Part shown: positions 1 to 64,000 of the stretch, piece after piece | Numbering within the stretch: the stretch's first letter is position 1 | Layout of the letters: every line of letters begins with the position of its first letter | DNA from: Terebella lapidaria | Taxonomy: Eukaryota > Annelida > Polychaeta > Terebellida > Terebellidae | Length of the DNA: 64,000 nt | Reading direction: 5' to 3' | Assembly (NCBI GenBank): GCA_949152475.1 | Contig: OX424568.1 | Coordinates: 26,821,667 to 26,885,666, forward strand | Translations under genes and position numbers: made by a program | Notes under the pieces: model-generated | What the model was told of the DNA's origin: nothing | The model's database searches: none | Seen by the model: only the letters and a program-made list of their open reading frames with translations

Positions 1-1441
1 CATTCTTGGCCGCATCCGATGTCTGTTCCCCGAGGCGCAGTCTGCACTCCAAAGAAGATTCACAGAGAAGATCTCCTCCCCCCCCCCCCCTCTATGCAGC
101 TCTGCTCGTCACAGAGAGTACAAGAGTTCAGGGATCAAGGACGCGACCTCTGTGTTGTTCTGTTTGATGCAGAGCAGGCCTTCGACAGAGTCTGTCATGA
201 CAACTTGTTCGTCAAACTGCACCATCTTGGTGTACCAACTCAGTTCTGGAACGTCATGAGGGATTGGTACTCTGATTTTTTCCAGCTGTGTGAGATGGGG
301 CGGATCTCTGTCAAAACCATTTGATGTTCTGCAGGGCACCATTCAGGGCAGCCTGTCCCCGGATCTCTTCAAGGCCGACATGAACCACATGCTCTTGGAG
401 ATAGAGAGAAAGCACCTTGGAGCAATCATCGGGACCGTTTGCTGTGGTGCCCCCACGTACATGCGCCGACGATGTCGCGATCGCCTCCCCCATCATGATG
501 TCTGAACTCCAGCCACTGATGTCCATTGTGGAAGACCACTCCGATAGAGACTGGCGCTCCATCAACAACACGAAGTCTGCTGTGCTCTTGTACACCAACT
601 CGGGCCGACAGACCCAGCATGTGCCAACCTTGACCCTCAAGAACAGCGAACTTCCAGTGATGGATGCCGCCACACACCTTGGTGTTCTGCAGAGCCCAGA
701 TCCCAACATCAACAACAGGCAAGTGGATGAGCGTCTCACCATGGGACCGAAGACACTCTATGCACTTTTCGGAGCCAGTCTACATGCCAAAAATGTTCTT
801 AACCCAGCCTCTACCCGAAAACTCTGGATCACATACTTGCTTCCTCGGCTACTGCTCAGGTCTGAATTGTGGCTGTTGGAGCCGAAGCACATTGCGAGAC
901 TTGAGGATTTCCAGCGAAAAAAGTTGAGGCAGCTCCAAGGCCTGGCAGAACGGACATCAAATGTGGCAGTTCTAGGGCTCATCAGCATCCACCGAGTTGA
1001 GGCTGAGATAGACTGCCATCTTCTCACCACGTTCAGAAAAATTGCTAATGGTCCTAACTCCATCGAACATCACATTGGAATGAGACAACTCGCTACTAAG
1101 ACAAAGACATCTAGTAGCTGGTTCATCAGAGTTGAGAAAACACTCCTGAAATATGACCTTCCCTCGGCCCACACCATCATGGAAGAACCACCGTCAAAAC
1201 ATGGAAGAAGACAATCTCACAGAAAATAAATCAACATTGGGAAGAGATCCTATTGTCAAAAGTGTCGGCCCAGCCCTCCAGGCGATACGAGGCACACACA
1301 AACCTCAAGCTTGGGTTCCCTTCTCTGCTGTGGACCAGCTGCCTACAGTCTCACAGAGATACTGTCAAAGCCTACATGAAGGTGAAGGTCCTGACGGGCT
1401 CGTATTGGCCACAGAGGTGCTCCCAGCAGGGAGGAATTTAA
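1..1441 (+). mobile_element. 5'-truncated, frameshifted LINE reverse transcriptase fragment
   Basis: Three successive plus-strand frames (about 19-320, 290-440 and 417-1227) together read as the palm, thumb and tail of a non-LTR reverse transcriptase. Visible landmarks are FDAEQAFDRV (motif A), LQGTIQGSLSP (motif B), CADDVA (the catalytic YADD box, with C for Y) and HLGV just after it. A further frame change near 1230 leads to a C-terminal stretch with VKAYMKVKVLTGSY. The copy therefore has at least three frame changes and cannot be translated as one protein. It stops at a run of AAC triplets (about 1440-1456), a usual LINE microsatellite tail. The 5' part lies outside the window. The clade is uncertain; it belongs to the broad Jockey/I/CR1 side of the LINE tree. 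Confidence 0.8.
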
Positions 1442-2943
1442 CAACAACAACAACAGCAGATGGTGACCAGGACTGGAATCTCAAAACACTTTTCTGGATA
1501 CTGTTGCTATTTCATTGCCATCCTTAAAAATTTAGTTGGGGGGGAGGGGGGCTTTCACTCAGAGAGTGAAATGTCTTCTGAAAACAGAATTTCGGGGGTT
1601 AGATTTATATTTATTCAATTAACGTGAGATTGTCGGTAATTTTCACCTGCAAAACGTTGCATGTGAGACCAGAGTGGGTGTTCTTGATATGAACAATATT
1701 ATCTCGTTCTCGGGATATTTATTCTATCATTACGTAAAGTTTGACGTCGTCCGCTATCCCGGATCCTCCCGGACAAGCCGCTCACCGTGAGTCACGGCGG
1801 ACCCACGCCCGCTATCTCGGGTCCTTGCGGATAGTCTGCTCACCAAGGGTCACTGTGGGTGCAGTGTTCACGCTAACCAGGTAGCAGCCTGCCCAGCATG
1901 CCCAGAAATACGGACACCACTCAGATACTGGATCATCACCGTGGTGTTAACTGTGGCCGGCTCGCCGATGGTCCGCTCGGGGGACGGAACCAGAGTCCGT
2001 GTCGCACCATCCCATGGAGAGAGACTGGTGATCACAGGGACGAGCCCCGAATCAGCATGGTCCCCCTCCTGGACCCCCTATGAGAATTGTCTCCTGGGCC
2101 CTCGCGGGCCTTAGCTGGTGAGTGAGGATGTAGAGCTCATGGTCGAGCCTACCGTCGTCCTCTCGCCTTGCTCAGCTCTGAGACAACTTCACTGAACAAT
2201 GCGGTTTCAGAGTATTTATAACCCCAAAGCACGAGAAACTAGGGAAGTGACGTAAGACCATTGTTGCAGTACAAACAGGCGAGAGGATTAGAGGGCGTTG
2301 CTATGCAGCGCACATGCTTCGAACATGAAGCGGCCAGAAACAACAGTAGTGTTTACAAAAAATCTCCTGCCGTGATCTTTGGGCGAAATCGCCACAATCA
2401 AATTGTTGTGATTGTGTTCACAGTAAATAAGTAAGTACAGTTAATTGTACATGCAAAGTATTTCGTATACCAAATACCTGTACCTCACAACTTTTTGACA
2501 CAGATTCCCACATATGTACTAGTAGTCTACCATTTGGTGCCTTCTAACTAATTAGGCAGTGCTGCTTGATGCACTTGCCAGAGCCCACTACCTGATGACG
2601 CACAGGACTTGATCACTGCCAGTTGATCCCAGGTCAGTAACTCGTTATGGTCATTCACACGCCTGGGTAAAACTGCACACAGTGGTCACCCGCTGTGGAA
2701 GCATACAGGGACAATGGACGCAGAGTAAGAGCCTGTTTGTACATTACAGGGTAGACTTGTCCAGAAGGACACAGACAAAATGTCCTTCATGTCAGCCAGC
2801 GTTCACCAAAGCTGCCTGATTCATATCAAGTTTGTCTTTAGGAGTAGTGATTGCCCTAGCCTGAGATGGGGATGCAAGCAAGCAGCTTGCGAACCAAAAC
2901 GGCAGGGTAGCATGTATTACAAACTTTTGACATGACTAGATTT
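1442..2943. other. Intergenic, no gene recognised; short GC-rich direct repeat
   Basis: No exon or transposase is recognisable here. A GC-rich stretch holds two diverged direct copies of a unit of about 55 bp, at 1748-1802 and 1806-1860, both centred on a CCGCTATC box (period about 58 bp). The sequence from 2140 to 2340 has a TATTTATA box at about 2213 and could be a dead promoter or LTR edge, but nothing decides this. Position 2921-2943 resembles 4323-4345 and 4611-4640, so an older dispersed repeat surrounds the next element. Confidence 0.4.
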
Positions 2944-4322
2944 AGGGGCCGGTCATTATTTATCGGGTGGGGGGGTTGGATGGATTTTCCGAGAACTGAG
3001 TTTTCAAAGTTTGACCCCCCCACCGATATCGAAAAACAATGTATGACCCCCCCCCCCCCCCACCAAGATCAAAAATAAAAGTGTGACCCCCCCAATCCCC
3101 ATGTACATATATACAAGGTTATAATACACAATGGTAACAATTATAAGGAGCCAGTGTGATACTTAGATGCTGTTTCTACACTGTTTTTGGGGGTAAGAAA
3201 CAAAACACCCCCCAAGACATCTATGTCTAGGATCATGTTCCCCATAATACTTAAATCTCTTTTTCACTCCAAACTCCGCGTTTCCAAGCCCCCTTCAAAC
3301 ACTCGAGACCTGGGTTGAAGGTTATTCAGTTCATTCACTGACTGGAAATTTGTTGGAGGAATGAAAAAAAAACATGAATCTTCTTCCTTTAAATATACGG
3401 ACTAACTGGACCCCAGAGTGAACTCAGAAAAATTATAAATCTTCCACATATATCATTGATGAATCAGCCGGCCTTGAATCAATTATGTGTTGGCTCCATG
3501 ATGGGTTCATAATGTTCCGTGATGATCTGCGATTGTCTAGCAATATCCTGGCCACCAAGGAAGTCAGATAAATCAGATTCACTATGGCATCATCCGGGAC
3601 GATCCAGGACTATTTTGCAATCCTTGATGGAAAGGTCATATTTTGTTCATGGCGGTCCAGGACAGTGCTGAGCTCATCGAGGATTATCCTCAGTGGCCGA
3701 GGTTCCTGTGTTGGCAATGTATTGAGTGGAAATTCGGTCTGTGATTTTGACATGCAGGTTCGGGGTCATTGGATGTTATGAGATGTTGGTCAGCATGGTA
3801 TGGGCTGGGTGATCCATTGTTAGTCTTTGACAGTGCCCTGCATGTTAATCATCCTGACCTTGCACCGTATTCAGCTGCAGTGCTGCTGTGTTCTACTAAG
3901 GTCCATAGTTGATCCGTGGTGACAATTTTTTCAGTCTGTGGGTGATGAGCGGTTGTCGATTCACGACATCTCCTGATTTTGGGTGTTCCTGGGTGGTCCT
4001 TTCTAGGATCGAATTTCGGCGAAACTATAGTTTCACTGATAATGTGACAAACGGATGAATTCTACAATGCTGTATACTCCAGTGAACCATCAGTCCAGGT
4101 TGAGTGGATTGTTTTCACCTAATTCACTATTTCAATATACATGTACAAATTTTCTGAAAATTAACTAAAATTCGAACTCCGACCCCCCCCCCCCCCAGTT
4201 CCATTGAAAATAAAAGTATGACCCCCCCCCCCCCCAATAATGTTGAAAATGAAAGTGTGACCCCCCCCCCCCCCCCCAGTTTTTACCCAACCCCCCCACC
4301 TGATAAATAATGACCGGCCCCT
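2944..4322. mobile_element. TIR DNA element with poly-C blocks, copy 1 (non-autonomous)
   Basis: The ends are inverted repeats: AGGGGCCGGTCATTATTTATC opens at 2944 and its complement closes at 4322. The outside flanks share ACATGACTAGAT on both sides (2931-2942 and 4324-4335). That is a possible 12-bp target duplication, unusually long for a TIR element, or else chance insertion into a tandem repeat. Inside both ends are repeated units of about 35-40 bp built on TGACC plus 8-17 C, and GGTTGGATGG is conserved beside the left end. The middle (about 3290-4070) matches the second copy at 48.9-51.7 kb. No transposase motif is recognised, so the superfamily is unknown. Confidence 0.75.
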
Positions 4323-6945
4323 TACATGACTAGATCTTAAATTGTGTCCATGAAACTCTGTTTACATCACACGAAACACAGGTAACACAAATAAATTTCG
4401 TGGCAGTACTTGTACAATTCGGATGAAAACAGCTTATTATGTCAAATATATAACGTTACTAGTTTGAACACTGCAATGATTATGTCCTGTTTATGATAAC
4501 AAAAAACACATCGACTGGAACTCCACATGAGATGAGCTCCTGTTATGCCACGCATTACTTTTATACGATGAGATCCTGTTAAGCCACGTATGACAAACTT
4601 TTGCACACCTTCACATGACCAGATTTTAAATTGTACAGTGTGTCCACTTTTTACATCGCTAAGGTAACAAATAAATGCCATGGTGTTGCCAAAGTCAATG
4701 GCAATGTTTGGAGCAGACAGCGTTGGTCAGCTGGCACAAGGCGTAGCTGGTCATGCTGAAGAAGGTATATTTGCACTCCTGAGTCTCGAACGGTTTTGAT
4801 AATTCTCTCTCTAAATAAAATGAGGACTGTGGGTTTCAAACACTTGTGAGCAGCATGGCAGTTGTCAATGATGAGTAGCTCATCACTCGGGTAGCAAGGT
4901 GGCTCGGGGAGCCATGGCAGTGGCACTGCTGGTGGTACTCATTTGCACAGAAGGTATAGAAGCCTCCATCGTCGAAGATCTACTCCACTTCTGATGTACT
5001 GTGAGTGCCAGTGTTGCAAACACTTGAGAGTGACACCTATTCATGGCACTGGGGTCTGCATGGCAGTCGCTGAGGATGTAGCATGGACTTGGCGCAGTGG
5101 TGTGACTGTTGGATGCGATGGGAACGGAGCTTGGACTCTGGGTGATGAAAGCAGCTGTGCCCCACAGGAGCAGCCGCAGTGGCTGTCAGAATTTAAATGT
5201 AGAACGGCTACCATAAGGTCCAGCAATACTCTATTTTCTTGAGGACTGAGTAGAGCATTCCTCCATGGAACTGTATTTCTTCATCACATGCCATCATTTG
5301 GAAAGCCTGCACTACTCACTCTCGCAAGAAGGTCGGGATTAAGTGTTCTTCACATCCAGAAGGGATGAAGAGTCATTATCGGCTGCATCATAGTGAGCAG
5401 TAAGTTGGATTGTCCACGCTTACTGGTAACCCGGCCTTGACTTGGCTAGTGGCATATATGAGTTTATTGTTATTAAATAAATGCGAGGCTGGTCTTTGCC
5501 ATGCCATAGACACAACGTCATAATACGAAATGCGGAGTAGTGGATTGAAGGTCATTGCAGAGTATCTGAGATTGACACCAGTGTCATACGTCTGATGACT
5601 CGACATGGACTGTGCTGGGTCAACACACCCTCGTCACGAGGTTGAGGGCTTGGTGTAGACAGTGTTGTATGTGCCACTGCGCATGGCATAGACCTGAGGC
5701 TGGTCATGCCATGCCTCATACATACTGTCATTGTGTGAAGAGCGGAGCCAAGCAGTGGAGGTAATTGCGACAGTTGTGGGTATGGCGTGACTGATATGAG
5801 GCACCAGGGCTTCTCCTGTGCGGAATTATTGGTACTAGATTAGATGAGCATCCTAAGATCACAGGAGACCAATGATTCCGTGGGAACCTGTGAAAGGAAC
5901 TAGGTTGGTTTAACGGCGAATTGAATTGAATGTCCTTGTTGAGTCAGTGGCGCTTGGGGCAGTGAGCAGTGTTGTGCCGAATAAGCACTAGGTGGCACTA
6001 AAGTTGCGAGCATGCAAGTCTTGGTGCAGGTATCTGCTCAAATTGGAAGATACAACACTGAATCTGAACTGCTTAGTGGCACAGGTTATTGACTGACTCA
6101 GCGTCGTCATTCACCCATCAAACTGAGCAGGCCTCACAGCTGGATGTGAGTTTATGATCAGGTGTACTAACATGCACTAGCGATTGTGAATAGTCCCGAT
6201 ACATGAGCATGGAAACGGCAGGTGGAGGCATCAGCAGACCCATGTAGGCGTACTGAGGCCTATGTGTTGAACGCATTGCCCTGTAAGAGCATAAGTGAAA
6301 GTCAAGAGCGCTACTTATGGTTCAGGAGCTAGCAAGTCCGTGTCACTCATTGCAATGGAGCGCAGACCCAACGGTCCAAACGTGGGCACAAATCATGGAA
6401 CGACTCATCATCACAGCACACCTCATCAGGTTGAAGTGTCTGGCGCCTACCATAGAATGTGGCAGACGGGAGTGATGAGGTAGCAACCTTGGTATCGATA
6501 AGTGACATCTATAATGGAGTGTGGTATGGAGTTGAGGAGTTTTGTATTCTGGTCACACCACCAAATGTAAGTCTTTTGAGATAGCAGCTTACTTTGATGG
6601 TTGTGCAAATAACAAATCCTGCTGTGCATTTCAACGGTATATTGGCGACTGAGATGGAAACCATTGTAGTGTTTCACCCCCTCACTCATAGATCTATCTC
6701 TTAAGGTCCGTGAACCAGTCCAGGTCGTCACTGTAATAATCCCATAGAAATCCATGCAAACCCGTAATTAAATTTTATCCATATGTCAATTCATTTACTA
6801 TCTCACTATTCCAAACACAACTGGTCTCTTCAATGACTCGATTCAACTACACAAAATGGCGGGGCTGATAGCGTGTGAGTGTGCTAGTTTTTGGTAGATG
6901 TAAGAGGTTGCGTGCGCTGATTGGTCGAGAAGTGTCACAGTGCTG
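4323..6945. other. Intergenic region with short direct repeats
   Basis: No gene is recognisable. The segments 4323-4400 and 4611-4676 are diverged direct copies of one repeat (ACATGAC/TAGATTTTAAATTGT and, downstream, a TTTACATC...GGTAAC block). Only short open frames occur and none resembles a known protein. The block could be an old retroelement remnant, by analogy with the Gypsy remnant beside the sister TIR element at 48.9 kb, but I could not identify any domain. Confidence 0.35.
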
Positions 6946-7235
6946 TGAGTGATGAATTTCCTGAGGTGTTAGGATGGGTGATGAATGTCATGCAATATGT
7001 GCACCATGTTGGTCCCAGTAGTAAATTTTTCGCAGCTTAGCCCCCAAAACCTCCCCTCCCATGTCCCAACTCGCACGTACACATATTGCATGACATCCAT
7101 CACCCACCACAGTGAGTGATGAATTTCTTGAGGTGTTATGGTGGGTGATAGATGTCATGCAATATGTGCACGTGAGAGTTGGGACATGGGAGGGGAGGTT
7201 TTGGGGGCTAAACTGCGAAAAATTTACTACACATA
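6946..7235. repeat. Fold-back (hairpin) repeat with about 95-bp arms
   Basis: The segment 7018-7110 is the near-complement of 7138-7235. The arms share AGTAGTAAATTTTTCGCAG, a CCCCCAAAACCTCCCCTCCC block and GCAATATGTG. In addition, 6946-7000 recurs in direct orientation at 7113-7170 (GTGAGTGATGAATTTC and following). The transcript would form a strong hairpin. It is probably a fold-back non-autonomous element; no target duplication was found. Confidence 0.75.
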
Positions 7236-8175
7236 CTTAGTTTCAATTGAACTGGGGTCGGAAATTGAAAATGAATTATTTGGAGTTAGTAGAAAACTCC
7301 AAATTTAGTAGAAACAGCCCAATTATTTCTGATTGCAGTATACCAATGAATGCATCCACTTGTCAGATCATCAGTAAAGCTTTGGTACATTCCAGGTCCT
7401 ACACTGACCATTGAGGAACACCCCAGAAGAAGGTAAGTCATGATCCAGGTTAAAATGCATCAAAGTTTCTAGGTGGTCGACAAACGATGTCATCCTATGC
7501 TGAAACATAGTACCCCGGATTAGCTCTGAAACTAACACAGCAGGACTACAGCGGAACACAGTGTCAATACGGATGAACCCAGACCAGCACGCAACTGCCA
7601 CAGGCTATCCACGAAACATCTCACTATTGAGTCAGCACTTTATTTCACAATACCACCATCAGCACTTTGAAACAATATTGACCAAGTAGGATTGAATCCA
7701 AACCAGCATGTCAGAACAGCGAACCTATCTTTAAACCTGGATCAACGAGGATTTTCGTGGAGAACCCTGGGACCAACATGGATATTTTCAGATTACACAT
7801 AATTGCAAAATATCTTGGTTTGTCCCAGATGATTCCAGCAAATTTGAACATATCCTATAAAAAATATTTCGGCTGGTGGTTGAGATGGTCTGATTCATCA
7901 ATATTTCACTTCTCATCAATAACATGTAGATATAGTCGGCTCTGATGTCCAGTTAGTTTGTAAGGAAAAATCAATTTTATTTCGAAGATCGGATCTATGT
8001 TTCTGGATTATCGTATTCACATGTAGCCTAAGTATTGGCTGTAATAGTTTTTGTAGATTTAACCATTCCACCAAAATACTATAAATTATGCATTTCGGAG
8101 TGAATCAATTGAGTGACCTTCGACTCAGATCTCAAGTGCTTGGAAACAGTTGGCTGCTGAACAAACATGAAAATA
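7236..8175. other. Intergenic, nothing recognised
   Basis: AT-rich sequence with only short open frames and no similarity I can name. It runs up to the TA target of the pogo-type MITE. Confidence 0.4.
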
Positions 8176-8619
8176 CAGTAAACTCCCGTTACTTCAAAGT
8201 CGGATATATCGAACTACCCACTTATAACGAGGCATCACTGGTCGATTGCAATCAGGTAGGCTATATTGTTTCAAGCGGTAGCTACAGTCTTCTTTTCACA
8301 TGATGTCGAGCAGATTTTGTCCTATTGAGTAGATTATGTACCATTATAGAATGTTGATCACGTTTTACAGGGTGGACAGTATGAATAGGAAAAATTATGA
8401 AAACCACCCTCAGTCCTATATTAAAAGTCATCATGGATACCAAACGGTACTCCATTGAACCACAAAAGCTACCTACTTTTGTTCCCATTTCGAGAGAAAC
8501 CACATGGAAAAATGAATTAGAAAGAACATTTAGATGTGTAACTTCTTTTATTACGAACTTCTTTTATAACGAAGTACTCACATGGGTCCCATCGACTTTG
8601 TTATAACGGGAGTTTACTG
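8176..8619. mobile_element. pogo/Tigger-type MITE
   Basis: A 444-bp element bounded by TA on each side (8174-8175 and 8620-8621). It has inverted ends CAGTAAACTCCCGTT and its complement. TA duplications and a CAGT start with GTTATAACG-like subterminal sequence are typical of Tc1/mariner-pogo (Tigger) derivatives. The interior does not code for a transposase; the short open frames at 8397-8606 and 8582-8770 have no family features. Confidence 0.8.
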
Positions 8620-9099
8620 TACCAGTATTCTGTGGGAAAGAACCTCGAGTAACACTCTCTTGGCTGTGTTCTGGGTGAAGCTTGCCCTCAGCATTCAATC
8701 AAAGTTGAGGGCTGCCATGACGCAGTGGGCACACAGAAACTACGAATTCAGATTGCCACTGACCTTATAATATTTTGTAAGATACTATGGATTCTTGTTT
8801 CTTATAATTATCATACATTGTGTATCACAGCCTTGTATCAAGTCATGGGGATTGGGGCTGTCACTTTAGTTTCAAATCTTGATGCAAAAGTAAGGTGATC
8901 TGAAGCCAATCAGAAGGTCTCCTATTGCGTTTTGAACTGTGTAGTGGTTCTTCAATTTCTGGATCAATGTCGACCATCGTCAGCAAGAGGGTCGTCGTCT
9001 TTCGAGCCAGGTAGTTCCTCTTCCTCATTTAGCTTTAGGTCTTGCCCATCATCGGAATTAACCAGAGACTGAGGAACATCACCAGGTTCTACCTAAAGT
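8620..9099. other. Intergenic, nothing recognised
   Basis: No gene, RNA or repeat structure is evident between the MITE and the Gypsy remnant. Confidence 0.4.
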
Positions 9100-10340
9100 C
9101 TTCTAAGGATGAGGTGTCTGAGACGTCCCGTGATGTGCCTTGCAACTTGAGGTCTTTTCTTCAACAACAGTTGTAGTGTTCTTCTGTGTTGTGTTTGTCC
9201 CAACTGATATTGCCAATGGAAAGAGCATATTAGGATAAATCGTCTTCACACTACCTCTTCCACGTTCATATGGTTGTTCCAGAATGATGTAGACATCTTC
9301 CTCCAATTTGTTTTCCAGTTTGTGTTTCCCAGATATTTCTATCATAATCCTTCTTTTGGTGTTTTCCTGCTTTCTTGATGTGGTTTTCCGCGATGGTGTA
9401 GGCTTTCTTCAACCTTGTCAGTAGAGACTTGCCCAAGCCACTGTAGGACTCTGCATCCAGCTCTTGTGCTGAATACTTTGGATCGAGTTGTTGTGGTTGT
9501 CTCTTGTACATAAAAAATTATGGAGAAGCGGAGATTTGGGAGATGGGTCTATCAGTTTTTCTGCTGGTCTTCTGTGAGGGTTCCCAAAGTGAACAGCATG
9601 GTGCTGTTCATCCATTCAATCACACCATTGCCCATGGGATGATATGGTGTCCTCCTGGACTTATCTATGTCAGTGATCTTGCAGAGTTCTTGAATGTCTT
9701 TTCTTCCGAAGTGTCGGCCCTGGTCCATCTGTAGGCACTTTGGTAATCCATATGGCATGATAAATTGCTTCTGTAGTGCTTTTGCAGTTCCTGAAGCTGA
9801 TTGATTGCATGTTGGAACAGCTATGCAGTACCAGGCAATGTGGTTGTTAACTACGAGTATGTTGCCATACCCTCCTCACTTTCTTCCAAGCAAAGGAAAT
9901 CCATGCTCTCCAGTTTGAGTAGCTGTGTCCTGTGGCACGTTCCAGAAGACGAGGAGCTCATAACAGAGGCATCGATGACACTGTTGGATACAGGTTTCAG
10001 CATCTTTTTTTATTGCCGGCCAATAGAACCACTCCTATACCAGTGACAGCGCTTTCTTCTTCCCAAGATGTCCCCACCCTAATGAAGACATTCAAGCACT
10101 AGTCTGAGTTTCATTCTGGTAACACCAGCTGATACTGCTGGCCCCCTGTGACTGGTGGGCTAGACAGTCTGCGACGAAGTTCATCAAAAGCCAGTTGCTG
10201 GGCGTTCGTTCAAGACTTTGTGGTGCCGATTCTCTACCTGCTTTCAGTTTGTTCAATTCACTCCATTTCGGTATTCTTCTTGTCCGTGCTGACCTCATCA
10301 CTGAAAACATTTTCTTGTTTCATGCTGCCATGGAAGCGCG
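9100..10340 (-). mobile_element. Gypsy (Ty3-type) LTR retrotransposon fossil, integrase region
   Basis: Minus-strand stretches read as parts of a Gypsy polyprotein: an integrase catalytic-core-like piece (about 9552-9770) followed downstream by the C-terminal integrase tail (about 9103-9510). A less certain RNase H/zinc-finger neighbourhood lies up to about 10340. No LTRs were found at either side. The copy is old and broken in several places, with the reading frame changing repeatedly. It ends just upstream of the first exon of RNASEH2B, so it may sit in or near that gene's promoter. Confidence 0.7.
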
Positions 10341-10521
10341 TGTTCTGCCTAATCCTGTGGAATGGTCCATTTGAGAATTCCATACAAAATTGAACGCTCG
10401 GTATTCTGATAGAAAGGTCAAGGACGTTCGGAGAAAAAGTCCGCGAAATTGTATTTCTGAGCTCAAAGCGACTTGTATCACTGATTTTGTCAACGCGGTT
10501 GGCATACGGCAAACTATAGCA

Positions 10522-10597
10522 ATGCCCAAGAAGCAAAGTAAACAATACCCCGACAAACGAGATGAAAATCAAAACCAATGGATCATGTTTTTGCCTA
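10522..10597 (+). CDS. RNASEH2B: RNASEH2B first coding exon
   Basis: This 76-nt exon encodes 25 residues starting MPKKQSKQ and ending QWIMFLP, and leaves one base to complete the first codon of exon 2. The donor is the perfect CTA/GTGAGT at 10598. It was chosen because the phase fits exon 2 exactly and because NQWIMFLPN aligns with the strand before the KDAS segment of human subunit B. It lies 7.9 kb from exon 2, separated by an inserted LINE. The start ATG is the first in frame. The 5' UTR and promoter must lie in the roughly 200 bp between here and the Gypsy remnant; no TATA box is obvious. Confidence 0.82.
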
Positions 10598-13500
10598 GTG
10601 AGTTGTCCATTCCTCTAATATCGCCCACACAAAATACGCTGGGTCCAACTCTTACCTTGGCTTGGATGCTGGGGTGCCACTGGCTTGATAAGTTGCTGGT
10701 CTACTGTTGTAATAACTAGATCTGCAATAAAAGTAAAATCATCATCATCATCATCATTTATTTAGGAATCGTACACTTCACATAAATTGTACATATAAAC
10801 AAACAACATATTTGACTCCATGGAGTACCCATATAGCCTTAAGGCTGTGATTCTTCATAGTATATACGGTTAATAATATTAAAGTGTTGTTTATGGAAAA
10901 GAATTGGGACCCCAATACCCACGATCCCACCTTATGCCTCCTAGACCCAGACCCGAAATACTACCCATTACTAAAATACGCTTCAACTATACCATTACAC
11001 TGTTACAGAATAATAAACTTGAGAAAACATGTGAAAAACGCACGCACGCACGCACCCCCCCCCCCCCCCACACACACACACACACTGCTTGTCGTCCACA
11101 TCGCGTGGGGCCACAACGCCCCTCCCCAGTCCCGCCCGACACGCGCCCCTAGGTGACCAAACGCTAACACCTGGATGTCCACGCACATTTAGGATGGAAT
11201 CTAAATTGAAATAAAGCTAGATGCTTTGACCGATATTCAAGCACTGATAATTCAGCGACTTAGTATTTATTAAAAAGATTTTTTTTGTATTGTCTGCTGA
11301 AGGAGCAACATGTTCTGCAGTTTTTCATTGACTGATTTATACCCAGCCAAAGATTCGGTGCCAAGTGAAGGAATGTTTTTGCGAAAAGATTAGTTCTGTA
11401 TTGCTTAATATGAGGATCATTTTTGTGTCGCGTGCTGTAGTTATGAAATTCGTTATTCAGTTCGAAAAGGTTCATCAGCTTAGTTGGTAACTCATTTCGG
11501 GAGTACTTAAACATGAATTTAGCCATTTGTAACTCGTATATGTCATCCATTACCAGGATATTATTTTGTTTGAATAAAGGCTTCGTGTGAGTATTATAGC
11601 TAGAATTGGAAATTACACGTATAGCTTTTTTCTGCATGATGGACAATGGTTTACGCGAGGTAGTAGCAGCTGAACCCCAGAGCATAATACCATAATCTAG
11701 ATATGGATAGACTAGAGAATAGTACAACGTTTTCAGGTGTTCCGTAGTTAGGTATTTTTTGACTGAATTGATTAGGTATATCGCACCGGATATTTTGGCC
11801 TTACACATCTGGATATGTTTAGTCCATAGAAGTTGGTCATCCAAATATAAACCTAAAAATTTGACCCAGCTTACTTTTTTTATTAATTCATTGTCAATTG
11901 TCAAATTGAAGTTAGTTGGTGGGATTTTATTAGTTTTTGATTTAAATATCATGTAATTGGTTTTACTTACATTGAGTGACAATTTATTGGACCGAAACCA
12001 ATCAGTTAATAATGATAAGTCTTGGTTCATTGTGTTATAAAGGTCATGTATATCAGTAGCAGTTTTGTAAACCGTGGTGTCATCGGCGAATAATATGCAT
12101 TTGCAATTACTTAAGCAACACGGAAGATCATTCGAATATATGATAAAAAGCAGAGGCCCCAGGACAGAACCTTGGGGCACACCACACGTTATATCTGAAA
12201 GTTCGGATGATTTGTTGTTGTATGATATGTAGTGTTTCCTATTATTCAAGTAACTCTTAAACCAATTATTAGCAACGCCTCTAATACCATAAAACTCCAA
12301 TTTCATTAGCAATATGTCATGGTTGATAGTATCAAAAGCTTTTGATAAATCCAAGAAGGTTGCCACTGTTATTTGTTTATTATCGAATGCTGTTATAATA
12401 TCACTATATAGTTCTGCGATGGCGTTTACCGTGGAATGTTTGTTGCGAAATCCGTATTGGCTGTTGTATAGCTTATTCTTCATGAAAGAATACAAACGTT
12501 TGTGAATAATTTTCTCGAAAATCTTTGATATAGCTGGCAATAATGAAATCGGTCGGTAATTTTTGTACATAAATTTTTCTTTAGACTTATAAATTGGTAT
12601 TATCTTGGCGACTTTAAGTTCATCAGGAAAAGTTCCAGTACGCATAGAGTTATTTATCAGAATAGATATTGGATCAGTTATCGAGTCACCAAGTTGTTTT
12701 AGTAATTTAGTAGATATATTATCGAAACCTGTGCTTGTTTTGGTTTTCATCGTCATTATAATGGTTCTGATTTCATCTTTGGTGGTTGGTGTGAGATAGA
12801 AACTATTACTATTATTAGCTTTCATTTTATTGACATAATACTTGGGATCAAACGAGGCGGGGGGTATTTTATTGGCAAGATCGGCACCAACACGCGTAAA
12901 ATAGTGGCAAAAACCATTAGCAATTTGGATTGGATCGGTAATAGATTGATTGTTTTCTTCAAAATTGTTGCTCATAACACTTTTGTCGTTCACTTTTGAC
13001 ATTAAACTTTTCATTACATCCCATGTTCGCTTGATATTATACCTAAATTCGTTGAGTAGTTCTTTATAGTATTCTTGCTTCATTTTCCTCTTTGTTTGGT
13101 TATATAGATTACGGTAATTTTTTAGATGTGTTCGGACGGTGACATTATCTCTCTGTTGTATAGATTTTTTATATAGTTTGTCTAGCGTATTTGATGACTT
13201 CATCAGTCCTTTCGTTACCCATGGTTCTTTAATTATCCGTTTAGTAGCGATAGTAATAGTTCTTTCTGGACAAACGTGATTAATTATGCCGAGTAATTTT
13301 CCTGAAAAATATTTGTACCCTTCATTTACTTCCATGTTTTGCAGAGGAGACCAGTCAACTCGATGAAGCAGATTGATTATTGAGGTTAGGTGAGAGTCAG
13401 TCATTTTTCTATGAGTGATATGTATTGGTTTTCGTCGAGGAGCTGGGGTTTTCGAAACCGATGTTAGGACGGGTAGATGGTCCGATAAATGTGTGGTTAA

Positions 13501-16500
13501 TACGAAAGATGATATTTGCTGGTTTGGAATCGACTTTATATATATGTTATCGATAAGGGTGGACGAGGTGTGCGTTACTCTTGTAGCACGGGTTATTGTG
13601 GGGATGAACATATTAGTAATGAATGCGTCAAATAGGCGCGATGTGGGTTTGTGCTCGTTTATTTTTAGATAGTCAAAGTTTTGATCAGTTCCAATGATTG
13701 TATTGTTTACTTTGTATTTGTTATTTATATTTATGAGTGTATCCTCGTACCTTTGTATGGATAAATCAATATTCGTGTTCGGCACACGATAAATTTCACC
13801 AATTATATAGTTATCTGGAGACATTTTCACTTCGATAAACAGGGATTCAAATTCCCCTTCAATGTGCTGTGCAATGCTGTGTTTTATTTCGTAATGGTAA
13901 GTATTTCTTATATAAATTCCCACACCCCCTTTCGATTTACTAGTCCTGTTCTTGCATATAAAGTTATATCCAGAGATGGGACATACCGAAGTCTCATTAT
14001 CCGAAAGGAAAGTTTCGCACAGTAAGATAAGATCTATTGATATACCAAGTTCTGTACACCTGTGGATCAGCAATTTTAAGTTATTTAAACTACTTTTTAA
14101 ACCCTGTATGTTCAAGTGTATAATGTTTAGAGCATTCTTGTGGACCTCCAAAGTTGTGATTTCGTCCAATGTCGAGTATTTACTGTCAGTTTTTATGAGA
14201 TCAGTGACCGTTAGAGTATCGTTTTCAGAGCTGTCAAAATATATCTCAAGTTGTTCCCGTAGTGTATCAACTGAAGTGCCAGAATAAAGGTAATTACTTT
14301 TGTCAGTCATATGAAAAATAACACATGTAGGCAGTATGATATACAGGTAGCCAGCGCAAATCGACCCAGGAGGCGGCCAGCACCGCCGACACGGACGCCA
14401 GGGAGACAGCAGCAACACACACAACGTGGACGACAAGCAGGAACCCTGACCCAGAACAAACAAACCCCAACTGGTGAAACATAACACATAACATAACTAC
14501 AAGGAATATTAACATCGAAGTTGCAGAAATACAAATGTGGAACATGATACCAAATGTGTATGTGCACTCACAACAATATGTACAAGATTCTATACCAGAG
14601 CTATGGTCGAGGTGCCTCTGTTAGTGAAGGCAGATTCAATAGAGCACAACACACAAAAATACCCCCCACCCAACAGGTATTTGTACTTGGTGCTTAATAG
14701 ACATTTTGATAATATTTGCATTTTGATAACGTGGTACCCAAAAAGTAAAAACTATAATACAAGGCATCAAGCCAATCCTAAACCACAGATCTTGTAGCTA
14801 ATGATGCCCCACATGAACGGTATATGTACTTGGCAGTTAATAGACATTATTCACATGGTATGGAAGACAAACAATCGATATTAGAAGGACATAAGACCAC
14901 ACGTCTTGTAGCTCAGCCGCAGATACTAAACGTTTGATATCACCCTGTATATGATGTGTGTAGTGGTGGATGTGCATTGTATGGTTCTTAAAGCATGTAT
15001 CCATATGCCTTTAAAGCTGTGATTATAACAGCAAGATCCAGCAATACACATTACACATAAACCACATGTCAGTATCATCACACCGGCACATACATGTATA
15101 TGTGCAGTTCATCGTGATCAAGCAAGTTTGTCTTATTCAAACCCATGAACAAACCAAAACAAAACGTTAGACAGTATCAAAGTCGCCATTCTTCCCTAAA
15201 CACACACAGGAAATATCAGAAATTTTACCAATATTTGGCAGAATATTCAGTGAAAACTCAAGCCCATTAGTCAGATTCTTCCAGGAACCCAAGAACAACG
15301 CAGGAACAGAATCACCCACAATACAAGATATAAGAACTCAAGTCCTGTATCTCATCGGTAAATACTAAGCGTTTGGTGTCGCCCTGTATGTGTGCCATGG
15401 TTGATGTGCAATGCATGGTTCAGTAATGCATACATCCATATGCATTAATAGATATGATTTCTAGAAGGCAGAAACACACATTACACATACATGTGCGCTA
15501 ATAGTCAGTAGATGGACATGTACATGTACATGGACATACGAGAATTAATTTTTTCAATGTAATCAAGTAAGTATCTACATATATACACCCGCAGAACATA
15601 GTTCTGTAATGGAAACTTTGACAGATCATAAGATCTCCGTTAAATCCATCACACATACAAAAGTAGGTTTACAAGCATTTGGTTGAGAACATTCAGTGAG
15701 AATTCAGTGAAAAATGAACACATTAGTCAGATTTTTTAAGAGAGGTGTAAGCGTGGTGACACAGACGGGATACGTGGTCGTATCGCCTGATCCCAATGTG
15801 TCTGTATCCTGGCTCACACTTCCTTGTAGCCAGGAACACACAGTTCATATAGTTTTGTTTGCGAATGTATTTGAGGAGTTCGATCCCGACCCCATAATCA
15901 CCGTCCGAATCAAAGTTCTCATAAACAGTGCCGTCTTCCGACTTGAAGCGGTAAGCCATGATAAGGTGCGAGGATTGCGCAATGGACGGATCAGCGACGA
16001 GCTGTTGCTTGACGGCGGCGACTTCACTCAGCGATTGAACCGCAGCAGCATAGCCACGAAACACGCTGCCCTCGTCCTCTTCCGGATCACTCATGGCAAC
16101 ATCGGGTTTCGGAGTTTCCTCATCCATCAGTACGTCAGGCAACGTTGGTGCGAGGAATTTTGTTTGCAGTCTGTCGTTAACGAACAACTTGTCTTTACTC
16201 ATTCGAGCCTGGCCACTATCATGTTCTTTGACTTCCTTCAATAGGGGATACGCGAATTGTCTGCGTTCATTCATGGCAGGCGGAAGTTGACGAGAGATGG
16301 AATGCTTGGTTTTTTTAAGGTTCTTTGCATTTTTGAATATTTTGTCGAACTCGTCATACACAGGAAACTTTGCAAGGATCGTTCTTGTCTGTCCTGGTCT
16401 GTGGGTACCGAGCCTGTGTGAGACTGGGATCTGGAACATGCGAGCTTCGGCAATTTTCAAGACTTGGATTAGGAATTGTCTTATAATTTCGGTTGTATTT

Positions 16501-19500
16501 TCCTGTGATTTTTCTTTTGCCAAAGGAAATTCTGACTCTTTGATGTCAAAGAGTATATTGTACTTCATCGAGTGACATTTCAGTTCTGTGACCTCCTCCT
16601 GAAGAGCTTTGTGTTTGCTTTCAGATCGGAGAAGTCTACCATACAATGCTTGCACAGTCTCTTTTAGAGATTGTACTTCCGAGCTCAGATCGCCGGAGGA
16701 GTTCAGACGAGTCTCGATTGCGGTGACCCTGCCTTCTAGCTTCCCTACCCTGTCAGCGGTGATCTTTGTGTCGTTTTTTATGGAAAGCAACAGTTCCCAA
16801 TGGGCCGAGCTGACACCCTCAGGTGGCTCCTCGGAGGCGAACGAGTCAGTTCTATTTGATAAGGGGCTTGTGGAAGCATCATCAGTTTTAGTTTTTGTAC
16901 ACCTCCGTCGAACGCTAGCCATGTTTTGTTTATCTGGGCGATAAAATGTCAAGTGCTATCTACGTGGTTGAAACAGCCAGAGCAAGGCTGTGTTATTGAT
17001 CGATCACCAGGCCCACAGGCAGCCCAAAGGTATATCTACAGATATGGTGGTCAGTTGTCACGCTTCAGTGCCCAGTGAAATGTATTATCTTGACAAGAAA
17101 AGTTAGTTTTTAGTACTTTCCTGAGGAAGATGAGTTACATTGTCCAACCACAGGGTATCCATACACCATCAGTAACTTATTTGTGCATTTCCAGTTGATT
17201 TAATGCAGCATATCAACACAAAATATAGATAACGTTGGGAGAGTGTCTCAGTATGCTGTGTGTTAGCTCTCCATAGCTCGATTAAAAAGAGTCATAATCT
17301 TATATAATTTTATAATCCTATAATTTTATCATTTTATACCTAACATAGATTATGGGTCTAGATTCTATCTTATTTTATAGTTAGTCTGATCTAGTGCCAG
17401 TTTATATTGTTTGGGCTGAACGATTAATCTTTTGCACAACGATATGGCCAGGAAACACTCCACAAGTTACTTCAAAGTCGTGTATTCGGACATTTCGGGT
17501 TCGGACATTTATTTTCAGGTTTTAATACTTAATTACGGGTTTGAATATTTAATTCCGGGTTTGAACATTTATTTTCCCGGTTTGAATATTTATTTCCCAG
17601 TTTGAACATTTAATTCCAGGTTTCAATACATAATTCTGGGTTTGAATATTTATTTCATAGTTTGGACATTTATTTCCAGGTTTAAATATTTAAAATATTT
17701 TTATTTTGAATACATTTAGGCCTAGAATAGATAGAAAGGATGGAAACTCTCCCTTTCCCTCCCAAACTCGGCCTAACCAGCATAAGTAGGCTATATATAG
17801 GGCGTTATTTGATCAGACGTCAGTATATTAGTGTTAGGGTCTTTCCACAGCGCCATCTGTCATATGATGATGGTTTTTGCGAGAACAGTTTCATTGACCT
17901 GATTGAAAATGGAACATCATCTAAACTCGCCAAAAAAATTGCAAAATGCGAATGCAAAATGCGAAATAAAAGTTGCAAATTGTGATATGCAAATTGTGAA
18001 ATGCAAATTGCGAAAGGCATAATGCATTGATTACCTTTAGGCCTGGGAGAGATAGAAGGATGGTATTCCCTCCCTTTCTCTTCCAAACTCCGCTTAATCA
18101 GCATATTTTAATCTATATATAGGGCGTTATTTGATCCGATGTCAGATCTAGTGCCATTTAATCATATGAAGACAGTATGCATTTTGTCCTCATGAGCATG
18201 ATGAATCACGTTTTGCAACTTGCATTTCACAATTCGCATGGCGCACCGGCTTTCCATAATAGTCTAGTCTATTCCGAATTTAATTCTAAATTAACCCATT
18301 TATTAGCATGCTGAAAGTTGCTGAAATTTTGGAAAGTTAACTTAAAAACTGCAGAAAATATTGCAAAGAAATCTGAATGATGAGTTAAATGATGTCCAAC
18401 TTTGAAAGCTGTATATTGTCGTTTGATTCTTGTGGACAGTGAAATGTATGGTGCCATTTTATCCTTCAGACCAGTTCTCTCTCAAATATGAAACTTGTTC
18501 ATTTCAGATTCCTGCCTCAAAAAGGATGGAGATACAAATGCCACTATGCGGAAATTGAGACATCCTAAGACAGGTTTGAGATGCATCATCTACATAATCA
18601 TAAATTTTGTGATATAATATTTAGAAAACAAACATACAAAACTCACAGTCAATGTACATATTATTATTTATCATTCTGCAGGAGACGGATCAATGTTTTT
18701 GTTCAGTGCTGACAACAGTTGCCTCTACGAGGTGATCGCCTTCGACGAGAAGTTCCGTTCCTGGTTCATTGGAGACACCGTGCAGTCAGGTACATTCACT
18801 ATCGTAACCACTAAAGTCTCTTTTATTGGATAATGTACCTTCGGTAAGTACCAAGGATTTGGGATCACAAGATTACGGTCTACTGTTGTAATAACTAGAT
18901 CTGCAATAAAAGTAAAAAGAGTCATAATCTAATATAATTTTATAATCATATAATTTTATCATTTTATACCTAACATAGATTATGGGTCTAGATTCTATCT
19001 TATTTTATAGTTAGTCAAGCTCAATTGACTATAGTTAGTCAATAGTTAGTTTTATAGTTAGTCAAGCTCACAAGATTACGGGGGATACATCCACGCAGTT
19101 GTCAGCAACTGGAGAGCATCTAGTTGAACATTTTAAACTGCATTTGAAATATAGATCATGTTTGTTACCGGTATTCTTCATTTCTCTCGAAACCTGATGA
19201 AATCTTATCAACGCTTACACCAGTTGAACAATACCATTGTAGAGTTTTTGCAGTGAATTGAATTTTTTTCCAGATGTGTATCTAAATTTGGTACTTTCTG
19301 AACTTCAGATGGCAGCATAATTTTGCCGACCCCTGTGGATGTGTTGTTCCTGGTCCTTCCATACTTGATAAAGGCAGCTAAGGTAAAATGAAATAGCAAT
19401 TCTTTTTGGGCAATCGCAACAACTGCACCTCAAAAAAGTTCAATATCAATTATATCATGCTATATTAACTTGCCATCAAATTGTATAAACTGAAACAGCA

Positions 19501-22179
19501 GAACAGAAGTAACTATTGTACAATCATCGAACTTAGGAGTAAATATGGTTTCAAAATCCCAAGTACTTCATTTGACATTCTGCAAATGTTGTGAGATGTA
19601 ACTGATTCTGTATTTCCTTTAGTCAGGGAAGTTTATGCAGATCGAGCAAATTGTGGAAGATGATGAATTCCCAGAATGCAATTATTTGTGTTCATGCAAA
19701 GGACTACAATATCTAGAGGAGGTCTGCGAAGTAAAAGGTAAGAAGTTTCGTAAAGATATGTGTGCATGTTTTGAAAAATCACCCAAAAATATTATGATTT
19801 TTCGTACTTTCAGTTTAAGAGTTTTTGTGAGAAAAAAGAAGAAAGTTTTTGCTCAAAGATGTATTATAAACATGAGGGATTTTATTTCAGGTTCTGACGA
19901 TATCAAAGTTTACAGATATTCAAAAGAGAAAGCTCTGTCGTGGCTCAAAGCAAAGGTGCAATATATCGATGACGTTTTATTAATTAACAATGATGATGAA
20001 GGCATTACGACAGTACCGTATTTATTCAATTAGTTCGAACACTCTAATAATTCGAACACCCAAAATTATTCAAAAAATAACAGAGTACGATTTGTATTTT
20101 TTTCACGTTTTGGCTGCTCCTCTTGTAAGTTATCAGATCGAGGTGGCGGCACCTCCTCCCCGTCGGCAACTCTGATAGGCACGGCCACGGGAATCTCATC
20201 AATTATACGATTCTTCCGTGGCCGGCCCACAGCGCGCTTCTTGGGAGCAGGTGGAAGGGGAGAATTCCTCCATTCCTTAGGAATAGCCTCCTCGGCAGTG
20301 TGGACTTTGGTGAAAACTTTGTGATAGACATATTGTCGGATTCAGAAAGAGAATGTTAAATTGATGGATAATTCCACTACTTATACCTTCCCGGACAGCA
20401 AAAAGCAATTCACACTTTCCGCACGATTTCGTGGCAACACTCAAGTCGTGTCACCGTCCTTTGTATCTAGTTATTGAATTGAATTGCATTTCTTTGATAT
20501 CGATTACTGCGTGTAATTCACACGACGTGTGATTAATTCATAACATTCAACTCGTGTCACTATCGATATATCAAAGGACATCAGAGACGTCTGATCATTG
20601 TGTGTAGTGACCCCCCCACCCTCCCCCCTCTGAAACTGTCAGCCTTTTCGACAAGCGGACGATTTCGTGTTTTGTTTTTATTGAATCGTGTACATCACAT
20701 CACATTTATGCACAGTAGCATGAAATTTCACTATGATATTGAATAAATATTTAATTTAGATTCTATTTTTCATCTTGTGAAGCTGTCCGGGTGACACTCT
20801 CGCCGGTAATCTCGCCAGCGGGATTGCCCAGTTCGAACCATCATGGCGGCATCTGAAAAATACAACTTTCCTATTCTGGATGAGAAATCGTCGAAAACTC
20901 GATCTTTGCTTTGATATCTGGTTTTTCCATTTTATAGTTCGAATTTATCGTGAATCTAATAATTCGAACATTTGAAAATTTAATTATTTTTAGGTGTTCG
21001 AACTAATTGAATAAATACGGTAATTTCGTTTGCCTCCAACTTTCCCTCAGCGAACATTTTGTTGATTTTCATGCCTCTTCCTACATGCTACTGAAAACCC
21101 CTTTAATTTCAAGTCCATTTAAGTTCGCGTTTTCACAAAATGAAAATGTTTGCAAATCAATTATATTGGTCATGGAAGAAAAAAATAGTGTCCAGAAATT
21201 TCGCATTTCTAATAAAAACATGAATATTAATGGATGTGAAAATTCAAGGGGTTTACATTATCTACACACTTTTGCTGGGATATCCTCCCATTTAACAATA
21301 ATTTTGTTGAATTTGTTGTCAGGTAGAACGATTAGCAACTGCGCTCAAAGACAACAAAATACAGACCAGTTTGTCAAGTTCATGTTCGTCAACATACATT
21401 AAAAGTGCCAAATCTACATCTGCTAGCGCAGGTAATATACTGTTGGAACCGAATTTCCTACTTTCACATGTTTCCACATTTACATTGATGTTTAAATGCT
21501 GTTTCCTCCAGTTTCACTTTCTGTTTCGTTCCAGAAGAGACTTTGTATTATGCCCATGGAATGGTTTCAGAATATTTGTCATCTACTCTGTCCAAAGCCT
21601 TGCAAGAACACATGGGGTACGATTTGAGAAGGCAAAATTAGAATTTAGATTATGTAGGTAGATTGTGATTCTCTGGACGAGCTTCAAATGATTTCTTTTT
21701 GTCCATAGAATCAAAGAACTAGTGGTTCATGAGAAGCCAGAAATTGACGAGCCAAACCCGAAGGTAAGAAATACTAGTATAACATAAATTTATGTTATCA
21801 AACACGATGTTCTATACCTCAATCACTTTTAGCATGTACTGAAATTGCCTACAATGTCCATGGCAGAGAAGCAAGAAAGACATCACTCCAACAGAGGACT
21901 ACAGCAAACAGAACGGAGCCGCTACTGCTGATAAGAAGGCAAGCAAAAACGTTTATGATCTTGAAGTTATAGACAAGTCTGATATGTCTATTTATCGTTG
22001 AAGCTCATCTTTACCGTGATGTTAAGTGAATTTTGTTCAATTTGGAAGCTGCTAATATTTAACCATGTTTGTGATTTCAGAACACAAGACTGACGATCAG
22101 CCAGAAGATACTGGAAAAAGTCGACAAAAGCGGGATGAAAAATATCTCCAGTTTCTTTTCACCAAAGCCGAAAAAGTGA
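10522..22179 (+). CDS. RNASEH2B: Ribonuclease H2 subunit B (11 exons)
   Basis: Accessory subunit of nuclear RNase H2, which removes ribonucleotides and RNA from RNA:DNA hybrids; subunit B bridges the catalytic A subunit with C and carries a PCNA-binding tail in vertebrates. Exons: 10522-10597, 18508-18573, 18682-18789, 19309-19382, 19623-19737, 19891-19955, 21323-21431, 21535-21616, 21709-21763, 21867-21938, 22081-22179. Phases join without a stop to 921 nt, predicting 306 aa (human 312). Diagnostic stretches: WIMFLPNSCLKKDG near the N-terminus, LPTPVDVLFLVLPYLIKA (human FATPVDPLFLLLHYLIKA), YRYSKEKALSWLKAK, LYYAHGMVSEYL and the C-terminal ILEKVDKSGMKNISSFF. In that tail KISSFF-like residues resemble a PIP box. 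All introns are GT-AG except intron 10 (GC-AG). The mRNA ends near the polyadenylation signal at 22237. Confidence 0.93.
11260..14310 (-). CDS. LINE ORF2: AP endonuclease-reverse transcriptase
   Basis: The open frame extends back to 14487, but the ATG at 14310 (MTDKSNYLYSG) is the better start because the upstream residues are low-complexity and family-unlike. That gives about 1,016 aa. The N-terminal half is an APE-like endonuclease: LNIIHLNIQGL, the LLCETFL metal-binding Glu, GGVGIYIR, GTDQNFD and the SDHLPVL histidine motif. The middle is a reverse transcriptase: VAKIIPIYKS, NYRPISLLP, FLDLSKAFDTINHDIL (motif A), GVPQGSVLGPLLF (motif B) and LFADDTTVY (catalytic FADD). The thumb and a C-terminal domain without an obvious zinc knuckle follow. 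It has no stops. Its function is nicking and target-primed reverse transcription of its own RNA. Confidence 0.9.
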   Translation of the reverse strand: MTDKSNYLYSGTSVDTLREQLEIYFDSSENDTLTVTDLIKTDSKYSTLDEITTLEVHKNALNIIHLNIQGLKSSLNNLKLLIHRCTELGISIDLILLCETFLSDNETSVCPISGYNFICKNRTSKSKGGVGIYIRNTYHYEIKHSIAQHIEGEFESLFIEVKMSPDNYIIGEIYRVPNTNIDLSIQRYEDTLININNKYKVNNTIIGTDQNFDYLKINEHKPTSRLFDAFITNMFIPTITRATRVTHTSSTLIDNIYIKSIPNQQISSFVLTTHLSDHLPVLTSVSKTPAPRRKPIHITHRKMTDSHLTSIINLLHRVDWSPLQNMEVNEGYKYFSGKLLGIINHVCPERTITIATKRIIKEPWVTKGLMKSSNTLDKLYKKSIQQRDNVTVRTHLKNYRNLYNQTKRKMKQEYYKELLNEFRYNIKRTWDVMKSLMSKVNDKSVMSNNFEENNQSITDPIQIANGFCHYFTRVGADLANKIPPASFDPKYYVNKMKANNSNSFYLTPTTKDEIRTIIMTMKTKTSTGFDNISTKLLKQLGDSITDPISILINNSMRTGTFPDELKVAKIIPIYKSKEKFMYKNYRPISLLPAISKIFEKIIHKRLYSFMKNKLYNSQYGFRNKHSTVNAIAELYSDIITAFDNKQITVATFLDLSKAFDTINHDILLMKLEFYGIRGVANNWFKSYLNNRKHYISYNNKSSELSDITCGVPQGSVLGPLLFIIYSNDLPCCLSNCKCILFADDTTVYKTATDIHDLYNTMNQDLSLLTDWFRSNKLSLNVSKTNYMIFKSKTNKIPPTNFNLTIDNELIKKVSWVKFLGLYLDDQLLWTKHIQMCKAKISGAIYLINSVKKYLTTEHLKTLYYSLVYPYLDYGIMLWGSAATTSRKPLSIMQKKAIRVISNSSYNTHTKPLFKQNNILVMDDIYELQMAKFMFKYSRNELPTKLMNLFELNNEFHNYSTRHKNDPHIKQYRTNLFAKTFLHLAPNLWLGINQSMKNCRTCCSFSRQYKKNLFNKY
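14880..15740. repeat. Degenerate direct repeats in the LINE inter-ORF spacer
   Basis: A unit of about 440 bp occurs twice with many changes. TAAACGTTTGATATCACCCTGTAT (14926) matches TAAGCGTTTGGTGTCGCCCTGTAT (15365). The block around 14990-15060 matches 15420-15490. The block with ATTCAGTGAAAACTC (15240) matches that near 15700. Partial units also occur at 14660-14880. The core CCATATGCCTTTAAAGCTGTGATT resembles CCATATAGCCTTAAGGCTGTGATT in the element's own 3' UTR (about 10828-10851). The spacer may therefore be duplicated UTR rather than normal inter-ORF sequence. Confidence 0.6.
15723..16922 (-). CDS. LINE ORF1: coiled-coil, RRM-type RNA-binding protein
   Basis: An open frame of about 399 aa starting MASVRRRC (a longer ATG at 16952 adds 10 residues). 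After a Ser/Thr-rich head comes a heptad-rich coiled coil (about residues 40-125, including VGKLEGRVTAIETRL and LYGRLLRSESKHKALQEEV). Next is a segment like the L1 ORF1 RRM and C-terminal domain: KYNILFDIKESE, then VSHRLGTHRPGQTRTILAKF and a YPLLKEVKEH-type end. The family chaperones LINE RNA in a trimer. The extra C-terminal part (about residues 290-399) is not recognised. It lies upstream of ORF2 in the same orientation, as expected. Confidence 0.8.
   Translation of the reverse strand: MASVRRRCTKTKTDDASTSPLSNRTDSFASEEPPEGVSSAHWELLLSIKNDTKITADRVGKLEGRVTAIETRLNSSGDLSSEVQSLKETVQALYGRLLRSESKHKALQEEVTELKCHSMKYNILFDIKESEFPLAKEKSQENTTEIIRQFLIQVLKIAEARMFQIPVSHRLGTHRPGQTRTILAKFPVYDEFDKIFKNAKNLKKTKHSISRQLPPAMNERRQFAYPLLKEVKEHDSGQARMSKDKLFVNDRLQTKFLAPTLPDVLMDEETPKPDVAMSDPEEDEGSVFRGYAAAVQSLSEVAAVKQQLVADPSIAQSSHLIMAYRFKSEDGTVYENFDSDGDYGVGIELLKYIRKQNYMNCVFLATRKCEPGYRHIGIRRYDHVSRLCHHAYTSLKKSD
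17490..17700. repeat. Tandem repeat of about 30 bp (TTTGAATATTTATTTCC type)
   Basis: About seven imperfect copies alternate GGTTTGAATATTTAATTCC and TTTGAACATTTATTTCC. It lies in RNASEH2B intron 1, just beyond the LINE insertion. Farther on, 17930-18020 has another simple repeat built on GCAAATTGCGAAAT. Confidence 0.75.
17717..18150. repeat. Pair of direct repeats of about 120 bp in intron 1
   Basis: The segments 17717-17830 and 18033-18150 are diverged direct copies. Both run from TTTAGGCCT through a CCCTTTCCC-type pyrimidine run to CTATATATAGGGCGTTATTTGATC. The spacer between them holds the GCAAATTG simple repeat. They may be the two ends of one older insertion; no coding sequence is seen. 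Confidence 0.65.
18879..19067 (+). mobile_element. Small retroposed unit with 14-bp target duplication in intron 3
   Basis: TCACAAGATTACGG occurs immediately before (18865-18878) and again just after (19066-19079) a unit of about 190 bp, as expected for LINE-mediated retroposition. The unit begins TCTACTGTTGTAATAACTAG and ends in repeats of TAGTTAGTC, a plausible 3' microsatellite tail. Its body matches 10699-10738 joined to 17283-17395 of intron 1, the sequence that the LINE interrupts. It is either a SINE-like family or a retrocopy of intron 1 sequence made before the LINE arrived. Confidence 0.72.
20016..21020. mobile_element. TA-flanked TIR transposon remnant in RNASEH2B intron 6
   Basis: A 1,005-bp element with ends CCGTATTTATTCAATTAGTT and its complement, flanked by TA (20014-20015, 21021-21022). 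This fits Tc1/mariner or pogo elements. On the minus strand about 20110-20340 stays open for roughly 75 codons without an ATG. It reads as a basic, proline-rich segment with an AT-hook-like VGRPRKNR core, perhaps a leftover transposase piece. A second, inner inverted pair around TTTGATATCGAT (about 20490-20580) suggests a nested structure. Confidence 0.75.
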
Positions 22180-22236
22180 TGAAATCCTGCAAGCATTCTG
22201 AAATTGTTGTTTGTTTATCTTTTTTTAATAATCATG

Positions 22237-22242
22237 AATAAA
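22237..22242 (+). terminator. Candidate polyadenylation signal of RNASEH2B
   Basis: AATAAA lies 58 nt after the stop codon. It is the first canonical hexamer downstream and gives a very short 3' UTR. Confidence 0.6.
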
Positions 22243-22259
22243 TGCCAAAATTTAAACCT

Positions 22260-23886
22260 AGATTTGATGTATTACACAAACACAACACAAATATTTGTGA
22301 AATTTTTTATTAGATTCGGAAGTTGAAGCTTTCCATACCAAGTAGAAACCGCTTTTATTTCCAAACATATATCCCACACTGTACATAATACTATTAAAGC
22401 TAATATCACATTTGCCATGGAAGTACGAAATATTTATACACCAGAGCAAGGACAAAGACCAAGGCACGTCAAAGTCCATTTATTTACGCTACACCATAGC
22501 TGTGAACACCCAGTAATTTAGGAATTAATTTGTGCATACGAATGCCCTGTACTATGTATACTATGGAATTCCCACTCCGAGCTACTTGCTGCAAGCTATA
22601 CACTAACTTGGACATGTGACCTGCGAGCTTAAAACTGCGACCTCACATTGAAAACTTTCACTTGTGTGCAACGAAAAGCAGGTTGAATATTTGGTAGGCC
22701 TATACCATGGTTTACTACAGAATAAGCCATATATATGAGATCATTTCTCGTTTCATTTCCATATACCAGCTCGTGTTTCGAAATGGGAATTCCATACTAT
22801 ACAAAATATTTCGTTGTTTACAAGCCAGATTAATGCATGGGAGGAATTGACACGTCTGAAGATTTTCACGAGAAAACGACTATTGCAAAATAAGTTATAC
22901 ACGTCTTCTGCTCTGTGGTATGATATATGACAAAGCACTGTAAGCATAATATAGAGAACAGCTCATATTTCCAATGATTGATAAAATTGCCCCCCGGAGC
23001 TACCTATCTATTGGAGTTGGTCGCTACTGGCGACAAGTTTGAACCTCCCTTAACGCCAGCCAGAGTTCACACTTTCTCGGCTTCATTGTACATAGCATGT
23101 ATACTTTACTGAAATCTGCTAAATAGTTGGTTTTCTCACTTCTAGAGGTCATTCAAGGTCACCATTTTGGAGGCATAATAACATTCTGCAAACCTAGGCC
23201 TCGTAGCCAAATTTCCTGAACGAACCGAGATTAAAAATCAGTTCCAATCTCTTAAAATCTGCAAGCAAAACTGTGACCTGTAGCGCAATTACAAACACGG
23301 TTGATAACATGGCCAAAAACATAGCATCTCTGACTCCAATGCCAATTCAATAACCCAGCTACATACATAACCCCCACGGTAATCGCACAAATTCTAAAAA
23401 GAATTTACATCCAAATGTATCCTATTTCAATTTTAGACCCCACTTTTACACCGCAAACACCCAATAAGCAATCACACATGTACCTTCATGTAAACAACAT
23501 ATAAATATATTTACACATTTCTGAATAGCAAAATAATATTTACACATGGATGATACAACAAATGTAGCATGATCACTGGCTTGACCAGCCCGTGCTTTTA
23601 TACAAAAATATGAATATACGAACACACCATGGATCAAGATAAGCAAATGTTAATTTAGGTTTTCATTATCACAATTGGAAAGCGACCTCACGATATGTTT
23701 GATGAAATACACTAATTTTCAGAAATAGAACTCGTGATGCAATTAAGAGTGAATGAACCATCCTAAGTTTGCTCAAAACATGGGCAATTCGAGAAACACC
23801 TGTCAAAGTTAAATTAGAAATTCCCGTAACATATCGCACGAAAGTGCAGAAAAAATACATTCACAGTCTCTAAACACAATTCAGAT
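22260..23886. other. Convergent intergenic region, no gene recognised
   Basis: This lies between the 3' ends of RNASEH2B and GCC2. Open frames are short and unlike known proteins. A 19-bp inverted pair based on TATGGAATTCCCA occurs near 22556-22575 and 22784-22803, possibly the ends of a small MITE. Nothing else stands out. Confidence 0.4.
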
Positions 23887-23892
23887 TTTATT
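23887..23892 (-). terminator. Candidate polyadenylation signal of GCC2
   Basis: AATAAA on the minus strand (TTTATT on plus), about 125 nt after the GCC2 stop codon. Confidence 0.5.
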
Positions 23893-24016
23893 TTAACTTT
23901 TTCCAAGACGGAATCAATGTCCTGGAATGTGACGGAACGGACGCTGATAAAGCAGACTAGTTGAGCACAATGCAGGCACCAGGCTTGCTGCCGCAGTTTG
24001 CCGATGTTTGATGCTC

Positions 24017-26923
24017 TCACGACATGCCCGACCACCGATGTAGGTAGTTACCCCAGCCAGCCTTCTTGGCTGCCGAGGCGTTCGGTGAAGTGGCACCAGT
24101 CGCAGTTGGTGGTTCTTCGCCTGTGTTGGGGAGAATAACCGGGCGTCAGTACCGGTAAGTATTGGCACATGTGCTTGGCTTCAGTTTCTTCTTGTTTCAT
24201 TGCGTAATAAAATGCTATGATATATATAAAAATGATTACAATTCCGCAGTTGGTAATGAAGAATCAAGGTACAATTCCCTGGCATTTCTTAATTAATAAA
24301 TCTTAGTGAAAATTTGCCAATTGCTTATTCCACTGGAAACCCCCCCCCCAAAAAATTCACATGTAATATTGCGATGAATCGGACAATGTTCAAGTGAGGT
24401 TCTCTCTGAAACTGACCCTCTGCGATTGCGCTGAGTTTATCTTTCTCCTCCGGGCTGAACTTGAGCATGGTTGTCAGGACTGGAATCAACTGCATTCGCT
24501 CATCTCCGCTCTTCAAGGTCATGAACTGCCAGACAGAATCAATACACTGACAACTCGTTTCTGAACTTAGATACCACTGTAGATATTGACCTGTTTACTT
24601 GGAAATGACACTGAGGCTTGCAACAAAAGTTCCCGAAACATTCATATAAATCTTAACTCCTGTTTTGGGGTATTTTACAGGTATCTTATCTTCATACCCC
24701 AATGTTCCTGAGAGCATAACTTGTAGACAATACTGCTCCGACAGTTTACCTTGTAAAATATGTTATATAGCTACTATAACTTCTATAGCTATCAACTACA
24801 TTACCTTGTAGACAATGTTCTTGAGGTACTCCATGTTTGAGATGCTTTTATCTCGGACTTGGTTTCGCTCCATTCTGCGGATCTCTTCCTTAAGGATCTT
24901 AGCCTGCTCTGTCAGCCTCATCACTGTCGCCTCACTCTCGTTTAGAAGCTGTTGTCATGGCAACAAAAAGCAGCACATGAACATGATTTCCACGAATTAT
25001 TTGACATAAAGAGTTTTTAGTTGTTTTCGGAAAGTTTCAAAAGCTGTATAAGGTACTCAATTTTACAGATAGGACGCTAGAATATACTTGTACATGTATA
25101 TCGGTATTACTGAAGAACATATATAATACTTTTCGCAGCACAGTTCCATTGAAAATACCCCAAGGTTCCCTTCTCTAACCTCTGTAAGATGTTCAATTCG
25201 TCGCTCTGCAGTCAGTAGGTTATTGTGGAGAGCGCTGTTATCTTCCAAGTCTACAGTTTTCAGGCCTGGAAAAAACGTCAACAGTCGTGAGCAAATGCAG
25301 AAATTCACAATGCTACTTGCAATATTGGGGAAAGCGAACACGGTATAATTTAGTGTGTTTATATTTGTTTATTTTCGCAGCACTCACTGGCCGTGTCATC
25401 TTGGGGCTGCGTCGTTATCAGTTGTTCAAACGGCATCATCGACGGCAAACTGGAACTTGTGCTCTGTGCGGTAGAAAATTGTCGCAGTGTTGCCATGGAT
25501 ACCAAAATACAGCACTTGTCAGTAAACAATTTCTGCACTGATCAATTGAATAAATCCCATATTATTATTTTATATGAATGCAATAATAAAATCGATGCGA
25601 TTAAAGTTCAGATAACAATCTTTGATACACTAAGTAGGCAAAGAGACATTTAGAAGGATAGAATTCATACTTACAACACTTCTGATGCAAACGTTCGGCT
25701 CGGGATCTGTGTGCTCCATGCCCTGGATAGGGAATAGAAATTGGAATAACTTTTTGGGAAAACGGCACCGATATGTATGTAATATTGTGCTTCATGATAC
25801 ACAGTCATTAGTATTCATATGCTGCAATATGCAAAATAGCTATCATTTGAATATTAAATGCATTTACATAAATATACGGATATCTTAAACAATAATACAA
25901 ATTTTTCCATATTGTACATTGCTCAACTTCATCTTGGTTGGCATTTCATCATCCAAGTTTTGGTATTGGAATAGGTTGTGTGCTATGAAACCCATGATTC
26001 CTTGTTTATCTACGGATGATGATTCCATTTGATATATTGATCAATTCCATGAACAAAAGTCCAAAACAGCTCCTCTTCCTTGATGCAAATTGTGCGTTGA
26101 TAATGATCAACTGAAATGAACTAGCCAAATAGGTTTCCAAATTCTCGTGAACATTGTTCACTTTATGCAAGCTATGCTGCAAATCCAATTCATTCATAAA
26201 ATTTCTTTCTCTCTATTTACCCAGCTAACATCACAAATAATGTTTGCAACCCCCGAGCAAGTCATTGATATCAATACCCAATTATTGAACCCTCTCATAG
26301 GCTGAAATACTGGCAACTTTGTGTAATAAAAGAAAACATTTCCATCGATTTGATATCAATAATCAATACACAGCTGTTCAATACTGCCATTTAATGGTTT
26401 ATTATTGCAGTTTAGTGATATATCTGTGAAAACGGGGCAGACATATTGTGTTTTTATAATGGGCCTGTAACCCTCAATCTGTGATCATATTTCAGCTTCG
26501 GATTTCATACTGTGCTGCAAGGGATATAACAAATGGGATATATTTTCAAAGTACAAATGGTTAATTTAGCATCATGTCGGTTATACTCTTAACTTTTTTA
26601 TAAATTAGCTCATGCCACAGAAAACTGTTACCATAAGATACATGTATTACGATACTGTCCAAATCCTCATAATCGAGTAAAACTTCCCACCCACTTCCCC
26701 GTCACAACTGTACCTCTCCTGACTGCCGTTCCTCGTGTCTAACATCCAGCGCCACCTGGCTGTTGTCGAGTGTACCGCCCCCTTCACGGTCGGGGGTCAT
26801 CTCGCGCAGCAGGTTCTGCACGCGCGTCTGGAGTGTCGCGTTCTCCCGCTCAGCAAGGTCCAGTTGGCGCTGGTACGTCTCGATATTCCGGTGGTGTTCT
26901 TCCTGTAGAACTCGGATCTGGTC
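24017..26923 (-). CDS. GCC2: GCC2 exons 21-27 with GRIP domain
   Basis: Exons: 26714-26923, 25675-25722, 25388-25463, 25180-25265, 24805-24948, 24417-24525, 24017-24120. After DQIRVLQEEHHRNIETYQRQ and a looser linker, exon 25 gives LLNESEATVM and EEIRRMERNQVRDKS. The GRIP domain follows at about residues 1991-2036: NMEYLKNIVYK, then SGDERMQLIPVLTTMLKFSP and EEKDKLSAIAE. The Tyr of MEYLKN, which contacts Arl1 in golgin-245, is kept. The last exon encodes WGNYLHRWSGMS, matching the human C-terminus WASYLHSWSGLR. Confidence 0.93.
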
Positions 26924-29900
26924 CTGAGGGAATGGGGGGAGGGGGGGGGGGGGGGTGGGAGTGTGGCGATTATCAATTCAATTTCTTTTCACTTGTTTGA
27001 TTTTTTATTTGTCTTTGATATCATTCTGCTATTCACGAAGGATAAACTTGTATTCATTCACTTTGGAAAACCAATAATTTGTTTTCAAGTTCATTATGTT
27101 TTAGTACATGTATTTCGATCATTGATCCCATTCGTAAACTAGACACTCTCCGGTTGCCGACAACCCCATAGCTGTATCCCCCTTATGCCACATCATCCTT
27201 GTCACCCAAAACTGGTGAATCAGACAAATTTATGAACCTTCCTAATGTCCCAATACTGATGATTCGAATATCCACAGTTGCCAACACTGAATAGGTTCTC
27301 ACTTTCGTAACAAATATTTTATGTCACCATCAACATTTCTTAAAATCGAATCAGAAACGCGAATTGTAGGGCACAGAGGAGAAGAAGCAGCAGCAATTTT
27401 GGGATTTGAATCTATATCTACCATTCCAATACTGTGAATCAACTAATTTTGACAGACGATTTATTTGGTGGATTTCGTGGTAGAGGCAAAACCGCCAAAT
27501 TAACTAGATATATGTTAAGAAATATCTGGTTTTGAAACTGGCTGTTTTATGTTAATAAAACTAGTGTTATATACTATACTTACCTCCAAAACACATTACG
27601 GGTTATGGCTTATTAGCCTTACTGACATAGGAGTTTTCCATAGAGAGAACCCCATTTGGAAAATGGGCTAGACAATGAATTGTCCAAGCCACTAACCCAC
27701 GTGACCGGATGGTGACGTCATTCTCGTCGATTCTAGGAACCAACCAGAAGGAGTACGCGGGGCCGGCCGGGTGGGCACTCTGAATGTGTTTTGGAGGTAA
27801 GTATAGTATATAACACTAGTTTTATTAACATAAAACAGCCAGTTATATGCCTATATCTTACCTCCAAAACACATTACGGGTAAAATCAGAATAAAGATTG
27901 GAGGCGGGGTGCTCCAAAAAGAACTCTGACATAACCAAAAGCTCAACCCTAGGGCCTCAGTGAGGGACAGGGTGGGCTTTTCCCCTGAATGATTGGAGGA
28001 ACCAAAGGAGGGTGTCCTCAGGGTCACCAAAACATTTATGGTTTAACAATAGGGTAAGTAGAAAAAACCACTTACCTCCGAGTGTCGAGTGACTGGCTTC
28101 CGGTCATAAGTGACGTAACGTATGTACATGAGGATATGCCTTGCTGACGCAACTGAGTCACAATGCATACCGAACTAAGGAGTACGACCGTACTGACATA
28201 GGAGACCAATTTAACGGTAATCGGAACCGGAACTCGCAACACGGAACTTCAACATATGTACAAGAGGAACGTATGTACAAGATGGGCCACGTCATCCTCA
28301 AGGGGTGACGACGCTCCGAGCAGCTACCACGGGCCCGAGGTGGTAGCCCTCACTCCCCGTCCACGTCAGGTCTCTAAGGTAGAAAGACGTAAAGGTGTTA
28401 TGGGATTGCCATGAACATGCTTGCATGACCTGATCAAGTGGAACCCGTCCCATATATGCAAGAGAGGCCGCCATGGCCCGAACATCATGGGCGCGTACCT
28501 TGAACGAACAGGCGGAGTCCTGCTCGGCCAAATCGTAACAGGTGCGGATACATTTTTGAATCCAGGATGAGATGGTAGCGGAACGTATGTCCCGTTGGAA
28601 TTTCAACTGATGTGAAATGAACAACAGTCGCTTGCCAGCCCGGAGACCTTTTGTCCGCTTAAGGTACAAGCGCAAAGCCCGCAACGGGCACAGGAGACAG
28701 TCTTCCTCGAGATTCGGGCCTACAGACGCCGACAAAGCCGGAATCGTGAAGGCCAGCGGGGGAGACGACGCCAGCTGGGTTTTCGCCAGGAAAGAAGGGA
28801 TGACCTGTAAGGAGACCTGGAGGCCATCCTCTCGCCATCTAACTTTTGAGAAATCCAAGGCGTGGATTTCGCTCCTGCGACGTCCAGAAGCCAGAGCCAG
28901 CAGGAAGACTGTCTTCCAAGTAAGGAACTTTAGGGGGGCGGAAGACATAGGTTCAAAGGGAGCAGACGCCAAACGGTTCAAAACCAGGGATAGATCCCAC
29001 TCCGGAACTGAGTTACGGGTAAGCGGACGTTCAACTTTAAAGTTATTGAGCAAGGCGCTCAGATCTTGATCCTCGCCGAGATTGATGCCAGTGTGAGACA
29101 AAATAGTCTTGGCTAGAGCGGTCCTATAACCCGCTAATGTCGAAGGGGCCGCACCCGCTTGGAATTTCTCCAAGAGAAAATCAGCTACTGTCTGAGCAGA
29201 GGCGTTGAATGGATCAACCTGCCTGCCATCGCACCAAGCAGCGAAGACTCGCCATTTAGACTCATAGACTCCCAAGGATGAGTTTCTATTAGGGCGGGCG
29301 ATCCTACTGGACACTTCTGAAGAAAATCCCTTTGCGCGAAGGGATCGCTGGACAGAAGCCACGCGTGGAGGTTCAGGCTCGCGGGTCGGCTGTGAAACAC
29401 CTGCGCCCGGGGCTGTTTGAGAAGGTCGTCCCGAGGGGGTAGGGCCACTGGTTGATCTACCAACAGGCCCAGAAGTTCTGGGAACCAAGGCCGCTGTGGC
29501 TGGTATGGAGCGACCAGGAGAATACGGCATGTGTGGGACCTGATCTTGGCCAAAACCTTGGGCAGCAGAATCGCCGGAGGGTATGCATACCCGAACAGGC
29601 CGTCCCAATCCGTGGACAACGCGTCGATGGACATCGCAAGGGGGTCCGGAAGCGGAGAGACAAACACTGGAAGCTTGTTGTTCCACCTGGTCGCGAAGAG
29701 ATCCACTGTAGGGCGGTCCCACCTGAGGCACAGGGAACTGAACACCTGAGGATGGAGAGACCACTCTGTTGGCTGGATCTGCCCCCTGCGTGACAGCTGG
29801 TCCGCCAACACATTCAACCGGCCCGGGATGTGACGTGCACGCAAGTGAATGTTCCGAGACCGGCACCACAGAAGAAGCGTCGTGGCCTGCCGACACAGGG

Positions 29901-32900
29901 TAACGGACTTTGTACCCCCCTGTTTGTTTATGTAGGCCACGACAGTGGAGTTGTCCGTGGACACCAGGACAGCACGACCAGCACACTCCTCCTCCCAGTG
30001 GGCCAGGGCCAGGGAAACCGCCTCCAACTCTAAGCGGTTGATGTGCCACGAGCTCTCGGGCTCTGTCCACACCCCAGACACTTCCTTGAAGTCCAGGTGT
30101 GCCCCCCAGCCCTCCGTAGAGGCATCCGTAAATAGATGCTTGGAGGGAGGAGGCTGACGGAAGGGTGAGCCCCGAGTGAGGTTGGTAGCGGACATCCACC
30201 ACAGTATGGACGCCTTCCCTGCTGGAGAAAGGACGACCGGTTGCTGAGGGCAATCCGTGGCTGCGATCCACTGGGAGCGAAGGTCGATCTGTAACTCCCG
30301 CATGTGGAGTCGACCGTAAGGAACTAACTTCTCGGTTGCTGCCAGCAACCCGAGCATCGACTGCCAGACCTGTGCTGACTGACTGGGCTCGTCCAAGAAT
30401 CTGCGGAGTAAGGACCGTATCTTTGACAGCCGCTCCTCCGTGGGAAAAACCATACCCAGCTGTGTCTTGTACCGGTACCCGACAAACACGAAGTCCTGGG
30501 CCGGCGTTAGCTCTGATTTCTGGAGATTGACCAACAAACCCATGCGTTTGCACAAGTCCAGGACCCACTGTAAGTGCCGAGTCAGAACCTCGGGAGACTG
30601 GTGATAGACAATCCAGTCGTCTAGGTACTGGTAGAGGAGGATGCCCTCCTTGTGGGCGAGTATCTGTAACTCTTTCACCACCATTGTGAAGATCCATGGA
30701 GCCGGGGACAGTCCGAATGGCAGGGCACGGAACTGATACACGGTGCCCCGGTGCACGAAGCGCAGATATTTGCGGGAGACCGGATGAATCGGGATGTGAA
30801 AGAACGCGTCCTTCAGATCCAGGGAGACGACCCAAGAGTTCTTTGGAAGGGACAAGCGGATCGATTCCGCCGTCTCCATGGCGAACTTGGGGGTCTTGAC
30901 ATGGCGGTTTAGAGCGGACAGGTCGATCACGGGGCGCCACCCGCCTGAGCTCTTGGGAGTCAAGAACAGGATACTGTAGTAACCTGGAGAGGAAATTCCT
31001 ACTTTTTCGAGCGCGTTTTTGGCCAGCATATCGGCGATCTCGAGCGAGAGTGCTAACCGTTTGGCGTGAGCTCCGGGAAGTGAAAAGGGAATAGGCTCGG
31101 TAGCCAGTGCAGGACGCTGACTGAACTGGATGCGAAAGCCCCTGCGAAGGACCGACACGATCCACGGGCTGGCTCCGAGTGTCTGCCACTCTTGCCAATA
31201 ATTTGTTAGACGGGCGCCCACAGGCTCGCTTGAATTTTGGAACGAGGGTGGGACAGCCCGAGGTATCGCAGGGTCCATCGCAGGGAGCTGATTCTGTGAA
31301 GTACTCACCTGCTGCGGGGGCGGAGGACTTCTTCTCCCCTGCTGGCTTGGGCTTGCCCTTGTGCTTTGACTTCTTGGTCGCTTTACTGCCGGCAGGGGCC
31401 CTCTGAAAGGGCTTCTTCTCCTTCTTCTCCTTGGACTTGGTCGGTGGAGGCTTGGAGGAAGAGGGGGCGTACGCCTGAAGAGGGGAGGCCAGACGCTTGG
31501 CGATCGTCTCCGTGAGACGCTTACTGGTCGAGACCGACTCCTCCTGACGGGCCAGCTCACGAGCTGCAGGCAGCTTAGACTCTAGGCCGGCGAAGAGAGG
31601 TGGAGGAGAGGTAAGAGCAGCCCCTGCCTCTGGATCTACGAGCGGGGCACAGCGAAGCTCCGTCACCAAGGCCGGGGGAAGCTTGAACCTAGCTTGGCCT
31701 AGAAAATCGTCTCTCCTCAGTAAGTGGAGGACCCACTCCACGTACGTGGACTGCTCCATCCGGTGGGCTGACGCCAAGTCACAAGACTCCAGGAGTTGGG
31801 ACGCCGAACGGAGGTGGTCCCCCAGGGACACTAGCTGAGACGGTGGGGATTCCAGGTCTTCCAGCGCTGTCAAGGCAGACTGTAGTTGGCGGTAAGCCGC
31901 AGTACGGAACCAGTCCTCCAGGGAGGACACACAGGTGGCGGCGCGGACGGCGTGGTTCAGGGAGAGTAAGGTCTCCGGCTGAAGGGTCACGGGGCGAGCC
32001 TTGTCGCCAAGGTACTGGGCCGCCGCCTCGGGGAATACCGCTGGCTTATCCAGGTAGTCCGGGTTGGACGGGAGGTAGTCCTTCTTGTGGAAAGGAGGCC
32101 GACGGGGAAACTTCCCCAACTCTGTTTTCCCCTGGTCCAGTGTCTCACAACGGCGCCGGGAAAACTCCTCGCGGAGCCCGTCCGGGATAGGGAGACCCCG
32201 TCGAGGCTGACGTTCCGGGGAGCGCTGGGATGCCAGCAGCGACGTCGGACGCTTAGACACTGTGGGCTTCGGCTCAGCTGGAAAGAGGGTGGGCTCCAAG
32301 GTCGAACGCACGAGGTCGAGCTTGTGATCAAAGGAAAGGTCCTCCTCTCCCTCCTCACTGTCGGCCGGCTCGGCGTCAAGACGAGAGCGCTTGTCGCTGG
32401 GAGCCACGGAAGCCACGACGGAAGCTGGGCGCTTCCTGGAAACTGGAGCCAGTGGCGCCGAAGGAGTAGGCACATCCTGCCCGCACGCAAGCGACTCCTC
32501 CCCAGAGTCCTCATCAGACTCCTCCCCGAAGATCTCCGCAGGCAACTGCTGGGGAGGCTCCAAGGCCTGAGTATGCCGTAAGGCATCTGACGTGGGGGGA
32601 AGGGACACACCCGCGCGGGCGTCCAGGGCTGCCAAAACAGCCGTAACAAGGCTAGCCACATCCATCGCTGGGGCCGCTGGGGGAACTCCAGACGGAGAGG
32701 GGGGCCGAGAGACCACCGAAGAAGGACCTGGCAAGGAAGGCTGGGCCACCGAGCTAGTCGTCACGGTGAGAGAGGCCGAAGAGGCAGTCAACGCCGATGA
32801 ACTCTGCAAAGAGAAAGAAGCGGTAGAATTCTCTATAGAAGCAGCTGTCAACAGCATGCACTCAAGGCTCGGACCCCGTAGGACGGGGGCCGAGCCCCGA

Positions 32901-35900
32901 GCGGGCAACGGCAGGGCAGAAACAGCACTGAGAGTCGAGTGCCGGATCCGCACCCCGGGGCCCGGACTCCGTGGCACGGGGTCCGGGCCCCGTCGTACGG
33001 AGCCCGGCCCCCGTGACACGGGGCCCGGCCCCCGAAGCACGGGGGCCGGCCTCTGCGACTGAGGCTGTGCCAAGCGCAGAATACCCGAAGGGTCGGGGTC
33101 CGGACCCCGTACGGGGTCCGGACTCCGCGCCATCACACTAACCAGAGCACCGCTACGACGGGCCACACAAAGCCCCTGGACCGAAGTCCGGGGACCGGAC
33201 CCCGTACGGGGTCCGGACCCCGAGGGCCGGGAACCGAAAAACGCGGGAGAACTGGCCAGAAAAGGCGCGGGTGCAGCTGCAGGAACCTGTTCGCCGATAA
33301 CAGCGGAGGTGACACGCGCAAACAGGATCCCCGCTGACGGTACATGAAATACACAGTGAATTGACTCCCGGGGCGTGCCACCGTGGGTCGAGTGCGACTC
33401 TCCCACCAGCAGATCACCCGCGGAACAAAACAAAGAGGAAGGGGAAGAAAACTTAGCTTCTAGGCAAACCAGGGTACGATCCAGCTTGCCCAGCAGGGCA
33501 GAAGTCTTCCTCTCCTGACGGCGGCGACGCTTGGCCGACGACGCGGAAGATGAAGAGGACGGGGCTGGAGACACTTGACGGGACAACTTGTCTCTCCGTG
33601 CGAGAACAGCTCCAAGAACCTGCCCCCACTCCTCCCGCGAACGGTCCGCACACAAACCGCACGTAAGTTGATCCGTATGCACCGGGTCCTGGCACGCAAT
33701 ACACTCTGAGTGTACTTCCCACGACGGAAGCTGCTGCCCGCACTGAGCACAGCGGCGCATCACGGCAAGAGGGGAGTCCGCGCTCCAAACACAAAACGAA
33801 GTCCGAGGAGCGGAAACTATCCACGCGAAGCACGCCAAAAGAGCGAGGAAAAGAAATATCCAAAAAGGCATGCAAAGAAAGTGTTCGTAAGACGATGAAA
33901 ACTAAAAAATTCGCAAAGTTATGTCAGCAAGGCAAATCCAATGTGGTAGAGCAGCCATAGGAGACGAGAATGACGTCACCATCCGGTCACGTGGGTTAGT
34001 GGCTTGGACAATTCATTGTCTAGCCCATTTTCCAAATGGGGTTCTCTCTATGGAGAACTCCTATGTCAGTAAGGCTAATAAGCCATAACCCGTAATGTGT
34101 TTTGGAGGTAAGATATAGGCATATAACCGCAAAATTAAATCTCCACCAATGGGCTCACAGCCGCCGAATTTAATAGTCGCCAAAATTAATCTTTTGACAA
34201 TACTCTTCGTGATGAAATTTTCCATTCTTTACAAAAATACTCCTACTACATGATCATGAAAATCAACATTTCCAACTTGTCCTGCAATTCCAACAAAATT
34301 GACATATTTAGTGGGTAAAGGAGTCACATTTTGTCGGAAGCACACAGCCATACCTTGAATGTGTGTGTCAGGCTGTCATTCTGTAGTGTCAGCTGTTTGA
34401 TGGTCTCGACGTGCTCAGAACTACTGGCCGACCTCTCAGCATGCAGGGAATCCAACCTGGGAATGACAGAATACAGCCACTTAGCTTCTTACTCTAGCAG
34501 AATATCAACCTACTATCTTCAAGAACCTTTTGAAGGACCTATCTCTGGACTGACATATTTCAGTGTACCAATCAGTTTTCAATACGGCTGGTAAGTCATG
34601 TTACGTTACGCTGTGATTCTGGTGACACATTTTGTGTCACTGGAGTAGTCTGAATTCTACTGACATTGAACAAAAGGTGTATGTCCGTTTGTCACCAGAA
34701 TCACACCATACCAGGTCTATATTTCATATATTTATACTCCATTTAAATGATCAAATGAGTTTACACATAAATGAAGACTTAATACATTAAGACTCACCGT
34801 TCCTTCCAGGTCTGTTCTTTGCTCTGTAGATCGTCCAGTACTCGTGTGTACCGAGTCTGTAACCGCTCGAGTTCGTCGTGCAGAGCCTCCTTCTCGTTCT
34901 GCACGGCTATATGCTGGGCACTGGCGGGAAAAAGTGGCACTTCAAACAACAGGAATATAACGTGGACTCAGCATGTGTTTTATGGAGTGCGACTTCAGGT
35001 TTGTCCACTGGAAATTTGTTTTGTTAGGTTTAAAGATCAACAAAGAGAAAATCTTGTGCCTAAGACCATCTCTTGCAAGAAAATCATCCACAAGGTCAGG
35101 GAATGAGCGAGTCCTCTGCGATTTAAATAAACTTACAAACTTATTCAAGGCACAACACCAGTGACTCATGATTACATTTTTTTCGACACAACAAACAACT
35201 TTCATGCGCAGATTTTCCTGCAAGCATGTCACCATGGTTACTCACTGTGTTTCCTGGTATTTCAGTCTCAGTTGATCGAGTGATTTCTGGAGTCGCTCTC
35301 TGGAAATAACATATTTGTGTAGTCCATAAGGCTACTTTGATCATGTTTCATATACATTGTAGAGAGATGCTGATTGAAAGGAATTTGAATATGTAGATAA
35401 GAAATTTACAACCGCTGACACTTTTATTGACATAAAACCTTACTTTTCTTGTTTTTCCTGTTCGAGGGACACTTCCTCATGGGTTTTTGTTTTCTGCTGC
35501 TTGAGAACACTGTGAACTCGAACCTGTGACAAAACCAGAAGCATTTTACAGCAAGCAGACACATAAACAGAGGATTCGTTGCTTTGAGCAGCCATTTGGC
35601 AAAAAACTACTACATGTATATAGGTAACACGGAAGCATCTAAAACACTAAATCATCTGTCATTGGTTCATTGATGTAGATCCGAGATCGATACGAAGAAA
35701 CGCAGTACATCCATCTGAACCCACATACCTTATAGCCCTCGTATTCGGCCATGATGGTTTTCTGCTCGGCTTGTGCGAGTTCCAAGTCATGCTCGAGGGA
35801 CTGTACACGTGCTTCCAGTGTCCGAGCTGACCGCTGGTGCGTATCGGAGATGTTACGACTTCGCTCTGTCAGTTTCTGATTGTCAGCAACCAGGCCAGCG

Positions 35901-38900
35901 ATATGGATCTGTATCGGTCAACAAAGGTCCAAAGATGGCATGATTCCTTATCATTTGCATATGCATGGAGGCAATTAAAGATAAAAGGATTGAAAAACAC
36001 ATGGGCATGCAATTTTCAACTCAAGTACATTTAAATTTTGTCTTTGCCACATATGAAACATCATAAAATTGCCCTCAGCATACAAGAAATATAGAAGCTT
36101 ATCTTCTGGAGTTTTATTCTTTATCATCTAAATCACATCCACAATAATTTCTGGTACATGTATTATGATAGAACACCACAGCTGTACCATTTCCTGAGAC
36201 TGACCTTTTGCTCTTCGACCTCCTGGGTCAGCTGTTCCAGCTGTCCTCTCAGCTGGGCGTCGCTGGTCCTTTGTTCACTCTCCTGCAGGGCAAACATACA
36301 ATCAAACAGCAACGTCAAAACACGGCCGCAATATTTGGTAGTTGTTGAATTGATGACTTCATGGCCTTTCATTGTTTTATTAGGTTTTCGGTAGAATGAA
36401 AGTTAACACAATTGACTGAACATATTTGACTGTACAGTGCACGCACCAGTTTTTTGGCGTCTGCTAGGTCCTTCTTGGTCTTGACAAGCATCTGCTTGAG
36501 TTTGTTCCCGCGGTCCTCCGCTTGAAGATACTGACTCTCCGAAGTCTCTGTTGACGGAAAAATGGTATCACAACTTCCGAGTCTAACAAACGCGTGTAAA
36601 TTTTGGAAAAAAACAAACTTAATGAATTGGAGCAAAGATTATGACAAACCTACTGGTATATAAATTTATAATACACCAAAACAAATCAGTTTATAAAGTT
36701 TAAGCTATCTTTGAAACTTAAATTCAGTGAGTGACATGGTATTCATTTGTTGTTTAATTTTTATGTCATTTATATATTACATATGAATGAAGGCCAACTG
36801 AAGCTCACCGAGTTGTTTTTGAAGTGAGGCTGTGACCTCCTCAAGTCTCCGGACTTCTGCTTCCATCTCGGAAACTTTGGCCTCGCGCTCGGCGACGGTC
36901 TCGTGCAAGGTTTTCACAGTTCGCTCATAGTCAGCAATCTCAAGGTCCATCATGTTGTTTGACTGCAACTCCTACCAATGGGGCAAAAATGAACTTTATT
37001 TTTGCATCAAATTGTGTGAATTTTAATGACGTAATTTCCGATTAGAAAGAGAAAGTGTGGGGATGTCCAGCATGTTTGGGAAACCATACACACATACCAA
37101 ATATACTCGGACTCAACATGCAAAGGGTTAACTAAGTACATACTAGTATCTATTGGGTCATTTGCAGTGTTGCACAATATTTACCAGTAACCTTAGTCAT
37201 CACACTCTATACCTTTTTAGCATGGACTAGTTTATCCTTGAGCTCTTTGATTTCGTTCTCTAACGCTGTCAGGGCGACCTTGTGTCCTTCTGTCTGAGCG
37301 TCGTGTTCCAAGTTCATCTGATGCAGCTTCCCTTCCATCTGAATACAGGTGCGATAAAAAATCTCTTTCAGGTTGCTATTTCTGCCAGGGTTTAAGTTGG
37401 AGGTGCCCTGAATTAACGGCATTTTCTTTTTTTGGACAAACCTCAGCTCTTTCCTGCAGCGCCATTTCTTTCTGGATCTTTTCTGCGTCTTTTTCCTGTT
37501 CTACCATAGTTTTCTCTGCTTCTTTGTCCTGGAAGATCAATAGAAAAAATATACTGATGTATACATGCTGAGTCCCATATTCAGTGAGCGATTGAATTTC
37601 CATTGTAACACACAATACGAATGCAATTTTTGCTTCAACACAATGATGACATAATGACATACATTCTACAAATTCATCAAATTCACTCAAATAAATGTCT
37701 CCATTCAGCCATGACGAGAACTGCACCAACAAACATCACATTCCTACAAACTCAGCCCGACACACCACAAACCTTCAGTTCTCTCTGTAGCCTCTCTATC
37801 TGGCTGTTGATCCTCTCCTTGTCGTCCTTAAGCTCGACGTTCTCCGACTTTAGATTGGCGAGCTCCTCTGTGACCTGTTTCATGGCCCGCTCGACCCCGC
37901 GCCTAGCCTCGCGTTCTTCCTCTACGCGGGTCTCCATCTTGTCATATTCAGCCTGCAGGCTCTGGCGGTGAAAATATGAGATCGTTTTCAAGTTTCTGGC
38001 TGTGATATAAATGGGGGTGTTCAGCACTGGTTACGAGTGCACAAGATGTCATTAGTTTGTTTTTCTGCATTACCAATATAAAACGTAATTTTACCCCCTG
38101 AATTTTTATGTATGTCACTGATGATTACAGACGATATCCATTAGTGATTTGGTGCCAAAACTGAGTGGGGGGTCATCTCAAAAGCTACCTGGAAGTTTTG
38201 AAAGTGTTGGGAGCTGCTCTGACCCCTGAGCTGCGTCTGGTGTTGGCTGCGTGCCAATTCCGTCTCCAAGTTCTGCTTGTCGGCTTTCAGGCTATCGCAG
38301 AGTTTCATGGCAGCATCCAGCTATCCGGAAAGAGAATTTTTTGCAATGAAATGTACATGATGACTTTAATGGCATCGTGAAATCACCTTCCAATAGAATT
38401 TCTACATTCTGGTATTCATAATTATAACCTGGGCAGAAGAACACAATTCCTACTTTTGTTACTGTTTATCGGAATATTTCCAGCTTCTCACCTTAGGTTT
38501 GAGATCAGCCGCGTCCTTTTTGGCCTTGAGTGCCAGTTGTTTGAATTTGCTTTCTCTGTCTTCCTTCTCTTTGAGTTGTTTCTCGAGTTCCGCTAACTTC
38601 TCAGCTATGTTATCGCTAGCCTGTGTGCAAAAATACAATTATACCAAACTTGCTCTACAAAGTGTAGAAATTATGATCGCAATCATTATCATATTGACGT
38701 TTTATCTAGCTTATGCAGTCTCATTTCACACAGTCTCACATAGAATTTCCCAGTCTCAACATTTTCTTCCTATAAACCATCTTATACCTCTGATTTCTGA
38801 GTGGACTCCACCGTCCGGGACTCCACGTCCTTGACCTTGAGCGTCAGCGCTTGGTTCTCTCCGGTGACTTCCCCCAGGATCCTCTGCAGGTCCTCCAGCT

Positions 38901-41900
38901 GTTCCTCTTTAGTCCTCAATGTCAGAGTCAGGGACTCAACTTTTTTCTCGACCTCGCTGAGTTGACCTTCGGAGGATCCCCTCAGGTGCTCGAGATCATT
39001 TTCCACTGCAGTAAGTTTGTTGTTGCTGTCATTGAGATTAGATTCCAGTGTGGAGTTTGATTCTTTGAGCTGTGTCAGTTGAACTTCTAAGTTCTGTTTC
39101 TCTGTTTTCAGTTCGGTAAGTTTTCTCTTGGATAAGGATGTCTCGGCCAACAGGCTGTTATAAGTTTCGGCCATTTCGGCATGGTCACCTTCGATCAGTG
39201 CCAACTGTTGTGCGAGTGATTGTTTTTCTTCCTTTAATGCGGTCATTTCTTCAAGAGTTCTTGCCATTTCTTGACCGCTACTGTCACTCCCTTGCTTAGT
39301 AGCTTCCAGGAGTTTCTCCAAATCTGTGATTTTTTCTTGAAGTTTTCCGTGTTCGCTTTGAAGGGTGCTATATGTCGACTTCATTTCTTCCAATTCCATT
39401 GACTTTTCTTTGCGTTTCTCCTCTGCTTCTGCTAGTGCCTGTTTCAGCTCAGAAACATCTGTTTCGAATTTATCCTTCTGTCTCATAAATTCAACCTTCT
39501 CAGCGGAAACGACATCATGTTGACTTTGTAATGTGTCGAGTTCCTCAGATTTTTCCCTCAATGATTCCACAACGCTGGATAATGTTTGTTTCAAGTTTGA
39601 AACTTCCGTGTCAAATTCTGCCTTTTGTTGTACCATTGCACTACTTTCTGTCTGAACACTTTCGAGTCGCGACTGAAGATCAGCGACTTCTTGGGACTTG
39701 TCCCTCCTCTTTTCATCTGCTTCCACCAAGTTCTGCTTAAGTTCTGCGACATCAGTGTCAAGCTTGTCCCTTGCCCTGTGAAGTTCCACTCTTTCAGCCT
39801 TCAATTCCTCAATGACGGACTCCAGAGAATCTCTTCCTTCTGTAACCTCATCCAACTCCCCTTGGACCTTGCTGAGGCTCACTTTCACCTCATCTAGTTC
39901 TCTTTGAGTCACTTCCACTTTCTCATCCTTGGATGTCAGCTCAGCCTTCAGCCCCTCAACCTGGGTTTTGAGACTGTCCCTCTCCTGTTTGATCTCTTCC
40001 AGCTGAGGACGAAGTTGTTCCAGGGTCTGCTGTAACTCTGTGACTGCCTCACCGCTCTCTGACTGAAGGCTTGAGATGATCTTCTTAGAGTCTTCCAGTG
40101 AATCTGTAGCTGCTTGGATCTGACCTTCAAGATCTATTTTGGATTTGAGCAGGTCTTCTTTTTCAGATTCTAATTCTTGAATTTTGCCTGAGAGGGCAGT
40201 CATTTCTTCTTGGAGGGATGTGTTCGTTGTTTGCAGATTGTCCAAAGTTTGTTTAGTTTCTTCCAATTCTTTCAGTGTCTCTGCAGACTGAACATTTCCA
40301 TTCTCCAGAGAAGAATTTAACTCTGATACTGTAGCATTCAGTTTTTCTTTGGCTTCTTGAAGTGAACTGATCTCTTCCTTCAACGATAAAACAGTTTGCT
40401 CCATTTCCTCTTCACTTTTTTGTCGACTTTCAACGTCCGACTCAGCTGATGACTTCAACCTTTCCATCTCTTCTTTCAACTTGGAATTCTCATCATTCAG
40501 ACCATCAAACTGTCTCCTCATGTTGGAGAACTCCACCAGTTTCTCCTCCAACATCTGCCGTTCAGGAACAAAACTCTCCAGCTGCCGTTCACTTTCATCC
40601 AAATCCTTTCGGAGTTTTTCTACGTCTCCTCTAGATATTTCCAAGTCACGTTTCTTCTCTTCAACTTCAATCATCAGTTTTTCGTTGTCTGCTTTCAAAC
40701 CTTCGATGGATGCTTTACACTCCGCAAGCTCTTCAATGGAGGAACTTCCTTCACCTTGGCTCTCATTAAGTTGTTTCAGAATTTCTGACTTCTCGACTTC
40801 CAAGCGTCGACTCTGCTCCTCAAATTCTCTGATTTTATCCTGGAGTTCAGCATTGGTCTTTCTCATCTCCGCCACTTCATTCTGTTGAGTTTCATTCTCC
40901 TCATTTAACAACTCACTGTCCTTTGCCATCGCCTCAACCTCTTTCTCCTTGCCTTCCAACTGCTGCCTCATCGCCCTACAATGCTCACTCATCTCATCTC
41001 GCTCAAAGGTCAGTTTATCGAGCATCTCCTTCAAGTGGTTCAGTCGCCCCGCCACCCCACCTTTTTCTTCTGTCATCTTACAGATCTGATCGCGAAGACT
41101 ATCTCGCTCCTGGAGGGCCTCATGAAGCGAGGCGTTGAGGTCATCAAGGTCATTCATGGTTCCCTTCTCCCTCTCCAACATCTCTGTGAGGTCACCCTCG
41201 GCCTGTGTCTTCTCCGACTGTATCAGTTGTATCATTGATTCCCACTCGTTCAGTTTCTCTTTGAGCTCGTTGATGCGTTTCTCGTTGTCGCTTTTCTCTT
41301 CCTGCAGCTGTGAGTTTTGCTCGACTTGTTCCTGCAGAGAAGCTTCAAGTTGTTTTATTTTCGATGTCATTTCTGCAGCATCATCTGCTTTGGTGCTATC
41401 TGACCTCAAGGCTTCAACTTCTGTGGTGCGATCTTTGAGTGATCTTTCTGTCTCATCGAGTTTAGCATTGAGCATTTCAGTGGCATGCACGTATTCGTCG
41501 AGATCCTGTTGAAGCTTAGAGTGTTTTTCTTGCCATTCCTTGGTTTCACTCTCCATGTCAAGGCATCTCTTGTTGAGCTCATCCATTTGAGCTTGCCTGT
41601 CTTCTGCCAGTTTTGACAGTTGTTCAACCTCACCTTTGGAGGCTGCAAGGTCCTTCTCTAGTTGGCTAACACTCTCCTCAAATTCTTTCCGCTTTGTTTC
41701 ACTGAGCTGCAGCAGTTCGTTGGATTTATCTTTAGCAGCTTTGCTTTCCTCCAGTTGTAATTTGAGATCATCCATGTCCTTTTGTAGCTGGAGAATGGTA
41801 TCTCCCTGACCTTTTGCCTCATTCAGCTGCGCCTCCACTTGTGTCAAGGCCTGTGATTGACTCTTAGCTGCTGCAAGTTCCGCCTCCATCTGTTCCAAGG

Positions 41901-44789
41901 CCTGTGATTGGCTCTTAGCTGCTGCAAGCTCTGCCTCGAGTTGTGACTTTTCCGTGAGAACGTGATCGAGATCGCCCGTCAAGGCGCCGAGTTTGGAGAC
42001 CATCTCTTCATGTCGACTCTCGGATTCCTTGTGTCTCTGTTCCCAGTCTGCACACTTGAGCTGCAGAGTCTACACAGAGATAACATATATACTCATTTAT
42101 ATGTGCTATATAAGAGATTAATATTGCTATTTTTATTATTACTGTAAAACGACTACTATTGGCTGACAATTTATTTGGAAAAAACGCCAAATTAAATCGT
42201 CCGCCAAATTAACTAGATATATGTTAAGATATATATGTGATTCTGAAACCGCCAAATTAAATCTCCGCCAAATAACATAGGGCTCACAACCACCGAAGTT
42301 AATAGCCACCAAAATTAGTCGTTTTACAGTAATGTACAGGACTGAATTGATTCTAACAATGTACATACGTACACGCGTGGCCACATTCAGCTAACTAACG
42401 AGAATCATTGCACGCCATTTTAGGAATATTCTGATACTTTTGTTACAACTCTGATCTGAAGTTGTATTGTTAAACAAAACATTCCAATTGATTGAGAAGT
42501 TCATAGCATGTAAATTGGTTATAAATATATCATCTCAAACATTACAAATCACGTGCGATTCACTGATTTACATCCAAACTGGCCACACCCGCTGTCACAC
42601 ATTAACACACCTCGATAGTTTCGTCCAGCTGTTCCTTCTTGGCGAGAGCATGGTCCAGCTGTTCCCGCAGCTGGTTTTCCCCGTCAGATCGACTCTGTTT
42701 CAGCTGCTTAACTTGAGCCATCATCGCGTCTCTCGCATCCGTCAGAACTGAAACCTGCTCCTCCAAATCCTAGCCAGAAATATAACATGATCATAAGAAT
42801 CACTTATTTTTCAAGACTTCGTAAATTATGAGAGAAGGAGGTATGTTGGTTTTTCAGGACTTTATGCTATTCTCAGAATAGTTTTTTGATACAATTCATC
42901 AATGAAAACAGTTTGTTACAATTCCGCAATGACTATACATATATCAACAGAATTGAACAATCACATGATCGGAAATTATCCGAAGTATCTAAAAGTTTCA
43001 TTGCAGTGAAAAAGAGTTCAAACAATCAGCTGAAGGGATATTTACAATATTTACAAAAGTGAACATGATGAACAATGGCAGCGAAAGAAACTCAACAATA
43101 CCCCACACCTTATTTTTCTTCTGAAGAACATCATATTCCTGTTGCATACATTGAAAAGAGGATGTTAACGTGGCATCCTTCATTTGCATACATTCAACCT
43201 GTTCCGTAAGTTGCTGCAAGAAAGAAGATCACGCCTGTACAAATCTACACAACCACAAGTCCACAACCACATCAAAACCAACACCCGGACATCGGTCTGG
43301 TTCAGTGCATGTTTAACCAAATGTATGATTATTTAATACACAAATCATTGTGAACAAACAAAATGTTAATGAAACCCCACCACAAATCAACTGTTTGGCC
43401 AAACAAACGCCTAGCTTCCCGCCCACAAAACAAAAACCTCAATCTTGTTTGTAAACAATGCCTCCACTACAGACCCGGATTTTGCCCGCGGATGCCTCTT
43501 GTTGTTCCTGTACGGTGTTGTAAGCAGCAAGCACCTCGTCTTTCTCTGCCTGTAGGGTCGAAAGGTCGTCTTCTAGCAGCTACAACAGGAAAATTATATT
43601 ATTTAGTATTTACAAGCGTGAATTATGAAATATGTGACTGTGAATCAGCGAACCAGGTGTTGGTTCGAGAACGATGATGGCGACTGTGGCAAACAGTTCT
43701 CCCGCGCTATGACATCACACGATAACAAAAAGTGTCGAGGGCCAGCAATGTCAAAACCAATACATAAAACTTCATACATTCATTTGTTTGAAGGGAAAAA
43801 CCACACTATGCTGAATCTGGTACACCATTGCATACTAGTACACGGAAAGAACATGAAAGGTAATGGTACAGGTATCTATTAGTTGTAAATATGATCCACA
43901 TAAGCAGCCTACCTTTACTCTGTCACCGCTGTCACCACCTCCTGAAGACTGGTTCTTCAAGGATGCATTCTCTTTGGCAAGCTCTGAAATTAAGAAAACT
44001 CAAAACTGCATATCTGTCCCACATTTCAACATATCCATGATGAGCGAATTATATGTTTATGACATGCTTGAAATGCAGTAACGTTTTGATATTGCTAACA
44101 TATCTTAAATTTTTTTTTACATCATTCACCTTTACAGTTTGAACCCTTTTTTAACAAAAACTTCTTGTCACATTTCCTGTTCAAATTATCAGGACAAATC
44201 ATGCATTCGGACGCCAACTTCATGAATACTGTTTAGCTTCAATCCAGATATAGATGCTTCAATACACAATGTGTAAATGAATAGGCCCCTACCGTCACAT
44301 TTTGTTTTGGTTTTCTGGAGAACAATGAGCTGCCGTTTGATGTATTTGACGAGATCCTCTCGGGGCAGTGTTTCCAGCTGAAATAAAAAGAAAAGATTGT
44401 GATAATGAAGTTGGTCATTTGATCCTTTTCTCTTTTCTTTTAAATAATCGAATAGATCTACTCAAAAATATGTTGAGTTTTCATTTCAAATTATTTGGTT
44501 CTTTATTTTCAAATCATTGCAGTCACCCAATTATCTTGACCACATGGGTTTATCAAAGAAACCAAAAAAATTATTTTCATGAGCTAAGTGAGAAACACAA
44601 GTTGCAGAACAACTGCAACTGAAAATCGTACACTTCTATGAGGCAAACTGACAGTTACTGACCTATACTGTTGGAAGACCCTGCCATATGACTATGTTTA
44701 CGCACCTTAGATTTGGGCGTGGCACTGCCGGGCGTTGAGGTTCCGTCCGCGTGTCCTCCGTCGGGACTTCTTGGCGAGTCGTCACTCAT
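24017..44789 (-). CDS. GCC2: GRIP and coiled-coil domain-containing protein 2 (GCC185), 27 exons
   Basis: A peripheral trans-Golgi tether: a long parallel coiled coil held to the membrane by a C-terminal GRIP domain. In vertebrates it binds Rab6/Arl1 and other Rabs and captures endosome-to-Golgi carriers. The start is the ATG at 44789 (MSDDSPRSP); the human counterpart has the same acidic/TPG head followed by SKLETLPKEDLIKF. All 27 exons keep phase and sum to 6,213 nt, predicting 2,070 aa (human 1,684). Homology is clear at both ends and in the distal rod: NNMMDLEIADYERTVKTL, LKQMLVKTKKDLADAKK, the GRIP domain and the tail WGNYLHRWSGM. The middle is heptad repeats. The gene converges with RNASEH2B. 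Introns carry a MITE (intron 6) and a DIRS element (intron 20). Confidence 0.94.
27582..27728. repeat. DIRS inverted terminal repeat, left arm
   Basis: Nearly perfect complement of 33963-34109. It contains the palindromic-looking GACAATGAATTGTC and a TGACGTCA (CRE-type) box. A further 43 bp outside the arm (27539-27581) are unique to this end, matching the unequal outer extensions known in DIRS elements. Confidence 0.9.
27783..27891. repeat. DIRS internal complementary region
   Basis: This segment is the head-to-tail complement of both element ends. Its left half complements the left end and its right half complements the right end, meeting at CAGCCAGTTATATGCC, where the shared AAC of the junction is recreated. 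It is the template thought to join the termini into a circle during DIRS replication. Its position after the recombinase end is normal for the family. Confidence 0.92.
28298..33871 (-). CDS. DIRS Gag-like and tyrosine recombinase frame
   Basis: One frame open for 1,857 codons. The first part has a cysteine-rich start (CAQCGQQLP, then CIACQ and CGLC), followed by Ser/Pro/Arg-rich GC-repeat sequence typical of DIRS Gag. The last 340 residues are a tyrosine recombinase, with the catalytic Arg in LASGRRRSEIHAL, the HDVRAMAAS box and a final ACSWQSHNTFTSFYLRDL carrying the Tyr. Between them the frame passes over the RT frame, an overlap the family is known to use. How the two products are made here is not visible. 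Confidence 0.85.
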   Translation of the reverse strand: MPFWIFLFLALLACFAWIVSAPRTSFCVWSADSPLAVMRRCAQCGQQLPSWEVHSECIACQDPVHTDQLTCGLCADRSREEWGQVLGAVLARRDKLSRQVSPAPSSSSSASSAKRRRRQERKTSALLGKLDRTLVCLEAKFSSPSSLFCSAGDLLVGESHSTHGGTPRESIHCVFHVPSAGILFARVTSAVIGEQVPAAAPAPFLASSPAFFGSRPSGSGPRTGSGPRTSVQGLCVARRSGALVSVMARSPDPVRGPDPDPSGILRLAQPQSQRPAPVLRGPGPVSRGPGSVRRGPDPVPRSPGPGVRIRHSTLSAVSALPLPARGSAPVLRGPSLECMLLTAASIENSTASFSLQSSSALTASSASLTVTTSSVAQPSLPGPSSVVSRPPSPSGVPPAAPAMDVASLVTAVLAALDARAGVSLPPTSDALRHTQALEPPQQLPAEIFGEESDEDSGEESLACGQDVPTPSAPLAPVSRKRPASVVASVAPSDKRSRLDAEPADSEEGEEDLSFDHKLDLVRSTLEPTLFPAEPKPTVSKRPTSLLASQRSPERQPRRGLPIPDGLREEFSRRRCETLDQGKTELGKFPRRPPFHKKDYLPSNPDYLDKPAVFPEAAAQYLGDKARPVTLQPETLLSLNHAVRAATCVSSLEDWFRTAAYRQLQSALTALEDLESPPSQLVSLGDHLRSASQLLESCDLASAHRMEQSTYVEWVLHLLRRDDFLGQARFKLPPALVTELRCAPLVDPEAGAALTSPPPLFAGLESKLPAARELARQEESVSTSKRLTETIAKRLASPLQAYAPSSSKPPPTKSKEKKEKKPFQRAPAGSKATKKSKHKGKPKPAGEKKSSAPAAGEYFTESAPCDGPCDTSGCPTLVPKFKRACGRPSNKLLARVADTRSQPVDRVGPSQGLSHPVQSASCTGYRAYSLFTSRSSRQTVSTLARDRRYAGQKRARKSRNFLSRLLQYPVLDSQELRRVAPRDRPVRSKPPCQDPQVRHGDGGIDPLVPSKELLGRLPGSEGRVLSHPDSSGLPQISALRAPGHRVSVPCPAIRTVPGSMDLHNGGERVTDTRPQGGHPPLPVPRRLDCLSPVSRGSDSALTVGPGLVQTHGFVGQSPEIRANAGPGLRVCRVPVQDTAGYGFSHGGAAVKDTVLTPQILGRAQSVSTGLAVDARVAGSNREVSSLRSTPHAGVTDRPSLPVDRSHGLPSATGRPFSSREGVHTVVDVRYQPHSGLTLPSASSLQASIYGCLYGGLGGTPGLQGSVWGVDRARELVAHQPLRVGGGFPGPGPLGGGVCWSCCPGVHGQLHCRGLHKQTGGYKVRYPVSAGHDASSVVPVSEHSLACTSHPGPVECVGGPAVTQGADPANRVVSPSSGVQFPVPQVGPPYSGSLRDQVEQQASSVCLSASGPPCDVHRRVVHGLGRPVRVCIPSGDSAAQGFGQDQVPHMPYSPGRSIPATAALVPRTSGPVGRSTSGPTPSGRPSQTAPGAGVSQPTREPEPPRVASVQRSLRAKGFSSEVSSRIARPNRNSSLGVYESKWRVFAAWCDGRQVDPFNASAQTVADFLLEKFQAGAAPSTLAGYRTALAKTILSHTGINLGEDQDLSALLNNFKVERPLTRNSVPEWDLSLVLNRLASAPFEPMSSAPLKFLTWKTVFLLALASGRRRSEIHALDFSKVRWREDGLQVSLQVIPSFLAKTQLASSPPLAFTIPALSASVGPNLEEDCLLCPLRALRLYLKRTKGLRAGKRLLFISHQLKFQRDIRSATISSWIQKCIRTCYDLAEQDSACSFKVRAHDVRAMAASLAYMGRVPLDQVMQACSWQSHNTFTSFYLRDLTWTGSEGYHLGPVVAARSVVTP
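29185..31560 (-). CDS. DIRS reverse transcriptase, RNase H and methyltransferase-like frame
   Basis: A 791-codon frame overlapping the recombinase frame. RT: YYSILFLTPKSSGGWRPVID, then VSLDLKDAFFHIPIHP (motif A), ALPFGLSPAPWIFT and LYQYLDDWIVY (catalytic YLDD). RNase H: LFTDASTEGWGAHLD, then INRLELEAVSLAL and VSTDNSTVVAYINKQGG. The end, VDLFATRWNNKLPVFVSP and YAYPPAILLP, matches the methyltransferase-like region of DIRS elements. This order is diagnostic of the family. Confidence 0.92.
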   Translation of the reverse strand: MSWPVRRSRSRPVSVSRRRSPSVWPPLFRRTPPLPPSLHRPSPRRRRRRSPFRGPLPAVKRPRSQSTRASPSQQGRRSPPPPQQVSTSQNQLPAMDPAIPRAVPPSFQNSSEPVGARLTNYWQEWQTLGASPWIVSVLRRGFRIQFSQRPALATEPIPFSLPGAHAKRLALSLEIADMLAKNALEKVGISSPGYYSILFLTPKSSGGWRPVIDLSALNRHVKTPKFAMETAESIRLSLPKNSWVVSLDLKDAFFHIPIHPVSRKYLRFVHRGTVYQFRALPFGLSPAPWIFTMVVKELQILAHKEGILLYQYLDDWIVYHQSPEVLTRHLQWVLDLCKRMGLLVNLQKSELTPAQDFVFVGYRYKTQLGMVFPTEERLSKIRSLLRRFLDEPSQSAQVWQSMLGLLAATEKLVPYGRLHMRELQIDLRSQWIAATDCPQQPVVLSPAGKASILWWMSATNLTRGSPFRQPPPSKHLFTDASTEGWGAHLDFKEVSGVWTEPESSWHINRLELEAVSLALAHWEEECAGRAVLVSTDNSTVVAYINKQGGTKSVTLCRQATTLLLWCRSRNIHLRARHIPGRLNVLADQLSRRGQIQPTEWSLHPQVFSSLCLRWDRPTVDLFATRWNNKLPVFVSPLPDPLAMSIDALSTDWDGLFGYAYPPAILLPKVLAKIRSHTCRILLVAPYQPQRPWFPELLGLLVDQPVALPPRDDLLKQPRAQVFHSRPASLNLHAWLLSSDPFAQRDFLQKCPVGSPALIETHPWESMSLNGESSLLGAMAGRLIHSTPLLRQ
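34354..38620 (-). CDS. GCC2: GCC2 exons 8-20 (distal rod)
   Basis: Exons: 38492-38620, 38189-38320, 37773-37961, 37442-37528, 37213-37338, 36809-36971, 36447-36547, 36205-36282, 35729-35908, 35444-35523, 35246-35299, 34798-34920, 34354-34456. Exons 13-17 hold the best-conserved rod sequence: MMDLEIADYER, KQMLVKTKKDLADAKK, HQRSARTLEARVQSLEHD and YKVRVHSVLKQQK, all with direct counterparts in human GCC2. Phases alternate but join without a stop. Exon 20 ends LTLQNDSLTHTFK, and the intron after it holds the DIRS insertion. Confidence 0.9.
38788..42069 (-). CDS. GCC2: GCC2 exon 7, a 3,282-nt coiled-coil exon
   Basis: A single uninterrupted exon of exactly 1,094 codons. It begins TLQLKCADWEQRHKESESRH after an acceptor at 42070 and ends VESTQKSE before the GTATAA donor. 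Its composition is dominated by Glu, Leu, Lys, Ser and Gln in heptads. A short internal duplication, AELAAAKSQSQAL twice, is visible near 41850-41945. The long plus-strand open frames in this interval are mirror images of the codon bias and are not genes. Most of the extra length over human GCC2 is here. Confidence 0.92.
42142..42329. mobile_element. MITE, copy A (uninterrupted) in GCC2 intron 6
   Basis: A 188-bp element flanked by TA (42140-42141 and 42330-42331) with ends CTGTAAAACGACTA and the complement TAGTCGTTTTACAG. No coding capacity. TA duplication and short ends suggest mobilisation by a Tc1/mariner-type transposase. It serves as the empty-site comparison for the DIRS insertion. Confidence 0.88.
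42611..44789 (-). CDS. GCC2: GCC2 exons 1-6 (N-terminal head and first coiled coil)
   Basis: Exons: 44706-44789, 44293-44377, 43913-43983, 43475-43579, 43109-43213, 42611-42769. Exon 1 is the Ser/Pro/Gly-rich head, and exon 2 is LETLPREDLVKYIKRQLIVL, the signature N-terminal GCC2 segment. Exon 3 ends with a flexible SSGGGDSGD linker. Exons 4-6 start the coiled coil (LLEDDLSTLQAEKDEVLAAY, then DLEEQVSVL). The donor of exon 4 (CGG/GTCTGT) is weak and is set mainly by phase; the other junctions are good consensus sites. Confidence 0.88.
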
Positions 44790-46399
44790 TGTGACAAGCT
44801 ACGCCCCAGATCAGGAGCCTACCTGCATTGCAAAGTATGCTGACATAAAACAAATGAAATTACACTTGAAATGCAAAATGTCATAACAAGACCATGACAT
44901 AGCATGCTGAGTCTGCCATGGCATGGGTCTGTCGGACCTGTGGTCACTGAGTCTGAGTGTCAACAACGCAAAGACATTGCACCTTTGTTTAAAAAGTCAG
45001 AATTACAAGGCAAATGACATGACTATAAACTGTGGAATGAAACAATGTTCAAAGCTTTCTGGTATATTTACGTACTTCAAAATGTTCACAAACTACTACA
45101 GAAAAGTTGTTTCGTGTCAGAAAATTATGGACCGGATGTTGCAAATATGCGATATGTATCAGAAATAATCATCATTTCTGATGTCTCCTGTGCGATGATT
45201 GTCGTGAAAATATATGGAGAACATATAACATATATATCATTTTGTAATCAAAAATAATGTATTATAACGATTTTCTTATATAATTATCTCTTTTGCATGA
45301 TCGCTTTTATTTATGTATTTTATTATCATAGTTTGGAGACATTAAGAATTAGGGGTCGTTTCACAACCTGCATTGGTTTGGACATAGACCCCAGCCAAAA
45401 AGCCTACATTATCGCATCGTTATACATCGATACTGTTATTTTGAATGAACGAAATAATATCTCAAAGATCACCACATGTCCTCTTCTGACTGAAATACAA
45501 TGTATGCAGTACGAGACGTCTGGCTGACCAAGAGTCACTGTAAAGTCCCCACATTTTGAGTAATGAGTAAAATTGTTTATAATAATCGGATTAATAATAT
45601 GAATATTATTATCACATGGAAGTTTTAGATTTACAGCAAATATGTTGATTGTGTTGATTTGTGTTTTCATAATTATTTTTGTACATTGCAAATTTAGACG
45701 ATCAGGTATTGTTAATTGTCACAGGCTTTACTGGGTGCATGTGTTATTGCATAATTTAGTTGTTGTTAGAACAGAGGTGCTGTGTTTTGACCAATTTGTT
45801 CATGTTTGGAAGAAGTTCAAGATAGTTGAGTCACTGGGCTTCGACCCCAATAGCTATGGCAACGAAATTTCTTTCCTTGAAGAACTCACGTTTCTTGAGG
45901 TTTCGCGCAGGTTTGTTTAGTCGTCATCTTGTTTTGGTATTGCTGACTCATTTTATTGCAACGAAAACATCACTGGGTTAGACAAAGTTCCCCAGGTCTG
46001 TAGCTGGCCAGACATTGTAACTATCGGAAGGATTCTGCTTACGGTGCAGCTTCCGAATGATGTCATGTTTTTATTGCCCTTTGTCGTGGGATATAAAAAC
46101 CCCATGCATTGTGACCAGTGGGAGAATTCGGATCACAAACACAATCAAAGTACTGGAAGTTTTAAACGGACATGTAGGGCTTGTGCCCTCTGTGCCGGCA
46201 CGTGTTGTGTCGGTCAGGAATGTGACTATAACTGATTTGGATATAGCCCATATGTACTTGTGTTATATATTTGGTTTGATTCATTTATGTAACCGGAATT
46301 ATTTGGTGTACCACCAATCGATTTTGGATGAATAAAACTGATGAATGAATCAAGGACTTCACGAGTTTGCTATCCACCAGATTCAATGAGCAAGAACTT
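44790..46399. other. GCC2 upstream region
   Basis: The first about 100 bp must hold the GCC2 promoter and 5' UTR; no TATA box or strong motif is visible. From 44900 to 46350 only short open frames occur. A GATGAATAAAACTGATGAATGAA end near 46330-46350 could be the 3' tail of an old LINE (L2-like TGAA repeats), but no RT sequence is recognisable upstream. Confidence 0.4.
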
Positions 46400-48878
46400 G
46401 GAGTGCGTATAAAGGGGACTAATTTGTGAAGCTAGCCCAGCGCACACGACCCAATTTGAAAGGGCTAGACTTTACAGCATGATGGGTAGGACGGAGGTGG
46501 CTCCGCAGCCCCAGACGTGTTGTAGCTCCTTGTCCTCAAATGACCCAAAGGTGTCTGAACGGGGACCGAGTCTGGATTGGGCCTGTGGGTTGGGACTGTG
46601 TTGTTGGAGACTGGATAGCAGTCACTGAGGCGTACCTCATACTTATGTGAGTGGTATTGATGAGTGTGCTAGTCACCCGACACACAAGTCGCAATTATCG
46701 GTTAGGGTATGGGTCCTTTTACAATCTGAATGTAAGTAGAAGAATATGTCAACACAAGTATCCATGCGTTTAAGCAGACAACCTCGATTCTTTGATTTGG
46801 AGCAGGGATCATGGTTAGCATTGTGGATATGGTTTTACTGTAGGATATTATCTTATTCATTGAAGAGAGGTAGTTGCTCACCCCTTATGTGATCCTGAGC
46901 TGGGGGTGTCCGAAGCTGTGACCAAAGCAGGCCAAGCTCATGAGATGACAGTCTTCCAAAGCAGCTTAACTGGGAACTCAAATTAGCAGTTCACAGAACG
47001 AGTGTGATACATGAGATGGAATTATCTTTAGGTGACAGGTGAATTTTTTCCAGGATGAGTTCTCTAATAGCTCTTTTTGCAACTGATTTTTTTTTTCACA
47101 TTTTTACATAGGTCGTCTTGAATGCAAATGTTGTGTTTGAGCAACTTCAGATCACTGGCAAGAGCCTGAAACCCTTGAGAAGCATCCACACAAAAGAGGA
47201 CACCACGGTTACCAGGACGTTGGAAAGCACAGCACACCAAAAGAGCTTCACGTAGATCCAAATGATGTTTGAATGAGACTGTTGTTTGTACCGGCACATA
47301 AAATCAGCAGAGAATGAAACGCCAATTACATAAGGCAGATCTGATGAGGATTGAGCAATGAATAGGGCAGGTAAGTCCTGAAGTGAGGAACAATGGTGAC
47401 AGGCCGATGTGACAGCTGTGAGAGCTCAGTCTGAGCGAGGGCAAAGCATTGGTACCTGGTGAAAAGGTAATGAAATTGATGTTGTAAGGAGTGATTGAAC
47501 CGGAGTTGGTTAGCAGTCAGTAGACCATCAAGGAGGCTTCATGGGAGAACAATCCACCCAGTACAAGCATTATCGTGAACAATGGATACCATCCTCAGGT
47601 ACCATTTGTCATTGAGAAGACTTGTTGCATATTACGAGGATTGTGTGTTTTAATCAGGATGGACATGTGTTTGGCATAGATCTCGACGTTTTGCTGAACT
47701 ACATTCCAAGCAGATCAGTTGGTGAAAGGTACAGAATTGAGTCCATCATCTATGTTGTTTACAGAGACCTCACTAGTGATAGAATCTTCTGACTCGGCAA
47801 AAAGTTTGAATATCTTGCAAATATTTGTTCATGCTCTTAATTGGAGAGCAAGTTCTGAAGTTGGGCGGAAGTTTTACAGCACCTGAAATCTGTCAAATCT
47901 GAACTGTGTAGTGGCTATAGCAATAGAGAAAGATGTAGACAACCTGGAGTTTCCAGAAAAATTATCCCACTGGAGTTCCTCATATGCTTGAACACATGGT
48001 GTTGAGTCAGTGAGTAATTGAGTGGTATGAACATTGTGGATCATGAAATGTTAGAAATGTTTAACAGCCATAGCAGTGGGGGGGACTTCAATCTCGAAAG
48101 ATAGCCAGGATGTAACGTGCTTTTTCAGTTGGACATTCAAATCCAACCTATTTCAAATGACCCTCGCTCAGCACACAAAGAGTTTCTGCCAGACCTCTGT
48201 TCTCGACAGCACCATCGGTGCTAATCCATATGATGTAATTTAGTCAAGGCATGGTTATGGATTTGCAGGCTTTAAATGCATCTTGTGTCTTCTTGTGTCA
48301 ACTGTAAAAGTAAGCTTATTGTGAGAATACTTGCCAGCATCTGCCTGATCGAGTGGGGTGAGAAAATCAGTATAACCTTTTAATACACTGCTCGAGGTTT
48401 TGTATGCTCCAGTGCATGGCCGACGACCATGTACATGTACTGCAGTTAGAGGCTAAACAGATATTAATGCCGAGATACGATGTGGAGTTGCAGCATGCAT
48501 GTGTACCAGCTTAGAATTTTCCTCTTTAGGGCAGATGATAGATTTCTTGGCGGATAATCCCACATTGTACATTGTAGGTTACATTGTATTTTGATGTAGG
48601 CGGAGGGCACTTTGGACCAGTTTGACGAAAATTCTTAGTGGGTTGCCTCCACAATACAGATCATCTGCAATTTCAGCCACCACTCCATCTTGTAGTAGGG
48701 CACCAATTACATGAGTCATGACTTCTTACAGGCACATCTCGGAGTCAGACATGCCCATAGCACATGTACTGTACACACAGAGCTCCCAGACTTGTGTTGC
48801 AATGTGGGAGACAGGCGACCGTTGGGATTAACAGAGACAGAGGATGAAACTGGATGCTTGGTCAGGCATTGGGTAATT
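46400..48878 (-). mobile_element. Gypsy (Ty3-type) retrotransposon fossil, RT to integrase
   Basis: Minus-strand pieces in the normal pol order: an RT palm-like stretch near 48,700-48,580, an RT/RNase H-connection-like stretch to about 48,250, and an integrase zinc-finger and core-like stretch from about 47,760 to 47,060. The last resembles integrases of invertebrate Gypsy elements that carry an IR(T)DPAPGF-type motif. No LTRs were recognised. The copy is old and has many breaks. The TIR element starting at 48879 abuts or interrupts its upstream side. Confidence 0.65.
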
Positions 48879-51747
48879 GGCCGGTCATTATTTATCGGTT
48901 GGGGGGTTGGATGGATTTTCCGAGAAATGAGTTTTCAAAGTTTGACCCCCCACCGATATCGAAAACCCCTCCAATCCCCATATACATATACAAGGCCATA
49001 ATACACAAATGATGACAAATATAATGAGCCAGTATCATAATATATATGATACTTAAATGCTGTTTTAGCACTTTATTCACATTTCTATTAGCGGTCACAC
49101 TAAAAACCGTCCGGGACCGTCCGGGACCGTCCGAGACCGTCCGGGGGTTGTAAATACCGTCCGGGACCAGAAAATACCGTCCAGAGAATTTGCCCGGGCC
49201 ATCAAAAGCAGTCCAGGGACTACAAACACCGTCCGGGGAACATTGTTCACTGCATGGGGCCCGGGATGCGGAGCACTTGAGAATTTCGAGATGAAAGTTA
49301 ATATATCAAGTAAATGTAGCCTAACTTGATGCAGACGCCTCTGAAGATACCGGGCGGGGGGGGGGGGGGGGAATAGTGTTTAGATAATATAAATAATTAT
49401 AGAATGAATAATATATACATAATGAATCCGGAAGAAGTTCATTGTTGAAACTAGGCCGTCAATGTCATGATTATGTTATCACCATTTTAATCGCCCAAAA
49501 TTTGAGCTGAGAAGACGATAGTCACATTATTATAATGTACATGTAGGCCAACAGGTATTATAAATAATTATAATTAATATGAACCTCGAAGTGGCTGAGA
49601 TGAATGGACATTTCGAAAAATCCATTCCAGATTTTGTGTGCTATTTCAAAAAATTAGTTGAAATCCTGAAAATGCATGTGTGGCACCCGTCCAAAAAAAC
49701 GTAATCCCATTGAACTGGACTAACAACGCATGCGAATCCATGAATAACATAATTATTGAAACTGTCTGCGAACTGGAAGATCCTGAAAGTGCCGGATTTA
49801 ATTACACGGCTTCATGACTTTGTCCAATTACAAATTAAAGACCTATCCAGAGCATTGTATGGACAGGGCAACTACGATCTTGTCCCAAATGTGAGGAAGC
49901 TACAACTTCCAAAAGTAATATGGGATGCACAATCAAACACTGAGAAAGCAAAATCAATTCACAAATTAATTACACCTCATGAACGAAGCAGCAAAGTTAT
50001 TACTTCGAGTGACGGGAGGCTGAAAATCCCCAAGACTCCCAGAACTGCTAAAAAGCCCATGCAACGCAAAAGAATCAAAAACAGTAAAACTGTCACTGTG
50101 ACTATACAATTCTCATATATATGCACACGATATACAGTCTAAATCTAAACCTTTTAGTATGATACATGCCTAAATTATAGTCAGTGACAGCCCCGGACGG
50201 TATTTCGTAGTGCCCGGACTGCTTTTGATGGCCCGGGCAAATTCTCCGGACGGTATTTTCTGGTCCCGGACGGTATTTACAACCCCCGGACGGTCTCGGA
50301 CGGTCCCGGACGGTCCCGGACGGTTTTTAGTGTGACCCTTCTATTAGGCCCTGGAACAATTGTGACGTTTGTCGCAAACTCTTTTTACTACAACGTCGGT
50401 GGATATTATGAATTTGTGGTCGTTGCATGTCCACCATGTCCATTGCTTCAAGTGTGAAGGTCATTACAACTGATTAAATTATTTTTTGTGGACATATTAT
50501 ATCGGTATGGTATTGACAGCCTCTGATTGGATGTTGAGGGCAAGAATCAACCCCCACCCCCTCTCCCAAGACACCCATGTCTAGCATCATGTTCCCCAGA
50601 ATACTGGAATCTTCTTTTTTCACTCCAAATCCCACGTTTCCAAGCCCTCTTGAAACACTCGAGACCTGGGTTGAAGGTCATTCAGTTCATTCACTGACTC
50701 TTGAAATTTGTTAAAAGAATGATAAAATCCATGAATCTTATATCTTCCTTATGGACTAACTGGATCCCAGAGTGAACTCGGAAAAATTATGACTCTTCCA
50801 CATATCATTGATGAATCAGGCCATCCTGAACTGGTACTTTTCTGGCCGTGAATCAAATCTGAGTTGGCTTTATGATGGGTTCATTATTTTCCGTGATGAT
50901 CCGCGATTGTCTATCAATGTCCTGGCCACCAAGAAAGTCAGGTACATCCGATTCACTATAGAGTCATCTGGGACGATCCAGGACTATTTTGCAATCCTGG
51001 GTTGAAAGGTCCATGTTTTATTCATGGCGGTCCGATATCGAGGATCGAGGATTATCCTTAGTGGCCAGGGTTCCTGTGTTGGTAACGCGTTGAGTGGAAA
51101 ATCGATTTGTGGTTTTGACATGCTGGTTCTGGGTCATTGGATGTTATGACATGGTTGTCAGCATGGTATGGGCCGGGTTTCCATTGTTAGTCTGTGGCTG
51201 TGCCCTGCGTGTTGATCAGCGTGGTATGGGCCGGATTTCCATTGTTAGTCTGTGACAGTGCTCTGCATGTTGATCATCCTAGCTGGCACCGTATTCAGCT
51301 GCAGTGCTGCTGTGTTCTACTAAAGGTCCATAGTTGATCATTGGTGACAATGTTTCAGTCTGGGGATGATGAGCGGTTGTCGATTCACATATATCACGAC
51401 ATCTCCTGATTTTTGGTGTTCCTGGATGGTCCTTTCTAGGATCAAATTTGGACTTGGCGGAGCTATAGTTCCACTGATAATGTGACAAAATGATGGATTC
51501 CACATTTTGTATACTCCATTGAACCATGTTCAGTGGATTAATTTCACCTAATTCACTATTTCAACATACATAACAAATTAACTAAAATTCAAACTCCGAT
51601 CCCCCCCCCCCCCCAGTTCCATTGAAAATAAAATTATGAGAATGAAAGTGTGACCAGACCGTCCCCCCGACCCCCCCCCCTCCCAGTTTTTACCCATAAA
51701 CATAGAACAGAGATGTTTTTACCCAAACCCCCACCTGATTGGCCCCT
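48879..51747. mobile_element. TIR DNA element with poly-C blocks, copy 2 (interrupted)
   Basis: The left end GGCCGGTCATTATTTATCGG and interior match copy 1 at 2944-4322. The right end is decayed (GGCCCCT near 51741-51747). Without the MULE inside it this copy is about 1.6 kb and holds sequence absent from copy 1 (about 50340-50560). It also has a private tandem duplication of about 58 bp at 51155-51270 (GTATGGGCCGG repeats). A minus-strand frame at 51279-51527 is partly conserved in copy 1 but matches no family I know. Confidence 0.75.
49092..50338 (+). mobile_element. MULE-type DNA transposon remnant
   Basis: The element is flanked by a perfect 9-bp duplication TTCTATTAG (49083-49091 and 50339-50347), the size expected for Mutator-like elements. 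Long inverted ends open with GGTCACACTAAAAACCGTCC and are built from repeated CCGTCCGGGACC boxes, about 170 bp on each side. Inside, a frame near 49710 reads WTNNACESMNN, the TNN-E-NN hallmark after the MULE transposase core. A second frame (49756-50142) continues with LITRLHDFVQLQIKDLSRAL and GQGNYDLVP. A frame change separates the two and most of the transposase is missing, so it is not autonomous. Confidence 0.85.
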
Positions 51748-52608
51748 AACCTCTCAATTGACAGGCGTGCATGTTCACTCTCTGGTGTAGACCTATCAAT
51801 GGTACGAACTGGACAACTGCTCGTGGCATTTGAGAATGATGGGGTCATGGCCCTCATGATTATTTCTAGAGAGGCGAATGTTGTGGTCAACAGAATTTAG
51901 CTCTTGCGGTTAGGGCCAAGCAGACTATTGTGAATGGTTGTTTGACAGAAGGATTGCCTATAGTTGTGGTCTGTTGATGGTGGCCTAATACCCCAATGAT
52001 TCCAGAATTCAAAGTTCAAGCTGGTGTTATTTCATCATCCATCATCTATTAGACTTGCCCCATTTGGAAATTATGTTCATCTGGTATAGAAGGATAGTTA
52101 ATGAAAAATACAAATAATTATTATATACCTGCGATTTGATTTTTGATTTTTTTGTATTTGATTTATTTCTTCAAGCATATGCCATCAACATACAGACATG
52201 AAATATATGTGCAAGTGAAATGAATGAGGAGAGGAAGACAAAAATGTACAAGAAAAGGAGCACCAAATAGACCACAAATACATGGACTTGTCTTATTTTC
52301 CATGTGGACCTAGTTTCCATGGTGGACCTATATTGTCTGTATAACACTATTTGTGTCATGTACGATAAAAATGCTCAGTGGGCAAATACGAGGGCAAATA
52401 TAATTTAATTAGTCGCCGATGATAACTTCAAAGTTCGAACTGTCTTCGGTGCGATCCCAAAGAACTAGCCCAAGCAGAGGCCGGAGGAACCTGCGACCAC
52501 ACTTCCAAGACTTTTGAGCATAGATATCCCATAATATAATTTTCTTACAGCTCTATGCTTTTGAGATGGTCCCTCGTTACCAGCGCCATCTCGCGTCAGA
52601 TCCTAAAC
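51748..52608. other. Intergenic region upstream of ITM2
   Basis: No coding sequence recognised. AT-rich to about 52430, then GC content rises toward the ITM2 start. Confidence 0.4.
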
Positions 52609-52618
52609 TCTCGCGAGA
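52609..52618. promoter_or_regulatory. TCTCGCGAGA palindrome, probable ITM2 core promoter element
   Basis: An exact TCTCGCGAGA sits 67 bp before the ITM2 start codon. This palindrome is a known element of TATA-less housekeeping promoters in vertebrates. A second half-like CATCTCGCG lies about 20 bp upstream. Position and context make it a good promoter candidate; the transcription start is not determined. Confidence 0.6.
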
Positions 52619-52684
52619 AGTGTCAGTTGAGGAAAACAAAATTCGGGCAGTCTGTCATAATTTGCGCTTCTAAATCGCACAAAG

Positions 52685-55600
52685 ATGACGATCTACACGC
52701 CGAATACGACAGATAAGAAGGAGGAGACGGAATGTCTGAATCCTGAAGTTGTTATCGACACCCCGGTGAGACATTCATCCAAATCAAACGAGCAAAGCTC
52801 ATTATCGATCATTTCATAAAAAATTTGTTGGATTCTCTTTGACACTCAAACTCACTCAGTCACTGACTGAGTCTGAGTGACTGAGTCTGATTGTGTAATG
52901 TGTGAGCAGATTGAATGTGACCTGGTGACTGTGTGAGTGTGTCTTCACTTCATTTCTAATTCCGCAGCGTAACAGAGTTACGCGTAAGGCCATGCATAAA
53001 ATTCCCTACGAGATTCCCGCTATAACCGGCTATAACGGTTGTTGTTTTTTCCTCCAAAGTTTGCATTATATGCTGAAATAAACTTGATTTCCACTTACTG
53101 TGTGTTGTTGTCCTTCTATAAACGCAATTAGGTGTCTGACATATGGCGACATTATCAAATAATCTATCATAATCCACCCGCTACATCTCGCGGTTTTTTT
53201 GTGTTTACAATTTAATGGCGCCTCCCCCCGCTTTCAGCTGACTGTCAAACGCTCAGCCAATCAGGTGAGGGCAAGGTTTCTTGGTGAATGCAAACTAGAA
53301 CAAGATTTAAAAAGGCGTAAACACATTGAATATCACACACATAGACTGGACAGGAGATGTACATGTATGAGGTGACACTTGACCTTTGACATCAACAGAA
53401 GTATTTTAATTTTTTGCCGACAATGTTTTCCAAAGAAGAAATCAGTGGAATATACAAGAACCACTATGAAGAAAGATTCAAGATACAGCTAAAGCAGGAA
53501 CAACTGGACATAATCTGGCACATATGCAACAGAAAAAATGTTTTAGGAAAAATGTTTTAGGAAAAAGTTTTGTGTACACAGTTGCACCCCTCATCATGGA
53601 CAAGGTATACCCCTTTACTATTTGAAAAAAAAGTCTTTGGTAGTTCATTGAGAATAGGCATGATGTACACCTAATGTACATTGATGTAAAAACAATCAGA
53701 ATCTTGCTGGAGAAGACACATATTATTGACTTGGACATTAGTGGTATGTAAATACAAATTATTGTAGGGAATTAGTCTGTATGATCCTAGAAGTGAATGA
53801 AATAAACACAACAATAATTTTGGCCTATTCCAGGACAATAGCGAAATGATTATTGAGATAAATAAGCGATATGGTCAAATGTATAATATGCAGTCAAATA
53901 GTGCTAGATTAAATTAGATAGATTATCATATACTCCCACATATATGTTTTAAACACCTCCCCCACAGTCTGATAAGAAAGTGAAGATAACTTGAGATGTA
54001 TTCATGTTAATCAGATTGAACCGGATACTAGTAATGCTCCACACATCGTGCTGGTTGTGTCGCCACTAATAGCACTAATGGCGATCAGAACGCTACATTT
54101 GATGCCTACGGTATACAGAACGGTATACCATTCTTTGACTTTGACTTTGCTTTTCAATTTCGAAAAAAAACCAAAATATATGAATATGTGCATGTGTTTG
54201 CGCGTAATCTTCGGATATTTCTCTGAGTTTTTTTCCCTGGTATATCATGACTTGTATGCATGCAAAGAATACTGAGTTAAACCCGAACAGGAACAAAGTA
54301 ATTGCTATTTGTTCATTCAGAAAACACTCCCATACATTGCTCCATTACGTGTCGAATATTACTATTGCTGTTGATCTACGGCAATGGAGCAATATTTTCT
54401 TCAATTACATTTAGGTTCTCTGTGTATTCCAATCAGATAATCACCTTTTTGATTGCAATTCATTAAAAATATCTCCTTAATTTGTAAAATTATTAAGATT
54501 TTAGCAAGTAATATTTTATGTGACCATGGCTCATTCTCAAACATTCATTATAACCACAATTGTCAGGATTTGGCTAATACATTTTGTTCTCATTATCTCA
54601 CAAATACAAAGTGGCCTGTACGCGAATGTAGCATCATCTACTGGCTAATAAACACGAGAAGACATTGCGGTCAGTCACAGCGGGGCTAATGCATACATGT
54701 ACGTATGTACTATAATTGTACATACTTGGCTACTTCCTATGCCGTTCATCTACAACAGGCTTATTCACCTTCTAAAATCCATATACTATTTGAGTACATA
54801 GATATTTATATATTTTCTGGCCTTGAATTCGGATTATTTGCATGAGCTGTGTCAGCTATATCGGGAAATCTTTCTCTGCTTTCATTGTATCGTGTGAGTT
54901 ATCAAAACATATAGGCTCCGCCTAAAATAAAAATCCAAATTAAAGGGATTCTTCGCAAAGCATCCTGGGAAGGCGAACATCCTGGGAAGGCGGTGATTTG
55001 CAATATTTGCTGTCATCTGACGTTAATTCAATGTTCTTTGAAATATATCGCTTAACAGCTTATTCGAACATAGCAAATTGAGTACATTTATCACCCTCAT
55101 CATGATTCACATGTTGTTTTAAGGGTAAATCGTTCTATTCGTCGAATATAACCCGATGTTCGTTGGCGCGGGAATTCCCCACTCCGTCGGTAAATTCTTG
55201 TCATTGCTTACATAGGACTCTGTCTCAGAGATAGGACTACTTCATTTCAGTTCAGTCAGCCTTTCAGTTTCAGTTTCCGCAATTCGGGTCAGTCCAGGGT
55301 CAGTCAGTCATGCAGTCAGTGTTGCATATTGTTAGTAATTTTGTTACTACGACGTGCCATTGATTGGTTGTAGCGAAAAAAAAATCAACGCCTGAATAAT
55401 TGAACCAAAGAGTGATCAATCTAAGAAAACAATGTCAAGTCTGAACAGTCCTTGAATGAAGCCTGCAGTGTACACATCACAATGAAACGTTGTGCATTGC
55501 CTCCCATTGAATGAGCAAACCGCGCGAGATTTGGATGAAATTCACGAGATTGTCATATTACATGAGGTCAATTGTCATCTGAATAACATGCATATTTCAT

Positions 55601-58600
55601 CCATACATTAAAATTATTACTCGTAATTTGGTCCAAGATGCATAAAGGTATGAATTTTAAAGCATAATATCAAAATAAAAAGGAAAATACTGAAAATAAT
55701 AACCATTTTTCCTTCATTCATATACGAGATGTCACTTGCCAACTGAAAACATGACGCGGCCCTCCACAGTTCTATCCGGAACCGGGTAAGCACTATACCA
55801 AAACAAAGCTGAAGGTGTGATACACCGGAGAAAAAATCACCGTTCCCCCAACAAAATTCAGAAGACTTTCAAATTGACACCAATGCAAACGAAGCTGAAT
55901 AGCTTCTAGGGATGTCCAGCCATCTTGGAAATTACTTTCGAGGGCATAACTCCAGTTATATCTAACGGATTTTCACGATTCAAACATCAACGTGTGTATT
56001 TTTGCCTCCTGACCCGGCCTAGATTTACTGCGCATAAAATATATAATACCCTGTTCCCATACGTCCGATGCGCATGTTAATTGCGCAAACAAACTCATGT
56101 CTCGTGCACGCAGATGCAACTCGACTGCGCATGCGCAGGTCACACAAATGAGGAAACACCCATTCGTTGGTGTGGTTTAAATCAGTTGCAACGCTTGTAA
56201 AACTTGACTGCGCATGCGCAACTCAGTAAAGGCGATTCAAGAGAACGTTTCATTGTGCACATAAGTGTAACCGTTGTCCGATCATTAGGGACACGACCGA
56301 TCAAAGGTACTCCAACGCTACTGCACTTACACAGTCAGAAGTTCTCTTTATAGCTTTTCTTAAAATGAAGCTGGAGCTTGGGAATAGCATGAAAAAGATG
56401 AAGCACTTCACATTTGCCATGACATGAAACATGCAGTCAGTGCTTTCGGCCACTTGTATACATCAAAGTTCAAACAACGTGATTTCTCGCTCATTAAACC
56501 AGATGTGGTGAAATTTTGTTTATACCTATCCAAATATTGAAATTCTGTGTTAACTAGTACCTATCCAAATATAATGCTAATTTAACATATTGTTAAAATA
56601 TCTATTTATGATGTCCCATAATTTGAGGTAACTCTTGTAAGTGTATTCCAATCTTGGGCAGGGAATATGCTATGGCGTATTGGCCATCCGATCACACGCC
56701 AATTTTCGGCACGGTAGGCAGGCTGCGTACTTTGCCAGTTTTCACAGATAAATGGCATTTATTCCTGTTATAACTGTATTACATAAGTGGGGATGGTTTG
56801 CTATCATTTTCCAGATCAGAAACGTACTGCTGTGTATTTGGCGTAAATAACAAGTGAAATATCTTGAGCTGTCAAACCTGTCAATTTCATGTCAATACTG
56901 CCGCCATTTTGCCATGGCACTCGCGTGAGATTCTCAGAGGATCATGGTAAGAAGTGGGCGTGTCTGAAACTCTCAAGGAACTTGACACAGGTCTGCGTGA
57001 CATTATCATGATGATGTTTTCGAAGGAATATGAATCATATTAAAATATATCATTTTATTAAACTGTACTCATGCAGAAACAGGCTATGAGAATGATACAT
57101 ACATGTGTAATAAAAAATACAATAGCCACACTGTTCCACTCTTTAAGCAGTGTGGCAATCTGAACTCTGAAGGTAACCGACTTGCATCAGCTCCAGATAT
57201 GCTTTTTATGTATGACTATATAAATAAGAAAACTACCCAAATCTTTTGAAAATGTGTTCAGTTTCAACTTTTTCCAACTTCCGTGATTATTATATATCAC
57301 GCAACAATCTCAGTTATTCAATATACCCAGAACTGAATCGCGTTTTGTGGGTAAACTCCCCCTTTTTCACTTCCCCACAGTATTTAAAGTACTAGTAAAG
57401 TGCAAATATGATGTTGAGGTATATGAAAGAGCTCATTGATCTGAGCAAAATGGTCTTTACGCCTTACGGTATGTCAATATCACTATCCATTCAAAAGTTA
57501 CAGCCATTTGAAACTGCCATTCCGGCACTACATCACAGAAGCCACTTGATAATTTTTGGCAACTCATTAACATGCAAACTAGATGCTAATGAGAATTCAT
57601 GACGTCATGAGGGGAACAAATTTTAATTAGGATATTTTAAGACATGATACAAAGATTCTTATTGAAGCTTCTGATGATCTGACTAGTGCATATTATTATG
57701 TAGCATACATAGTCAATATCCACACAAACTGTACTGTTGCTATGGTTACCAGTCCTTCCCTAGAGCCGTAGTTACCCATGGTTGCCATGACCGTTAACTG
57801 CCAAGTCGATCTTCCCACAGACTTTCTGTCGATTATTTATGAATTAAATTAATATAGAGCTCAAGTTGGCAACATTTTTATTTGTGCATACCCTGTTCTA
57901 AGGGGGTTTCTGGCCTTAGCAACCATGGTTGCTATGGGCCATACCAGGTCACTGGTTACCTTGACAACAACAGAAAAAGTGAAAACACTGATTATTCGCA
58001 TTGAAAACTGTATGGAATAAGTCTTGATGAGTAATCATAACATTAAGTGAATGAATAACACATTTCAAAGTACCTAATTAAAACAGCTTCCCCCGATGAC
58101 ATCATGAATATCTCATTTGCATACTAATTAGCTAAATTGTTTTGAAAAAACAAATTTGCCAATTTCAGTCTTTAGAGTGCTGTAACTTTTGAACGGATTG
58201 TGATATTTACATGCCGTAAAGACCATTTTGCTCAGATCAATGAGATCTCTCATATGAGTTCACATCATATTTGCACTATACTAGTACTTTAACAAATACT
58301 CATCGAATTTGAAACTTCCTTGTTAAAAAAATGCACAAAAATTTTTTAAAAAAACACTGTCAAATCCACTTGTCTGAATGCATATCAATACTTCAATGAG
58401 TTTTGTTTTTTTTGTGAATCAACTCGTTGACGAGTACTCACGTACTTGTGCTGACCCTACCTGGTCACAATAATAGTACATGTATTGCGACAGTGTGTGA
58501 TCATCTGTACACGTCCATCTAATGTTCATGCTGAATACAAGAAATTGCATATCTCTTGTTATGTATTTCTGCCTGATACTGCTTCAGAACATTTGATTTG

Positions 58601-61600
58601 TTAAAAGATTACCAGTAATAAATTTTTGTGGTATTCGTCGATTCGAAGCTTATTATTTTATATCTACTGATCTATGTATATAAACCATTTATATCTGAGC
58701 TCTGAAATCCATGGATTCGCTAAATCTGCATTTCAAATTCGAATAAACTAAAATTTATAAACTACACTGGTCTAGAAGGAAGGAGCGTTGAAGTTTCACA
58801 ATTGTAACATTAATGATATAAATGTATTGAAATACTTGTTTTAGGTAGAAGTTTCTCAAAACACCGTTTATGAATCCCAAGCAAGTAACTAAACCCGATT
58901 GTCTTGACCAGGTGCCCGCCCCGAAGAAGAAGGACGAGACGTCGATTGCGGTGGTCGCGTTGACCCCGCCGCGCAGACGTAACAACCTCGCCAGTGTTTG
59001 CGTCCTGCTGACCGCTCTCGTCGTTTTTGCTGTGGGAATCCTTGGCGGGATCTACCTGTACCAGCGCCTGTCCAACAGGGTAGGTTCGCTATTTATTGAA
59101 AGAGAAGAAGGCTAAGATGAATACTTCACTTCAATAGGGCCTAGTGCGGAATTCATACTTTAGCCTAAATGATCACTTTGGCAATGATGAACACATAGGA
59201 AAAATGACACTAGCCTAAAGTATGAGTTGCGCACTCCGACCTTAGACTCAGATCTATGTGTTTGAATATGGTCATAAAGATTTTTGGAATAAAAAATAAA
59301 TGAAATAGATCGCTGTCATCTCGCGGTATTGTACCAGTACATGTGAAAGTAGTAGATTTTGTGTCTCAACTACGATGTAGTAATAGTAAGTTTATTGACA
59401 TAACACATGTTACAATGTTAGGGGTAAGTGTCACTAAACCATGACTAGTATGTCCAATTGGAACGAAACATTCAATAAAATATTTGTATCGCACGCTTGG
59501 CATTTGGATATTGAATTATGAATGTGTAACACACTGAAATTAGACATATAATAATTATATGTTACTCGAGTTACAATATCTAAGAATTGCATATAGCAAA
59601 ATTGAGACAGTACGTAAATGTATATATATAATGCAATCTGTACAAAAATCAGGTGATTTTTGCTCATTCAGGTTGAGATGCATTGAACTTGATTTAATCA
59701 AATGCATGTTGTGAAAAAAAATAGCACGAAAATTAACTAAGATGTATAAATATTAAGCAATTGTTTCACCAACATCTGTAGATTGGAAATCAGGAATTGG
59801 TCAGACAAATTTCCCTTTCAGATAATCGTGACTTGTCATTTCCAGTAAATTTGGAACACTTCGTGATAACCATGAACTCTGATTTTAACTTCCTATTGTA
59901 TTGCATCAGTATATAATTTAGAGTACAGTGACATGTTCAGTGATTATATATGCAGTTACATACAAGCATATTTTATCCCTGAAACATGACAGGATTACTA
60001 GTCTATGTATCAAATTGCCCAGCACATGAGCGAAATATTACAGTTCTAGGAATTTCCCATGCAAATATTGTAAGAATGATGGCAATAAATGATAGCAGTG
60101 GCCTATTTTTGTAGATTACCGGTATTGTTTCTATAGGCTTATAACATGATTATATATCTATATTTTCCCTGTTGCAACAACTGCCCAGCCATACCCCGGG
60201 CCCCCCCCCCTCTCCCCCATGTATGTCAAAGGAAAGTCTGAGGAAATTAATATCACGGATGTATCATGTAGCAATAGGTATATGAGTTGACAGCTTTTGT
60301 TGACATAATGTCAGAAACCAGTCATTATAAATATAACACAAGTAGTTATATGTGAAACGTGTCGTGTACACTTGTATGTGGTGAGTCTGAGTCAGCGTAG
60401 AAAACATAGAACAGTAAATTTACAGTAGTGCCGCATTGGACTTTCAACTGATATGTTTTGCTGACGTTGCTCTCATTACATGTACACATCTCAATTATCG
60501 TGTTTAGATAATAATAGAATGAGACATACTCCAATATATCACTGGTTGTATTGCGTACAGTACACAAACCAGGAATTAGAATTTATCTATATGATTCTAG
60601 CATTCTTTTTCTCACACACTCACCCATGAGTACCCGAGACCTATATTAAAGTACTAGTAAAGTGAAAATATGATATTTTATTATATGAAAAATCTCATTG
60701 ATCTGAGCAAAATGGTTTTTACGGTATATCAATATCTCTATCCGTTCAAAAGTTACAGCCATTTGAAACTGCCATTACGGCACTACATTACAGAAGCCAC
60801 TTGAAAAGTTCTAGCAACTCATTAAGATGCAAAATAGATGCTAATGAGAATTCATGACGTCACGAGGGGAACAAATTTTAATTAGGATATTTCAAACCAT
60901 GATATAATGATTCTTATTGAAGGTTCTGACGATCTGACTAGTGCATATTATTATGTACCATACATAGTCAATATCCACACAAACTGCACTGTTGCTATGG
61001 TTACCAGTCGTTCCCTATAGCCGTAGTTACCCATGGTTGCCATGGCCATTAACTGCCAAGTCAGTCTATCCACAGAATTTCTGCCAATCATTTATGAAAT
61101 AAATTATTATAGACCTCAAGTTGGCACCATTTTTATTCGTGCATACCCTGTTCTAAGTGGGTTTCTGGCCCTAGCAACCATGGTTGCTATGGGACATACC
61201 AGGTCACTGGTTACCTTGACAACAACAGAAAAAGTGAAAACACTGATTATTCATATTAAAATCTGTATAGAATAAGTTTTGATGAATAATCCTAACATTA
61301 AATGAATGAAAAATACATATCAAAGTACCTAATTAAAACAGCTTCCCCAGATGACATCATGAATATCTCATTTGCATACTAATTAGCTAAATTGTTTTGA
61401 AAAAGCAAATTTGCCGATTTCAGTCTTTAAAGTGCTATAACTTTTGAACGGATTGTGATATTTACATGCTGTAAAAACCATTTTGCTCAGATCAATGAGA
61501 TTTTTCATATAAATTTACATCATATTTTCACTATACTAGTACTTTAATGTAACAGACCGTGACCTTGTAAGCGGCCTTTGTCAGCCATATAACTTTTGGC

Positions 61601-63933
61601 AGCCTTTTGTCAGTGCCAAGAAAAAAACCTTGATACCACTACATGGGTTTTAGAAGCTTTTCCATTTGACTTCTCTTGAATGAATATAGCGTACAGATTG
61701 AAAGGGTGAAAACCATTTCTATTTACCATGGTATAGCATTGAGATTTTTTTTTCCCCGATCCAAATCGCATTTATATGGTTGACATTAAGTAATATTCTG
61801 TGCACACGTAAAGCAGTTTGATAAACATTGGTAATGCAGACTGACTTAACATGCTTAAAGCGTGTTAAAGTACAGATCATTCCTTCAAACGCCTAAAAAC
61901 AATTATTAGATGCTAGCCAGAAAAGAAGCTTTAGAACTACAATATTATCTCCATAATATTTAAATAAGTCTGACCCCGAACTTCTGCCCCCCCCCCCCCC
62001 CCACATCTCTTCCCCACCTTAAAACACAGACACAATTTGAAAATTGCCCATTGTACATGTTCAGTGATTAGAGTAAACTTGTAACTTCATTATCTGTAAC
62101 TTTGTTATATATAACTTAATATGCATGTATTATATAACAAAAAATTAGCCCAAAGGCTAAGATAGGTTACCGGACAATTTTGGTTTGGCCATGGCAGCAT
62201 TGGCAGGTAACAGACCTTGAGATTTACCAATCAAGGTTCGCAGTGTAAACATATGACCTTGGGATTTACCAATCAAGGTCATCCGTATGAACTTCGATGT
62301 AACCATTACATGTATGTGTGCGGCATTTGATATTCAATATGTTGGGTGGAATCGTTGAGGCCGCTCAGGTCAATTTACACATTCCAAGTCAGACATTTGG
62401 CACTCAAGGTCATCTGACGTCAAGTTCAAGGTTATCATTAGTTGTGCCATATATGTCTTCCTATATGTTCATAATGCAAACAGGAGCTCTATCTGCAAGC
62501 ATTTCATCTACAAAGGCAAATCTGGGCATTTTTTGACCCCAAAATGGCTGTTTTGACCTTTCAAGGTCATCCAAGGTCAAATTCAAGGTCACCACACAAG
62601 TCGCCATATATGACTTCCGATTTGAAAGTGCCAATTTCTAAGCTCTATCTTCAAGCGTTCTATGAGTACAGTCCTGACAGCTCCCATTATGAAGGAAAAA
62701 GTGCCGAAAATTTTCTAAGTCCAAAATTTTTTTCAAAGGGTGAAAATTTTTTTTTGCCTAGAAATGGCCCAAGATGGATAGTAATGTTATTTGGGGCGAA
62801 AATTTTTTTTTTCGCCGACTCGTCAAAAATTCAAAATGGCCGCCCCACTGAGATCGGCGATTCAAGGGCAACAAAACTTATACACGTCGCAGAGGTATAT
62901 AAGAGGAATCTTTTTAAGCAAAAATCTCAAAACTGATCAGAGAGTTTTTGAGAAAATACAGACCAGGTGCAAATTTGAGCGTTTTTCGACCCAAAAATGG
63001 CTGTTTTGACCTTTCAAGGTCATCCAAGGTCAAATTCAAGGTCACCACACAAGTCGCCATATATGACTTCCCATTTGAAAGTGCCAATTTCTAAGCTCTA
63101 TCTTCAAGCGTTCTATGAGTACAGTCCGGACAGCTCCCATTATGAAGGGGAAAAGTGCCGAAAATTTTCTAAGTCCAAAATTTTTTTCAAAGGGTGAAAA
63201 TTTTTTTTTGCTCTAGAAATGGCCCAAAATGGATAGTAATGCGATCTGGGGCGAAAAAATTTTTTTTCGCCGACCCGCCAAAAATTCAAAATGGCCGCCA
63301 CACGAAAACCGGCAGATTTAGGGCAACCAAACTTATACATATCACAGAGGTATATGAGGGGAATCTTTTGAAACCAAAAACTCAAAACTGATCAGACAGT
63401 TTTTGAGAAAATGGCCGTCAAAGTCCAAAATTGAGCGTTTTTCGACAAAAACGGCCGCCATTTTGAAAAAAATGCGAAAATCAAAAAACAAAAAAATACC
63501 TCCTTCTCAAAATATTTTTAGGCATTTTTGTGCAAAATTTCAGAAAGATTTGATCGTTAACTTTAAAGATAAAAATGTTAACGCCGGACGGACGGACGGA
63601 CGGACGGACGGACGGACGGACGGACGACGGACGCAACGCCATGCCAATAGGTTATCGGACCAAAGGTCCGGTAACCTAATAAAATCTGATCATTTCCTGA
63701 ATTTTCTCCCTCAGAGGTACCAGTTCTTCTGCGGTGTCTCGTACTACGATCGCCAGACGGAAGGATACGTTCCCGGCGAGCAGATGGGTTACCGTGACAA
63801 CCAGTATTACAGCGTACACGGGGAATTCGAGGAACACATTGAGCTGGACTCGCAGCTCGGAAAGTACGAGAAGATAGACGTCCCAGAGTTTGCCGAGTGC
63901 AAACAGGCTACGATCCTGCATGACTTTGACAAG
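52685..63933 (+). CDS. ITM2: Integral membrane protein 2 (BRI family), first three exons; 3' end beyond window
   Basis: Type II membrane protein of the BRI family, made in the ER, processed by furin in vertebrates, with a lumenal BRICHOS domain acting as an anti-aggregation chaperone. Exons: 52685-52765 (MTIYTPNTTDKKEETE), 58912-59079, 63715-63933, all phase 0. Residues 1-52 are cytosolic and end in PPRRRNN; residues about 53-77 form one membrane span (LASVCVLLTALVVFAVGILG). Exon 3 gives FFCGVSYYD (human YYCGIKYI) and ends with VPEFAECKQATILHDFDK, aligned to human VPEFADSDPANIVHDFNK at the start of BRICHOS. The rest of BRICHOS and the C-terminal peptide lie to the right. One gene covers what vertebrates split into ITM2A, B and C. 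Confidence 0.93.
55163..55278. promoter_or_regulatory. Candidate NF-kB/ISRE/E2F-like motif cluster in ITM2 intron 1
   Basis: Within 116 bp lie TTGGCGCGGGAA (E2F-like, 55163), the palindromic NF-kB-type GGGAATTCCC (55170-55179) and AGTTTCAGTTTCC (55266-55278), an exact fit to the ISRE consensus AGTTTCNNTTTC. Several TCAGT initiator-like steps surround it. These motifs are short and could be chance, so regulatory function is a guess. Confidence 0.35.
56126..56220. promoter_or_regulatory. Two perfect NRF1-type palindromes in ITM2 intron 1
   Basis: TGCGCATGCGCA occurs at 56126-56137 and again at 56209-56220, each preceded by GACT/CGACT. The 12-bp palindrome is the optimal NRF1 site. Two copies 83 bp apart in AT-rich DNA are unlikely by chance, though they could be arms of a small repeat. 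Confidence 0.5.
57388..58288. mobile_element. TTAA-flanked TIR element, copy 1 (ITM2 intron 1)
   Basis: A 901-bp element with TTAA on both sides (57384-57387, 58289-58292) and inverted ends of about 130 bp starting AGTACTAGTAAAGTG. The inverted zone includes TGATCTGAGCAAAATGGT and TTCAAAAGTTACAGC. No transposase. TTAA duplication points to Kolobok or piggyBac; the ends do not settle which. The interior holds GTTGCTATGG/CCATGGTTGC inverted boxes. Confidence 0.85.
58870..58911 (+). promoter_or_regulatory. Possible alternative ITM2 start, in frame with exon 2
   Basis: Directly upstream of exon 2 an ATG at 58870 opens 14 codons (MNPKQVTKPDCLDQ) that run without a stop into VPAPKKK of exon 2. A transcript starting in intron 1 could use it to make an isoform with a different cytosolic tail. 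The exon 1 to exon 2 splice at 58911/58912 is still the better-supported reading. Confidence 0.3.
59080..60649. other. ITM2 intron 2, proximal part
   Basis: AT-rich with poly-C runs near 60,200. No exon or repeat recognised before the second TTAA element. Confidence 0.4.
60650..61543. mobile_element. TTAA-flanked TIR element, copy 2 (ITM2 intron 2)
   Basis: An 894-bp sister of the element at 57388, similar over its whole length, flanked by TTAA (60646-60649 and 61544-61547). The ends begin AGTACTAGTAAAGTG and close ACTAGTACT. Both copies are non-coding; the 80-codon frame at 61033-61275 is not conserved in copy 1. Confidence 0.85.
62165..63676. mobile_element. TA-flanked TIR element with 453-bp tandem repeat and (GGAC)n
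   Basis: The ends are GGTTACCGGAC and GTCCGGTAACC, with TA on each side (62163-62164, 63677-63678). Inside, a unit of about 453 bp occurs twice (from about 62543 and 62996), each with clustered TCAAGGTCA, AAATGGCCGCC and long A/T runs. A (GGAC)n array follows at 63586-63633. No transposase was found. Its right end stops only 38 bp before ITM2 exon 3. Confidence 0.85.
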
Positions 63934-64000
63934 GTTAGGATTCTCCTCGTCAATACCGCTATGAGTGTACTCTAATAAATATGGTGAATCATAGGATGTA

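Follow-up and report, generated by a model that had tools for sequence, protein, structure and literature searches.

The 64,000-nucleotide stretch of Terebella lapidaria DNA analysed here (the window) carries a copy of a recently active DIRS1-like retrotransposon, which probably integrates by a polar tyrosine-recombinase reaction that exchanges one strand. We put the probability of this reading at roughly 0.6. It is based on the junctions of many copies of the same family (family A) and of a second family (family B).

Architecture and setting of the window copy

The family A copy occupies positions 27539 to 34127 (6,589 bp, minus strand). It was recognised by its repeats, open reading frames and reverse transcriptase/RNase H, and its limits were set by other copies and by empty sites. 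The left inverted terminal repeat (27579-27728, plus strand) spans 150 nt and is 99% complementary to the right one (33963-34112, minus strand; repeat analysis). The internal complementary region (ICR; 27783-27881, minus strand) is complementary to both ends, overlapping at the 3-bp junction: it matches the reverse complement of the right end, AAC and the left end at 99/99 bases. This confirms the earlier note, which had placed the joined ends with a central AAC inside the ICR. From the ICR the joint can be read as AAC-TGGCTG-TTT; in the window copy its central TGGCTG lies at 27539-27544 (plus strand).

Two open frames, both on the minus strand, overlap in different reading frames. The longer one (28298-33871; 1,857 aa) comprises a gag-like part and a putative C-terminal tyrosine recombinase (GRRRSEI at 1663, HDVRA at 1795 and FTSFY at 1827), and the shorter one (29185-31560; 791 aa) comprises the reverse transcriptase (RVT_1, 4.7e-26) and RNase H (RT_RNaseH, 1.4e-5). 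As the proteins are encoded on the minus strand, the plus strand of the window corresponds to the first-strand cDNA. The match of the recombinase region to Pfam was weak and below the cut-off (Phage_integrase, E 0.0053). A search of the PDB by sequence found no relative, the NCBIfam search gave nothing useful and the predicted structure was unusable (pLDDT 38). R, H-x-x-R and Y, which we take to be the motif set of tyrosine recombinases, are all present in the window copy; H-x-x-R and Y are present in family B, as HDVRA and FVSFY in copy L151. A stretch of the element may resemble a methyltransferase-like domain, and a search of Pfam for such a domain after RNase H gave no match.

The reverse transcriptase/RNase H, the inverted terminal repeats, the ICR and the absence of a target duplication support a DIRS1-like retrotransposon. 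An Ngaro or PAT retrotransposon was rejected: it would need split direct repeats, and the terminal repeats here are inverted. The window copy has in common with DIRS1-2 of Dictyostelium and the 28 elements annotated in PMC3266345 the reverse transcriptase/RNase H, the inverted terminal repeats and an ICR that holds the joined ends with a circular junction of 3 bp; a tyrosine recombinase, putative here, would be shared as well. Table 3 of that paper gives the same junction, AAC, for SkoDIRS2 and GaDIRS1/2. Earlier work had already remarked on terminal signatures, GTT and AA among them (PMC9210276).

The element is nested in a MITE, as the earlier note had stated. It splits MITE copy B between 27538 and 34128 into a left part (27440-27538, plus strand) and a right part (34128-34205, plus strand), both defined by alignment to copy A. 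Copy A is present and uninterrupted at 42138-42333 (plus strand; alignment and repeat analysis; previously given as 42142-42329), with terminal inverted repeats of 25 nt at 92%. The split is confirmed, and the joined halves of copy B can be aligned to copy A with no gap where they meet (TTTTGAAAC/CGCAAAATT versus TTCTGAAACCGCCAAATT). The DIRS element is young and the MITE around it is older and small. An exon of the host gene encoding a GRIP domain (24433-24531, minus strand) is compatible with a GCC2-like gene.

The window site was also said to have one AAC at each junction and none gained. AAC does stand at both junctions, but the empty site has one AAC and the filled site two, and one AAC was brought by the element. 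The left AAC (27536-27538, plus strand) is host (MITE) DNA, as seen from the variable left triplets of other copies and from uninterrupted MITE copies; the right-terminal AAC (34125-34127, plus strand) is the element's own and is included in the 6,589 bp. Since the right AAC is fixed in the element and the left triplet is host DNA, AAC on both flanks of the window copy is a coincidence. The window copy had been taken as proof in itself of insertion without target duplication. This does not hold, because AAC on both flanks mimics a 3-bp duplication.

Junctions across copies of two families

Exact ICR joints occur at 99 places; 37 had been retrieved earlier and 60 more were added, giving 97 with 2 left out. 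For 12 of the 60 the exact search gave no left end. In L096, L112, L122, L123, L128 and L144 TGGCTG was present, but next to minor changes or where the stretch ended, and no left end was found at the expected place in L091, L101, L104, L105, L106 and L121. L096 and L144 were reused among the 49 copies for which both junctions could be paired by position. These 49 pairs include L037, the left neighbour of which is another copy (48 without L037), and the pairs C12:8.48 and C1:23.04, the ends of which are ~10 kb apart and were matched by position only. L038, the stretch of which lacks a right end, was left out of the right count. In the genome searches we scored 40 candidates each of 503, 382, 452, 1,350, 667 and 2,434, and 150 of 8,137.

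All 49 pairs have AAC as the right triplet (49/49), whereas the left triplet is usually AAT or AAA. For the 46 pairs with a left triplet other than AAC the right triplet was AAC in 46/46 and equal to the left in 0/46. Across unique left flanks AAC occurred in 8/79, among them a single head-to-tail joint; GAA, ACA, TAT and AGC were also seen. Unique right junctions showed AAC in 52/52, followed by TGGCTG in 0/52. Copies chosen by their ICR joint carried TGGCTG at 85/85 recognised left ends. The query for right junctions contained AAC, and the sets free of this bias are the family A copies picked by their left end, with AAC on the right in 20/20 (the window copy and 19/20 retrieved), and the family B copies (20/20). 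The ICR triplet was GTT in 21/21 copies chosen by left end. AAC is the right end of the element and the left triplet is host DNA.

The comparison of junction triplets across copies, which the earlier note had proposed, thus gave a divided answer: the terminal bases differ on the left, and no duplicated target was found. A left triplet other than AAC in 71/79 unique flanks refutes the idea that the element by its nature has AAC at both junctions, and a fixed AAC required at both ends is likewise ruled out, but the absence of a target duplication is left untouched. A 3-bp target-site duplication made by a cut-and-fill integrase or transposase, with the AAC/AAC of the window as the duplicate, is what the window copy taken alone looks like. 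With equal triplets in none of the informative pairs and uninterrupted sites in disagreement, the duplication is ruled out and we give it practically no weight. Uninterrupted copies at four loci show that no host base was lost or duplicated, and together with the 46/46 pairs that differ between left and right they establish the insertion without target duplication that had been proposed. We also considered and rejected the loss of a junction base in L036 and L040, where TT appears one base early; their uninterrupted relatives have equal spacing. L036 has a 2-base gap 11 bases past the junction.

Family B, the defining copy of which has a reverse transcriptase 66% identical, repeats the polarity of family A in 20/20 copies. 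These copies are from contigs C1 and C2 and are the first listed of 426 and 283 pattern hits. The right triplet was AAT in 20/20 and the left end AGGAAG in 20/20, with left triplets AAA (12), AAT (5), AAC, GAA and GAT (1 each). A was observed at +1 in 19/20, so that the family B crossover is ambiguous by one base. The opposite arrangement, with the six bases after the crossover swapped, was not found among left ends picked by the ICR with these six bases left free, nor in the pattern searches for family B.

Target site and strand exchange

In family A the left side of the target has A at -3 in 75/79 and at -2 in 76/79 flanks, and the right side has T at +8 in 50/52 and at +9 in 47/52. AAN-N6-NTT was present in 36/48 sites compared to 36/1,344 other offsets of the same flanks (p ~1e-46), and 12/48 sites did not fit it in full. 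In the window the host right half-site is CGCAAA-ATT (34128-34136, plus strand), that is N6 followed by NTT. The target of family A is a palindromic AAW-N6-WTT, a layout shared with the joint AAC-TGGCTG-TTT, rather than a mere copy of the triplet at the circle junction. The palindromic target is shown for family A only, as family B lacks the NTT half-site (T in 9/20 at +8 and 8/20 at +9).

According to the DIRS model given in PMC3266345, the 3-bp junction of a double-stranded circle recombines with a genomic triplet of the same sequence, and AAC would always flank both sides. The AAC/AAC of the window copy agrees with it exactly, and the ICR and inverted repeats are as it needs. However, an identical triplet is unnecessary, with left AAC in only 8/79 flanks of family A and left AAT in only 5/20 of family B. 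A triplet overlap should moreover resolve mismatched pairs both ways, whereas 46/46 resolve one way, and a rescue by later mutation of the left triplets is opposed by uninterrupted sites with AAT and AAA. We therefore regard this model as very improbable for these families.

The ICR retains AAC irrespective of which host bases lie on the left of the integrated copy, so the ends of the next cDNA derive from the ICR. The crossover falls between AAC and TGGCTG in the joint (AAC^TGGCTG) and between AAW and N6 in the target (AAW^N6). Every junction read has a host triplet and the element's TGGCTG on the left or the element's AAC and host bases on the right. A two-strand exchange with a 3-bp or 6-bp overlap would produce heteroduplex on either side of the element, and the opposite assignment should then appear in roughly half of the copies inherited. 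As this was not seen, we infer that only one strand is exchanged and that replication or repair settles the remainder. This is the simplest reading of the polarity and would parallel CTXphi, integrons and bacterial SE elements. The exchanged strand would best fit the antisense strand, i.e. the first-strand cDNA.

Alternatively, the tyrosine recombinase might exchange both strands and leave a 6-bp heteroduplex, as in Tn916, and the polarity could then come from mismatch repair that is fully strand-biased. The 6-bp centre between AAW and WTT that family A target and joint share would suit it, and recombinase sites are described as inverted repeats 6 to 8 bp apart (PMC3212892). Yet repair would have to keep the same strand at 85/85 left and 52/52 right junctions and in 20/20 family B copies, which makes this course unlikely, if the strongest competitor to one-strand exchange.

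A linear cDNA ending in the ICR-copied AAC might instead enter breaks, the recombinase only choosing or opening the site and exchanging no strands. One fixed terminal triplet, no duplication and the polarity would then follow for free, and a 2020 paper by Malicki reportedly names linear, single-stranded cDNA intermediates for DIRS in its title. With break repair one would expect to see deletions or filler sequence, whereas the joined flanks at four loci have neither. Unpaired linear ends also give no reason why the target mirrors the joint (AAW-N6-WTT versus AAC-TGGCTG-TTT), and the head-to-tail pair L037 has a perfect AAC joint. We consider entry through breaks improbable.

More tentatively, and at somewhat less than even odds, one-strand exchange may use single-stranded first-strand cDNA as its substrate. 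Its ends, joined or abutting on the element's own ICR, would form the recombinase site, with the crossover AAC^TGGCTG where the ends meet and that strand alone exchanged. Joint and ICR are complementary at 99/99 bases and on paper fold into one stem of 99 bp; this pairing might speculatively serve as the double-stranded attachment site. The hairpin is possible on either strand and thus cannot alone pick the first-strand cDNA. The single-stranded cDNA of the 2020 title fits such a substrate, and the word linear in it counts against a closed circle.

Known systems and meaning

Single-strand integration of the CTXphi or integron type has a footprint that the polar junctions of families A and B match, as a likeness in how the reaction works and not as membership. 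CTXphi at dif (PMC3089051) has a 6-bp central region and close inverted copies of the attachment site able to form a hairpin, and in the mechanism proposed here the exchange of one strand pair, resolved by replication or repair, would be shared. Unlike CTXphi, with its single-stranded genome and host XerC/XerD, DIRS is a retroelement with its own recombinase. The integron attC site is a folded hairpin with extrahelical bases. In the proposed mechanism DIRS would also resemble integron integrase, for which PMC4792948 describes attC x attI as an asymmetric reaction needing replicative resolution. Integrons are bacterial gene cassettes, unlike DIRS. The footprint of bacterial SE elements is identical: one border receives the 6 bp from the joint of the circle, and the other keeps the 6 bp of the target. 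Their intermediates are nevertheless described as double-stranded nicked circles (PMC10214605), and polarity is therefore no proof of a single-stranded substrate. SE elements further differ from DIRS in having two recombinases and no RNA stage, and their circle carries the six bases of the old left flank, whereas in DIRS the ICR is the template of the joint.

Table 3 of PMC3266345 hints at a fixed start and a free end. It has 8 elements whose junction is 3 bp long and whose ends differ; the junction triplet recurs at the start of 7 of them and at the end of 1, namely AcasDIRS1, which alone among the 8 is extended on the left and not on the right. Two of the seven, AmDIRS2 and NveDIRS6b, have a printed end (AAT) that is the junction itself, which may be a strand slip. 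Published DIRS1-like elements are described there as needing an identical target triplet, unlike here, where a fixed triplet stands at the coding 5' end alone. According to PMC5633606, a 2017 review, the older model has a double-stranded circle, Dictyostelium DIRS-1 is given without a reported sequence preference and the integration mechanism is called 'experimentally not fully proven'. Our literature search found no paper joining DIRS, integron and strand exchange.

The entry of tyrosine-recombinase retrotransposons has so far been modelled from few elements. Many young copies and their uninterrupted targets in one genome turn the model into a footprint that can be counted, and this footprint reveals which bases the element owns and that strand exchange has a polar outcome and can do without an identical target triplet. 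For annotation, the triplet at the 3' end of DIRS is host DNA in both families and should be kept out of the consensus. If integration does use single-stranded first-strand cDNA, the ICR would have two roles: the ends would be copied from it, and it would supply the second strand of the attachment site. DIRS would in that case be the equivalent, in eukaryotes, of the single-strand integration of CTXphi and integrons. If the single-stranded cDNA intermediates are real, the polar footprint would be their expected genomic mark.

The element and the MITE copy it splits

The element at 27539-34127 is a DIRS1-like retrotransposon and in itself an ordinary DIRS, nothing unusual in kind. Its minus strand encodes a reverse transcriptase (RT) and RNase H, and the other, longer frame shows a weak tyrosine-recombinase match together with the expected catalytic motifs. 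An unbroken frame of 1,857 aa (28298-33871, minus strand) has a gag-like start and extends to the putative recombinase; it entirely contains the RT/RNase H frame (29185-31560), which is read in a different frame. The gag-like part and the recombinase thus share one frame here, whereas the relevant section of PMC4482531 gives gag and recombinase of Dictyostelium DIRS-1 as separate ORFs. The gag-like coding part also holds GC-rich, partly palindromic repeats of the CGGGGTCCGGACCCCG type (32863-33240).

This element and its genome copies (family A) are represented by many near-identical copies in the window's own 761.6-Mb assembly. Among the best 150 of 8,137 RT candidates more than 70 reach 98% identity or higher and many retain a 798-aa open frame, so family A was recently active.

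The MITE is present uninterrupted with its terminal inverted repeats at 42138-42333 (copy A) and as a diverged copy B in two halves at about 27440-27538 and 34128-34205. Once joined, the halves show no gap at the junction when aligned to copy A, and they also match six more uninterrupted MITE copies in the genome. When the joined halves were searched against the genome, 39 of the best 40 of 1,350 candidates crossed the junction at 77-85% identity; the remaining one is the window's own MITE left half.

Junction triplets and uninterrupted sites

Left and right junctions are named on the window's plus strand. A first set comprised 20 copies chosen by their left end and the window copy. The right triplet was AAC in all 20 copies having a right end, and the triplet in the internal complementary region (ICR, the reverse complement of right end, AAC and left end) was GTT in 21/21, with variable left triplets. 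We enlarged the set by short stretches around further copies, giving 85 left junctions, 79 of them with unique flanks: AAT 39, AAA 25, AAC 8, GAA 3, ACA 2, TAT 1 and AGC 1. This comparison across copies, which the earlier note had proposed, bore out AAC at the right (52 of 52 unique junctions) beside varied left triplets. Both sides were read in 49 copies. In 46 the left triplet was other than AAC; all 46 kept AAC on the right and in none did the two sides match, so AAC belongs to the element, the left triplet to the host, and no target is duplicated.

The earlier note had taken the window copy as proof of insertion without target duplication. The lack of duplication stands on the 46 unequal pairs, but the window copy cannot prove it: its site is among the few with a host triplet AAC by chance and is hence the least informative type of copy. 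Nor does an AAC at both junctions with none gained describe the family, as AAC occurs in only 8 of 79 left triplets and the right AAC is brought by the element.

Three copies with an identical left flank (L097-L099; left ends on contig C2 at 23511224, 23513984 and 23516744, spaced 2,760 bp) are most likely a segmental tandem duplication rather than three insertions. Stretch L037 (C13:3823839) holds a head-to-tail pair with a perfect AAC joint between the copies.

For the empty-site comparison the host flanks were joined minus the element's AAC and set against uninterrupted relatives, which represent further copies of the repeat in question, not alleles. Gap-free junction alignments were obtained at four loci: the window MITE, a repeat hit by copies L036 and L040 (eight relatives, triplet AAT), a repeat hit by L031 (six relatives, triplet AAA, junction-spanning bases identical in two) and the ICR of a second DIRS family hit by L035 (one relative, triplet AAA). 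At all four, 0 host bases were lost and 0 gained; the sole addition was the element with its right-end AAC.

Target and polarity in two families

The reconstructed target of family A is AAW-N6-WTT, with insertion at AAW^N6. On the left, A was found at -3 in 75/79 and at -2 in 76/79 sites and G at -1 in 0/79; on the right, T was found at +8 in 50/52 and at +9 in 47/52. The full AAN-N6-NTT occurred in 36/48 reconstructed sites, compared with 36/1,344 other offsets within the flanks of these sites. The joint of the ends, as read from the ICR, is AAC-TGGCTG-TTT and has the same layout. This target departs from the model stated in PMC3266345, where recombination takes place between the circle and a 3-bp sequence identical to its own; family A also has a target preference unlike DIRS-1, which according to the review PMC5633606 enters its own copies with no apparent sequence preference. 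The L035 copy lies inside the second family's ICR at AAA^ACTTCC-TAT, the NTT half being only partial, and the left flank of L132, read on that side, resembles a family A left end interrupted at AAA.

The junctions are polar. In 85/85 left junctions TGGCTG of the element comes directly after a host triplet; right junctions show AAC of the element and then host bases, with TGGCTG following AAC in 0/52. For the second family of this genome (family B) the ends were read from a copy with 66% RT identity, and the family's copies were found with patterns omitting the triplet and the six bases. Here the right AAT and the left AGGAAG were each found in 20/20, with free left triplets. The family B target is different: 19/20 carry A at +1 and NTT is lacking, which leaves the crossover ambiguous by one base. 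An array of ~31-bp repeats (L151:40-1190) adjoins one family B copy.

This polarity fits Table 3 of PMC3266345, where start and end triplets are unequal in 10/28 elements; eight of these ten have a 3-bp junction, equal to the start triplet in seven and to the end triplet in one. Two of the seven may be strand slips. The text around that table makes no comment on polarity for the unequal pattern. Neither a polar footprint nor a palindromic target for DIRS is described in the open-access literature searched, outside which six key papers lie, and earlier notice is possible.

Strand exchange and the ICR

The ICR retains AAC though the left flank of most copies has another triplet. It follows that the ICR, rather than the sequence flanking an integrated copy, must supply the joint of the next generation, in agreement with the classical model.

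A two-strand exchange over the overlap would leave heteroduplex at both junctions, and about half of the inherited copies would carry the opposite assignment, which was found 0 times among the junctions read. A one-strand exchange at 5'-AAC^TGGCTG would account for every junction read. The exchanged strand would have the first-strand cDNA sequence, because it is the window's plus strand, antisense to the genes.

Similar footprints are left by known one-strand systems: CTXphi, integrons (PMC4792948) and bacterial SE elements. In CTXphi, two inverted sites of the single-stranded genome pair to form a hairpin whose centre is 6 bp long (PMC3089051). In SE elements one border receives the joint's 6 bp and the other the target's 6 bp, and there a double-stranded nicked circle can yield the same footprint as DIRS here (PMC10214605).

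Joint and ICR can fold into a 99-bp stem closing a 185-nt loop on either strand, which suggests a possible CTXphi-like substrate. Malicki 2020 and Boesler 2014 reportedly describe DIRS-1 DNA in single-stranded form and an ICR that is essential, and the title of Malicki 2020 names linear, single-stranded DIRS cDNA intermediates. The word 'linear' is at odds with a closed circle, but if both ends of a linear cDNA annealed to the ICR, they would meet precisely at AAC^TGGCTG. In an agnA strain a circular cDNA has been reported (Boesler 2014, cited by the review PMC5633606). The idea of single-stranded cDNA is prior; what this analysis adds is the matching genome footprint, the exchange strand and the exchange point.
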